The position numbers and the translations under genes were made by a program. DNA of 42,572 nt, taken from positions 1 to 42,572 of the forward strand of contig CANDKY010000025.1 of NCBI GenBank assembly GCA_947385425.1, read 5' to 3'. Position 1 is the first letter of the stretch, and every line of letters begins with the position of its first letter. This document shows positions 1 through 42,572 of the stretch, piece after piece. The stretch is from an uncultured Lachnospiraceae bacterium (lineage in GTDB: Bacteria; Bacillota; Clostridia; Lachnospirales; Lachnospiraceae). The notes below the pieces were generated by a model. That model did no database searches and was not told where the DNA came from. It saw nothing but the letters and a program-made list of their open reading frames with translations.

Positions 1-56
1 CGCGCCGGGCACCCGTCAGTTCTTGCTGACATTTTCCTTTGGGTGCCCGTGTGCAT
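1..56 (-). repeat. Hairpin module downstream of a terminator, copy 1
   Basis: On the minus strand the terminator T-tract is followed by TGCACAC and then a GC-rich inverted repeat. GGGCACCC (7-14) pairs with GGGTGCCC (41-48), and GTCAG (15-19) pairs with CTGAC (26-30) inside it. The distal end reads GCCCGGCGCG. Modules of similar layout follow the terminators at 11676-11701 and 34860-34887. The function is unknown; the recurrence after T-tracts is what can be seen. Confidence 0.5.
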
Positions 57-91
57 AAAAAGCGCCCGGTCCAGCCATGGGACCGAGCGCT
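57..91 (-). terminator. Intrinsic terminator of the chemotaxis receptor gene
   Basis: Minus-strand hairpin with a 12-bp stem (80-91 against 61-72, one G-U pair) and a 7-nt loop, followed by a run of five T (57-61). It lies about 85 bp beyond the stop of the chemotaxis receptor gene. Confidence 0.8.
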
Positions 92-176
92 CTTTACACT
101 TTTTTGCCATTTCATATTCGAATATCCGCTGTATATTATCAGCATTGCACCGTAAATAAGTAAACGCCATAATATA

Positions 177-1865
177 TTAAACTTTTAATTTAAATTGTCC
201 TACTAACTCTTCCAAATTTGTTGACTGGGCGGATAATTCTTCGCTTGTCGCCGAAGTCTGCTGTGCCGATGCCGAATTGTTCTGTATTACATCCGCAATC
301 TGCTCGACGCCCAGCTCCAACTGTTTCATGGCATCCGCCTGGGAATCCGACAGATCGCTGATTTCCTTCGTAGAAGATGCCAGCATTTTGATGCCTCCGA
401 TAACAGTTTCGATAGCCGCCGTAGCCTTTACCGTAATCTCATTCCCAAACTCGATCTCTTTCATGGAATTCTCAATCAGGCGCTTTGTATTCACTGCCGA
501 AGTAGCGCTGTCCGCCGCAAGCTTCCCAATCTGATCTGCCACTACGGCGAAGCCTTTTCCTGCCTCCCCTGCCCTTGCCGCTTCAATAGAAGCATTCAAT
601 GACAGCAGGTTCGTCTGGGAAGCAATGTCTTCGATATCACCGATAATATTGGCAATCTCCTTCGATGTTTCGTTGATTCTCTCCATCGCCTGGTTCAGCC
701 TCCTGATATCCTCATTGCTCTTCTCGGCCTTTTCCCTGAACTCCTCTGCGCCGTGGTAAGATTTATTGGCTTTGTCCGAAGTATTCACCACATTCTCCGT
801 GATATTCTGGATAGTAGCTGTCAGTTCCTCCACGGAAGCCGCCTGATCGGTAGCCCCTTCTGCCAGTGCCTGTGCGCTCTCCGCCATCTGGGACGACCCC
901 AAAGCCACCTGCTCCGCCGCCTCATTGATCTGGCCAAGCGTATCGCTTAACGAATCGGTAATGGTACCAATAGACTTACCCAGTATCTCAAAATCTCCCC
1001 GGAAATGCACATCTGTAGAAACATTGAAATTCCCGTCGGCCACTTCGCCGAGCGTCCTGCGCAGTTCCCGGATATAAAGCTTCAGTTCCCCGATCGCCTC
1101 CTTAAATGAATCCGTCATCTCGCCGATTTCATCCGGGTACATGCTCTCAATCTCAATCTCCAGGTTTCCCTGGGCAAGCTGTGCCGTAGCGTCCTTTACT
1201 TTAACGATAGGCTCGGCAAACAGCTTCGCCACAAAACCCGCAAACCGCATGGAAATGAATACAGCCGCCAATATAACGAGCGCAATGGCCCCTAATGTAA
1301 TATAAGTCTGAATGGTAAGGCCGTTCGAAACTTCCTCCCCCATCTCAACATTTAAATCTACCAAGCCTTCGATGGCATCCGTAAGTTCCTTCAATGTAGG
1401 TTTTCCCTGCGTAAGGAGCAAATCCAACGCTTCCGTGTTGCGGTTTACCGTTGCGAGATCCTCCACTTCTTCGAAAATCGCACGGTACTGCGGCAGCGTC
1501 TCACGGATCACTTCCAGATACGGTTCTTCTTCCTCTGAATTACAGTTCAGCAGCATCTGTGCATACGCCTCATCTGTCCTGGCCTGCAGCTCATCCAGTT
1601 CCTCCGCGGATTCCCGTATAGCAGCCGGATCTTCCAGAAGAATCATTTCCCTTACAACCGCCGGCTCTTTCGTCAGATATGTACTGAATATTCCGATTTC
1701 CCCCTGTGAAAAACCGTTAGTCACCAACGCTTTGCTGTAATTGATATCACTGCGGAGAAGCACCACAAGACCTAAAAGCCCTGAAATGCTGGAAATACAT
1801 ACGATCAAAGTAAAACAGAATTTCAATTTCTTCTGTACCTTCATTACTTTTATTTTTTCAAGCAT
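177..1865 (-). CDS. Methyl-accepting chemotaxis protein
   Basis: A 562-residue transmembrane chemoreceptor that would relay an extracellular ligand signal to the CheA/CheW array. The order is a short cytoplasmic N-terminus, TM1 (about 15-38), a helical periplasmic-side sensor of the four-helix-bundle MCP type (about 40-185), TM2 (about 187-207), HAMP, and a long coiled-coil signalling domain. The near-invariant receptor tip is visible around residues 415-455 ([20 protein letters not shown] then [15 protein letters not shown]). There is no C-terminal pentapeptide for CheR docking. No che or motility genes lie nearby, so it is an orphan receptor. The ligand cannot be deduced. A GGGAG Shine-Dalgarno sequence precedes the ATG by 8 nt. 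Two tandem sigma-A-like promoters lie upstream and a terminator downstream, so it is probably monocistronic. Confidence 0.95.
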
Positions 1866-1933
1866 ACCTCTTATCTCCCTTACCTGTAAACAAAGCTTAA
1901 TCCTATACTACACTCCCTTATTTATAGCCAGCT

Positions 1934-1961
1934 TATATACAACATCATATTCTAATGTCAA
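1934..1961 (-). promoter_or_regulatory. Promoter of the chemotaxis receptor gene (proximal)
   Basis: Minus-strand TTGACA (1956-1961), 16-bp spacer, TATATA (1934-1939), about 70 bp before the start codon. It looks like sigma-A rather than the motility sigma factor. Confidence 0.65.
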
Positions 1962-2030
1962 GGTTCTGCTCTCCTGCCCACAGCCTGGAACACTGGCGGC
2001 AAAAGATAAAAAAATAGAATCGATTGCCCT

Positions 2031-2059
2031 ATTATATCATTCTTTCCTTTCCGTTACAA
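2031..2059 (-). promoter_or_regulatory. Promoter of the chemotaxis receptor gene (distal)
   Basis: Minus-strand TTGTAA (2054-2059), 17-bp spacer, TATAAT (2031-2036). Second of two tandem sigma-A-like promoters. Confidence 0.55.
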
Positions 2060-2256
2060 GTATACAATGGCAAGGAAATCAATTTCCAGTATAAATATTC
2101 AACACTGCTCTAACCAATACTGAAACCTGATTTCCCTATAGCCATTTTTATGCCTTACACCCCATACCTGAAGCCTCTGAAATTATACATACAACTGCAT
2201 AATTATCCAAAAAACATTTCCCTGTATTTCAGGCGGCCTAATCGGCTGCCCTTCCC

Positions 2257-5200
2257 TTAGAGCCTGCAAATGCCAATGTTAACCTTTTCCCCATTCACAT
2301 TCCATTCCTTCCTGCTCCATGCCCCTGCAGACGTCCCTTCCTCATCCGTCCGCATTTCATCCGCCAGTACCTTCTCCGCAATTACATCTCTGTTCTTTTC
2401 CACTATGGAAGCGATTTTCCCATTTCCGCTAATTTCCACCCTGATATGATCCATCACTTCATAGCCCGCATCCTTCCGCATTGTCTGGATTTTGCTTAGT
2501 ACTTCATACACAAAGCCTTCCTCTATCAGTTCTTCCGTCAGGTTCGTATCCAGCACGACTGTCATGGTATTGTCCGCCTCCGACACATAACCTTCCTTCT
2601 GGCTCATTTCAATCAGCAGATCGTCTTTTGCCAGTTCCACAGCTACGCCGTCAACCTCAAAGGCCAGCCGCCCCTTCCCGTTCAGTTCATCCATAGCCGC
2701 ATTGCCGTCCAATGCCGCAAGGGCCGTCCTAATCCCTCCAAGCTGTTTGCCATACTTTGGCCCTACCGTCCGCAGTTGGGGTTTGAACGTATAACTGGTA
2801 AAATCACGCACATCATCCGTGAAGCTGACTTCCTTTACATTCAGTTCTTCCTTGATGATATCCTGATAAAAACCATCCAGTGAATTGGAAGCCTTTACAA
2901 ACATCCGCCCGATAGGCTGGCGGTTCTTGATATTGGCCGTATTCCTGGCAGCCCTTCCCATAACCACTACTTTAAGGACCTCATCCATATCCTCTTCCAG
3001 TTTCCTGTCAATTACCGCCTCATCCGCTTTCGGGTAATCGCACAGATGGATACTCTCCGGAGCGGTGCTGTCAATCCCGCACACCAGATTGCGGTAAATG
3101 TCCTCTGTCATAAACGGAATGATCGGCGCCGCACATTTGCATACGGTAATCAATGCCGTATACAATGTCATATATGCATTGATTTTATCCTGTTCCATCC
3201 CTTTCGCCCAGAAACGCTCACGGCTCCTGCGCACATACCAGTTGCTCATCTCATCCACGAAGCCATCCAGCGCCCTTGCCGCCTCAGGCAGCCTGTAATT
3301 CTCCAGATGGCCGTCCGCTTCCTTCACCAGCGTATTCAGTTTCGACAGCAGCCACTTATCCATAACCGGAAGTTTTTGGTAATCAAGCTTATGCTGCGAC
3401 GCATCAAAACCGTCAATATTCGCGTAAAGGACAAAGAAAGCATAGGTATTCCACAAGGTGCCCATAAACTTACGCTGGCCTTCCATAACCGCTTTCCCGT
3501 GGAAACGGTTTGGCAGCCATGGCGCCGAGTTGATGGTAAAATACCAGCGGATAGCATCCGCCCCATAAGTTGCCAGCGCATCAAACGGATCCACCGCATT
3601 CCCTTTGGATTTACTCATCTTCTGTCCATTCTCATCCTGTACATGGCCGAGGACAATTACGTTTTCAAAAGGCGAACAGTTAAATAACAGCGTAGATTCT
3701 GCCATCAAAGAGTAGAACCACCCTCTGGTCTGATCTACGGCTTCAGAAATAAACTGTGCCGGGAACTGCTGTTTAAACAGATCTTCGTTTTCAAACGGAT
3801 AATGGTGCTGTGCAAAAGGCATGGCGCCGGAATCAAACCAGCAGTCAATCACCTCCGGCACGCGTTTCATTGTCCCGGCGCACTTCGGGCAATTACAGGT
3901 TATCTCATCGATATACGGCCTGTGAAGCTCCACGGTACGCGCCGCCGGATTCCCGCTCATTTCCTCCAGCTCTGCCCTGGAACCGATTGCCTCCTGGTGC
4001 CCGCAGCTTTCACATTCCCACACATTCAGCGGCGTCCCCCAGTAACGGTTTCTGGATATTCCCCAATCCTGGATATTTTCCAGCCAGTTGCCGAAACGCC
4101 CCTCCCCAATGGACTCCGGAATCCAGTTAACCGTCTTATTATTGCGCACCAGGTCATCCCTCACTGCCGTCATCCGGATAAACCAGGACTCCCTGGCATA
4201 ATAAATTAACGGCGTATCGCACCGCCAGCAGAACGGGTAGTCATGTTCAAATTTCGGTGCGCTGAAAAGTTTCCCTTCCTTGTCCAAATCCTTTAATATC
4301 TCCGGATCCGCGTCTTTGACAAATTTTCCGGCATAAGGGGTTTCTTCCGTCATATTCCCTTTGCCGTCCACAAACTGTACAAAAGGCAGATCATACCGCC
4401 TCCCGACCTGCGCGTCGTCCTCACCAAAAGCAGGCGCGATATGCACGATACCCGTACCATCCGACATAGTAACATAATCGTCACAGGTTACAAAATGCGC
4501 CCTCTTGTTCTGTTTGGCCGCCTCCTCCCCTGTACATGCGAATAACGGCTCATATTCCATATTCTCCAGATCCCTGCCCTGATAAGTCTGCAGCACTTCG
4601 TAGGCAGGCTTCCCTTCCTCCGCCAGTTTCCCCAGCACATTGTCAAGCAATGCCTGGGCCATATAATAGGTATAACCGTCTGCCGCCTTCACTTTGCAAT
4701 ACACCGCGTCCGGGTTCATACACAATGCCGTGTTTGAGGGCAGCGTCCAGGGAGTTGTCGTCCATGCAAGGAAATATGCGTCTTCCCCTGCCACTTTGAA
4801 ACGCACAACGGCAGAACGCTCCTTCACCGCCTTGTACCCCTGCGCCACTTCATGGGAAGACAGCGGTGTGCCGCAGCGCGGGCAGTAAGGCACGATTTTA
4901 AAGCCTTTATACAACAGCCCTTTATCCCAAATCTGCTTTAATGCCCACCACTCCGATTCAATAAAATCATCGTGGTAAGTCACATAAGGATCCTCCATAT
5001 CCGCCCAGAAACCGACCGTACCGGAAAAATCCTCCCACATGCCTTTATATTTCCATACACTCTCCTTACACTCCCGGATAAAAGGATCCAGGCCGTATTC
5101 CTCTATCTGCTCCTTCCCATCCAGCCCCAACTTCCGCTCCACTTCCAGTTCCACCGGAAGGCCATGGGTATCCCATCCTGCTTTACGCGGGACCATATAC

Positions 5201-5427
5201 CCCTTCATGGTACGGTACCTTGGTATCATATCCTTAACCACACGCGTCAGCACATGCCCGATATGAGGCTTCCCGTTTGCCGTCGGAGGCCCGTCATAGA
5301 AAGTATAAACCGGCCCGTCCTTACGGTTCTCCATACTTTTCCTGAAAATATCATTCTCCTTCCAAAACTTTTCCGTCTGCTTCTCCCGCTCTACAAAGTT
5401 AAGATTCGTAGATACTTTCTGATACAT
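2257..5427 (-). CDS. ileS: Isoleucyl-tRNA synthetase
   Basis: Charges tRNA-Ile with isoleucine in the cytoplasm. It is a class Ia synthetase: the HIGH signature occurs as PHIGH near residue 55 and the KMSKS loop as KMSKSKGN near residue 600. An editing domain lies between them and the anticodon-binding region is C-terminal. It ends in a long extension instead of the short zinc-finger tail, the layout usual for the ~1040-residue type of IleRS. The start at 5427 (MYQKVSTNL) is preferred: AAAGG lies 9 nt upstream of it. A second ATG at 5436 immediately follows the same AAAGG with no spacing. Expression is probably controlled by the Ile T-box at about 5893-6246. Between that T-box and the gene lie four tandem hairpin units, an unusual addition to a synthetase leader. 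Confidence 0.97.
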   Translation of the reverse strand: MYQKVSTNLNFVEREKQTEKFWKENDIFRKSMENRKDGPVYTFYDGPPTANGKPHIGHVLTRVVKDMIPRYRTMKGYMVPRKAGWDTHGLPVELEVERKLGLDGKEQIEEYGLDPFIRECKESVWKYKGMWEDFSGTVGFWADMEDPYVTYHDDFIESEWWALKQIWDKGLLYKGFKIVPYCPRCGTPLSSHEVAQGYKAVKERSAVVRFKVAGEDAYFLAWTTTPWTLPSNTALCMNPDAVYCKVKAADGYTYYMAQALLDNVLGKLAEEGKPAYEVLQTYQGRDLENMEYEPLFACTGEEAAKQNKRAHFVTCDDYVTMSDGTGIVHIAPAFGEDDAQVGRRYDLPFVQFVDGKGNMTEETPYAGKFVKDADPEILKDLDKEGKLFSAPKFEHDYPFCWRCDTPLIYYARESWFIRMTAVRDDLVRNNKTVNWIPESIGEGRFGNWLENIQDWGISRNRYWGTPLNVWECESCGHQEAIGSRAELEEMSGNPAARTVELHRPYIDEITCNCPKCAGTMKRVPEVIDCWFDSGAMPFAQHHYPFENEDLFKQQFPAQFISEAVDQTRGWFYSLMAESTLLFNCSPFENVIVLGHVQDENGQKMSKSKGNAVDPFDALATYGADAIRWYFTINSAPWLPNRFHGKAVMEGQRKFMGTLWNTYAFFVLYANIDGFDASQHKLDYQKLPVMDKWLLSKLNTLVKEADGHLENYRLPEAARALDGFVDEMSNWYVRRSRERFWAKGMEQDKINAYMTLYTALITVCKCAAPIIPFMTEDIYRNLVCGIDSTAPESIHLCDYPKADEAVIDRKLEEDMDEVLKVVVMGRAARNTANIKNRQPIGRMFVKASNSLDGFYQDIIKEELNVKEVSFTDDVRDFTSYTFKPQLRTVGPKYGKQLGGIRTALAALDGNAAMDELNGKGRLAFEVDGVAVELAKDDLLIEMSQKEGYVSEADNTMTVVLDTNLTEELIEEGFVYEVLSKIQTMRKDAGYEVMDHIRVEISGNGKIASIVEKNRDVIAEKVLADEMRTDEEGTSAGAWSRKEWNVNGEKVNIGICRL

Positions 5428-5445
5428 GATCTCCATCCTTTCTTA

Positions 5446-5880
5446 TTCCAGTTCCGCATCCAGCTCAAAAGGCACCTCACCGGCAGAGGAAAAACCGCCC
5501 CTAATGCATGGTCTGTTTTTCCTCTGGGTGCCTTTTGCGCCAGATGCTGTTTTCCAGTTCCGCAGCTAACACATATGGCGCTCCCCAGCAGAGGAAAAAC
5601 CGCCCTTAATGCATGATCTGTTTTTCCTCTGGCGCCATCTGTGTTAGATGCTGTTTTCCAGTTCCGCATCCAGCTCAAAAGGCACCTCACCGGCAGAGGA
5701 AAAGCCGCCCCTAATGCATGGTCTGTTTTTCCTCTGGGTGCCTTTTGCGCCAGATGCTGTTTTCCAGTTCCGCAGCTAACACATATGGCGCTCCCCAGCA
5801 GAGGAAAAACCGCCCTTAATGCATGATCTGTTTTTCCTCTGGCGCCATCTGTGTTAGATGCTGTTTTCCAGTTCCGCATC
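5446..5880 (-). repeat. Tandem structured hairpin repeats in the ileS leader (ABAB)
   Basis: Two copies of a 210-bp period, each made of two related units: 5446-5551 (A), 5552-5655 (B), 5656-5761 (A), 5762-5865 (B), plus a partial start at 5866-5880. On the ileS sense strand each unit folds into one long hairpin. The inner stem CAGAGGAAAAA/TTTTTCCTCTG and the loop containing CATGCATTA are shared. The outer stems differ: CAAAAGGCACC/GGTGCCTTTTG in A, and CTAACACA/TGTGTTAG plus ATGGCGC/GCGCCAT in B, each self-complementary. Units are separated by a constant GCGGAACTGGAA linker, and the last linker abuts the ileS ribosome binding site. The repeats lie downstream of the T-box terminator, inside the read-through mRNA. 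The A and B copies are nearly identical between periods, which points to recent duplication. Confidence 0.85.
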
Positions 5881-5892
5881 CACGTTTGATGC

Positions 5893-6246
5893 GAAAAAAA
5901 AGGCCCCGTCCGTAAAAGGACGGGGCCTGCTGCCCGTATACCACCCGTTACATCATACGCCTGCTTGCATTCGGAAACATTTTCCGCCCCAAAAATGGTG
6001 CCTCCCATGCATCGCCTGCTCACAGGTTATATGGTATCCGTTAACGGCGGACTGCCGTCGGTGCCTACTTCCTGTCCGCTTATCCAACAAAAAAACGCCG
6101 GATTAAGGTTCAGCCCGCAACTCAAGAGTGATATTCAGTATTCCTTACTCATACCGGCCTCCCACCGCCGCCGGCTCGCTGCAAATTTCTGGCAATACCT
6201 ACTGTCTCCATCATCGTCTTTCCTTCTGTTTATGCAATTCTTACAG
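5893..6246 (-). ncRNA. T-box riboswitch, isoleucine specific (ileS leader)
   Basis: The minus strand shows the T-box order. Stem I elements include AGCGAGCC and GGTGGGAGGC. The specifier segment GAATATCACTC has AUC as specifier codon (6130-6132), which matches Ile. The T-box/antiterminator sequence AACGGGTGGTATACGGGC (5932-5949) corresponds to the GGGUGGNACCGCG core. A strong intrinsic terminator follows (5894-5927). Uncharged tRNA-Ile is expected to stabilise the antiterminator and permit ileS transcription. The 5' end is estimated from the promoter at 6255-6284. Confidence 0.88.
5894..5927 (-). terminator. Regulated terminator of the ileS T-box
   Basis: Minus-strand 10-bp perfect GC stem (5918-5927 with 5902-5911), 6-nt loop, followed by eight T (5894-5901). 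It lies immediately after the T-box sequence. Confidence 0.9.
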
Positions 6247-6254
6247 ATACCGTT

Positions 6255-6284
6255 ATTATAATACCCGCAGACAGCCTGTGTCAA
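6255..6284 (-). promoter_or_regulatory. Promoter of the ileS leader
   Basis: Minus-strand consensus TTGACA (6279-6284), 18-bp spacer, TATAAT (6255-6260), just upstream of T-box stem I. The resulting leader would be about 820 nt long. Confidence 0.8.
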
Positions 6285-6339
6285 GCCTGTTATTCGCGCT
6301 TTCGCGCTTACTACAATTTCTATTGTCACAGTTCACTCC

Positions 6340-6527
6340 CAATGTCATTAACTTAAGCTTTTCGGGGTGCTGCAAACCATATACCTCAATCCAGACCATT
6401 GAAAGACGCCGGCACTTAGGCACCGTATTTTGGTGCCTTAGTACCGTTGCGTCTGCCGTGAGCGGAAGCGCGTCTGGATGAGATATATGGTTTGTGGCAC
6501 CACGGGAAGCTTAAGTTAATGACATTG
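6340..6527. mobile_element. MITE-like element, 188 bp, with 21-bp terminal inverted repeats
   Basis: Perfect 21-bp terminal inverted repeats beginning CAATGTCATTAACTTAAGC occupy 6340-6360 and 6507-6527. A 9-bp direct repeat GTTCACTCC flanks the element on both sides (6331-6339 and 6528-6536), as expected of a target-site duplication. The interior also folds back: AAACCATATA pairs with TATATGGTTT, and the centre has an AGGCACC/GGTGCCT hairpin. There is no coding capacity, so a transposase elsewhere would be needed. Confidence 0.82.
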
Positions 6528-6546
6528 GTTCACTCCCCGCCCTATG

Positions 6547-6652
6547 CGCGGCCCTGGCACCCCATCTGATTTTTTTGCATCGTTTTGAATGATGGTTTTA
6601 CTTAACAGAAGATTCGCAAACTCAGGGGAAAATGGCGTTAGTCCAAAACCCA
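6547..6652. repeat. Partial direct copy of the neighbouring fold-back element
   Basis: The segment containing TTGCATCGTTTTGAATGATG and CAGAAG, ending in CAGGGGAAAATGGC, is a diverged direct repeat of 6676-6751 (left arm and start of the centre of the 6653-6901 element). It lacks the inverted second arm, so it may be an internally deleted copy. Confidence 0.6.
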
Positions 6653-6901
6653 GGTGCCGGCTCCGCGTCCGGAGAGGCCCTGCCTGCTTTTTGCATCGTT
6701 TTGGATGGTGGTTTTTCTTAGCAGAAGGGGCTAAACCCAGGGAAAAATGGCCATGGATGGCCATTTTAGGCAGTACGGGACAAGGATGTCCCATACTGCC
6801 GGCCCGGACGGTGCCCAAACTTACATCTTCTGCTTAGAAAAACCCCGTCCAAATAAGCTGCAAAAAGCAGGCAGGGCCTCTCCGGACGCGGAGCCGGCGC
6901 C
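6653..6901. repeat. Fold-back element with 75-bp inverted arms and nested palindromes
   Basis: Arms of 75 bp at 6653-6727 and 6827-6901 are near-perfect reverse complements (GGTGCCGGCTCCGCGTCCGG at one end, CTTAGCAGAAG at the inner end). The 99-bp centre has two more palindromes: AAAATGGCCAT/ATGGCCATTTT, and GGCAGTACGGGACA with TGTCCCATACTGCC. The whole could form a three-hairpin cruciform. There is no gene and no clear target duplication. It may be a non-autonomous element or a structured intergenic repeat. Confidence 0.75.
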
Positions 6902-7077
6902 GTCCTGTGAACACCTGTAAACAATACCCTTTGGCAGCAGCACCACCACATTTGTGAATATTGCCTCTATACATTTCTTTCAACAAATGATATAATCAGT
7001 TAAAATGTATATTTTTACCAAAGCGCGTAACTATATATGCAACAAAATGCACAAAATCAGAAAGGAGAATTGAAATT

Positions 7078-8592
7078 ATGCCTGAAACCATTAACTTAAA
7101 ACTGGAAGGTTTGAATTCCCTGCGCGAAGTCAACCCCATGATGATGTCCTACAATGTAGAATTTGCCGAGGTCACAGGCGGCACCTTTTGGAAAGCCTAT
7201 ACCCCCGGCCAGATTGCGGGCACAGAAGAATTCCACGTAAGCCCTTCCGCCGACGGGATAGCTTCCATGTACAACGATCTGATGCAGGTTTATCCTCCCA
7301 TTGACCTGTACAATGAAAAACTCCGCAGCCTTGCAAAGGAGTTCGGCCCTGTCTGGGTGCGTGTCTCCGGTACATGGGCTACCAAAACCTATTATGATTT
7401 TGACGGGACTACAGGCGGCAAAGTACCGGAAGGATACCTGAATATACTGACCAAAGACCAGTGGATCGGCGTCCTGGACTTTGTAAAAGCAATCGGTGCC
7501 AAACTGCTCGTTTCCGTGGCCAACTGCCCGGGGCTCCACTCGGCGGAAGAACCATGGCATCCGGCAGAAGCCGAAAAATTGTTTTCTTTAAGCAAAGAAT
7601 ACGGCGTACCCATCAATGCCGCGGAATTTACCAATGAGCCGAACATGATGGAGGATACCGGCTTTCCAAAAGGGTATACTCCCGCAGACTACCGCCGTGA
7701 CCAGGATCTGTTCTTCCGCTGGCTCAAAGCGAACTATCCGGACTGCATCTGCGTAGGCCCCAGCACTACCGGCGGAGATACTTCCATCGGAAAATCCGGC
7801 GGCGGAATAGAACAATTACTTAAAAATACCTGTAGCTGCGCAGACCTGATGGACGGAACCAAAGAACCTCTTGATGTATTCAGCTATCACTATTATAATG
7901 GCATTTCGGAACGTCTTGCTTCCGCAATGCCCAGCGCGCATTGGCTGGCCGAAGATGCATCCGGCGAACCTTATCTTGCGACCGCGCCCAATTTTGCCCG
8001 CACTTATGCGCCCATGAGGGACAAATACTGCCCCGGCGGTGAAATGTGGGTTACTGAATCGGGGGATGCAGGCGGCGGCGGTGATACCTGGGCCTCCACA
8101 TACCTGGATGTACTGCGTACTTTAAACGAACTCGGCGGCTTTGCCTCCATCACCAACGGTATCATTTTCCACAATACCCTGGCATCCTCCGATTACGGAT
8201 TCCTGGCACGGGAAGTATTCGACCCCAGGCCAAACTATTTTGCGGTCCTGCTGTGGAACCGCCTGATGGGAACTACCGTTTATGATTCCGGTGAGCCTAT
8301 CCGCGAGGGAGCCCATGTTTATGCACATTCCAGGAAGGACGGAAAAGACGGTGTTGTTTATCTTGTAATCAACAATTCCCTGACCGACTCCACCACCGTT
8401 ACCCTGCCAAAGGAAGCGGAACGTTACACGCTGGCAGGAGAAAACGGTAATATGCGCGCAACAGTTATGACACTGAACGGTAAGCCCCTTGTCCTGGGAG
8501 AAAACAATTCCCTTCCGGAACTGGCATCGGTAAAACAGGCTGCCGGTGAGACAAGCCTTGCTCCTGGAAGCTGTACCTTCTTTGTACTGTAA
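7078..8592 (+). CDS. Glycoside hydrolase, GH79 (heparanase/beta-glucuronidase) type
   Basis: A 504-residue retaining glycosidase on a clan-A TIM-barrel plan. The acid/base glutamate is expected at E187 in FTNEPN, and the nucleophile at E327 in WVTESGDAGGGG. The segments between and after them (VGPSTTGGD, FSYHYYNG, then FDPRPNYFAVLLWNRLMGTT) follow the order seen in heparanase and bacterial GH79 beta-glucuronidases. A C-terminal beta domain of about 90 residues closes the protein. There is no signal peptide, so it should act on imported or small glucuronides in the cytoplasm rather than on polymers. An AAAGGAG Shine-Dalgarno sequence lies about 10 nt before the ATG. A TATAAT box at 6991-6996 is a possible -10 without a good -35. 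A terminator follows, so it is probably a single-gene unit. The substrate is not deducible; GH30 or GH39 membership is a less likely alternative. Confidence 0.8.
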   Translation: MPETINLKLEGLNSLREVNPMMMSYNVEFAEVTGGTFWKAYTPGQIAGTEEFHVSPSADGIASMYNDLMQVYPPIDLYNEKLRSLAKEFGPVWVRVSGTWATKTYYDFDGTTGGKVPEGYLNILTKDQWIGVLDFVKAIGAKLLVSVANCPGLHSAEEPWHPAEAEKLFSLSKEYGVPINAAEFTNEPNMMEDTGFPKGYTPADYRRDQDLFFRWLKANYPDCICVGPSTTGGDTSIGKSGGGIEQLLKNTCSCADLMDGTKEPLDVFSYHYYNGISERLASAMPSAHWLAEDASGEPYLATAPNFARTYAPMRDKYCPGGEMWVTESGDAGGGGDTWASTYLDVLRTLNELGGFASITNGIIFHNTLASSDYGFLAREVFDPRPNYFAVLLWNRLMGTTVYDSGEPIREGAHVYAHSRKDGKDGVVYLVINNSLTDSTTVTLPKEAERYTLAGENGNMRATVMTLNGKPLVLGENNSLPELASVKQAAGETSLAPGSCTFFVL

Positions 8593-8643
8593 GGAGCCTT
8601 AAACCAGGATTTTTCAAATCTTTCGGAAAAATGTAACGGCAAG

Positions 8644-8676
8644 AGCCAGGCGCTTGAAACGCCTGGCTTTCTTTTT
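8644..8676 (+). terminator. Intrinsic terminator after the GH79-type gene
   Basis: 9-bp perfect stem AGCCAGGCG (8644-8652) with CGCCTGGCT (8660-8668), 7-nt loop, then a T-rich tail TTTCTTTTT. Confidence 0.9.
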
Positions 8677-8793
8677 CCTGACTTCCTTATCTTTTCATTT
8701 TCAAACACGCTCTAACCTGCCTGCTCACAGCAGACCCTGTATATCCTTGGATAAAGCCCGATACCCCGTTTCAGGCCAAACCGCGAATACCCG

Positions 8794-9894
8794 TCACTCT
8801 TTGGCTGCCTTATATACAAACATATAATTTGCCGTAGACTGGATCGGCACTTCTACGTTCCCGTTCTCGTCAGCCTTTGTATTCCCTATGCAGGCATTCT
8901 CACCTACGGTCACGTTGCCGTCATCATCCAGGCTCACTGTCTCTGCATATACGGACACTTTTGTCCCTTTCGAACACTGGGGCAAGTTCACATGCAGGCT
9001 CGCTACCGTCCCCATATCTTCATGGGACGCAAACTTCACTGTCACAGCCATGCTTTTCTTCCCGCGCTTCTCACTGTCCACAGTAGCCGAAGCATCGCTG
9101 ATTCCTCCGAACCCGCTGTTATCCGTATTCCCCCCGAATACAAGAGCTACTCCGTAACCAACGTTGCAATGGAGATACTTCGTATTATCGGGATCCTCCG
9201 ACACAAGGCTGTCCTTAATCTCCGCCGGTATCCCGCTGACATTCTGCAGTTGGAGCACCAGCCCCCCTGCACCGGAACCGGTTAAGGAATCTGCTGACAG
9301 CCCGCGAAGCGCTTCATTGATCTGCTGCCAGTCTGTCAATATCCCCGCCTTATAATTCAGGCTCTGCAACTGGCTGCTGTCTACCTCCTGCGCCAATTCG
9401 GGAACCTCTTTGCCGATACCGGCATCCCCGACCTCTTCCAGCACACTGTCCGCCGCAGCCTCTGCGCCCTCTTCCATTCCATCCCCGGTCTGTCCATCTC
9501 CGTTTGCCGTCCCGGGCTCCATTCCCGGCTCTTCCGGAAGCCCTCCTGCCGCATCCCCCTCTGTCTGCGTTCCCTGCCCTTCCCCGCCGTTTCCCGGCAC
9601 AGGCATATTCCCATTCCCCTCAGATGGCATACTCCCCTCTGGTTCCCCGCCGGGCGGTACGGATACAGCGGAATTGTCCGATACAGAACCGGCAGATAAA
9701 GCATTATCCGCTGCCAAACCGTTTGCCAACGCATTGTCCGATACCGACTGATGCTGGAGAAATGAATGAGCGAATGCCCTCTGCGGCATTTCCGCGGCCC
9801 GTGCCGTAATCCCGCACTGCATAACGGTTGCAAAGACAAGCCCTGCAGCCGGCACTAACATCCTGTTTCCTGCCCTTTTCTTCCCTGCCAACAC
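8794..9894 (-). CDS. Secreted protein with SDNAL-type repeats and Gly/Pro/Glu-rich linker
   Basis: A family I do not recognise. A signal peptide is clear: basic GKKRAGNR, a hydrophobic stretch and a probable cut after ARAA. The start is taken as GTG at 9894 because GGAGGTGG lies just upstream of it. An in-frame ATG at 9927 lacks a ribosome binding site. After the signal come short repeats (SVSDNALANG, AADNALS, SVSDNSAVS) and then a low-complexity Gly/Glu/Pro linker of about 90 residues. The C-terminal part, of about 200 residues, is beta-rich and contains GYGVALVFGGN. No LPxTG motif or C-terminal membrane anchor is present, so the protein is released or held non-covalently. It is flanked by unrelated genes. 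The function is unknown, and a surface or adhesive role is only a guess from the composition. Confidence 0.8.
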   Translation of the reverse strand: MLAGKKRAGNRMLVPAAGLVFATVMQCGITARAAEMPQRAFAHSFLQHQSVSDNALANGLAADNALSAGSVSDNSAVSVPPGGEPEGSMPSEGNGNMPVPGNGGEGQGTQTEGDAAGGLPEEPGMEPGTANGDGQTGDGMEEGAEAAADSVLEEVGDAGIGKEVPELAQEVDSSQLQSLNYKAGILTDWQQINEALRGLSADSLTGSGAGGLVLQLQNVSGIPAEIKDSLVSEDPDNTKYLHCNVGYGVALVFGGNTDNSGFGGISDASATVDSEKRGKKSMAVTVKFASHEDMGTVASLHVNLPQCSKGTKVSVYAETVSLDDDGNVTVGENACIGNTKADENGNVEVPIQSTANYMFVYKAAKE

Positions 9895-9997
9895 AACTAC
9901 CACCTCCGTTTCCCAAAAATATCCCATCTTTACAGATACTATAAGTATACAACACTTTCGGCCTTTTGAACACTACTTTTTAAAAATTAAAATCAAA

Positions 9998-10026
9998 TTG
10001 ATTTCTTCCTGTTTTTCCCTTATGAT
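9998..10026 (+). promoter_or_regulatory. Promoter of pncB
   Basis: TTGATT (9998-10003), 17-bp spacer, TATGAT (10021-10026). The leader of about 125 nt includes a small GCCGC/GCGGC hairpin (10129-10141) just before the Shine-Dalgarno sequence. Confidence 0.65.
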
Positions 10027-10157
10027 ATAGGAGACGGCATAACAAATTTCTGCTTACGGCTCCTGCTAAAACCATATACTTAAGCTTTTGCGGGGCCGAA
10101 AGCGGAATTTCAAAAAACAACAAATAAAGCCGCACAGCGGCGGATTGGAGAACGCAT

Positions 10158-11612
10158 ATGGACAGACAGAATCTCACCCTGCTTACCGACCTGTATGAAC
10201 TGACAATGATGCAGGGCTACTTCAAGCACAAAGATCAGAACGAAACCGTCATTTTTGACGCATTTTACCGCAACAATCCCGGTGACGGCGGGTACGCTGT
10301 CGCGGCAGGGCTGGAACAAGTCATTCAGTATATTAAAGAACTCCATTTTTCCGAAGAGGATATCCGCTACCTGGCAAGCCTAGGCATCTTTGGGGAGGAT
10401 TTTCTTGACTATCTGAAAGACTTCCGTTTTACAGGCGACATATATGCCATTCCGGAAGGAACCGTCATTTTCCCCAGGGAACCTTTGATCAAAGTCATCG
10501 CACCCATTATGCAGGCCCAGTTAGTGGAAACGGCAATTTTAAATATTATTAACCACCAGAGCCTCATCGCTACGAAAGCAGCGAGGGTCTGCTACGCGGC
10601 GCGCGGGGACGGAATCATGGAATTCGGTCTTCGGCGTGCACAGGGCCCCGATGCAGGCACCTACGGGGCAAGGGCTGCTATCATCGGCGGATGCATCGGT
10701 ACTTCCAATGTATTGTGCGGCCAGCTTTTTGACGTCCCGGTGAAGGGGACCCATGCCCATAGCTGGATTATGAGTTTCCCGGATGAATATACCGCCTTTA
10801 AAACTTATGCGGACATGTACCCCACAGCCTGCATTTTATTGGTGGACACTTACGATACATTAAAATCCGGCGTTCCAAATGCCATCCGGGTTTTCCGTGA
10901 AATGCGTGATGCAGGCGTCCCGCTCACCAATTATGGCATACGCTTAGACAGCGGCGACCTGGCCTACCTTTCCAAAAAAGCGCGCCGGATGCTGGACGCG
11001 GCAGGATTTACAGATGCGGTAATCTCCGCTTCCAATGATCTGGACGAATTTCTGATTGACAGCCTGAAAGTACAGGGCGCTGCAATCACTTCATGGGGCG
11101 TGGGCACCAACCTTATTACATCCAAGGACTGCCCGGCCTTTGGCGGGGTATACAAACTGGCTGCCATTATGAACCAGGACGGCCATTTCGTCCCGAAAAT
11201 AAAACTGTCCGAAAATACGGAAAAAGTTACAAACCCCGGCAACAAAACAATATACCGCATTTATGAAAAAGCTTCCGGGAAAGTAAAAGCAGACCTGATC
11301 TGCCTTGTAGACGAAAGTTTCGACACCAACGAACCACTCCTGCTCTTTGACCCCCTAGAACCCTGGAAAAAAACAAAACTTCCGGCAGGCAGCTATACCA
11401 TGCGTGAAATCATGGCCCCCATCTTTAAAAACGGCGAATGCTGCTATGAATCCCCCGCCGTGATGGATATCCGCGCCTACTGCCAGGAAGAACTCAATAC
11501 ACTCTGGGATGAAACCAGAAGGCTGATAAACCCGCACAAGGTTTATGTGGATCTGTCGAGGAAATTATACGATATTAAAATAGAATTATTAGACCGTATG
11601 AGCCAGACATAA
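10158..11612 (+). CDS. pncB: Nicotinate phosphoribosyltransferase
   Basis: Converts nicotinate and PRPP to nicotinate mononucleotide, with ATP hydrolysis, in the Preiss-Handler NAD salvage route in the cytosol. The 484-residue length fits the Firmicute form. The N-terminal LTDLYELTMMQGY is the family signature. KGTHAHSW carries the conserved histidine region near the active site, and IRLDSGDLAYLS and SNDLDE belong to the PRPP-binding barrel. GGAG lies 7 nt before the ATG. The gene has its own promoter (9998-10026) and is followed, tail to tail, by spoVT. No other NAD genes are adjacent, and no recognisable niacin-repressor operator was seen. PRPP would come from prs, which lies in this window but about 20 kb away. 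Confidence 0.95.
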   Translation: MDRQNLTLLTDLYELTMMQGYFKHKDQNETVIFDAFYRNNPGDGGYAVAAGLEQVIQYIKELHFSEEDIRYLASLGIFGEDFLDYLKDFRFTGDIYAIPEGTVIFPREPLIKVIAPIMQAQLVETAILNIINHQSLIATKAARVCYAARGDGIMEFGLRRAQGPDAGTYGARAAIIGGCIGTSNVLCGQLFDVPVKGTHAHSWIMSFPDEYTAFKTYADMYPTACILLVDTYDTLKSGVPNAIRVFREMRDAGVPLTNYGIRLDSGDLAYLSKKARRMLDAAGFTDAVISASNDLDEFLIDSLKVQGAAITSWGVGTNLITSKDCPAFGGVYKLAAIMNQDGHFVPKIKLSENTEKVTNPGNKTIYRIYEKASGKVKADLICLVDESFDTNEPLLLFDPLEPWKKTKLPAGSYTMREIMAPIFKNGECCYESPAVMDIRAYCQEELNTLWDETRRLINPHKVYVDLSRKLYDIKIELLDRMSQT

Positions 11613-11626
11613 TAGGAGAACCGGGT

Positions 11627-11671
11627 TGCCCGCCGCGCCGGGCGCAGCTTCATCTGTGCGCCCCTGTGCAG
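11627..11671 (-). repeat. Hairpin module downstream of a terminator, copy 2
   Basis: On the minus strand the spoVT terminator T-tract is followed by CTGCACAG and a GGGCGCA/TGCGCCC hairpin (11640-11646 with 11657-11663) that ends in GCGCCCGGCGCG. Spacing and edges match copy 1 at 1-56, while the hairpin interior differs. Confidence 0.5.
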
Positions 11672-11701
11672 AAAAATGCCCGCTGCCTCAGCGGCGGGCA
11701 T
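11672..11701 (-). terminator. Intrinsic terminator of spoVT
   Basis: 11-bp stem within 11676-11701 and a 4-nt loop. On the minus strand it is followed by five T (11672-11676). It may also halt plus-strand transcription from pncB, though no T-tract lies on that side. Confidence 0.8.
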
Positions 11702-11726
11702 TTGCATCACCTGCCAGATTTTAAAA

Positions 11727-12281
11727 TCACTGCTCCATCTGCCGCCCGAGAAAACCGGCGGCAGACAGCACCAGCTTCTGCTCCACTTCTCCCATTTTAG
11801 ACTTATCATCATTTTCCACCAAAATTACAGCACCAATTACATCGCCCTCACAGATAATCGGGCTGATAGCCTGATGCACATATTCCTCACCGTTGCCATC
11901 CGAAATAGCAATAAAATTCCGCTCCCCCTTCGATGCCATTACTGTCTCACGGTTATTAATCTTATCCTCCAGTTCATGGCTCAGCCCTTTCCCCATCATA
12001 TTCTTATATCCGCCGGAGACTGCAATAAACTGATCCCTGTCCGTAATAAGAGCCGTATGGCCGGAAACCTGCGCCAGGCTCTCCGCATACTGCTTTGCAA
12101 AAGTGCTCATCTCCCCGATAGGAGAATATTTTTTCAAAATAATCTCGCCTTCCCTGTCTGTAAATATTTCCAATGGATCACTTTCCCTGATGCGAAGTGT
12201 CCTCCTTATTTCTTTCGGTATTACAATACGTCCCAAATCGTCGATCCTTCTGACAATTCCCGTTGCTTTCATATTTTTCAT
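11727..12281 (-). CDS. spoVT: Stage V sporulation protein T (AbrB-family regulator)
   Basis: A transcription regulator of forespore genes late in sporulation. The N-terminal AbrB swapped-hairpin DNA-binding domain is nearly canonical (ATGIVRRIDDLGRIVIPKEI, then RRTLRIRESDPLEIF). The C-terminal part, of about 125 residues, is the GAF-like domain ending in SAAGFLGRQMEQ. The length (184 residues from 12281) matches SpoVT rather than the much shorter AbrB. The start is uncertain between ATG 12281, with GGAGG 4 nt upstream, and ATG 12272 (MKATGIV), which is the usual family start; GGAGG is 12 nt from the latter. The longer reading to 12320 lacks support. It is divergent from the amidase gene and has its own terminator. 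Its presence marks the organism as a spore former. Confidence 0.94.
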   Translation of the reverse strand: MKNMKATGIVRRIDDLGRIVIPKEIRRTLRIRESDPLEIFTDREGEIILKKYSPIGEMSTFAKQYAESLAQVSGHTALITDRDQFIAVSGGYKNMMGKGLSHELEDKINNRETVMASKGERNFIAISDGNGEEYVHQAISPIICEGDVIGAVILVENDDKSKMGEVEQKLVLSAAGFLGRQMEQ

Positions 12282-12542
12282 CCATCCTCCATTATCGTAT
12301 TTTATTTTTCGTCCTCTCATCTAGTATGTGGAAATATTGGATTTATATACCTTGCCCTGGCAAAATTATAAAATTGCCCTGCCGGAATCGGAAAATACTG
12401 ACATTATATTCATGCCCAATTTATAAAAAATTAAGTATTAATATTTTATAAAGATACACAATCAAGCCAATTTTTACGCTATTATATAATTTGTTATTAT
12501 TTAAGTTTTCCAATTTTGACGGAATATACATGGGAGAAAGAG
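12282..12542. promoter_or_regulatory. AT-rich divergent promoter region, spoVT and amidase
   Basis: About 260 bp of strongly AT-rich sequence. TATAAT at 12485-12490 on the plus strand is a plausible -10 for the amidase gene, but no good -35 is present. No operator could be assigned. Confidence 0.35.
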
Positions 12543-13721
12543 ATGGAAATACGGGAACTTGAATGGATTGATATCAAAAGCAGCGCCAACACCCGCTCCA
12601 AACGCAGGCCAGCGGGCCGGGAACGGGAACAGGATTTCACAGATAATTTCATAGAAGATTTCGCGGATGATTTCATAGATGATTATGCAGACGGTTTCAT
12701 GGAAGATTCTGCAGATGGTTCCATGGGGGATTTCACCGAAGGCCACACACAGGATTACATAAAAGAATGGCCGAACCTTCAGAGGGAACGCCAATATCCC
12801 TCCAAAAATAAACAGCACAGGCAGGATAGCGCACGGCGCAAACAGCAGGCCACAGCAGAGACCCGCAGACGGATGTCCATAGATAACCGGATAGAGCCGC
12901 AGGAACCTGCAAGGAGATATTCCCCACAGACGGAAGCTGTCACCGAACCGTCCCGCAGGAAAGCCTTGCAGGAAAAACAGGTGCGCCGCCTGAAACGGCA
13001 CAGAAAAATCCGGATGTTTAAGAGCCTGCTTCTGGGCACCGCCTTTCTGGTTATTATCGGCGTCTTATTGGGAATTGCCTTAACAGCAAACCAGGTATAT
13101 GAAAAATTCAGGACAGAAAACAGAGCAAAGCCGGCGGCCAATATGATGGTGGAAGAACAGAGCGCTCCGCAGGATATCCGCGAATGGGGAAAATTTTATG
13201 CCACAGAATTAGAGAGACCGGAACTGGCTGTGGATTTGCTCACAATTAACGAATATTCCCGCCCCGGCGAACTTCTCCCCGAAGTAAAGAATATTTTCAT
13301 CCACTATACCGCCAATGCCGGAACCACTGCGGAGCAAAATAAAAGTTACTTCCAGTCACTGGCCGAAACCCATGAACGGTCGGCCAGCGCACACTTTATC
13401 ATCGGATTTGACGGGGTTATCGTCCAATGTATCCCCACAGCGGAAATCGCCTATGCCGTCAAGGAACGCAATTATGATTCTATTTCCATTGAATGCTGTT
13501 TCGTGGATGAAAGCGGGATCTTCACCCGGGAAACTTATGACTCCCTCATTGAACTCACCGCATGGCTGCTGCATAAATTTGAATTAGAGCCGGAAGATGT
13601 ACTGCGGCATTACGATGAAGGCGGCAAAATCTGCCCCAAATATTATGTGGAACACGAAGACGCGTGGAGACAGTTCCTGGCTGACCTGGAAAATTATATG
13701 GCAAATGTTACGGACAGTTAA
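12543..13721 (+). CDS. Membrane-anchored N-acetylmuramoyl-L-alanine amidase (Amidase_2)
   Basis: Predicted to cleave the MurNAc-L-Ala bond of peptidoglycan. The C-terminal domain (about 245-385) is of Amidase_2/PGRP type: H254 in FIHYTAN, H356 in LRHYDEG and C364 in KICPKYY form a plausible zinc triad. One TM helix (about 162-184) makes a type II protein with the enzyme outside. The cytoplasmic N-terminal 160 residues are highly charged. They include about six copies of an acidic octad, consensus F(I/M)(E/D)DxADG, at 28-75, then a basic Arg/Lys/Gln-rich stretch. The ATG at 12543 is chosen for GGGAG six nt upstream; an in-frame TTG at 12516 has none. The gene is divergent from spoVT, so a sporulation or germination role is possible but not shown. 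Confidence 0.85.
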   Translation: MEIRELEWIDIKSSANTRSKRRPAGREREQDFTDNFIEDFADDFIDDYADGFMEDSADGSMGDFTEGHTQDYIKEWPNLQRERQYPSKNKQHRQDSARRKQQATAETRRRMSIDNRIEPQEPARRYSPQTEAVTEPSRRKALQEKQVRRLKRHRKIRMFKSLLLGTAFLVIIGVLLGIALTANQVYEKFRTENRAKPAANMMVEEQSAPQDIREWGKFYATELERPELAVDLLTINEYSRPGELLPEVKNIFIHYTANAGTTAEQNKSYFQSLAETHERSASAHFIIGFDGVIVQCIPTAEIAYAVKERNYDSISIECCFVDESGIFTRETYDSLIELTAWLLHKFELEPEDVLRHYDEGGKICPKYYVEHEDAWRQFLADLENYMANVTDS

Positions 13722-13755
13722 CCTTGCCGCACCGCCATATCTTCCGGAAAGGGAA

Positions 13756-13792
13756 GAGGGAAGCCCCCTATCCCTTCTCCATGGCTTCCCTC
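13756..13792. terminator. Possible convergent terminator between amidase and blaI-like genes
   Basis: 10-bp perfect stem GAGGGAAGCC (13756-13765) with GGCTTCCCTC (13783-13792) and a 17-nt loop, followed on the plus side by a CT-rich tail. It overlaps the 3' end of the BlaI-type gene. The T-tract is weak. Confidence 0.4.
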
Positions 13793-14196
13793 TCCCTCTC
13801 TTTTCTTATCCTTTCGCGTTTTTCCTTTATGATCTGTTCCAGCCCGTCCAGCTCCTGCCTTACTGTCTCTTCATTCTCCTCGTCAAGGATTGCCTCCACC
13901 ATGCTGGCGATTGTCACCTCCCTTTCCGCATTCTTCGCGAAATTGTTGGAAAATTTATCCCTCTCATAATCCACCATGCTCATCGAAGGCTCATAACATC
14001 TGCCGAACACATTTCCGCTCTTGGCAAAATCCACCACCTGGACCAACCCTTTTTTCAACATCCTCTTCAATGTTGTATGTACTGTAGTCAGTTTCAATTC
14101 GTCATCCGCAATCTCCGAGGCCAACAGCGGCCTGCCCGCTCTCCATAAAACATAAAGAATGTCGTCTTCGCGTTTCGATACCTGATATTTGCGCAT
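13768..14196 (-). CDS. BlaI/MecI-family transcriptional repressor
   Basis: A 142-residue winged-helix repressor. The N-terminal 75 residues match the BlaI/MecI DNA-binding domain (KREDDILYVLWRAGRPLLAS, then TVHTTLKRMLKKGLV). The C-terminal dimerisation part ends in a long charged helix. BlaI proteins are normally inactivated by a BlaR1/MecR1 sensor protease encoded next door; none is present here, nor is a beta-lactamase, so this is an orphan. A GGGGAG Shine-Dalgarno sequence lies 4 nt before the ATG. The upstream region holds a TACA-N3-TGTA dyad of the type BlaI binds, which suggests autoregulation. A link to the upstream telA/xpaC genes is possible from position only. Confidence 0.88.
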   Translation of the reverse strand: MRKYQVSKREDDILYVLWRAGRPLLASEIADDELKLTTVHTTLKRMLKKGLVQVVDFAKSGNVFGRCYEPSMSMVDYERDKFSNNFAKNAEREVTIASMVEAILDEENEETVRQELDGLEQIIKEKRERIRKEREREAMEKG

Positions 14197-14227
14197 CTCT
14201 CTCCCCTGTTCCTTTCATCCCTGCTTT

Positions 14228-14251
14228 TACAAAGTGTATGCTGCAATACAC
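14228..14251. promoter_or_regulatory. Candidate BlaI-type operator
   Basis: TACA (14228-14231), 3 bp, TGTA (14235-14238), then TACAC (14247-14251). These are the TACA/TGTA half-sites typical of Bla/Mec operators, 32-55 bp upstream of the repressor start. Confidence 0.5.
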
Positions 14252-14430
14252 ATCAGCGACTCTGTACCCTTTTGTCTCTTCCTTCATCATTACATACTTT
14301 TGCATACCATCTTACCACCCTTAATGTAGAACCGTAACACAATGCTAGTACTCCTAATAGTTATTATGCAACATTTTTCGCAAAATGAAAATAGTTAAAA
14401 TAAATTTTATTTAAAAATTTTATAAATAAC

Positions 14431-15573
14431 CTATCTCTGAATCTGCAGCAGCCGATCCCGAAGCTCCCCTTCTATCCTGCGCAGCTCCACTTCCGCTTCC
14501 TGGCGTTTCTGCCTCCCTTCCGCCTGGATCCGGACTACTTCATCCAGTGTGGAAATCAGGGATTCATTGGTCTGTTTGAGCGTCTCAATATCCACAACAC
14601 TCCGCTCCGCTTCTTTTGCCGTCTCCACCGTCGCAATTTTCAGCACTGCCGCGTTCTTCTTCAGCAGCTCATTTGTCATATCCGTAACTTCCCGCTGCGC
14701 CTGTGCCGCCTGCGCCGAATGGTTTACACCCAGTGCCAATACCATCTGGCTCTTCCACAGCGGTATCGTATTGACCAGAGTAGACTGTATTTTCTCTGAC
14801 ATCACCGTATCGTTGCTCTGTACCAGGCGTATCTGCGGCGCCATCTGGATAGACACCATTCTTGTCAATTCCAGATCGTGTATTTTCTTTTCAAACCGGT
14901 CACACAGGGAAACAAGGTCATTCACCGCCTGCGCATCCTCCTGCGAACCGCTCACCCGGGCCTTTTCCATCATTCCCGGCAGCTCCTCGCTCCTGACCTT
15001 CTCTAACTTCTTTTTCCCGGCCAGGATATACATGGACAGCTCCTTATAATAATTCTTATTCAGCTCATACATCTTGTCCAGCATAGCGGCATCTTTCAGC
15101 AGTTGGATCTGGTGCCCTTCCAGCACTCCGCAGATTTTGTTGATATTCGCTTCCGCCTTATCGTACTTGCTTTTCATCGCTTCTATCTTGTTGCCGCCCT
15201 TTTTGAAAATGCCAAGGAAACCCTTCTCTTCCTCCTCATCAAATTTCTTCAGTTCATACACCACACCGGATAAAAGCTCCCCTATTTCCCCCAAATCCTT
15301 TGTCTTCACATTCGCCAGGGCTGATTCCGAGAAATCCGCTATCTTTTTTTGCGCCCCCGCGCCGTACTGCAGGATTACTGTCGAATTATTCAGATCGATC
15401 TGCTTTACAAAATCGTCCACCACCTTCTTCTCTTCCGGCGTCAATATGCTTTCCTCTGCCATTGCCGGTGCCTGCGGTTTGTCCTGCGGGACAGCAGGGG
15501 CCTGCGGTTCCTGTTTCAGCTCTTCAAACGGGTTCAGCGTCAGTGTCGGCATTCCTTCTTTATATTCTTCCAT
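14431..15573 (-). CDS. TelA-family (toxic anion resistance) protein
   Basis: A 380-residue soluble, almost entirely helical protein of the TelA/YaaN family. The first 45 residues are a Pro/Gln/Ala-rich tail; the rest is heptad-like helix. The FLGIFKKGG segment and the family core with TLVNTIPLWKSQMVLALG are visible, and the C-terminus is a charged coiled coil. Members have been linked to tellurite, antimicrobial and stress tolerance, but the biochemical function is not established. It follows the XpaC-type gene by about 41 bp on the same strand, which is the conserved xpaC-telA pair of Firmicutes, and is the last gene of the long minus-strand block. Confidence 0.9.
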   Translation of the reverse strand: MEEYKEGMPTLTLNPFEELKQEPQAPAVPQDKPQAPAMAEESILTPEEKKVVDDFVKQIDLNNSTVILQYGAGAQKKIADFSESALANVKTKDLGEIGELLSGVVYELKKFDEEEEKGFLGIFKKGGNKIEAMKSKYDKAEANINKICGVLEGHQIQLLKDAAMLDKMYELNKNYYKELSMYILAGKKKLEKVRSEELPGMMEKARVSGSQEDAQAVNDLVSLCDRFEKKIHDLELTRMVSIQMAPQIRLVQSNDTVMSEKIQSTLVNTIPLWKSQMVLALGVNHSAQAAQAQREVTDMTNELLKKNAAVLKIATVETAKEAERSVVDIETLKQTNESLISTLDEVVRIQAEGRQKRQEAEVELRRIEGELRDRLLQIQR

Positions 15574-15614
15574 TCTCTTGCGCTCCTCTTCTTTTATTTA
15601 TTGTCCCATAGCTT

Positions 15615-16904
15615 TTACTTTTTTACCTTTATCCCATCCTCCAACAGCCCCTCCTGCGTCAGCATGGCGGACAATACCGATATATCCGTAGAAATATCCA
15701 TCGCTTCCTCTTCGAACAGCTTATCAAACATCTTTTCAAAAGCTCCGTTGATATCATCCAGCATTTCTTCGATCTCCCGCTTCGCCGTAGTAATATTCTC
15801 CCCCTGTACCGGCTGGCTGCTGAATTCGTAATAATGTTCTACCAGTTTCAAAGTCGTAGGCAGGTAATAATCCATAAATTTGCGAATATCCGGCAGTTTC
15901 TCCGGTTTTTCCCCGATATGGCCAAATATCCTCCCGCAAATGCTTTCCAGGCGGTAGAGCTTCCCCGAAATATCTTCCTGCGCAATCTTGTCATTGACCG
16001 CCCGTATACGGCGTATGTACTCTTTCCCCTCCTCCACAATCAAACGTAACTGCTTCTGGACCGGATCCTGTTCCAGCCGCTCCTGTTCCAACGCCAGCCT
16101 CTCGTCTTCTTCTTTCTGCAGCCTGAGCTGTTCCTGCGCCGTCAGGTACATCTGATAGGATTCATTAGTCAGCATAAAACAGGTTTCCTGCTCATCCAGA
16201 TGCCCTTCCTTAAACCATCCCCTTCCTATCATTCTCCGCAGATCCCTAATAACAAACTTTTCCTTCTTTTGGACGATCTGTGCCAGTCCTTCCACCGGAT
16301 AAAAATCCCTCTCCCCCATCGTCCTTATATACTTTTTAAAACGGCCTGCGCGCCTGCGCCACATCCCCCCCACAACCGCCATTGCCGTACAGCCGCCTGC
16401 AAACGCTGCGGCAAGGCCGGCAGATACTGCGCCGAGCACCCCGGTGCCGAAAAGATCAATGCTCGCAAAAGTAAGCAAGCCGCCCGCTATCGCCGAAGTC
16501 CATCCTGCCACCGCCCCGCAGGAACCAACAATCTCCATAAGAATGCCTGAAAACCTTCCTTTCGGGTTCCTGACCACCGGAAGCTGCCTCTCCGGCTCCC
16601 TGCGACGGACTATACCGAAATTGTTCCTGTTTTCCTCAACCACCTCCGGCCGGCCCGCCTGTCCGTCCGCCACAGCCTTCTGTTCTTCCCGGCTATATGA
16701 GGATATATCCTTCCCGAATATCCGGCTGTCAAATTTCCCCACCTGATCGGCTGCTTCCTGAACGGAACGGCGCACGCCGTCCATGGCATCCTCCACCGTC
16801 ATCCGGATATTCTCCTGCAAATCCCTGATTTCCTTTGAATTAACAAACCGGTCAATCCGCTCCCCAATCTCTCTTCCAAAATCGGTAAAATCCTTATCAT
16901 TCAT
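15615..16904 (-). CDS. xpaC: XpaC-family membrane protein
   Basis: A 429-residue member of the XpaC family, named for 5-bromo-4-chloroindolyl phosphate hydrolysis; a phosphatase activity of its own is unproven. The N-terminus is helical and charged. Two or three hydrophobic segments lie at about 122-178 (GSCGAVAGWTSAIAGGLLTF and the following Ala/Gly-rich stretch). A wing-like segment comes next (FVIRDLRRMIGRGWFKEG, FMLTNESYQMYL), then a long coiled coil. The ATG at 16904 has AGGTGG six nt upstream; a GTG at 16910 is the alternative. It is paired with telA downstream and preceded by the DUF4956/VTC/cotH genes, so all five may be cotranscribed. Confidence 0.85.
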   Translation of the reverse strand: MNDKDFTDFGREIGERIDRFVNSKEIRDLQENIRMTVEDAMDGVRRSVQEAADQVGKFDSRIFGKDISSYSREEQKAVADGQAGRPEVVEENRNNFGIVRRREPERQLPVVRNPKGRFSGILMEIVGSCGAVAGWTSAIAGGLLTFASIDLFGTGVLGAVSAGLAAAFAGGCTAMAVVGGMWRRRAGRFKKYIRTMGERDFYPVEGLAQIVQKKEKFVIRDLRRMIGRGWFKEGHLDEQETCFMLTNESYQMYLTAQEQLRLQKEEDERLALEQERLEQDPVQKQLRLIVEEGKEYIRRIRAVNDKIAQEDISGKLYRLESICGRIFGHIGEKPEKLPDIRKFMDYYLPTTLKLVEHYYEFSSQPVQGENITTAKREIEEMLDDINGAFEKMFDKLFEEEAMDISTDISVLSAMLTQEGLLEDGIKVKK

Positions 16905-16973
16905 AGGCACCCACCTATATCCTCCCTTCCGGGCATTCTACCCTTATTCCCCTCTTCTTCCATCCTGCTCCTG

Positions 16974-17648
16974 TCAGCATACAGCCTCGCCGTCATGCTC
17001 CATCAGGGTCATAGACAAAATGCCCTCTTTCCCTTCCAGAGCTTTCAGCAACTCTTTTCCCCTCTCCGTGCGCAGTTCCACTATTATGTGCAGCCTGCCC
17101 CCGGTCACATTCCTTGATTTAACTTTGCTGTATCTGCTATACTCCCTTACTGTTTCCAGTATACCGTCTTCTGTATCCAGATCCACTATATTCAGCACCA
17201 ACAGCATTGGTGCCCGTACCACCTGCAGCCTGTCCAAAACCAACAGCATCAACGTAATTACCAGGGAAGCCGCCACCGCCAGTTCCCCCAGCCCCGCCCC
17301 GCAGATAATCCCCGCGCTGACCGCCCAGAACAGGAAAGTTAAATCCATCGGATCCTTAACCGCTGTCCGGAACCGGATAATAGACAAAGCCCCTACCATA
17401 CCCAACGATATCACGACACTGGACTGGACAGCCAGTATAATTGCCGCCACGATAACCGGAAGTATCGCCAGGGACATATTAAACTGTTTGGAGTAAAAAG
17501 CCTGCCTGCTTATAAACCGGTACACAATATAAATATAACAGCCCAACACTACCGCCAGGCCAAAAACCATTGCCACTTCCAGGAAGCCAACATCCGTATT
17601 GGAAAACCCTTCTATAAATGCTTTATTAAAAATATCGCTGAAATCCAT
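16974..17648 (-). CDS. DUF4956 integral membrane protein
   Basis: A polytopic membrane protein of about 224 residues. About four TM helices occupy roughly 25-140: one near VFGLAVVLGCYIYIVY, a pair in SLAILPVIVAAIILAV and SLGMVGALSIIRF, and one around LGELAVAASLVITLML. The cytoplasmic loop motif SIIRFRTAVKDP is the DUF4956 signature. A soluble C-terminal domain of about 75 residues follows. The start is set at ATG 17648 (MDFSDIF) because AGGAG lies 7 nt upstream. It begins 14 bp after the VTC-domain gene. VTC plus DUF4956 is a recurring bacterial pair, so a membrane partner or channel for the VTC product is plausible; the function is otherwise unknown. Confidence 0.88.
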   Translation of the reverse strand: MDFSDIFNKAFIEGFSNTDVGFLEVAMVFGLAVVLGCYIYIVYRFISRQAFYSKQFNMSLAILPVIVAAIILAVQSSVVISLGMVGALSIIRFRTAVKDPMDLTFLFWAVSAGIICGAGLGELAVAASLVITLMLLVLDRLQVVRAPMLLVLNIVDLDTEDGILETVREYSRYSKVKSRNVTGGRLHIIVELRTERGKELLKALEGKEGILSMTLMEHDGEAVC

Positions 17649-17662
17649 CGCTCTGCTCCTTC

Positions 17663-18415
17663 TTACCTTTCCATCTTTAAGGCTTCCCCCGCTAAACGGC
17701 ACAAATAGTATTTGGAAAAAGATATTCTTTCCAGGCTTACCACCTGCACTGCCTGGCGTATGACATCCGGCAGATATTCGTCATACTTGATTTCCAGCAG
17801 ATGGCATCCTTTTTCCAAAACAGGAATTGCCACAATATCCTTTTCCATGAATTTAGCCACTTCCGGCGATCCGCATATATTCATATCTACCGTAATCCGT
17901 ACATTCCCGTCCGGAAAAACATACGGCACACGATCATATTCCACAATCGCTGCCGGACGCAGCAGCATTGCTTCCCGTGCTGCCAAAAAACGGTTCCGCA
18001 CACTGCCTCCCGGGGTATTGGGCGCTGCATACGGAAGATATTCCCCTTCCAGTACCTGCTGTACCTCCTCCCCTGACAGCCGGCAGGTTTCCTTCCTGAT
18101 CCTGTCCCCTTCCCGATGCTTAATTTCCAGGCGGAACGGCCCTCCCGCTCCCTGGAGGTAATAGCGTATCCTGTACTTTTTCCGGCAGTCAACGCCATCC
18201 AGTTTCTGCTTCATGGCACTGTCTCCATAATCATCAAAGTAAAGGCTGCGCACTGTATAAAACCCTGCATCGCCGCTATGCCTGTCCTTCTCCATCAGAC
18301 AGCCAATCTGGCTCTCCAACAGCTCTGCCTGCTGCCTGGTACATAAAAATTTCAGTTCATGCCTGTACCGGGCATCCGCCTTTTCATCCCCCCTGCCAGC
18401 AAACCGTCCCGCCAT
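17663..18415 (-). CDS. VTC-domain protein (putative polyphosphate polymerase)
   Basis: About 250 residues that match the VTC4-type catalytic tunnel domain, a member of the CYTH/triphosphate-tunnel fold. Visible motifs are YRHELKFLC near the start, the strand VRSLYFDDYGDSAMKQKL, RKKYRIRYY, LEIKHREGDRIRKE, VEYDRVPY, RITVDMNI and LEIKYDEYLP. The alternating basic and acidic strand residues are those that line the tunnel. In yeast VTC4 this domain makes polyphosphate from ATP. Activity here is inferred. There is no SPX domain and no membrane segment, and the membrane partner is probably the DUF4956 protein encoded next. ATG 18415 (GGGAG 4 nt upstream) is preferred; GTG 18466 is an alternative that follows the cotH stop by about 20 bp. 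Confidence 0.87.
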   Translation of the reverse strand: MAGRFAGRGDEKADARYRHELKFLCTRQQAELLESQIGCLMEKDRHSGDAGFYTVRSLYFDDYGDSAMKQKLDGVDCRKKYRIRYYLQGAGGPFRLEIKHREGDRIRKETCRLSGEEVQQVLEGEYLPYAAPNTPGGSVRNRFLAAREAMLLRPAAIVEYDRVPYVFPDGNVRITVDMNICGSPEVAKFMEKDIVAIPVLEKGCHLLEIKYDEYLPDVIRQAVQVVSLERISFSKYYLCRLAGEALKMER

Positions 18416-18487
18416 CCTGCTCCCTTCTTTTCTCCCGCGCCCTTCCGCAGACTTTTCTGTCTGCACATCCTCCGGCCCGCGCAGCCG

Positions 18488-20236
18488 TTATAGCATATAA
18501 TCTTTGCTTTTCTTCCATAATATCATACCACCAATGCACATAACAAGCAAGAAAAAGGGAAAACGCAGGCGCAGTACATATCCCCGGATGCCCGGTATCC
18601 CCGCGCCTTCTTCCTCCCCCATCCCCTGCACTTCTTCGTCAAATGAGGATTCCTGCCTCTCCAGGGCAGGAAAGGATATCCCCTCCCAATTTTCCGCCGC
18701 GGCCTGGGTATAGCTGGCATCCATAACCTCCAGCTTATCCGCCAGATAGTTTTCCAAATAACAAACATGCTCCTCCAGGGAAGCCGTCCCCATAAAAACA
18801 CTTCTCGCACCGGTAAACCGTTTCTGATCCATGACAATGGATTCCCGGATTGCCTGTACCCGTTCCCCGGCCCCGCCCCCCGCCATCTGTTCCAGCAGCG
18901 GCCGGAAATGTTCCCTGTACTCCCGGCTTACCATCCGGCGGAACTCTTCCCGCCCATACAGCCTTGCATACCAGCGGCTCAGATTATTATAATTCAGATC
19001 AAACGCAACCGGATAAAGCGGTTTTGCCTCTTTTCCCAGCCCTCTGCCCAGCGTATTATCCATATCCCATACCGGCCCGTCAGACAATATCCCACGCTCC
19101 AAGTCCAAAGACATAAAATGGCTGGTATAGCCAAAATCCATATCCTGCAGGATATCTTCCATAATAAACATTTTGGCAAAGGAAGTAAGATCCATCTGAT
19201 CCACCGGCACATCTCCCGCCTCCATCCGGCTGCCAAAACGGTCAAAAAAAAGCTGCACACCTTCTACATCCCTGTCCTTTGCGGGCGCATGGATGACAAT
19301 GGGCTGGTCATTGGATAACATAATATAATCCTCTTCCTCCGCCGCACGCTCCCTGTAATCGATTTCCAACAGATAGTTGTCCCCGATCTCCACCCGGTTC
19401 TTCCCCGCCTGCACTTTCTCCATGATCTGGTACAAGCCCATATACTCATCATTGATGTACAGCTCCGCAAACCTGGCTTCCCCGCTGTATGCAATCCCCC
19501 CTGCCTGTGCCAGTTCAAAGCCAAGCTGGTTCCTGATGTAAGCGCCGTCATAATAATTGGAATAAAGTACCCAGCTTTTTGCCGCCCCCATCCCCAGCAC
19601 ATCTTCCGCCCTGTCCAGTTTTATGGCAAAAGACTTTTTCTCCCCATCCCAGGAAGTATTTCCCCTCCCGGAGAGCCTGTCCATACCTGCCAGGCATTCT
19701 GTCCGTCCCGCAGCATCTATCACCTGCATATAGCCGCTCTCAAAATTACCCTTCTGCTTATAGATATAATCCATCGTGCCCGAAGCCGTAGCCAGACGAA
19801 TGGTTGGGATAGCGGAACCTCTCAGGAACATGACCGGAATATCCGTCCCTTCCCCGTCTTCCCCGGAGCGCACACGGTACACCTGCCCGCACGCAATCCC
19901 CGCCAAAGTATCGCCGCCGCCAAATTCCAGCCGTCTGTCTCCCGCGCCATCCCCATTCCCGGCAGCAAACACCAGCCTTTGCCGCCTGCCTGTTTCCAAG
20001 ACGGCATTCTCCGTCTGCATGTATCCGGGCATACAAAAATACAGGATCCCTTCCGACCAGAAACCTTTGATCCTCTGCCCCACGCCTGCCTGTTTATAGT
20101 ATAAACAAAAGGGGGCGGCCTCCCCGCGTTGTTCCCTGTCATCCTCCCTTCCCATCCCCCAGACGGACAGGAGCAGAAGCACCAGCAGGCTGACCGCTAA
20201 AAGTAAATTTTTTATTTTAGAAAATTTTATCCGCAT
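18488..20236 (-). CDS. cotH: CotH-kinase family membrane protein
   Basis: A 582-residue protein of the CotH family, atypical protein kinases that phosphorylate spore-coat or other secreted proteins. A hydrophobic N-terminal helix (about 10-30) and a C-terminal TM helix near the last 25 residues place the bulk outside. After an N-terminal beta region of about 170 residues come the kinase motifs: GRGNTSW and KKSFAIKL (about 184-200), KSWVLYSNYYD, LYINDEYMGLYQIMEKV, and the metal-binding PVWDMDNTLG near residue 387. The ATG at 20236 has AGGGG 7 nt upstream; a TTG at 20242 is the alternative. It stands 45 bp after mfd and starts the cotH-VTC-DUF4956 set. CotH next to a VTC polymerase suggests a surface phosphorylation or polyphosphate-related role rather than only spore coat, but this is inference. 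Confidence 0.88.
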   Translation of the reverse strand: MRIKFSKIKNLLLAVSLLVLLLLSVWGMGREDDREQRGEAAPFCLYYKQAGVGQRIKGFWSEGILYFCMPGYMQTENAVLETGRRQRLVFAAGNGDGAGDRRLEFGGGDTLAGIACGQVYRVRSGEDGEGTDIPVMFLRGSAIPTIRLATASGTMDYIYKQKGNFESGYMQVIDAAGRTECLAGMDRLSGRGNTSWDGEKKSFAIKLDRAEDVLGMGAAKSWVLYSNYYDGAYIRNQLGFELAQAGGIAYSGEARFAELYINDEYMGLYQIMEKVQAGKNRVEIGDNYLLEIDYRERAAEEEDYIMLSNDQPIVIHAPAKDRDVEGVQLFFDRFGSRMEAGDVPVDQMDLTSFAKMFIMEDILQDMDFGYTSHFMSLDLERGILSDGPVWDMDNTLGRGLGKEAKPLYPVAFDLNYNNLSRWYARLYGREEFRRMVSREYREHFRPLLEQMAGGGAGERVQAIRESIVMDQKRFTGARSVFMGTASLEEHVCYLENYLADKLEVMDASYTQAAAENWEGISFPALERQESSFDEEVQGMGEEEGAGIPGIRGYVLRLRFPFFLLVMCIGGMILWKKSKDYML

Positions 20237-20281
20237 AGCCAATCCCCTATCCGAAAGAGTGCCATATATTTCCGCAAAGCT

Positions 20282-23200
20282 TTACAGCAGCCTCTCTTCC
20301 ATAGACCCAAGCAGTTCCTCTGTAGCTTCCAACAGCCGTTCCGCATCCCTTTCCACCATCCCGCATTTCTTATAACGGAACCTAAACTGCGGCACGCCTT
20401 TTGTCTGGAATGACAGCTTAGGATATTTTTTCAGCAAATCCGGTATGCCGTCCGTCCGGATTCCCGCGTCCTCATTCATCTGAAACAGGATGGCTTCATT
20501 TTTTCCCCGTATTTCCGACATATACAGCTTGTGCGCCTGTACACGGATCAGGGCAATGCGCAGGAGATTGTCCACGGATCTGGGGATCTCCCCGAAACGG
20601 TCTAGCAGCTCCTCCCTCATATCCTCGCTCTCCGCATGGTTCTCGATACTTGCAATCCGTTTATAAATGTCCAGCTTCTGGAACTCATTTACAATATAGG
20701 AAGGAGGGATAAACGCATCCACATCCAAATCTACCGTAGTATTGAAATCTTCCTTTGTCTCCAGCCCCTTCAGCGTTTTTACCGCTTCATTCAGCATCTT
20801 GCAATACATGTCATAACCAACCGCCTGCATATGGCCATGCTGCCTGGCACCCAGAAGGTTGCCTGCGCCGCGGATCTCCAGATCCCGCATAGCTATCTTG
20901 AACCCGCTCCCCAGGTAGGTAAACTCCCGGATAGCCGCCAGGCGCTTCTCCGCCACTTCCTTTAACATCTTATCCCTCCGGTACATGAGAAAAGCATAGG
21001 CAGTGCGGTTGGAACGCCCCACACGCCCGCGAAGCTGATAAAGCTGGGAAAGCCCCATGTTATCGGCATCATGGATAATAATCGTATTGACATTGGAAAT
21101 GTCAAGCCCTGTCTCTATGATGGTAGTGGACACCAGCACATCGATTTCCCCGTCAATAAATTCATACATAATCTTTTCCAGCTCATGTTCTTTCATCTGT
21201 CCATGGGCAAACGCCACATCCGCCTCCGGCACCAGTTCGGACACCCTGGCCGACACATCCGCAATGTTGTTGACACGGTTATAGACATAATATACCTGCC
21301 CGCCCCTGGACAGTTCCCTGACGATAGCCTCGCGCACCATTTCCTCATTATACTCCATCACATAAGTCTGGATAGGAAGCCGATCCTCCGGCGCTTCTTC
21401 CAGTACGCTCATATCACGGATACCAATCAGGCTCATATGCAGCGTCCGCGGGATCGGGGTAGCCGTCAATGTCAGCACATCTACCGTTTCTTTCATTTTC
21501 TTTATTTTTTCTTTGTGCGTTACCCCAAAACGCTGTTCCTCATCGATAATCAGAAGCCCCAGATCCTTGAATACCACATCCTTAGACAATACCCTGTGTG
21601 TCCCGATCACGATATCCACAAGGCCCTTGCGCAAATCCTCCACGGTCTTTTTTATTTCCGACTGCGTGCGGAAGCGGGACATCAGGTCAATCCGCACAGG
21701 GAAATCCTTCATTCTCTGCACAAAGGTATTGTAATGCTGCTGCGCCAATATCGTAGTCGGCACGAGGTAGACCACCTGCTTGCTCTCCTGCACTGCCTTA
21801 AACGCTGCCCGGATTGCTATCTCTGTCTTGCCGTAGCCTACATCCCCGCAGACCAGCCGGTCCATAATTTTTTTACTCTCCATATCCGCTTTTGTATCCG
21901 CGATGGCCGCCAACTGGTCCTCCGTCTCCTCATAGGGGAACATCTCCTCAAATTCCTGCTGCCATATGGTATCTTTCCCATAAACATACCCTTCCTGCTG
22001 CTGCCGGATGGCATACAGTTCCACCAGATCCTTTGCCACTTCATTTACGGCACTTTTGACCTTGCTCTTCGTCCGGCTCCACTCCTGTGTCCCCAGTTTG
22101 TTCAGCTTCGGCCTGTGGGCATCCGCGGAAGCATACTTCTGTATCACATCCAGCCCTGTTGCAAGAATATAAAGATTGCCGCCGTCCCGGTACTCTATCT
22201 TGATATAATCCTTGACAACCTTCTCCACCTCCACTTTCTCAATCCCTTTATAAATCCCAAGGCCATGGCTTTCATGCACTACATAATCCCCAACCTTCAA
22301 ATCCGCAAAATCATTTATTTTCTGCCCTTCATACTTTTTCTTTTTCCGCTTTTTCTTTTTCTCCGTGCCGAAAATATCGCTCTCGGATATCACAACGAAT
22401 TTGATCAACGGATATTCAAAGCCTTTCTGCACATGTCCGTAGAAAGTCATTATTTCCCCCGGCTGTATCTCCCGGAACGGATCTTCGCTGTAGAAACCGG
22501 CCAGCCCCTCATCCCGCAGATCCTCCGCCAGCCGTTTTGCCCTTGTCCGCGAACCGGAAAGAAGCAGCACCCGGAAACCGTTCCTGCGATAATATTTCAA
22601 GTCTTTTACCAGCGCTTCGAAACTGTTATTATAAGAGGCAACACTTTTTGCGCCGATGTCAAACTTCCTCTCTGCTTTCAGGAGCATATTCTTCCTGTCA
22701 ATGGCCGAAAACATCGCCACCCGGCCCGATGCCATTTTTGCCGCCACTTCCTCTGTGCCAAACAGGATATCCGTCTGCACAGGCAGGGCATATCCCTTCT
22801 CCAGGCGATGCATCATGCTTTCACGGAATTCCAGTTCCACTGCATCCGCATGTTCCTTCACCCTGGCCGGTTCATCAATAAAAATGCCGCTTTTGTTTGC
22901 GTCAAACAGTTCCAGGAAAGACACGGTATCGGGATAAAAACAGCGTATATAACTTTCCAGGTTTGCCGATGTGCGCAACTGCGAAACTTGTTCCTTCAAT
23001 TCCCCGATCTGGAACAGCAGGCGGTGCGCCTCTTCCGTTTTAAATGACTCCCGCAGTTTACCCGCACAGGTTTTTGCCTCCGCCTCAATCCGCTCCATAC
23101 CCTTTTCCAGCTCTTCCTGGGAAAGCACCATCTCCGTGGCCGGATATATACTGATAGACTGCAGTGTTTCGATAGAGCGCTGGCTTAAAATATCAAAGCT

Positions 23201-23812
23201 GCGGATGGATTCCACTTCCTCCCCCCACAATTCTACCCGGTACGGATTTTCTTCCGTCAAATCAAAAATATCCACGATTCCGCCCCGGATGCTGAACTGC
23301 CCGGGCATCTCCACCTGGTAATTCCGTTCATACCCCATTTCCGCCAGCCGGCCTGCCAGATCCTGTTCCCGGACCGACGACTGCTGCCCGATTGTTACCA
23401 CATTTTCCTCCAGTATTCCCAAAGGGACCTGCGGTGTCATCAGGCTCCCGAAAGTAGTCACCACAGTCAGGGGCCTTCCTTCCATCACACGGCGCAGCGC
23501 TTTCATCCGCTCCTTTACCAACTGGTTCCCATGGACGTCCGCCTGATAGAAAATAAGATCCTTAGCCGGATATAACGTCACATTCCTGTCATAAAGCTGA
23601 TAGTCCTCATAAATTTCCCTTGCCCGCAAATCACTGAAAGTAACGATGATTTTATACTTAAGGCCCAAACCATCGCTCAATCCATATATCATATGCAATT
23701 TCTGGGAATCGACACAGCCGGTCAGGGCCACGGCCCTTCCTGTTTTCTTTAAAAAACCTTCAATCTCCTCAAACTCCCCTAATTCATGCAAGGGGGCCGT
23801 AAATGTCCTCAT
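20282..23812 (-). CDS. mfd: Transcription-repair coupling factor Mfd
   Basis: A 1176-residue DNA translocase that removes stalled RNA polymerase and recruits UvrA. The N-terminal UvrB-like modules (about 1-330) include the GGIVDIFDLTEENPYRVELWG segment. The RNA-polymerase-interacting domain begins around KVGDYVVHESHGLGIYKGI (about 500). The helicase core has Walker A GDVGYGKTE (about 657), the DEEQ box in IIDEEQRFG, LTATPIPRTL and QLRGRVGRSNR, and a C-terminal TRCF domain closes the protein. The length is normal and no disruption was seen. It follows pth by about 120 bp, the common Firmicute order pth-mfd, and is followed closely by cotH. A 658-residue open frame on the opposite strand is a shadow. 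Confidence 0.97.
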   Translation of the reverse strand: MRTFTAPLHELGEFEEIEGFLKKTGRAVALTGCVDSQKLHMIYGLSDGLGLKYKIIVTFSDLRAREIYEDYQLYDRNVTLYPAKDLIFYQADVHGNQLVKERMKALRRVMEGRPLTVVTTFGSLMTPQVPLGILEENVVTIGQQSSVREQDLAGRLAEMGYERNYQVEMPGQFSIRGGIVDIFDLTEENPYRVELWGEEVESIRSFDILSQRSIETLQSISIYPATEMVLSQEELEKGMERIEAEAKTCAGKLRESFKTEEAHRLLFQIGELKEQVSQLRTSANLESYIRCFYPDTVSFLELFDANKSGIFIDEPARVKEHADAVELEFRESMMHRLEKGYALPVQTDILFGTEEVAAKMASGRVAMFSAIDRKNMLLKAERKFDIGAKSVASYNNSFEALVKDLKYYRRNGFRVLLLSGSRTRAKRLAEDLRDEGLAGFYSEDPFREIQPGEIMTFYGHVQKGFEYPLIKFVVISESDIFGTEKKKKRKKKKYEGQKINDFADLKVGDYVVHESHGLGIYKGIEKVEVEKVVKDYIKIEYRDGGNLYILATGLDVIQKYASADAHRPKLNKLGTQEWSRTKSKVKSAVNEVAKDLVELYAIRQQQEGYVYGKDTIWQQEFEEMFPYEETEDQLAAIADTKADMESKKIMDRLVCGDVGYGKTEIAIRAAFKAVQESKQVVYLVPTTILAQQHYNTFVQRMKDFPVRIDLMSRFRTQSEIKKTVEDLRKGLVDIVIGTHRVLSKDVVFKDLGLLIIDEEQRFGVTHKEKIKKMKETVDVLTLTATPIPRTLHMSLIGIRDMSVLEEAPEDRLPIQTYVMEYNEEMVREAIVRELSRGGQVYYVYNRVNNIADVSARVSELVPEADVAFAHGQMKEHELEKIMYEFIDGEIDVLVSTTIIETGLDISNVNTIIIHDADNMGLSQLYQLRGRVGRSNRTAYAFLMYRRDKMLKEVAEKRLAAIREFTYLGSGFKIAMRDLEIRGAGNLLGARQHGHMQAVGYDMYCKMLNEAVKTLKGLETKEDFNTTVDLDVDAFIPPSYIVNEFQKLDIYKRIASIENHAESEDMREELLDRFGEIPRSVDNLLRIALIRVQAHKLYMSEIRGKNEAILFQMNEDAGIRTDGIPDLLKKYPKLSFQTKGVPQFRFRYKKCGMVERDAERLLEATEELLGSMEERLL

Positions 23813-23934
23813 TTTATATCCATGCCTTTCTTTTCCTGTTCCGCGGAAATTCCGTTACAGGCGCCTCCTCCTGTGGGGACTTTCCCTCTATTCTTTTAAA
23901 CGGTTGTTTCCCTGTAATTTCTTCAAACCTATTT

Positions 23935-24528
23935 TCAGCCGTTTCCTGCTTCTTTTACCTGTACCTTACGGTTAAACTCATTCATCGCAGCGTCCACACC
24001 TTTATCCAATATCATCTCCACAGCCTGTACTGCCCTGTCCACGGCGGAATCCATGGAAGCTCTTTCTTCCTTATTAAAATGTCCCAGCACCCAGTCCACA
24101 AGATCGTAATCTTTCGGTTTCTCACCCACGCCTAACCGGAGCCGCTTAAAATTCTCCGTTCCAAGCATTTTTATTATATTTTTCAGCCCATTGTGCCCCC
24201 CGGCGCTCCCTTTTTTCCTCACACGCAACTGCCCCGGCGGCAGGCTGATATCATCCGAAACTACAAGCAGCTCCTGTTCCGGGTCCGCTTTGTAATAATC
24301 CGCCACCATACGAAGGCTTTCCCCGCTCAGGTTCATATAGGTCAGGGGCTTTACCAGCACTGCTTTCTGTCCGCCGATATACCCCTTCCCAAGCAGCGCC
24401 CTGTGCTTCAATTCCATTACACTGATATTATATTTATCCGCCAGGGCATCTATCACCTCATAGCCTGCATTGTGCCGGGTATTCACGTATTCCCTTCCTG
24501 GATTCCCCAGGCCCGCTATTATATACAT
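23935..24528 (-). CDS. pth: Peptidyl-tRNA hydrolase
   Basis: Releases tRNA from prematurely dropped peptidyl-tRNA in the cytosol. N9 in AGLGNPG, H19 in NTRHNAGY and the DDISLPPG aspartate (92-93) are the catalytic and substrate-binding residues of the bacterial Pth family. LTYMNLSGES and GSAGGHNGLKNI are family signatures. The length is 197 residues from ATG 24528, chosen because AGGAG lies 6 nt upstream; the frame extends further 5' without support. It is the first gene of the pth-mfd-cotH block, with a good promoter at 24619-24647. Confidence 0.96.
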   Translation of the reverse strand: MYIIAGLGNPGREYVNTRHNAGYEVIDALADKYNISVMELKHRALLGKGYIGGQKAVLVKPLTYMNLSGESLRMVADYYKADPEQELLVVSDDISLPPGQLRVRKKGSAGGHNGLKNIIKMLGTENFKRLRLGVGEKPKDYDLVDWVLGHFNKEERASMDSAVDRAVQAVEMILDKGVDAAMNEFNRKVQVKEAGNG

Positions 24529-24618
24529 TTCCATCTCCTGTTCCATTTCCGTATTTTTCTGCAGCTCACAACGACAAGCCACGACTCATGCCGTGACTTA
24601 TCTCTTTCCTCCCCGTTT

Positions 24619-24647
24619 ATTATACCGCCGGAATATTGTAATTACAA
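24619..24647 (-). promoter_or_regulatory. Promoter of pth-mfd
   Basis: Minus-strand TTGTAA (24642-24647), 17-bp spacer, TATAAT (24619-24624), about 90 bp before the pth start and just after the spoVG terminator. Confidence 0.75.
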
Positions 24648-24657
24648 CATTATGCGC

Positions 24658-24695
24658 AAAAATTACGGGTACTGGATCCTTCCTCCAGTACCCGT
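24658..24695 (-). terminator. Intrinsic terminator of spoVG
   Basis: 12-bp perfect stem (24684-24695 with 24665-24676), 7-nt loop, then AATTTTT on the minus strand. Confidence 0.9.
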
Positions 24696-24746
24696 TCCAA
24701 AAATTCCCTAAAATTTTCCGTCTATCGCACAATAACCAAAATAGTC

Positions 24747-25022
24747 CTATCCCTCCACATCCGGCTCCAGCAGCGCCCTCTCGTAGCCTTCCAGTATTAT
24801 GTCTTGTATCCGCTCCCGGGTATCCGAATTGATGGGATGTGCAATATCCCTGTATTCCCCATCTGTCGTTTTTTTACTCGGCATTGCAATAAAAAGACCT
24901 TTCTCGCCTTCAATCACCTTAATATCATGTACAACAAATTCATCATCAAGAGTAATTGATACGATCGCTTTCATCTTGCCTTCTTTTGCAATCTTCCGTA
25001 CTCTAACATCTGTAATCTGCAT
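24747..25022 (-). CDS. spoVG: SpoVG regulator
   Basis: A 91-residue full-length Spo[13 protein letters not shown], the [18 protein letters not shown] strand pair, [11 protein letters not shown] and the C-terminal helix [16 protein letters not shown] are the family core. SpoVG binds nucleic acid and affects sporulation septation, capsule and virulence genes in different Firmicutes. AGGGGG lies 7 nt before the ATG. A sigma-A-like promoter (25070-25098) overlaps the end of glgD, and a strong terminator follows, so it is monocistronic. In Bacillus spoVG is sigma-H dependent; no clear sigma-H box was seen here. Confidence 0.97.
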
Positions 25023-25069
25023 GCCGTATCCCCCTTGGATATCATATGGTCTGAATAGTGTCTATTAGT

Positions 25070-25098
25070 ATTATAACATTATATCACATATCTGTCAC
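25070..25098 (-). promoter_or_regulatory. Promoter of spoVG
   Basis: Minus-strand GTGACA (25093-25098), 17-bp spacer, TATAAT (25070-25075). It overlaps the stop end of glgD. Confidence 0.65.
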
Positions 25099-26197
25099 TA
25101 TGCTCTATAACAATTTTAATTCCGTCTTCTCCCTTGTGGTATGAATTCGCACGGATGGTATCCCTGCTCTCCACGATGCAATTTTCAATATGTGTGTTGT
25201 CCCCGATATAAACATCATTCAAAATAATAGAATTCTTAATGTAACAATTATTCCCAATATACGTCTTCTTAAATATAACAGAATCCTCTACGGTCCCGTT
25301 CACAATACAGCCGCTTGAAACCAGGCTGTTCCTTACCTGTGCCCCTACATTATATTTGGCGGGCGGAAGATCTTCCACCTTAGAATAAATGTCCGGGTAC
25401 TGCCTGAAAAAGTAATTCCGTATTTCCGGCTTCAGAAAATCCATATTTGTATTAAAATAGTCCTGTACGGACGCAATGTTGCTCCAATATTCTTTCATCT
25501 TATAGCCATAGATTCTCTTTAAGCCCTTATAACGGATTAAAATATCTTTTACAAAATCATAGCGGTCTTCCTCCATTCCCTTCTCAATCATCTCGATGAG
25601 CTGGCGTCTTCTGACTACATAGATACCGCAGGAAACAGTATTCGATTTTGCCACGATCGGCTTTTCCTCAAACTCCTCAATACGGCTCTCCTCATTCATT
25701 TTTATGACGCCGTATCTGCCTACATCCGTACCTGCCGGCATGTCCTTGCACACTACTGTAATATCTGCCTTGCGCTCAATATGGTATTCGAGTATTTTAT
25801 TATAATCCATCTTGTAAACACAGTCACCCGAAACGATAACCACATAAGGCTCATGGCTGTTTTTCAAAAAATACAGGTTTTGGGCAATCGCATCCGCCGT
25901 CCCGCGATACCACAAACTCCCTTCTGCCGTAACTGCGGGGGTAAATACAAACAATCCTCCCTGTTTACGTCCGAAATCCCACCATTTGGAAGAACTCAGG
26001 TGCTCATTCAGGCTCCTTGCATTATACTGGGTAAATACCGCAACCTTATGAATATGGGAATTGGACATATTACTCAGCGCAAAATCTATACCTCTATAGC
26101 TTCCGGCGATAGGCATCGCACAGACAGCACGCCTTTTGGAAAGTTCCTTCATTCTGTGATTGTTCCCGCCTGCTAAAATAATACCGATTGCTCTCAC
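25079..26197 (-). CDS. glgD: GlgD, non-catalytic ADP-glucose pyrophosphorylase subunit
   Basis: A 372-residue paralogue of GlgC that forms the GlgC/GlgD enzyme of Firmicutes, where GlgD is mainly a regulatory or stabilising subunit. It has the nucleotidyltransferase fold, but the N-terminal loop reads [15 protein letters not shown] rather than GGQGSRL, so the catalytic loop is altered. The C-terminal left-handed beta-helix is seen as hexapeptide repeats ([27 protein letters not shown]). It starts with GTG at 26197, overlapping the glgC stop by 4 nt (GTGA), which implies translational coupling. AGGTG lies 7 nt upstream. No glgA, glgB or glgP lies in the window. Confidence 0.94.
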
Positions 26198-27468
26198 TGT
26201 TCATCACCTGCCTTTATTAAAGATTTTCCGCTTGGAAGATAGCAGTTTTCATAATCTTCCGGTGCTGTCACACCGAAAATCACAGAATTCTTCCCTACTG
26301 TTACGCCGCCCGGGATAACACTCTTCTCACCGACCGTGACTATCCCGTTATTGTAAATATTAGGATCCGTCTCATTCGGTGCTTCCTCGCCGATACCCAG
26401 TCTGACATTATTCTCAATCATCACGTTTTCCGCAATAATTGCTTTATATAATTCACACCCTTCACCGATGTGGGTTTCATCCATAATAATGGAATCCCTT
26501 ATCACTGTCCCTTTCCCTATCGTGACGCCACATCCGATCACGGAATTATATACTTCACCGTAAACCTCCGAACCTTCCCCAATAATACTCTTCTCTATCA
26601 CACTGCCTGACGATATGTACTGCGGAGGCAGGATGAGGCTGCGGGTATATATCTTCCAGTACTCCTCATACAGGTTGAACTCCGGAACGATATTTATCAG
26701 TTCCATGTTTGCCTCCCAATAGGAACTCAACGTCCCCACATCCTTCCAGTAGCCGTTAAACTCATACGCATAAAGCGGCCCGCCGTTCTTATGGCAGTAA
26801 GGTATAACGTGTTTGCCGAAATCCAGCGATGGCTGCTCGGCATTCGCTATCAGGGCATCCCGCAATGTTTTCCAGTTGAAAATATAAATGCCCATGGATG
26901 CCAGATTGCTCCTGGGGTTCTGGGGTTTTTCTTCAAAATCGGTAATCTTTTTGTTCTCATCGGTAATCATAATGCCAAACCGCCTGGCTTCCTCCATCGG
27001 AACCGGCATAACCGCAATCGTCACCTCGGCATTATTTTCCTTATGGAAGTCCAGCATCACTTCATAATCCATCTTGTAAATATGATCGCCGGAAAGTATC
27101 AGCACATAATCCGGGTTATAACTGTCAATATAGTCCATATTCTGATAGATTGCATTGGCTGTCCCTGTATACCATTCACTGTGGGCGCTCTTTTCATAAG
27201 GCGGCAGCACAGTCACGCCCCCAATATTCCTGTCCAAATCCCACGGAATCCCTATCCCTATATGTGTATTCAGACGGAGCGGCTGATACTGGGTAAGCAC
27301 ACCCACCGTATCCACCCCGGAATTAATGCAATTACTAAGCGGAAAGTCTATAATTCGGTATTTTCCGCCAAAAGCCACCGCAGGCTTTGCCACCTTTGAC
27401 GTCAGGACACCCAGTCTGCTGCCCTGCCCGCCGGCCAGCAGCATGGCAATCATCTCTTTTTTGATCAT
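26194..27468 (-). CDS. glgC: Glucose-1-phosphate adenylyltransferase
   Basis: Makes ADP-glucose and pyrophosphate from glucose-1-phosphate and ATP, the committed step of glycogen synthesis. The catalytic loop [12 protein letters not shown], the [20 protein letters not shown] region, [11 protein letters not shown] and FEEKP are all present. The C-terminal beta-helix carries hexapeptide repeats ([18 protein letters not shown] and following). The length is 424 residues from ATG 27468, which has AGAGGTG close upstream; the frame extends 33 bp further without support. The promoter lies at 27523-27551. It is coupled to glgD by overlapping stop and start codons. Confidence 0.97.
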
Positions 27469-27522
27469 TTCATCACCTCTAAATTTAGTCAACTCATACA
27501 AGTCACTATATTATGTTTTTTA

Positions 27523-27551
27523 ATTATACCATATCCTGATAGAAAAGTGAA
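27523..27551 (-). promoter_or_regulatory. Promoter of glgCD
   Basis: Minus-strand TTCACT (27546-27551), 17-bp spacer, TATAAT (27523-27528), about 55 bp before glgC. Confidence 0.7.
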
Positions 27552-27669
27552 TCTTTTTTACAAAAGTTCTTTTTCTTTTTCGGGAATTTATGTGGGATTT
27601 TTACAATTTTTTTATACATCTTTTTTCTTTTTTGTATATTTTCTATAACTTTGCATTTTCCTCCCGCGA

Positions 27670-27692
27670 CCGGAGCCCGGCGGCGGCTCCGG
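27670..27692. repeat. Orphan GC-rich hairpin in the glgC-murC divergent region
   Basis: CCGGAGCC (27670-27677) pairs with GGCTCCGG (27685-27692) around a 7-nt loop, in otherwise very AT-rich sequence. Neither side has a T-tract, so it is not a plain terminator. Confidence 0.5.
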
Positions 27693-27741
27693 GGACTGCA
27701 TACACTGCCCCGGTATCCTTCCCTTATCTTTAAAATTTTTA

Positions 27742-27769
27742 TTGTTTTTTTCCCCCATCCCTGTATAAT
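27742..27769 (+). promoter_or_regulatory. Promoter of murC (distal)
   Basis: TTGTTT (27742-27747), 16-bp spacer, TATAAT (27764-27769), in the AT-rich region (27502-27856) between divergent glgC and murC. Confidence 0.5.
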
Positions 27770-27795
27770 AATGATGAATGCAGCAAATTCTTCCG

Positions 27796-27822
27796 TTTAC
27801 ATATCCAAAATTTGCATATAAT
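27796..27822 (+). promoter_or_regulatory. Promoter of murC (proximal)
   Basis: TTTACA (27796-27801), 15-bp spacer, TATAAT (27817-27822), 35 bp before the start codon. The spacer is short, so it is less certain. Confidence 0.4.
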
Positions 27823-27856
27823 AAAAGAATAAAAAGAAAGAACAGGAAGTGAATCC

Positions 27857-29236
27857 ATGTATAAAATAGACTTCAATCATCCAATCCATATTTATTTCAT
27901 CGGTATCGGCGGCATCAGCATGAGCGGCCTTGCCGAAATCCTCCTCACCGAAGGCTTCCGTGTCTCCGGCTCTGACATGAAGGAATCGGAACTTACGGAA
28001 TCACTGGCCGGAAAAGGCGCTGCCATTTATTACGGGCAAAAAGCCTCCAACCTGACGCCGGACATTGATCTTGTCGTTTATACCAGCGCGATCCATCCCG
28101 ATAACCCGGAATATATCGCCATGAACAGGCTTGGCCTCCCCAGCTTAACCCGCGCGGAACTTTTAGGGCAGATGATGAAAAACTACAAAACCCCCATAGC
28201 AGTCAGCGGTACTCACGGCAAAACTACCACCACCTCTATGATAGCGGAAGTCCTGCTTGAAAATAACAGCGACCCCACTTTATCCATCGGCGGTATTTTC
28301 AAGGATATCGGCGGAAATATCCGCATAGGCAAGTCCGATTACTTCGTCGCCGAAGCCTGCGAATACACCAACAGCTTTTTAAGTTTCTTCCCAAAAATCG
28401 GAATTATATTAAATATAGAAGAAGATCACCTCGACTTTTTTAAGGATATTGATGATATCCGCCGCTCCTTTTGCCGTTTCGCCGGGCTCCTCCCGGAAGA
28501 CGGCGCCCTGATTATTAATGGCGATATCGAATGCTGCGAAGAATTCACGGCCGGCCTTGCCTGCCGGGTTATTACTTACGGTTCCTCCTGCACCTGCGAT
28601 TACTACTGCTCGGATATTTCCTATGACGGCTATGCACACGCCTCCTTTACGCTGCACAGTCCGGACCGCGGCGAAGACCGTTTCGCCTTGGCCGTCCCGG
28701 GCGAACATAACGTTTTCAATGCAATGAGCGCTATCGCTCTGGCAGATCTGCTCCATATCGAAAGGCGCACGGCAAAAAGGGCGTTGCTCCACTTTACCGG
28801 AACAGACAGGCGTTTTGAATACAAGGGCAAGAAGAACGGATTCACTATAATAGATGATTATGCGCACCATCCCACGGAAATTACTGCAACTTTAAAAGCT
28901 GCGGCAAATTACCCTCACAATAACCTGTGGTGTGTCTTCCAGCCCCATACTTATACCCGCACGAAAAATTTCCTCCCTGAATTTGCCAGGGCCCTGTGCC
29001 ACGCAGATAAAATAGTACTGGCAGATATTTATGCCGCCCGGGAAACAGACACCCTCGGCATCAGTTCCAAAAACCTGCAGGATGAAATCCGCCAGTCAGG
29101 AGGGGAATGTTATTACTTCCCGTCTTTTGATGCGATTGAAAATTTCCTTCTGGAAAATTGCCTAAAAGATGACCTGTTGATAACTATGGGGGCCGGGGAT
29201 GTCGTAAAAATCGGCGAAAACCTGCTCCAAAAATAA
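27857..29236 (+). CDS. murC: UDP-N-acetylmuramate--L-alanine ligase
   Basis: The cytoplasmic Mur ligase that adds L-Ala to UDP-MurNAc with ATP. The N-terminal Rossmann motif IGIGGISMSGLAEIL binds the UDP substrate. The P-loop GTHGKTTTT is at residues 118-126. The central-domain EACEYTNSFL and NIEEDHLDFF motifs and the C-terminal DDYAHHPTEI and FQPHTYTRTK motifs are all as expected. The length of 459 residues is standard. An AGGAAGTGA Shine-Dalgarno sequence lies just before the ATG. It stands apart from a dcw cluster and next to dnaD/dnaI. The gene is followed by a 15-bp inverted repeat. Confidence 0.97.
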   Translation: MYKIDFNHPIHIYFIGIGGISMSGLAEILLTEGFRVSGSDMKESELTESLAGKGAAIYYGQKASNLTPDIDLVVYTSAIHPDNPEYIAMNRLGLPSLTRAELLGQMMKNYKTPIAVSGTHGKTTTTSMIAEVLLENNSDPTLSIGGIFKDIGGNIRIGKSDYFVAEACEYTNSFLSFFPKIGIILNIEEDHLDFFKDIDDIRRSFCRFAGLLPEDGALIINGDIECCEEFTAGLACRVITYGSSCTCDYYCSDISYDGYAHASFTLHSPDRGEDRFALAVPGEHNVFNAMSAIALADLLHIERRTAKRALLHFTGTDRRFEYKGKKNGFTIIDDYAHHPTEITATLKAAANYPHNNLWCVFQPHTYTRTKNFLPEFARALCHADKIVLADIYAARETDTLGISSKNLQDEIRQSGGECYYFPSFDAIENFLLENCLKDDLLITMGAGDVVKIGENLLQK

Positions 29237-29244
29237 CTTTCCAC

Positions 29245-29294
29245 AATATCCACAATTTTCGGAAGGGAACACCCTCTGAAAAATTGTGGATATT
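29245..29294 (+). terminator. Inverted repeat after murC, possible terminator with DnaA-box-like arms
   Basis: A 15-bp perfect stem (29245-29259 with 29280-29294) and a 20-nt loop lie 8 bp after the murC stop; the tail TTTTGTGT is only weakly T-rich. Each arm contains ATATCCACA or its complement, one mismatch from a DnaA box. Confidence 0.55.
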
Positions 29295-29390
29295 TTGTGT
29301 CCTTTATGTAAAATACCCTTTTTCTCCCAGCCCTGGTTTTATGCGCCTTTCTTCCCTTTCCCATGTAATTTGCCAACCGCCCGCGGACAA

Positions 29391-29417
29391 TTATCCACAT
29401 TATCCACATCTTCCACA
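29391..29417 (+). promoter_or_regulatory. Three contiguous DnaA-box-like 9-mers upstream of dnaD
   Basis: TTATCCACA at 29391-29399, TTATCCACA at 29400-29408 and the degenerate TCTTCCACA at 29409-29417 are directly abutted. The first two are perfect DnaA consensus. They lie about 70 bp before the extended -10 of the dnaD promoter. Confidence 0.7.
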
Positions 29418-29484
29418 AAAGCTCATATCCCGCGTATTTACGGCATTTTCCGGCATTTTGACTATTTTCTTTTGGAAATTGTTA

Positions 29485-29493
29485 TGATATAAT
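29485..29493 (+). promoter_or_regulatory. Extended -10 promoter of dnaD
   Basis: TGATATAAT is an extended -10. A TTGACT lies further upstream at 29458-29463 but is spaced 24 bp from TATAAT. The leader of about 85 nt contains no clear structure. Confidence 0.5.
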
Positions 29494-29582
29494 GCATTTT
29501 ACATCGGGCGGGGGAACCGGGGCAGGATCGTCTCAGGAAACAATCCGGAACCTACCGTTTAGGAAAGACAGGTGAAAATCAT

Positions 29583-30623
29583 ATGGGCCAATTAAAAATT
29601 TATAAGGATAACTATGTGGATGCCACAGCCGTATCCAATATTTTTATTGATGAATATATCAAAGACGCAAACGATGCACAACTTAAAGTCTACCTTTACC
29701 TTATCCGGATGATAAATGCCAACCTGCCCGTCAGCATATCCGATATTGCTGACAAATTCAACCATACGGAAAAGGATGTATTACGGGCGCTGAAGTACTG
29801 GGAAAAACACCGCCTGCTTTCTTTGGAGTATGACGATGATAAGAGCCTTTCCGGCATCCACCTTCTGGAACTGAACCGTCCGGAAGAAACGGCAGCCGGC
29901 AAACCCCTGGCTCCTGTCGTAACACTCGTTTCCAAACCGGCAGCGGCCCAGGCCGATCCCTATGTAAAACCGGCCTACACCTTAGACCAGTTAAAAGCTT
30001 TCAAATCCGACGAAACCACTTCGCAGCTCCTTTTTATTGTGGAACAGTATATCGGTAAAACATTGTCCGCCTCCGAGATTAGGACTGTCCTGTTCCTTTC
30101 GGACAAGCTGGGATTTTCCGTCGATTTGATCGACTATCTGGTACAATACTGCCTGGAGCGGGGCAAGAAGGACTTCCATTACATAGAAAAAGTTGCAATC
30201 CGCTGGGCACAGGAAGGCATCCATACACCGGAAGAAGCCGAAAAACAGACTTATAAATATGAGAAAATTGTATATGATATTATGAAAGCACTTGGCAAAA
30301 GCAATACGCCTACCGACAAAGAAGCTGATTTTATCATATACTGGACCAAAAGGTTAGGCTATGGTATGGATATCATTTCCATTGCCTGTGAGCGCACAGT
30401 CCTGAGCACGGACAAGCACCGGTTTGAATATGCGGACAGCATCCTGAACAACTGGCACCGCGCCGGTGTCCGCCACGTTACCGATATCGCCAGGGCAGAC
30501 GAGACTTTCAAACGCGCAAAGGCGTCCCAGCCCCGCCTCTCTTCCAATGCCAACAAATTCAACCAGTTCAAACAAAACAGCTACGATTTTGATGCATTGG
30601 AGAGAGAACTCCTGCAAAACTAA
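29583..30623 (+). CDS. dnaD: DnaD-domain replication initiation protein
   Basis: A 346-residue primosome component. The N-terminal winged-helix domain (about 1-105; QLKVYLYLIRMINANLPVSI and DIADKFNHTEKDVLRALKYW) resembles DDBH1. A Pro/Ala-rich linker follows. Two tandem DnaD-like DDBH2 domains come next: about 140-220 and about 222-300, the latter ending in SILNNWHRAGVRHVTDI. The double DDBH2 layout is longer than Bacillus DnaD (about 230 residues). The C-terminal tail is Lys/Gln/Asn-rich. The start follows AGGTG by about 9 nt. It is in line with dnaI and probably cotranscribed across the intervening hairpin. DnaA-box-like sites lie upstream. Confidence 0.92.
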   Translation: MGQLKIYKDNYVDATAVSNIFIDEYIKDANDAQLKVYLYLIRMINANLPVSISDIADKFNHTEKDVLRALKYWEKHRLLSLEYDDDKSLSGIHLLELNRPEETAAGKPLAPVVTLVSKPAAAQADPYVKPAYTLDQLKAFKSDETTSQLLFIVEQYIGKTLSASEIRTVLFLSDKLGFSVDLIDYLVQYCLERGKKDFHYIEKVAIRWAQEGIHTPEEAEKQTYKYEKIVYDIMKALGKSNTPTDKEADFIIYWTKRLGYGMDIISIACERTVLSTDKHRFEYADSILNNWHRAGVRHVTDIARADETFKRAKASQPRLSSNANKFNQFKQNSYDFDALERELLQN

Positions 30624-30626
30624 TAA

Positions 30627-30730
30627 CAGTTCCCGCTGTCTGGTTCCCCCAGAGTAAAAGCCGGCCCTGCTCTTCGGACGGTTTTTGCTCTGCTGGCTCA
30701 GGGAGACGGACGGCGGGAGCGGAACTGGAA
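30627..30730 (+). repeat. Structured hairpin element before dnaI (ileS-leader family)
   Basis: The gap between dnaD and dnaI is one long hairpin. CAGTTCC at the left end pairs with GGAACTG at the right, GTCTGGTTCCC pairs imperfectly with GGGAGACGGAC, and an inner stem CAGAGTAAAA pairs with TTTTTGCTCTG. The inner stem is followed by CTGCTGG and the element ends GCGGAACTGGAATAA. The ileS-leader units have the same plan (CAGAGGAAAAA/TTTTTCCTCTG, CTGCYGG, GCGGAACTGGAATAA) and the same sense orientation, immediately before the downstream start codon. Confidence 0.7.
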
Positions 30731-30737
30731 TAAAATT

Positions 30738-31700
30738 ATGCCACTTAACAATAATCAGTACGATTCCATAATCCGTACATACGAAGAAAAGCAAAATAAG
30801 AACCGATATCTTCTGGAAGAACGGCGCAGCTATGTCTACCAAAAGATTGACGGCTACAAGGAACTGGCTGATTCCATCGCCTCCATCTCGGTGCAGCAGG
30901 GCAGGAAACTTTTAAGCGGCGATGAAACCGCCCTTACCGAACTCCGCCGGCTTCTCCGGGAACTGTCGGAAGCAAAAAACGGGCTGCTGCTTTCCGCCGG
31001 GCTGCCTGCCGACTACCTGGAACCCGTTTACGACTGCCCGGACTGCCGGGATACAGGTTATATCGACGGAAAAAAATGCCACTGTTTCCGCCAGGCGGAG
31101 ATCTCCCTTCTGTATGAGCAGTCCAATATCAGCCAACTGTTGGAAAAAGAAAACTTTTCCACCCTTTCCTACGACTATTACCAGGGAGAAGACCTCGCCC
31201 GTTTCCGGAGCGCAGCCGAGGCAAGCAAAAAATTTGCACGAAATAAAGATTTTGACTACCACAATTTATTTTTTTATGGTACAGTGGGTACAGGCAAATC
31301 ATTTCTTTCCGGCTGTATTGCAAAAGAAATGATTGAAAACGGCCGTTCTGTCATATATTTCAGCGCCGTCCGTTTATTTGAAACATTGTCCCAGATTTCC
31401 TTTGACCATAAAAGCAAAGAAGATCTCCATAATATGCATCACGACCTGTATCAGTGTGACCTGCTTATTATTGACGACCTGGGGACAGAGCTCACCAACA
31501 ATTTTATTACCACACAGTTGTTTTCCTGCCTGAACGAAAGGCATATACGCCGAAAACCTACCATTATTTCCACCAATTTATCCCTGGAGGAATTAAGAAA
31601 CCGTTATTCGGACAGGATATTTTCCCGTATCATGAGCAACTACCAGATATATAAGCTGACCGGGCCGGATATCCGTATACGCAAAAAACTGAACAGATAA
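30738..31700 (+). CDS. dnaI: DnaI/DnaC-type helicase loader ATPase
   Basis: A 320-residue AAA+ protein that loads the replicative DnaB-type helicase. The N-terminal helical region is followed by a Cys cluster CPDCRDTG-KKCHC (about 100-116), probably zinc-binding as in DnaI. Walker A is GTVGTGKS (181-188) and Walker B is LLIIDDLG (about 242-249). Sensor and arginine-finger regions follow (IISTNLSLEEL, RYSDRIFSRI). No strong Shine-Dalgarno sequence precedes the ATG; GGAAC and GGAATAA of the structured element occupy the place, so translation may depend on that structure or on coupling with dnaD. prs starts 34 bp after the stop. Confidence 0.94.
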   Translation: MPLNNNQYDSIIRTYEEKQNKNRYLLEERRSYVYQKIDGYKELADSIASISVQQGRKLLSGDETALTELRRLLRELSEAKNGLLLSAGLPADYLEPVYDCPDCRDTGYIDGKKCHCFRQAEISLLYEQSNISQLLEKENFSTLSYDYYQGEDLARFRSAAEASKKFARNKDFDYHNLFFYGTVGTGKSFLSGCIAKEMIENGRSVIYFSAVRLFETLSQISFDHKSKEDLHNMHHDLYQCDLLIIDDLGTELTNNFITTQLFSCLNERHIRRKPTIISTNLSLEELRNRYSDRIFSRIMSNYQIYKLTGPDIRIRKKLNR

Positions 31701-31734
31701 ACCTTTAGCTCAATTGCGGAAAGTGAGGACTTAC

Positions 31735-32931
31735 ATGGCTAAACGTGAAGAAAAAAGAAACCTGGAAACCATTCCTGTCGGTTCCCTCGGCATCATTCCC
31801 TTAAAAGGATGCCAGCCGTTAGGTGCGCAAGTTGATAATTTCCTCGTCAAATGGAGGACGGAACGTGAGAGTGAACACAAAGAAAGCCTTGCTTTTGCAG
31901 GATACCAGCGCGATTCCTATATTTTACATGCGGAAGTTCCCCGCTTCGGTTCCGGCGAAGCCAAAGGCATCATCTTAGAATCTGTCCGCGGCATGGACTT
32001 ATACATCTTAGTAGATGTGGCAAACTACAGCCTCACCTATTCTCTGGGCGGCCATGAGAACCATATGTCCCCTGATGACCACTACCAGGATTTAAAGCGT
32101 ATTATCGCCGCCGTCGGGGGCAAAGCGAGAAGAATCACCGTCATCATGCCTTATCTTTACGAAAGCAGGCAGCATAAGAGATCGTCCAGGGAATCCCTCG
32201 ACTGCGCGCTCGCACTTCAGGAAATGGTTGCCATGGGTGTAGACAATATCATCACATTTGATGCGCACGATCCCCGCGTGCAGAATGCGATCCCACTCCA
32301 TGGTTTCGAAACCGTACAGCCCGCTTACCAGTTCATCAAAGCCCTTTTGCTCCATGTCAGGGAATTGCAGATAGATACCAGCCACATGATGGTCATCAGC
32401 CCCGATGAAGGCGGCATGAACCGTGCCATCTATATGGCTAATGTCCTCGGCCTGGATATGGGGATGTTTTATAAGAGACGCGATTATACACGGATTGAGG
32501 ATGGGCGCAACCCGATCGTTGCCCATGAGTTCCTCGGTACCAGTGTGGAAGGCAAAGATATGCTTATCATTGACGATATGATTTCTTCCGGCGAAAGTGC
32601 CCTTGAAGTAGCCGCGGAACTGAAAAAACGCAAGGCAAAGCATGTTTTCATCTGTTCTACTTTCGGCCTCTTCACAGGCGGCCTGGATGGTTTCGACCAG
32701 GCATATGAAAAAGGGATCATCGACAGGGTACTGACCACAAACCTGATTTACCAGACACCGGAGCTTCTGGCCAGGGAATGGTACATTAACTGCGACATGA
32801 GCAAATATATCGCTTACCTGATCGATACCCTGAACCATGATGCATCCATCAGCGATTTACTTAACCCCAACGAACGCATCCAGAGCATCGTTGCAAGATA
32901 TAAAAGCGGTGAACTGGATCATCTGGCATAA
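31735..32931 (+). CDS. prs: Ribose-phosphate pyrophosphokinase (long clostridial form)
   Basis: Makes PRPP from ribose-5-phosphate and ATP for purine, pyrimidine, NAD, His and Trp synthesis. About 398 residues, longer than the usual ~315: the first ~70 residues and inserts extend the two phosphoribosyltransferase-like domains. Visible are the flexible-loop region YLYESRQHKR, ITFDAHDPRVQNAIP with the metal-binding Asp/His residues, VISPDEGGMNRAI, and the PRPP motif MLIIDDMISSGES. ATG 31735 is preferred (GAGGA close upstream); a TTG at 31714 would overlap little and has no ribosome binding site. It is the last gene of a dnaD-dnaI-prs run and is followed by a terminator. Confidence 0.95.
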   Translation: MAKREEKRNLETIPVGSLGIIPLKGCQPLGAQVDNFLVKWRTERESEHKESLAFAGYQRDSYILHAEVPRFGSGEAKGIILESVRGMDLYILVDVANYSLTYSLGGHENHMSPDDHYQDLKRIIAAVGGKARRITVIMPYLYESRQHKRSSRESLDCALALQEMVAMGVDNIITFDAHDPRVQNAIPLHGFETVQPAYQFIKALLLHVRELQIDTSHMMVISPDEGGMNRAIYMANVLGLDMGMFYKRRDYTRIEDGRNPIVAHEFLGTSVEGKDMLIIDDMISSGESALEVAAELKKRKAKHVFICSTFGLFTGGLDGFDQAYEKGIIDRVLTTNLIYQTPELLAREWYINCDMSKYIAYLIDTLNHDASISDLLNPNERIQSIVARYKSGELDHLA

Positions 32932-32949
32932 GCGCGTGGAATAACAGAC

Positions 32950-32998
32950 AAGCCTCCTCCGGACGATGCCCTTGCGCATCCCGGACGGAGGCTTACTT
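32950..32998 (+). terminator. Intrinsic terminator after prs
   Basis: AAGCCTCC (32950-32957) pairs with GGAGGCTT (32987-32994), with further internal pairing CCGG and GATGC/GCATC. The tail is TACTTTTAT. Confidence 0.85.
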
Positions 32999-33018
32999 TT
33001 ATGGTTTAACCCTCTTCC

Positions 33019-34620
33019 TTATACTATCTGGAAAATCTCCATCCTCACACCCCTGCCGGCCTGTACACGGATTTCCCCGCACAAACTATCCGCCTCTGTC
33101 TCATAAGCGCCGCACACCAGCCCGTCGTCCACCGTCACTTCCAAAATCTCCGCATCCGAAAGGAACGATATTTTCTCCGGCAATTTCCCGGCATTCAGAT
33201 AACGTATTCCAGGCCCGTCACAGGACATCCCCTCTTTATCGCCCAGTTTAACGGCCGTCTTCACCGCATCACTGCGCTCCGCAATCCCTTCCATTCTCAG
33301 CAGCCCTGTCCCCGCCTCATAGGTACAAACCGTACCATAGATATCCACCGCAAAATCCCCGTTCTCTTCCAAAGTTACGCAAACCTCCACTGCCGCCTTG
33401 CATTTCTGCTCATAAACAGCCAGATTTCCGGGCTTCCAATCAAATACCTTTTCCTTTCCGTTCTCGAACTCATCCACCGGTTTCTGGCGCAAAACATACT
33501 CCCCGCCTTTTTCCGCCAAAGTAAGCTGACGCGGGATACCCATCATCCCCCGGTACACCTTTCCCTTATTCCCTGTCCTCATCCAGGGAATCATAATCAC
33601 ACGATCCGGCCCCCAGAACGTCTGGGCGGCATAAGGAAGCATCGTCCGGTACGCTTCATGTCTGATTCCGTCCGTCTCAAAACGGGAACCGTCAAAATCC
33701 CCAAGGAAATAATATCCGTCCGCCCCCCAGAACATCCATTTGGAGCCGCCGCCTTCTGACGGTATTTCCCGCAGATCCGGGCATTCCCATGTCTGCGGCA
33801 GCGTCAGCTTCTGCGTCATTTCCCAATGTTCCAAATCCCCGGAATTAAAAATCGCATAATCGTTGCCTTCCAGATAAAGAACCATATAATAAAGTTCCCT
33901 TTTTTCATACCAGTAAACCTTCGGATCCCTGTTCTCGCCCGCAATATGCCCTAATATACAGCCCTCTGCCTTTACCAGGGTTTCCCCATGATCCGTGCTG
34001 TATGCCGCCTTCTGGACGAACTTTTTATCCCTTGTCCACTCGGAACTGTTCCCTGCACAGGTATAAAAGAATATTTCCGCATCCCTTCCAAGCCCCATAT
34101 CTCCCCGTTCGTTTACCATACCGCACCCGGAATACATAACGCCGTCCCCGTCCGGGAACAGCACATCCCCCTTCTTCTGCCAGTGGAGCAGATCACTGCT
34201 CACCGCATGCCCCCAGCTCATATTCTCCCACCTTATGTCAAAGGGATTGTGCTGGAAAAACAAATGATAAACCCCGTCATGGTAAATCATCCCGTTAGGA
34301 TCGTTCAGCCATCCCGTATCAGGTGTGCAATGGAGCAGGGGACGTTCCTGCGCACTGCGCAAAATACTGTCCGAACAGGAGATCGCTTCCATAAAATTCC
34401 CAGGGACATCCCCTTTTATGGTAAGCTTCTTTCCCTTCCAGCCGGAAACCGGAACTGCCGCATAATAATGGAATGCGTAATTCCCATCGCACTCCCCTAT
34501 GGGAACCGCGAACTCATATATCCTCTCTTCCCCGTCGTAAATAAATAACCTCTTATTTTCTTCCTCTGTCCTCACCGGAATCAATAAGTAATTGCTGCAT
34601 ATTTTAATTTCCTTCACCAT
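33019..34620 (-). CDS. GH32 beta-fructosidase (sucrose/fructan hydrolase)
   Basis: A 533-residue glycoside hydrolase of family 32 that would release fructose from sucrose, its phosphate or fructo-oligosaccharides. An N-terminal region of about 95 residues, probably a small beta-sandwich, precedes the five-bladed propeller. The nucleophile is D107 in WLNDPNG, the RDP motif is at 231-233, and the acid/base E279 lies in WECPDL. A C-terminal beta-sandwich follows. There is no signal peptide, so the enzyme is intracellular. AGGAG lies 8 nt before the ATG. The gene has no catabolic partners left intact: the next genes upstream are a toxin-antitoxin pair and then fragments of another GH32, an ABC importer and a LacI regulator. 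It may be a survivor of a larger fructan locus. Confidence 0.92.
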   Translation of the reverse strand: MVKEIKICSNYLLIPVRTEEENKRLFIYDGEERIYEFAVPIGECDGNYAFHYYAAVPVSGWKGKKLTIKGDVPGNFMEAISCSDSILRSAQERPLLHCTPDTGWLNDPNGMIYHDGVYHLFFQHNPFDIRWENMSWGHAVSSDLLHWQKKGDVLFPDGDGVMYSGCGMVNERGDMGLGRDAEIFFYTCAGNSSEWTRDKKFVQKAAYSTDHGETLVKAEGCILGHIAGENRDPKVYWYEKRELYYMVLYLEGNDYAIFNSGDLEHWEMTQKLTLPQTWECPDLREIPSEGGGSKWMFWGADGYYFLGDFDGSRFETDGIRHEAYRTMLPYAAQTFWGPDRVIMIPWMRTGNKGKVYRGMMGIPRQLTLAEKGGEYVLRQKPVDEFENGKEKVFDWKPGNLAVYEQKCKAAVEVCVTLEENGDFAVDIYGTVCTYEAGTGLLRMEGIAERSDAVKTAVKLGDKEGMSCDGPGIRYLNAGKLPEKISFLSDAEILEVTVDDGLVCGAYETEADSLCGEIRVQAGRGVRMEIFQIV

Positions 34621-34769
34621 ATTCCGCTCTCCTTCCGATTATGCCTCCCGCCTGCTCCGCCGGATCTTCCTTTTCATCAGCAGCCTCACTTTGTTCTAAA
34701 GTCCACACCCATTATTTCCTGCTCTTTTCACTATAAACGCCTCCACTTCCCCTGCTTCCGGCATCACAC

Positions 34770-34852
34770 ACAGGGCGCCCCCCTTGAGTCAAGGCAGTGA
34801 CACGTACTTTTCGAAAAAATTTAGAATTTCCCTTGGATACTCGTGTGTACAC
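34770..34852 (-). repeat. Hairpin module downstream of a terminator, copy 3 (diverged)
   Basis: On the minus strand the terminator T7 is followed by GTGTACACACGAGTATCCAA then GGGAAA. This resembles copy 1 (TGCACACGGGCACCCAAAGG then AAAA). The module ends about 80 bp on with GGGGGGCGCCCTG, where copies 1 and 2 have GCCCGGCGCG. Confidence 0.4.
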
Positions 34853-34887
34853 AAAAAAACAGGATATTTCAATCTTACGATTTCCTG
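34853..34887 (-). terminator. Terminator of the toxin-antitoxin operon
   Basis: Minus-strand CAGGA/TCCTG and AATC/GATT stem (34860-34887) with a 6-nt bulge on one side, followed by seven T (34853-34859). Confidence 0.65.
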
Positions 34888-34926
34888 CTTTTATAAACTA
34901 CTTTATTTCATAAACAATTGGCGCAC

Positions 34927-35106
34927 CTACGCCTTTTTCTTACGATTTCGCTGCACAACCGCACTTTTAAAAGCTTTCATCATAGCTGGAGACAACTCCT
35001 CGCAATCCTCATCAAATATAATAGGGCTATTTTTTGCATCCTCGATTTCTTTCAGTTGTTCTTCTGTAGGCTTTTGCCCACTGTCAATAATGAATATCTT
35101 GGTCAT
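34927..35106 (-). CDS. Putative antitoxin partner of the BrnT-type toxin
   Basis: A 59-residue protein starting MTKIFIIDSG. Acidic in the middle (KEIEDAKNSPIIFDEDCEEL), it ends in a basic tail SAVVQRNRKKKA. The ATG at 35106 is chosen for AAAGGAG 8 nt upstream, inside the toxin gene; the two genes overlap by 23 nt, so translation is coupled. The position directly after a BrnT-like toxin implies the antitoxin. It does not show the ribbon-helix-helix C-terminus usual for BrnA, so it belongs to a different partner family, named only from context. Confidence 0.7.
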   Translation of the reverse strand: MTKIFIIDSGQKPTEEQLKEIEDAKNSPIIFDEDCEELSPAMMKAFKSAVVQRNRKKKA

Positions 35107-35362
35107 AATACAAGCTCCTTTCCGCATTTGTTGCAAGTCTGGCTGAAATCAGGCGAATTGTATCTTTTCTTTCCGTAAATACCACAAATAATACCTCACC
35201 AATCTTTCCTATTGCAATATACCGCTCTTCATCAATACTATGTTCAAAATCAAACATTTCAATATAATAAGGATCATCAAAAACATATGCTGCCGTTTCA
35301 AAGGAAATCTTATGTTTTTCTTTGTTTATAATATTTTTATATTCATCCCACTCAAATTTCAT
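35084..35362 (-). CDS. brnT: BrnT-family toxin (putative ribonuclease)
   Basis: A 92-residue protein of the BrnT/DUF497 family, RelE-like-fold ribonucleases of type II toxin-antitoxin systems. The family features are FEWDEYKNIINKEKHKISFE at the start, the AAYVFDDP and EERYIAIGKIGEVLFVVFTE strands, and IRLISARLATNAER near the end. AGAGGAA lies 8 nt before the ATG and a good promoter is upstream. The toxin gene comes first and the antitoxin second, as is usual for brnTA. It sits in a degraded region, consistent with horizontal acquisition. Confidence 0.88.
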   Translation of the reverse strand: MKFEWDEYKNIINKEKHKISFETAAYVFDDPYYIEMFDFEHSIDEERYIAIGKIGEVLFVVFTERKDTIRLISARLATNAERSLYYDQDIHY

Positions 35363-35395
35363 GTCTGCTATTCCTCTAAGTCTGTTTATATGAAT

Positions 35396-35424
35396 AGTAT
35401 AACATCAATTAACAAGTTCATCAA
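35396..35424 (-). promoter_or_regulatory. Promoter of the toxin-antitoxin operon, with repeated CATCAAT
   Basis: Minus-strand TTGATG (35419-35424), 17-bp spacer, TATACT (35396-35401). A direct repeat CATCAAT (35403-35409 and 35419-35425) spans the -35 and spacer and could be an autoregulatory operator. Confidence 0.6.
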
Positions 35425-35519
35425 TCGCATTTTCTCCCCATTGCCTTACAATATACCACAGCCACCACATCAAAATTCTTCATTTCCCATCTCCTCTCCC
35501 TTCCCTTTTTGTCCCTAAT

Positions 35520-35821
35520 TTATCCCCGTCTGTTTTGCAGTTCCATCCCAAGGTCATATTTTACAATATCCATATTCACAGCGCCATCCGCCAAAAAGGA
35601 GATACCATCCGCCTCCTGGTCTGTATAAAGGATTGCACTCAGCACCTGTTCCCCGTCATTTACAAATCCACCATCCTCCCCTTTACCCCTTCCAGGCTGA
35701 TGGTACCTTCAAAAGATACGCCCTTATGGAATACCTCATTCCGCCGCAGTAAGTCCAACTCCCTGACCGGTTTCTGGAACAGCCTGCCATCCTTCACGGA
35801 CAATTCGCGTGGAAGGCTCAT
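35520..35821 (-). pseudogene. GH32 C-terminal fragment, frameshifted
   Basis: On the minus strand the reading begins MSLPRELSVKDGRLFQKPV, the end of the propeller of a GH32 enzyme (compare the ...LPRELS..GRL.Q.PV pattern of invertases). It continues to GRMVD, where the frame hits a stop at 35660-35662. A shift by one base resumes the C-terminal sandwich (NDGEQVLSAILYTDQEADGI, then VNMDIVKYDLG) to a natural end at 35520. Everything N-terminal (about 300 residues, including all catalytic motifs) is missing. This is a second GH32 gene, now dead, next to the intact one at 33019-34620. Confidence 0.75.
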
Positions 35822-35825
35822 CTAA

Positions 35826-36010
35826 TCCGCCCCGTCTATCCGTTTTCCCAGATATGCCCCCCCGCTCCGGCCATTTTAACTGCATATGCCTTGGAAACTG
35901 TTTCCGGTTGGACAATACCCCGTTTATATAGAGGTCGCACCACCCTTCCGCCTGCCGGAAAACAACGGTAATGATATTGAAAGCGCTTTTCACCACATCC
36001 GCATTGATGG
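35826..36010 (-). pseudogene. Fragment of a secreted or carbohydrate-binding-like domain
   Basis: The minus-strand frame FNIITVVFRQAEGWCDLYIN then GVLSNRKQFP, shifting near WPERG to GAYLGKRIDGAD and a stop, resembles the strands of a LamG/concanavalin-like domain (LYINGVL then IGKR.DG). It lies between the GH32 fragment and the solute-binding fragment without a start or signal. The assignment is weak; it is listed because it is protein-like sequence in a run of gene remnants. Confidence 0.35.
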
Positions 36011-36026
36011 AAGAAAAGGTAAACCT

Positions 36027-36617
36027 TTACTCTGTAAGCGCCGCAGCATAACGGTCATAAGCCGCCTGCCATGCCTCAATTACATCCGAAAGCCCCATAC
36101 TGTCCAAATCTGACAGATACTGATCCCACTCATTTTCAATACCTCCGTCCCCGAGCCAATGGGAAACCCGCTCCTCGGTCATAGACTTAATATCGCTGAG
36201 TTTGTCATTAATAACTTCAATTTCTTCCTCCGTATAAACAACCGACGGATAATACTCTGTGCTGTCCACATACTGGAACCAGAAATTCCGCGTATCGTCC
36301 AGTCTTTCCTGTGCGCGGTCTTCCATATAATAGTAGGTGCCATAATCTTCCGCCAACTGCTCAGAGGGTCCTGTCCATTCATTTTTAGCCTTAATTTCAC
36401 CTGCGGTTTCGCCTGCTTCCAGTTCCCTTAAAGAATAACAGCCGTTTTCATCCGGTTCCTCCGTCCAGTAAGTACCAATCGGCCCATAAATACACTGCAT
36501 GCTGATAATAGGCTCATATCTTTGATCCACCCATTTTAAAAGAAGTTCCGGGTTTTTGCAATCCTTTGTCACAGAGAAGGAATCATGCCCCGTAGTCCCC
36601 ATTTCATTCAGGTTCAC
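36027..36617 (-). pseudogene. C-terminal remnant of an ABC solute-binding protein
   Basis: About 195 residues of the C-terminal half of a family 1-like (LplA type) extracellular sugar-binding protein: MGTTGHDSFSVTKDCKNPEL, LLKWVDQRYE, and the final helix region LSDVIEAWQAAYDRYAAALT. Signal peptide, lipobox and N-terminal lobe are missing (about 300 residues). The first in-frame ATG is only fortuitous. The open frame extends upstream into the truncated permease, where the two genes are joined out of frame near 36612-36625. It is not expected to yield a functional protein. Confidence 0.8.
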
Positions 36618-37047
36618 ATGATGCTAAAAGCCCTGTCTTGGAAACTACAAGATAGGTAGGAATCAGGCCGCCGCCAAAATACATTGTGATGACATAAAAT
36701 ATCATAATACCCTTCCTAAATGGCAGCGTCTTCTTCGATACGGCATACGCCGTCGTAATAATCAGCGCTACGGAAACCAAGGTACCCAGGACCGTATAAT
36801 AAATACTGTTAAGATACCCCCTTGCAATGGATTCCTCCTTAAACACCCTCGCATAACCTTCAAAGGTCACTTTTGAAGGAAGTAAAAATGTCTTGCCCGC
36901 ATAAACCTCATAAGGATCTGAAACAGAGGCAATCAGTACATAATAAAGAGGATATGCAACGATAACCACCAGAACCAGAAGGAAAGCACAATTGCAGAAA
37001 TTAAACACCTTTTCCGAGGACAGCCCGTTTTCTTTATTCTTATTCAC
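36604..37047 (-). pseudogene. N-terminal remnant of an LplC/YtcP-type sugar ABC permease
   Basis: Carries the first half of a carbohydrate permease: cytoplasmic NKNKENGLSSEKVFNF, TM1 (CAFLLVLVVIVAYPLYYVLI), the SVSDPYEVYAGKTFLLPS loop, TM2 and TM3, and the conserved MYFGGGLIPTYLVVSKTGLL. After TGLL the similarity stops and the frame runs 4 codons to a stop inside the solute-binding-protein remnant. The EAA motif and the last three helices are absent, so it cannot form a working permease. About 147 of the usual ~295 residues remain. Confidence 0.82.
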
Positions 37048-37062
37048 CCTACGCCCCTCCTT

Positions 37063-37677
37063 CTACACAAAACTTACATCGGAAAGCTTTTTACAGATTT
37101 TATTTACCACGACAAGCAAAATAATGTTCACCACAGTATTAAACAAACTGACCGCCGTTGAAAAACTGTACATTGCCTTCAACATACCCTGCTCGTAAAC
37201 ATAGGTTGCAATAATTTCGGAAGTTTCCTTATTTAAGCTGGTCTGCAGCAGGTATGCCTTTTCAAATCCCACATTCATCAGATTCCCGAACGACATAATC
37301 AACTGGATGACAATGACCGGGATCAGTTCCGGTATATCAATATGGATAATCCTCTGTAACGCATTTGCCCCGTCCACCTTCGCCGCCTCATGGAGGGAAG
37401 CATCCACACTCGAAAGCGTCGATATGTAAATAATCGTCCCCCAGCCCGCATCCTGCCAGATACTGGACGCAATGTAAATGGTTCGGAACGCGGAAGCGGA
37501 GTCAATCAGATTCACCGGAGTTTTGATAAGCCCGAACGCTTCCCCAAGGATATTAATCAGCCCTCCATACGGGGAAAGGAAGATACGCAGCATACCGCAC
37601 AGGATCATGACGGAAATAAAGTGCGGCGCATATACTGTATATTTTATGAAATATATATAAATGAAACGTTTCTCGCA
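37063..37677 (-). pseudogene. C-terminal remnant of an LplB-type sugar ABC permease
   Basis: From about YAPHFISVMILCGMLRIFLS to the natural end (NKICKKLSDVSFV) this is the last two-thirds of an LplB permease. It includes the EAA loop EAAKVDGANALQRIIHIDIP that contacts the ATPase. The N-terminal ~110 residues with the first helices are missing. The frame is open only back to a stop at 37678-37680 and the sequence before KYTVYAPHF is not permease-like, so the break lies near 37640-37650. It ends about 15 bp before the LplC-type remnant, as in an intact operon. Confidence 0.8.
37663..37672. promoter_or_regulatory. LacI/CcpA-like operator half-element GAAACGTTTC
   Basis: A perfect 10-bp palindrome GAAACGTTTC, the core seen in many LacI-family operators, lies between the truncated permease and the truncated LacI gene. 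It may be what remains of the original divergent control region. Confidence 0.4.
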
Positions 37678-37766
37678 TTATATCTCTTACGCTGTGAAAA
37701 GCGAAAAAGTAATAGACATCATCCATCTTCTCCATTAAAATAAAATTCAGAAAATTATTCTCAGGA

Positions 37767-38585
37767 ATGGAAGGATTTTATTATGTTATCAAAAAAAGCG
37801 CCAACCCTTTTTTCGCCGCTTTTACCGATCATATCGAGTCCTCCCTTTACAAAAAGGGTAAAAAACTGCTTTTATGCTGCGCCGACGGCATTCCCCAAAA
37901 GGAAATCGACTACCTGAACATGGCCATAAACAACAAAGTGGACGGTATCATTGCCCTCACCTACTCCGATATCGGAAAGTATATTACACAGGACATCCCT
38001 ATTGTCGTGTTTGACCGTTTTTTTGAAAACCATATTATCCCGCGGATTGCATCGGATAATTTTGCCGGCGGATGCCTGGCCATTGAAAAACTGCTGGAAT
38101 TTGGCTGCCGTCATCCCGTCTATATCCGTTTCCACTCCGTTTTTCCCGGAGAATCCGACAAGAGGAAAGACGGCTACCTGCATGCCTGCGCCAAATACCA
38201 TATAGAACCTGATTATATTGATGAAGTGGAATGCGATGAGAAATTTTCCATCATGAAAGACTTTATCGGCAGGCACCGCAATAAAGATGGCTCTTTAACT
38301 TTTTACGGCGTCTTTGCCCACACGAATTACCACGGATATCTGTTCATGAAACTTCTCCGGCAGGAAGGTTTTCGGGTACCGGAGGATGTGCAGATTATCG
38401 GCTTTGACGGTATCCGCAAATTCGGGAACAGAGAAGGCGGGCTTTTTATATCCTCGATCTGCCAGCCGGTGGAACTGCTCACGGAGAAATGCGTGGAGCT
38501 GTTGCTGTACGACGGCCCGTCTCCCCTTCCCTCCCTGACGCTGCTGCCGGTAGAGTACAAGTACGGGGGTACTACGCGTGAGTGA
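37767..38585 (+). pseudogene. LacI-family regulator without its DNA-binding domain
   Basis: About 272 residues of the periplasmic-binding-protein-like effector domain of a LacI/GalR regulator. VIKKSANPFFAAFTDHIESS is the start of the domain, VDGIIALTYSD and IPIVVFDR follow, and the later part includes DNFAGGCLAIEKLLEFGCRH, PEDVQIIGFDGIR and the final SICQPVELLTEK. The usual ~55-60-residue helix-turn-helix and hinge are absent. No frame in the 115 bp upstream encodes them. The ATG at 37767 has AGGA almost touching it, a poor ribosome binding site. It is divergent from the permease remnants, the classical regulator-operon layout, and both lack their 5' parts. Confidence 0.8.
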
Positions 38586-39417
38586 TATTTCCCCCTGTCC
38601 TCTTTTGCGCAACAAGCGTATCCATACAATGTTTATGGGCTGTCCCTCCGCTGCTGCAGTCAAATATCTCCTCTTTACAGATATGGAAAAACCAGTCATG
38701 ATAATACCCGGACAGTTCGCCGGAATGCCACAAACCTGCCCTTTCCTCCTCCTCAGTCAGATCCGGTGCCGGGCTTATAAAAGGTTTCCCGACAAATACA
38801 TTCATGGCATTTATGCCGTTATCCGCGGTATGCGCCTTCAAACTTTTGCAGAACTCTTCCCGCATATCCGCGGAAAGAAAATGCAGCACCCCGCTGCTGA
38901 ATATGATATCGTACTCTGTTTCCGGCCGGTAATCAAAAATATCCGCTTTGAAAAACCTTACATCAACCTTATTGTGTTCCGCCAGCCGTTTTGCCTTTTC
39001 CAGCCCTTCCCATGATTTGTCAAAGGCCGTAACCGCATAACCGCATCTGGCAAAAAACACCGCATCCTTCCCTTCCCCGCAGCCAATGTCCAGTACCCGG
39101 TAAGGCCTCACCGGCGGAAGCGCTTTCATAGCTTCGTAACATATGCTGTTCGGCACAAGCCCCCAGTAATAATCATCCGTCCTATACCGCCTGTCATATT
39201 CCGTCATGGCACTGCTGCAGCCAAGCAGTGCGTCGGCCGTCGTGCCCAGTACCGCTGCCAGCCGGGGAAGCATTCCTATATCCGGATACGCTGTCCCGTT
39301 TTCCCATTTTGATACTGCCTGAAAGGAAATACCGAGAGCTTTGGCAAGCTGATTCTGCGTCAGTCCAAGCTCCTTGCGTCTCTTATTTATTACTTCGCCT
39401 GTCCTTAAATGATTCAT
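38572..39417 (-). CDS. HTH (XRE) domain fused to a SAM-dependent methyltransferase
   Basis: A 281-residue fusion. Residues about 1-65 form a Cro/C1-type helix-turn-helix (INKRRKELGLTQNQLAKALG, ISFQAVSKWENGTAYPD). Residues about 85-250 are a class I methyltransferase with SAM motif VLDIGCGEGKDAVFFARCG and a later YDIIFSSGVLHFL, resembling TehB-type enzymes linked to tellurite or xenobiotic tolerance. The start is taken at ATG 39417 (MNHLRTGEVI), where the HTH begins; AAAGGCGG lies upstream. The longer frame to 39501 is unsupported. The target of the methyltransferase is unknown. Its 3' end overlaps the LacI remnant by 14 bp, tail to tail. Confidence 0.85.
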   Translation of the reverse strand: MNHLRTGEVINKRRKELGLTQNQLAKALGISFQAVSKWENGTAYPDIGMLPRLAAVLGTTADALLGCSSAMTEYDRRYRTDDYYWGLVPNSICYEAMKALPPVRPYRVLDIGCGEGKDAVFFARCGYAVTAFDKSWEGLEKAKRLAEHNKVDVRFFKADIFDYRPETEYDIIFSSGVLHFLSADMREEFCKSLKAHTADNGINAMNVFVGKPFISPAPDLTEEEERAGLWHSGELSGYYHDWFFHICKEEIFDCSSGGTAHKHCMDTLVAQKRTGGNITHA

Positions 39418-39557
39418 TCTGACCGCCTTTCCCCTTATTCTGAAATAATCCAATGCTTTGTGTGCTCCCTTAATATTAGTATAAGCAACAACTCCATGCA
39501 ATAACCCAGGAAGGGAATACGGCCTTTCAACTCCACTTGTGGTTGAATCATGCTTAT
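39418..39557. other. Spacer with an operator-like palindrome
   Basis: No gene seen. TTCAAC-CCAC and GTGG-TTGAA at 39529-39550 form an imperfect 22-bp palindrome that could be an operator for the HTH-methyltransferase gene or a remnant of the antitoxin locus. Confidence 0.3.
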
Positions 39558-39788
39558 TTACTGGGCAAACAATTCCTCTGTTGAACTCTCAAAGTGTTGC
39601 CCATTCCCGGTTCTTATCATTTCATCTGTTTCAGCCATTGCTGCGATTGTTTCAGCATTTGGCTTGAAATCTGGATGTATGTCAAGCCCGGACATTTCCC
39701 CCAGTCCTTAAAGCATGTTGATAACGAAAATCATTTTGTCGTCTGGCAGGCGGTCAATCATATTTTTGGCAATTTCCTGATAACTCAT
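39558..39788 (-). pseudogene. Antitoxin-like small gene with one in-frame stop
   Basis: A 77-codon minus-strand frame starting MSYQEIAKNMIDRLPDDKMI with AGGAAG 9 nt upstream. Codon 27 is TAA (39708-39710), after FVINML. The same frame then continues GLGEMSGLDIHPDF to ...STEELFAQ and a stop at 39558. The amphipathic start (xxKNMIDRLPDDKMIFVINML) is typical of clostridial RelB/Phd-like antitoxins. One C-to-T change from CAA would create the stop. No toxin gene is recognisable next to it, so it appears to be a dead or orphan antitoxin. Confidence 0.6.
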
Positions 39789-39945
39789 AGTATACACTTC
39801 CTTTCTTGGTTATTGTATGCAACTGCCGAGTTTCCCTAAAGCTTTGGCAAACCCGGATTCGCTCATGCCTTTATATGCTTTGCAGAAGCGTTTCGTGCAA
39901 AGCTGGAGCAAAAAAGATATAAGCTGGATAAGCGGAAAAGGTAAA
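39789..39945. other. Spacer between antitoxin remnant and MATE gene
   Basis: About 155 bp with only short open frames. One minus-strand frame ends SGFAKALGKLGSCIQ just before the antitoxin ribosome binding site and could be the tail of a lost gene; no family was recognised. Confidence 0.3.
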
Positions 39946-41301
39946 TCATGCTCCCCCTTTCTGGCTCCGAAATTCCGCCCTGTGCATAACACATGCGCCT
40001 GAAATAAAGAGCACGCAGATCACCCATGTCACGGGTTCGCAAATGCATACCGCCATATACCCTCTGGCCGGGACTAGCCAAAGCGCAAATATCACTTTTC
40101 CTGCCAGTTCCAATGTACTGCACAAAAGCGGTGAGACAGAATGCCGCATTCCCTGAAGCGCATTTCTGAGGATTATAAGGACTGCCATAGGCGGCATCAT
40201 AGGGATGCCGGCCTTCAGATAAAGAACTCCGTTTGCGATAACCTCCCCGTTGCTGCTGCCCGTTATCAGCCTCACGGCATCCGAAGCGGACACAAACAAA
40301 AAAATCATCGCGATAATCCACCAGATACCAAAAAGAATAACCGCCGTACCTATCCCCTTCCGTATCCGCTCTGCCTGCCCGGCCCCGTAATTCTGGCTGG
40401 AATATGTCGCAACGCTTGTGCCAATCGCAAGCCCCGGCGTATAAAAAAGCTCTGCCAGACGCCTTCCCCCGACCTGTGCGGCGATATATAAGTCCCCCAA
40501 TGCATTGATACTGCTTTGCAGGACAACACTGCCAATATTATAAACTGTACCCATAAGCGCCATGCTGAGCCCTGTCCAGTACATTTCCAGCGCAAACCGG
40601 CGCGAAACTTTCAGTTCCCTTTTCCCAAAACGGAGCTGCGGATATTTGCAGATAATATAAATCCCCCCTGAAAAAGCACTGATCCCCTGTGCCAGTACCG
40701 TAGCCGCCGCTGCCCCCTGCACCCCCATTGACAAAGGCTTCATGAACAGAAAATCCAACGCCACGTTCAATACACTGCTAAAAAGCAGAAACTTAAGCGG
40801 CGTAGCGCTGTTGCCAACCGCCTGCAGCAGGCTTGCTTCCAGATTATATGCCATTGTCAGCGGAATACCGGCCAGTATAATCGTAAGATAACCCGACGCC
40901 CCTTCCCAAAGTTCTTCCGGCACCTGCAATACCGCAAGAAGCGGATCCCGGAACAATAAAAACCCTGCTGTCATTATAACAGCGGATATACCGGAAAACA
41001 ATACCATCCAACAAACAGACTGCCTCATTTTCTGTTTGTCCGCCGCGCCGAAATAACGGCTTACCGTCAAAGCAAGGCCGTTATTCAGTCCAAATGCCGT
41101 ATTGGTAATCAAACTGTACAGCGCGGCAGTCGCCCCTATCTGCGACAGGGCACTGTCCCCGAGCAAATTCCCGGCAATAGAAGTATCCGCCAGATTGTAG
41201 AGCTGCTGAAGCAGATTCCCCAAAAACAAAGGCAGGGAAAAACGCAGTAACAAACGCACCGGGCTTCCCTTTGTCATATCCAGAACATGGCTTTCCGTCA
41301 T
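39946..41301 (-). CDS. MATE-family multidrug/cation exporter
   Basis: A 451-residue, 12-helix inner-membrane antiporter of the MATE family. The N-terminal signature SLPLFLGNLLQQLYNLADTS is followed by GNNGLALT-like repeat elements (FGLNNGLALTVSRYFGAADK in the first half, GTSVATYSSQNYGAGQAERI in the second). The two halves are related, as expected of the fold. GGAGG lies 6 nt before the ATG. The gene is divergent from an AraC-type regulator across a 260-bp region with a long fold-back, which suggests but does not prove regulation by it. The substrate is unknown. Confidence 0.93.
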   Translation of the reverse strand: MTESHVLDMTKGSPVRLLLRFSLPLFLGNLLQQLYNLADTSIAGNLLGDSALSQIGATAALYSLITNTAFGLNNGLALTVSRYFGAADKQKMRQSVCWMVLFSGISAVIMTAGFLLFRDPLLAVLQVPEELWEGASGYLTIILAGIPLTMAYNLEASLLQAVGNSATPLKFLLFSSVLNVALDFLFMKPLSMGVQGAAAATVLAQGISAFSGGIYIICKYPQLRFGKRELKVSRRFALEMYWTGLSMALMGTVYNIGSVVLQSSINALGDLYIAAQVGGRRLAELFYTPGLAIGTSVATYSSQNYGAGQAERIRKGIGTAVILFGIWWIIAMIFLFVSASDAVRLITGSSNGEVIANGVLYLKAGIPMMPPMAVLIILRNALQGMRHSVSPLLCSTLELAGKVIFALWLVPARGYMAVCICEPVTWVICVLFISGACVMHRAEFRSQKGGA

Positions 41302-41375
41302 TCGTATCCTCCTCCTCCCAACCCTCTCAAAATACCTTACTGTATACTGTCCTTTTGAGTTCCGGGCCGTGTCTT

Positions 41376-41474
41376 AAAATTTTTCTGCCTGTGCCGGTTG
41401 GCTTTTTCCTCTTCTATGCAGCCAAGGGCTGCCGGGAGGGTACAGGGCACCAACCGCGCAGGTAGAAATTTTTT
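41376..41474. repeat. Fold-back sequence between MATE and AraC genes
   Basis: Arms of about 25 bp (41376-41401 and 41450-41474) pair: AAAATTTTTCTGCCTGTGCC then GGTTGG, against CCAACCGCGCAGGTAGAAAT then TTTTT. The differences are mostly compensated or wobble. A GCAGCC/GGCTGC hairpin lies inside. The T-rich 3' edge on either strand could terminate transcription, or the structure may be a small inserted repeat. Confidence 0.55.
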
Positions 41475-41502
41475 CTGTTTGGATAATATCAAAAAGAAAC
41501 TC

Positions 41503-41531
41503 TTGCCGCTTTAGGAAAAACGACTTATACT
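41503..41531 (+). promoter_or_regulatory. Promoter of the AraC-type regulator
   Basis: TTGCCG (41503-41508), 17-bp spacer, TATACT (41526-41531), about 55 bp before the start codon. Confidence 0.55.
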
Positions 41532-41584
41532 ATAACAAATGCGACAAAATCAATTTCTGTTCTTTGAGAGGCAGGAAAATTTAT

Positions 41585-42490
41585 ATGATAAGAAAACCGA
41601 GCTTTATCCTTACCGACGGCAACGGCAAAGAATTGCAGGAAAAAAAACTGCACTCATTGGATTTGACAGTCAATGACGGGGATATCCGCCAGTTTGCGGC
41701 AGGGCATATCCCTCCTCACTGGCATAAGGAGCTGGAAATATTTCTTCTGCTCGAAGGAAACATACGGATTGGCATTGGCGACAGCACATACCGGCTGCAG
41801 GCGGGGGACGGATGCTTTATCAATACGGAAACCCTTCATTCCTTTACCGCGGAAACCGCTTCTCCATGCAAATACCGTTCTTTTGTCTTTGGCCCGGAGA
41901 TCATTGGCGGAATGCCCGGAAGCATATTTGACACAGCGTATGTCCGTCCGCTGCTGGAAAACGGCGCCGCCTATATGAAATTCCAAAGAGGAAACGGCGA
42001 TGATGTCTATTTTGAACAGTTCGCACATGCTTTTTCGGCATGCGAATCGCCGGAGTATGGGTATGAATTCCATGTCAGAAACGCCCTGTCGTCTATCCTG
42101 CTCTATGTGCAATCCAGATGTACCGGCGGGACAGACAGCCGCTCCATCCCGTCCATCCACGAAATCCGGTTAAAAGAAATGCTTCTGTGGATTGACGGGA
42201 ACCTCGGGAATAGCATTACCGTTTCGGAAATTGCGGATGCTGCCAATATCTGCACCAGGGAATGCCAGCGTATCTTTCACCATTACCTGCACTACAGCCC
42301 TGTCGAATATGTCCGCCGGAAAAGGATTTTCCATGCCGCAAGGCTGTTGTCGGATACTGACATGCCTGTCACCGATATTGCGCTCAACTGCGGGTTCTCG
42401 AATCCAAGCTACTTCTCAAAACAATTCCGGGAACTTATGGAAAACACCCCCAGCGGCTACCGGGCCGCCGCCAGGGACAACAGCATATAA
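41585..42490 (+). CDS. AraC-family transcriptional regulator with cupin sensor domain
   Basis: A 301-residue regulator. The N-terminal cupin (about 25-110; IPPHWHKELEIFLLLEGNIR, LQAGDGCFINTETLHSF) is the probable effector-binding domain. The C-terminal ~100 residues hold two helix-turn-helix motifs: the first around NSITVSEIADAANICTRECQ, the second in the AraC signature VTDIALNCGFSNPSYFSKQF. The ATG at 41585 is chosen over a TTG at 41564; GCAGGA lies 8 nt upstream. It is divergent from the MATE exporter. The effector is unknown: AraC proteins of this type often sense sugars, but the neighbouring transporter suggests drug or metabolite response. Confidence 0.9.
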   Translation: MIRKPSFILTDGNGKELQEKKLHSLDLTVNDGDIRQFAAGHIPPHWHKELEIFLLLEGNIRIGIGDSTYRLQAGDGCFINTETLHSFTAETASPCKYRSFVFGPEIIGGMPGSIFDTAYVRPLLENGAAYMKFQRGNGDDVYFEQFAHAFSACESPEYGYEFHVRNALSSILLYVQSRCTGGTDSRSIPSIHEIRLKEMLLWIDGNLGNSITVSEIADAANICTRECQRIFHHYLHYSPVEYVRRKRIFHAARLLSDTDMPVTDIALNCGFSNPSYFSKQFRELMENTPSGYRAAARDNSI

Positions 42491-42572
42491 TTTACAGTAT
42501 TCAGTATAATAAACTCTAAAAGTCCAGCTAAGAAATGTCAATAGGTAAAATGAAAAATGTTTAAAATATTTT

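Follow-up and report, generated by a model that had tools for sequence, protein, structure and literature searches.

REP and BIME sequences are high-copy palindromes that lie between genes and come with RAYT transposases. The BOX elements of Streptococcus pneumoniae are described as short stem-loop repeats that are scattered over the genome, are transcribed, and contain internal modules in tandem; these boxA-(boxB)n-boxC composites form 5' or 3' extensions of operons, one of them lies between the T-boxes of a trp leader, and their terminal inverted repeat has been likened to that of ISSpn2 (PMC3049150). The Correia/nemis elements of Neisseria are reported close upstream of genes, and their transcripts are cut by RNase III; Correia elements are bounded by terminal inverted repeats, are capable of inversion, and carry promoters in some subtypes (PMC10969869). 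Both BOX and Correia/nemis are described as transcribed hairpins thought to be mobile (PMC3049150, PMC10969869). The pan motif, for which protein binding was suggested, is an interrupted stem that occurs mostly in tandem 5' of genes of one pathway (PMC2864571).

The hairpin family described here is large and unnamed, and lies nearly always in one orientation before Shine-Dalgarno (SD) sequences in some gut Lachnospiraceae. Its nearest kinds are transcribed palindromic repeats akin to BOX and nemis, from which it is set apart by its sense, SD-adjacent placement and by the lack of conserved terminal inverted repeats. In a comparison confined to the description of BOX, both are interspersed hairpins that are, or here would be, transcribed, and the array studied here follows the T-box of ileS much as one BOX element lies in the trp T-box leader; however, whole units are repeated in our family, no conserved terminal inverted repeat was recognized, and nearly all arrays are in sense and end a few nucleotides 5' of an SD. 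With Correia/nemis elements, as described, the units share a position close 5' of genes, but nearly all have one orientation and most seem to be intercistronic. Tandem interrupted stems upstream of genes likewise recall the pan motif as reported, whereas the present units front dozens of unrelated genes and are absent from most genomes searched. From REP/BIME palindromes, the family differs in its unit of about 105 nt, its single orientation, and its freely varying stems, and Y1_Tnp does not track it.

In agreement with the sequence-only reading of this DNA, which did not recognize the units as a named RNA class, Rfam gave no family over the units of the window, over 20 loci from other genomes (E values up to 1), or over 20 loci from the same genome (gathering threshold). 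Overlaps with MIR9486 (16 bits against a gathering score of 100, plus strand) and with HOXB13-AS1_1 (22.5 against 60, on the strand opposite the L286 unit) were weak and far short of gathering. The T-box model did not match the units, and its matches were separate and upstream of them. Among open-license papers, judged by titles and abstracts, no description of such a repeat or RNA was found.

In the window, i.e., the whole 42,572-nt stretch of the uncultured Lachnospiraceae genome (G000) that was analyzed, the array occupies positions 5446 to 5882 of the minus strand and consists of two 210-nt blocks, each composed of one A unit and one B unit of 105 to 107 nt, with a leading solo tail (Table 1). 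The blocks (5446-5655 and 5656-5865) are 100% identical in an ungapped comparison at a 210-nt period (99% in TRF). Repeat detection and covariance model matches therefore bear out the ABAB order, the unit length of about 105 nt, and the 210-bp period that had been read from the sequence. The A and B units have almost the same inner stem and differ in their outer stems, each of which is self-complementary, and the array lies between the T-box terminator and the ribosome binding site, directly 5' of the ileS SD, both as previously claimed. A comparison with congeners makes the second ATG, at 5427, the likely true ileS start. The tail GCGGAACTGGAA occurs exactly at six sites in the window (five in the ileS array and one at 30719), compared with a chance expectation of 0.11 with one mismatch allowed.

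Table 1. Positions of the hairpin units and neighboring features in the window
Feature	Position	Strand	Description
T-box leader, RF00230	5913..6223	-	66.6 bits, E 4.9e-14, below the Rfam gathering score of 93
T-box intrinsic terminator hairpin and U-run	~5895..5931	-	from sequence
Solo tail TGGATGCGGAACTGGAA	5866..5882	-	17-nt repeat family D2; between T-box terminator and unit 1
Unit 1, type A, first in mRNA	5762..5866	-	outer stem CTAACACA/TGTGTTAG; R1 97.2 bits; covarying stem
Unit 2, type B	5656..5762	-	outer stem CTGGCGCAAAAGGCACC/GGTGCCTTTTGAGCTGG; R1 109.7 bits
Unit 3, type A	5552..5656	-	R1 97.2 bits
Unit 4, type B, nearest SD	5446..5552	-	R1 110.6 bits
Native ileS SD AAGAAAGG	5437..5444	-	from sequence; 15 array-free congeners keep GAAAGGATG
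ileS, 1059-aa ORF	2257..5436	-	directly after SD AAGAAAGG
Single unit (fifth copy)	30624..30730	+	R1 89.5 bits; begins right after stop codon 30621-30623 of ORF 29583..30623
ATP-binding protein, downstream gene	30738..31700	+	NF005304 343.8 bits, cut-off 215

The fifth copy in the window, which had also been noted before, was recovered by the model as a single unit that spans the gap between a stop codon and the next start. It ends 7 nt 5' of the ATG at 30738, and its tail, GGAACTGGAA, is the sole SD-like stretch before that codon. The downstream ORF also matches DnaC and DnaI models, but below their cut-offs. Elsewhere in the window, GCGGAACAGGAA at 23833-23844 (minus strand; 12.4 bits, E 0.28) lies shortly 5' of the ORF at 20282..23812 (minus strand) and is perhaps a relic of the tail. 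TwoAYGGAY RNAs (RF01731) were found near two hairpin arrays, at 6696-6857 (plus strand) in the window and at 2938-3101 (minus strand) in L169, with 93.4 and 97.5 bits, respectively.

The family extends throughout the genome. A DNA search with one unit gave 63 matches, and the covariance model R1, built from an alignment of 26 units of this genome (A2), gave at least 147 (the best 150 of 2,765 first-look candidates were scored) in at least 88 arrays. Because whole-genome model searches scored at most 150 candidates per genome, the counts for this genome are lower bounds and low-copy carriers were missed. Among the matches listed, the 88 arrays comprised 49 single, 25 double, 9 triple, 4 quadruple, and 1 quintuple arrangements. 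Selection for unlike neighbors was considered as a cause of the ABAB order and was rejected, as several arrays have neighboring units with identical outer stems. The tail joined to the SD, CGGNACTGGAATAGGAG, occurred 63 times in the genome and its reversed control not at all; a comparison of the two lists placed 24 of these sites outside the R1 matches. Of the 20 such sites inspected, 12 contained full-length units, 3 contained units cut at contig ends, 2 contained mini-hairpins with the same ends (L337 and L341), and 3 were without such a hairpin (L333, L346, and L350). Many of the units at these extra sites belong to another subtype, whose inner stem resembles GGAAGGATTTCAGGACGC...GCGGCCGGAAATTCTTCC and which is near the majority consensus over 14 genomes.

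Each unit is an RNA hairpin of about 105 nt that runs from a 5' CAG through a long interrupted stem to a 3' CGGNACUnnAA. The 5' CAG and 3' CGGNACU at the base of the helix were invariant in all 52 rows of A5, a structure-blind alignment from 14 genomes; a few loci outside A5 deviate at the helix base (L295, L296, and L300). Mini-units with the same ends and a short hairpin were also observed (L337, L341, and the flanks of C14:35576, C79:14579, and C163:4992 in G000), which suggests that the element is defined by its ends rather than by its long stem. In 66 of the 88 arrays, the sequence 5' of the first unit repeats the tail over 10 or more matching bases, with a shared length of 10 to 58 nt. 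In several arrays, this similarity breaks off close to where the outer arm ends (29-38 nt), which is possibly a trace of an insertion or duplication mechanism.

The placement of the arrays relative to genes is strikingly uniform. Junctions in this genome read ...GCGGAACTGGAA|TAGGAGGannnATG, and arrays typically end in the context ...GCGGAACTGGAA|TAGGAGG...ATG. Of the 84 arrays with enough sequence, 77 were followed within 80 nt by the start of a sense ORF of 80 aa or more, and antisense ORFs of the same minimum length were found within 80 nt in 19 of 86. In other genomes, 55 of 60 loci from 12 genomes (the better matches, one unit per locus, of 74 matches) were directly followed by a sense ORF of 70 aa or more, and 12 of 60 had an antisense ORF of that minimum length; both sets of counts rest on ORFs, with limits of 80 and 70 aa, rather than on curated genes. 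The antisense ORFs near arrays are probably mostly chance ORFs. In six of the seven exceptional arrays, a sense ORF of 50 aa or more begins no farther than 125 nt away: three have ORFs of 57-77 aa at 14-18 nt, and three have a sense ORF start 85-123 nt away (C93 is overlapped by antisense ORFs). At the remaining one, C10:25181, no sense ORF of at least 50 aa lies nearer than 399 nt. Two of the five misses in other genomes are followed by the start of another unit.

The distance from tail to start codon was narrow (median, 14 nt; interquartile range, 12-16; n = 80), and GGAG, AGGA, or GGAGG lay between the two in 71 of 80 cases, with only AGG or GGA in 8 and none of these in 1. Since 59 of 86 arrays have a co-directional stop codon (open frame of at least 100 codons) within 75 nt upstream, most arrays seem to be intercistronic. 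T-boxes were located 5' of the unit in 2 of the 20 other-genome loci scanned with Rfam (L316 and L299). A bias toward 5' leaders, which the sequence-only reading had singled out as worth checking, was thus evident in both sets of genomes, with units just 5' of gene starts and in sense. Random placement and orientation without covariation had been named there as the signature of a plain palindromic repeat; the opposite was found.

Pairing within the units is maintained while the sequence changes. In A2, 89.8% of cells were paired, compared with 67.5% after shuffling, and 29 of 35 pairs had changed on both sides; covariation exceeded that in all 500 shuffles and in all slid controls, with a scored structure that was the hand-edited RNAalifold fold of the same 26 units. 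In A5, 90.7% of cells were paired (68.0% shuffled) and 28 of 29 pairs had changed on both sides, with the RNAalifold consensus of A5 itself as the structure. Between neighbors whose inner stems are identical, over one-third of the outer pairs may differ, with pairing mostly kept; in L145, 7 of 20 outer pairs had changed on both sides and 15 of 15 inner pairs were the same. Against such a clean picture, neighbors in L193 and L196 had six and five unpaired outer cells, respectively. Common inner stems with outer stems that differ block-wise and still mostly pair were observed in L145, L171, L162, and 5446-5866 of the window. For the ileS array as a whole, the minimum free energy was -198 kcal/mol (z = -9.9; 100 dinucleotide shuffles), and in this predicted fold some units pair with one another rather than folding singly. 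One hairpin per unit, as in the earlier view, is the structure that covariation in the alignments backs.

DNA-level maintenance of a palindrome should yield G-U and A-C combinations about equally often. In A2, likewise aligned without regard to structure, G-U outnumbered A-C by 36 to 11 (p = 0.0003), and by 22 to 2 where both neighboring pairs were Watson-Crick. The sense strand gave the more stable fold in 110 of 119 units of this genome and in 68 of 69 units of other genomes, units of unusual length being left out. A model-fitted alignment, which may lean toward G-U, gave 94:21 in the outer stem and 41:6 in the inner stem (94 matches kept after removal of near duplicates; 2 antisense matches of 125 left out), and our argument relies on the structure-blind alignment rather than on this one. 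Because of the excess of G-U and the better folding in sense, we consider the pairing to be kept at the RNA level. The block-wise differences between the neighbors in L145, with both arms changed beside an identical inner stem, are what template switching could yield, and they would suit a palindrome that acts in DNA alone and stays paired through cruciform activity or quasi-palindrome correction. The strand asymmetry disfavors such a DNA-only palindrome, as does the sense orientation before SDs, and we regard it as very unlikely. The unit is an RNA hairpin under selection for pairing, oriented with the downstream gene and placed before its SD. The units show covariation above controls, sense orientation, and leader position, the features of a structured cis-acting mRNA element, and the claim that changed but paired stems mark a selected RNA was upheld, with covariation far above both types of control.

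We propose, with a probability of roughly 0.45 for the explanation as a whole, that the family is a mobile, SD-docked mRNA hairpin that insulates leaders and intercistronic junctions and perhaps aids processing, and that the ileS array is a local expansion of this dispersed family. The repeat would spread as a mobile element and would be retained because of what its hairpin does. Each self-contained hairpin would end near the upstream edge of the footprint of the initiating ribosome, leaving the SD free, and would separate the gene from what lies upstream, i.e., the preceding cistron or, in ileS, the leader read through from the T-box. It might also be cleaved by an enzyme of the RNase III type. 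Arrays of several units, of which that at ileS is one, would stem from duplication, each further unit being one more insulator of the same kind. We infer such a function and a mechanism of mobility, together with transcription with the gene, spread, and a role in insulation or processing.

The base of the helix lies about 22-26 nt (about 10 + 14) before the start codon, close to where the footprint of an initiating 30S subunit has its upstream limit. Shuffling of the array lowered the predicted accessibility of the SD in 62 of 78 cases (p = 3e-6); compared with deletion of the array, the values were 0.612 and 0.589, with the natural sequence higher in 49 of 78 (p = 0.21). Because accessibility exceeds that of the shuffled array but not significantly that of the deletion, the array is predicted to be harmless to the SD, not better than none, and the idea that it frees the SD was weakened. 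Insulation would not be essential, because the element is missing from many congeners. Also considered was a translational switch with the inner 3' arm as an anti-SD. AGGAGGAAAA is a possible pairing partner of this arm (UUUUCCUCUG or UUUUCUUCUG), but the predicted duplex of the arm with the SD of its own locus (-5.85 kcal/mol) had no advantage over those with the SDs of other loci (-6.12 kcal/mol; own lower in 34 of 80), a weak test given that the SDs are nearly alike. We hold this switch to be scarcely credible.

The units are patchily distributed over several genera. Within the genus, R1 matched 7 of 16 genomes (own included) and the model R2 matched 6 of 16; neither matched such near-complete congeners as G001, G002, G003, and G012. 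In the ileS tree, carriers occupy at least two separate places of the genus, amid noncarriers. Carriers on record by name include Bacterium 1xD8-48, isolate C2 MGBC000269, and isolate B54_54_AM_H MGBC000114. Units were found in 8 of the 49 searched genomes of named relatives (49 of 80 loci given; 79 candidates scored per genome), in at least 8 of 397 genomes, own included, of an even sample of the family (9 candidates scored per genome), and in the own genome only among 391 of a class sample (10 candidates scored per genome). The ileS leaders of all 15 congeners are without an array and keep GAAAGGATG, and at the ATP-binding-protein locus, no unit was found in 13 congeners.

Among 80 named ileS loci, a few of which have little leader, R1 gave no match and R2 matched only L064, an uncultured Lachnospiraceae genome whose ileS is 77% identical; R1 had been trained on units of the window genome and missed this unit. 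The L064 unit (2871-2983, plus strand; 45.7 bits) lies between the T-box terminator and the ileS SD and is preceded by a solo tail. The same place has thus been filled again, independently or by old descent, and with the window genome and L064 filled and 15 congeners empty, the ileS leader may be a hot spot of insertion. In L255, R2 gave a weak match (17.9 bits, E 0.044) within the ileS coding region, which was taken for chance. Between the T-box terminator and the SD of ileS, L251 and L254, from the congeners G014 and G005, have other palindromic repeats, namely, a CGGGC...GGCGC hairpin and then a second one ending in CCTACTCG.

With a single match at 80 ileS loci and mixed downstream genes, regulation specific to ileS was rejected, and no special tie to this gene was supported. 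The downstream genes identified with NCBIfam are diverse and mostly metabolic or housekeeping (20 of 79 given, 4 without a family); they include asparagine synthase, IMP dehydrogenase, aroE, hisG, dxr, ilvB, gntP, rmlA, cysteine desulfurase, and aminopeptidase. When 27 downstream sequences of G013 (from 30 of 67 matches) were compared with the 84 downstream genes of G000, only 3 of the latter were hit. The patchy presence, the empty sites, the refilled ileS place, and the little-shared gene sets suggest movement or turnover of the repeat. Of the options raised by the sequence-only reading, that of a mobile RNA-like repeat is supported by the 147 matches in 88 arrays and from the empty orthologous sites.

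The same observations, i.e., the separate places on the ileS tree, the three shared downstream genes, the empty sites at both loci, and the refilled L064 site, would also be expected of a selfish repeat without host function: a palindrome targeted to SDs, or to mRNA and copied back, that needs the hairpin for its own mobility, so that the sense, SD-adjacent pattern would reflect targeting plus removal of harmful insertions. RNA-level pairing fits this account, as does an almost constant tail and SD beside a remaining leader that differs. Against this account, neither a target-site duplication nor a conserved terminal inverted repeat was recognized: the long stem begins just inside the unit ends, its sequence is not conserved between copies, and the ends themselves, AAACAGC and GCGGAACTGGAA, are inverse only in their closing GC/GC pairs, unlike the terminal inverted repeats of MITEs. 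The upstream tail, a candidate duplication (at least 10 bases in 66 of 88 arrays), varies in shared length from 10 to 58 nt, with empty sites compared at two loci. Dispersal by RAYT/Y1 was rejected because the Y1 transposase (PF01797) does not track the units: G005 has 20-24 unit matches and no PF01797, and the transposase is present in G001, G002, G003, G007, and G012, where the units gave no match. Carriage by phages or plasmids was likewise set aside, with no array match in phages or plasmids and no exact tail-plus-SD match in viral contigs. We consider a purely selfish repeat possible, if unlikely.

A protein or RNA that binds the CAG/CGGNACU helix base, the asymmetric 3' bulge, and the inner stem could instead place the tagged genes under joint translational control, with tandem units raising binding. 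Such a regulon element is consistent with the invariant or nearly invariant positions that stand out against stems free to vary, with the tandem arrays (39 of 88 loci), and with the narrow distance to the start codon. The tagged genes are functionally mixed, though, and their sets barely overlap between species, unlike those of a conserved regulon; we hold such a regulon element to be improbable. A bolder reading, which seems rather unlikely, is that of an RNA-level mobile element that copies its hairpin into mRNA leaders at the SD, so that all insertions are in sense and compatible with translation. In several Lachnospiraceae lineages, such an element would separately have given dozens of housekeeping genes, and the ileS site on two occasions, a shared module for translation or mRNA processing.

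The family offers a ready case for telling RNA-level selection from DNA-level palindrome maintenance. With many natural insertions and empty orthologous sites, the effect of the units on translation, operon coupling, and mRNA processing is directly testable. It would show mobile palindromes becoming, or passing as, leader modules of housekeeping genes, with their stems rewritten while RNA pairing stays.
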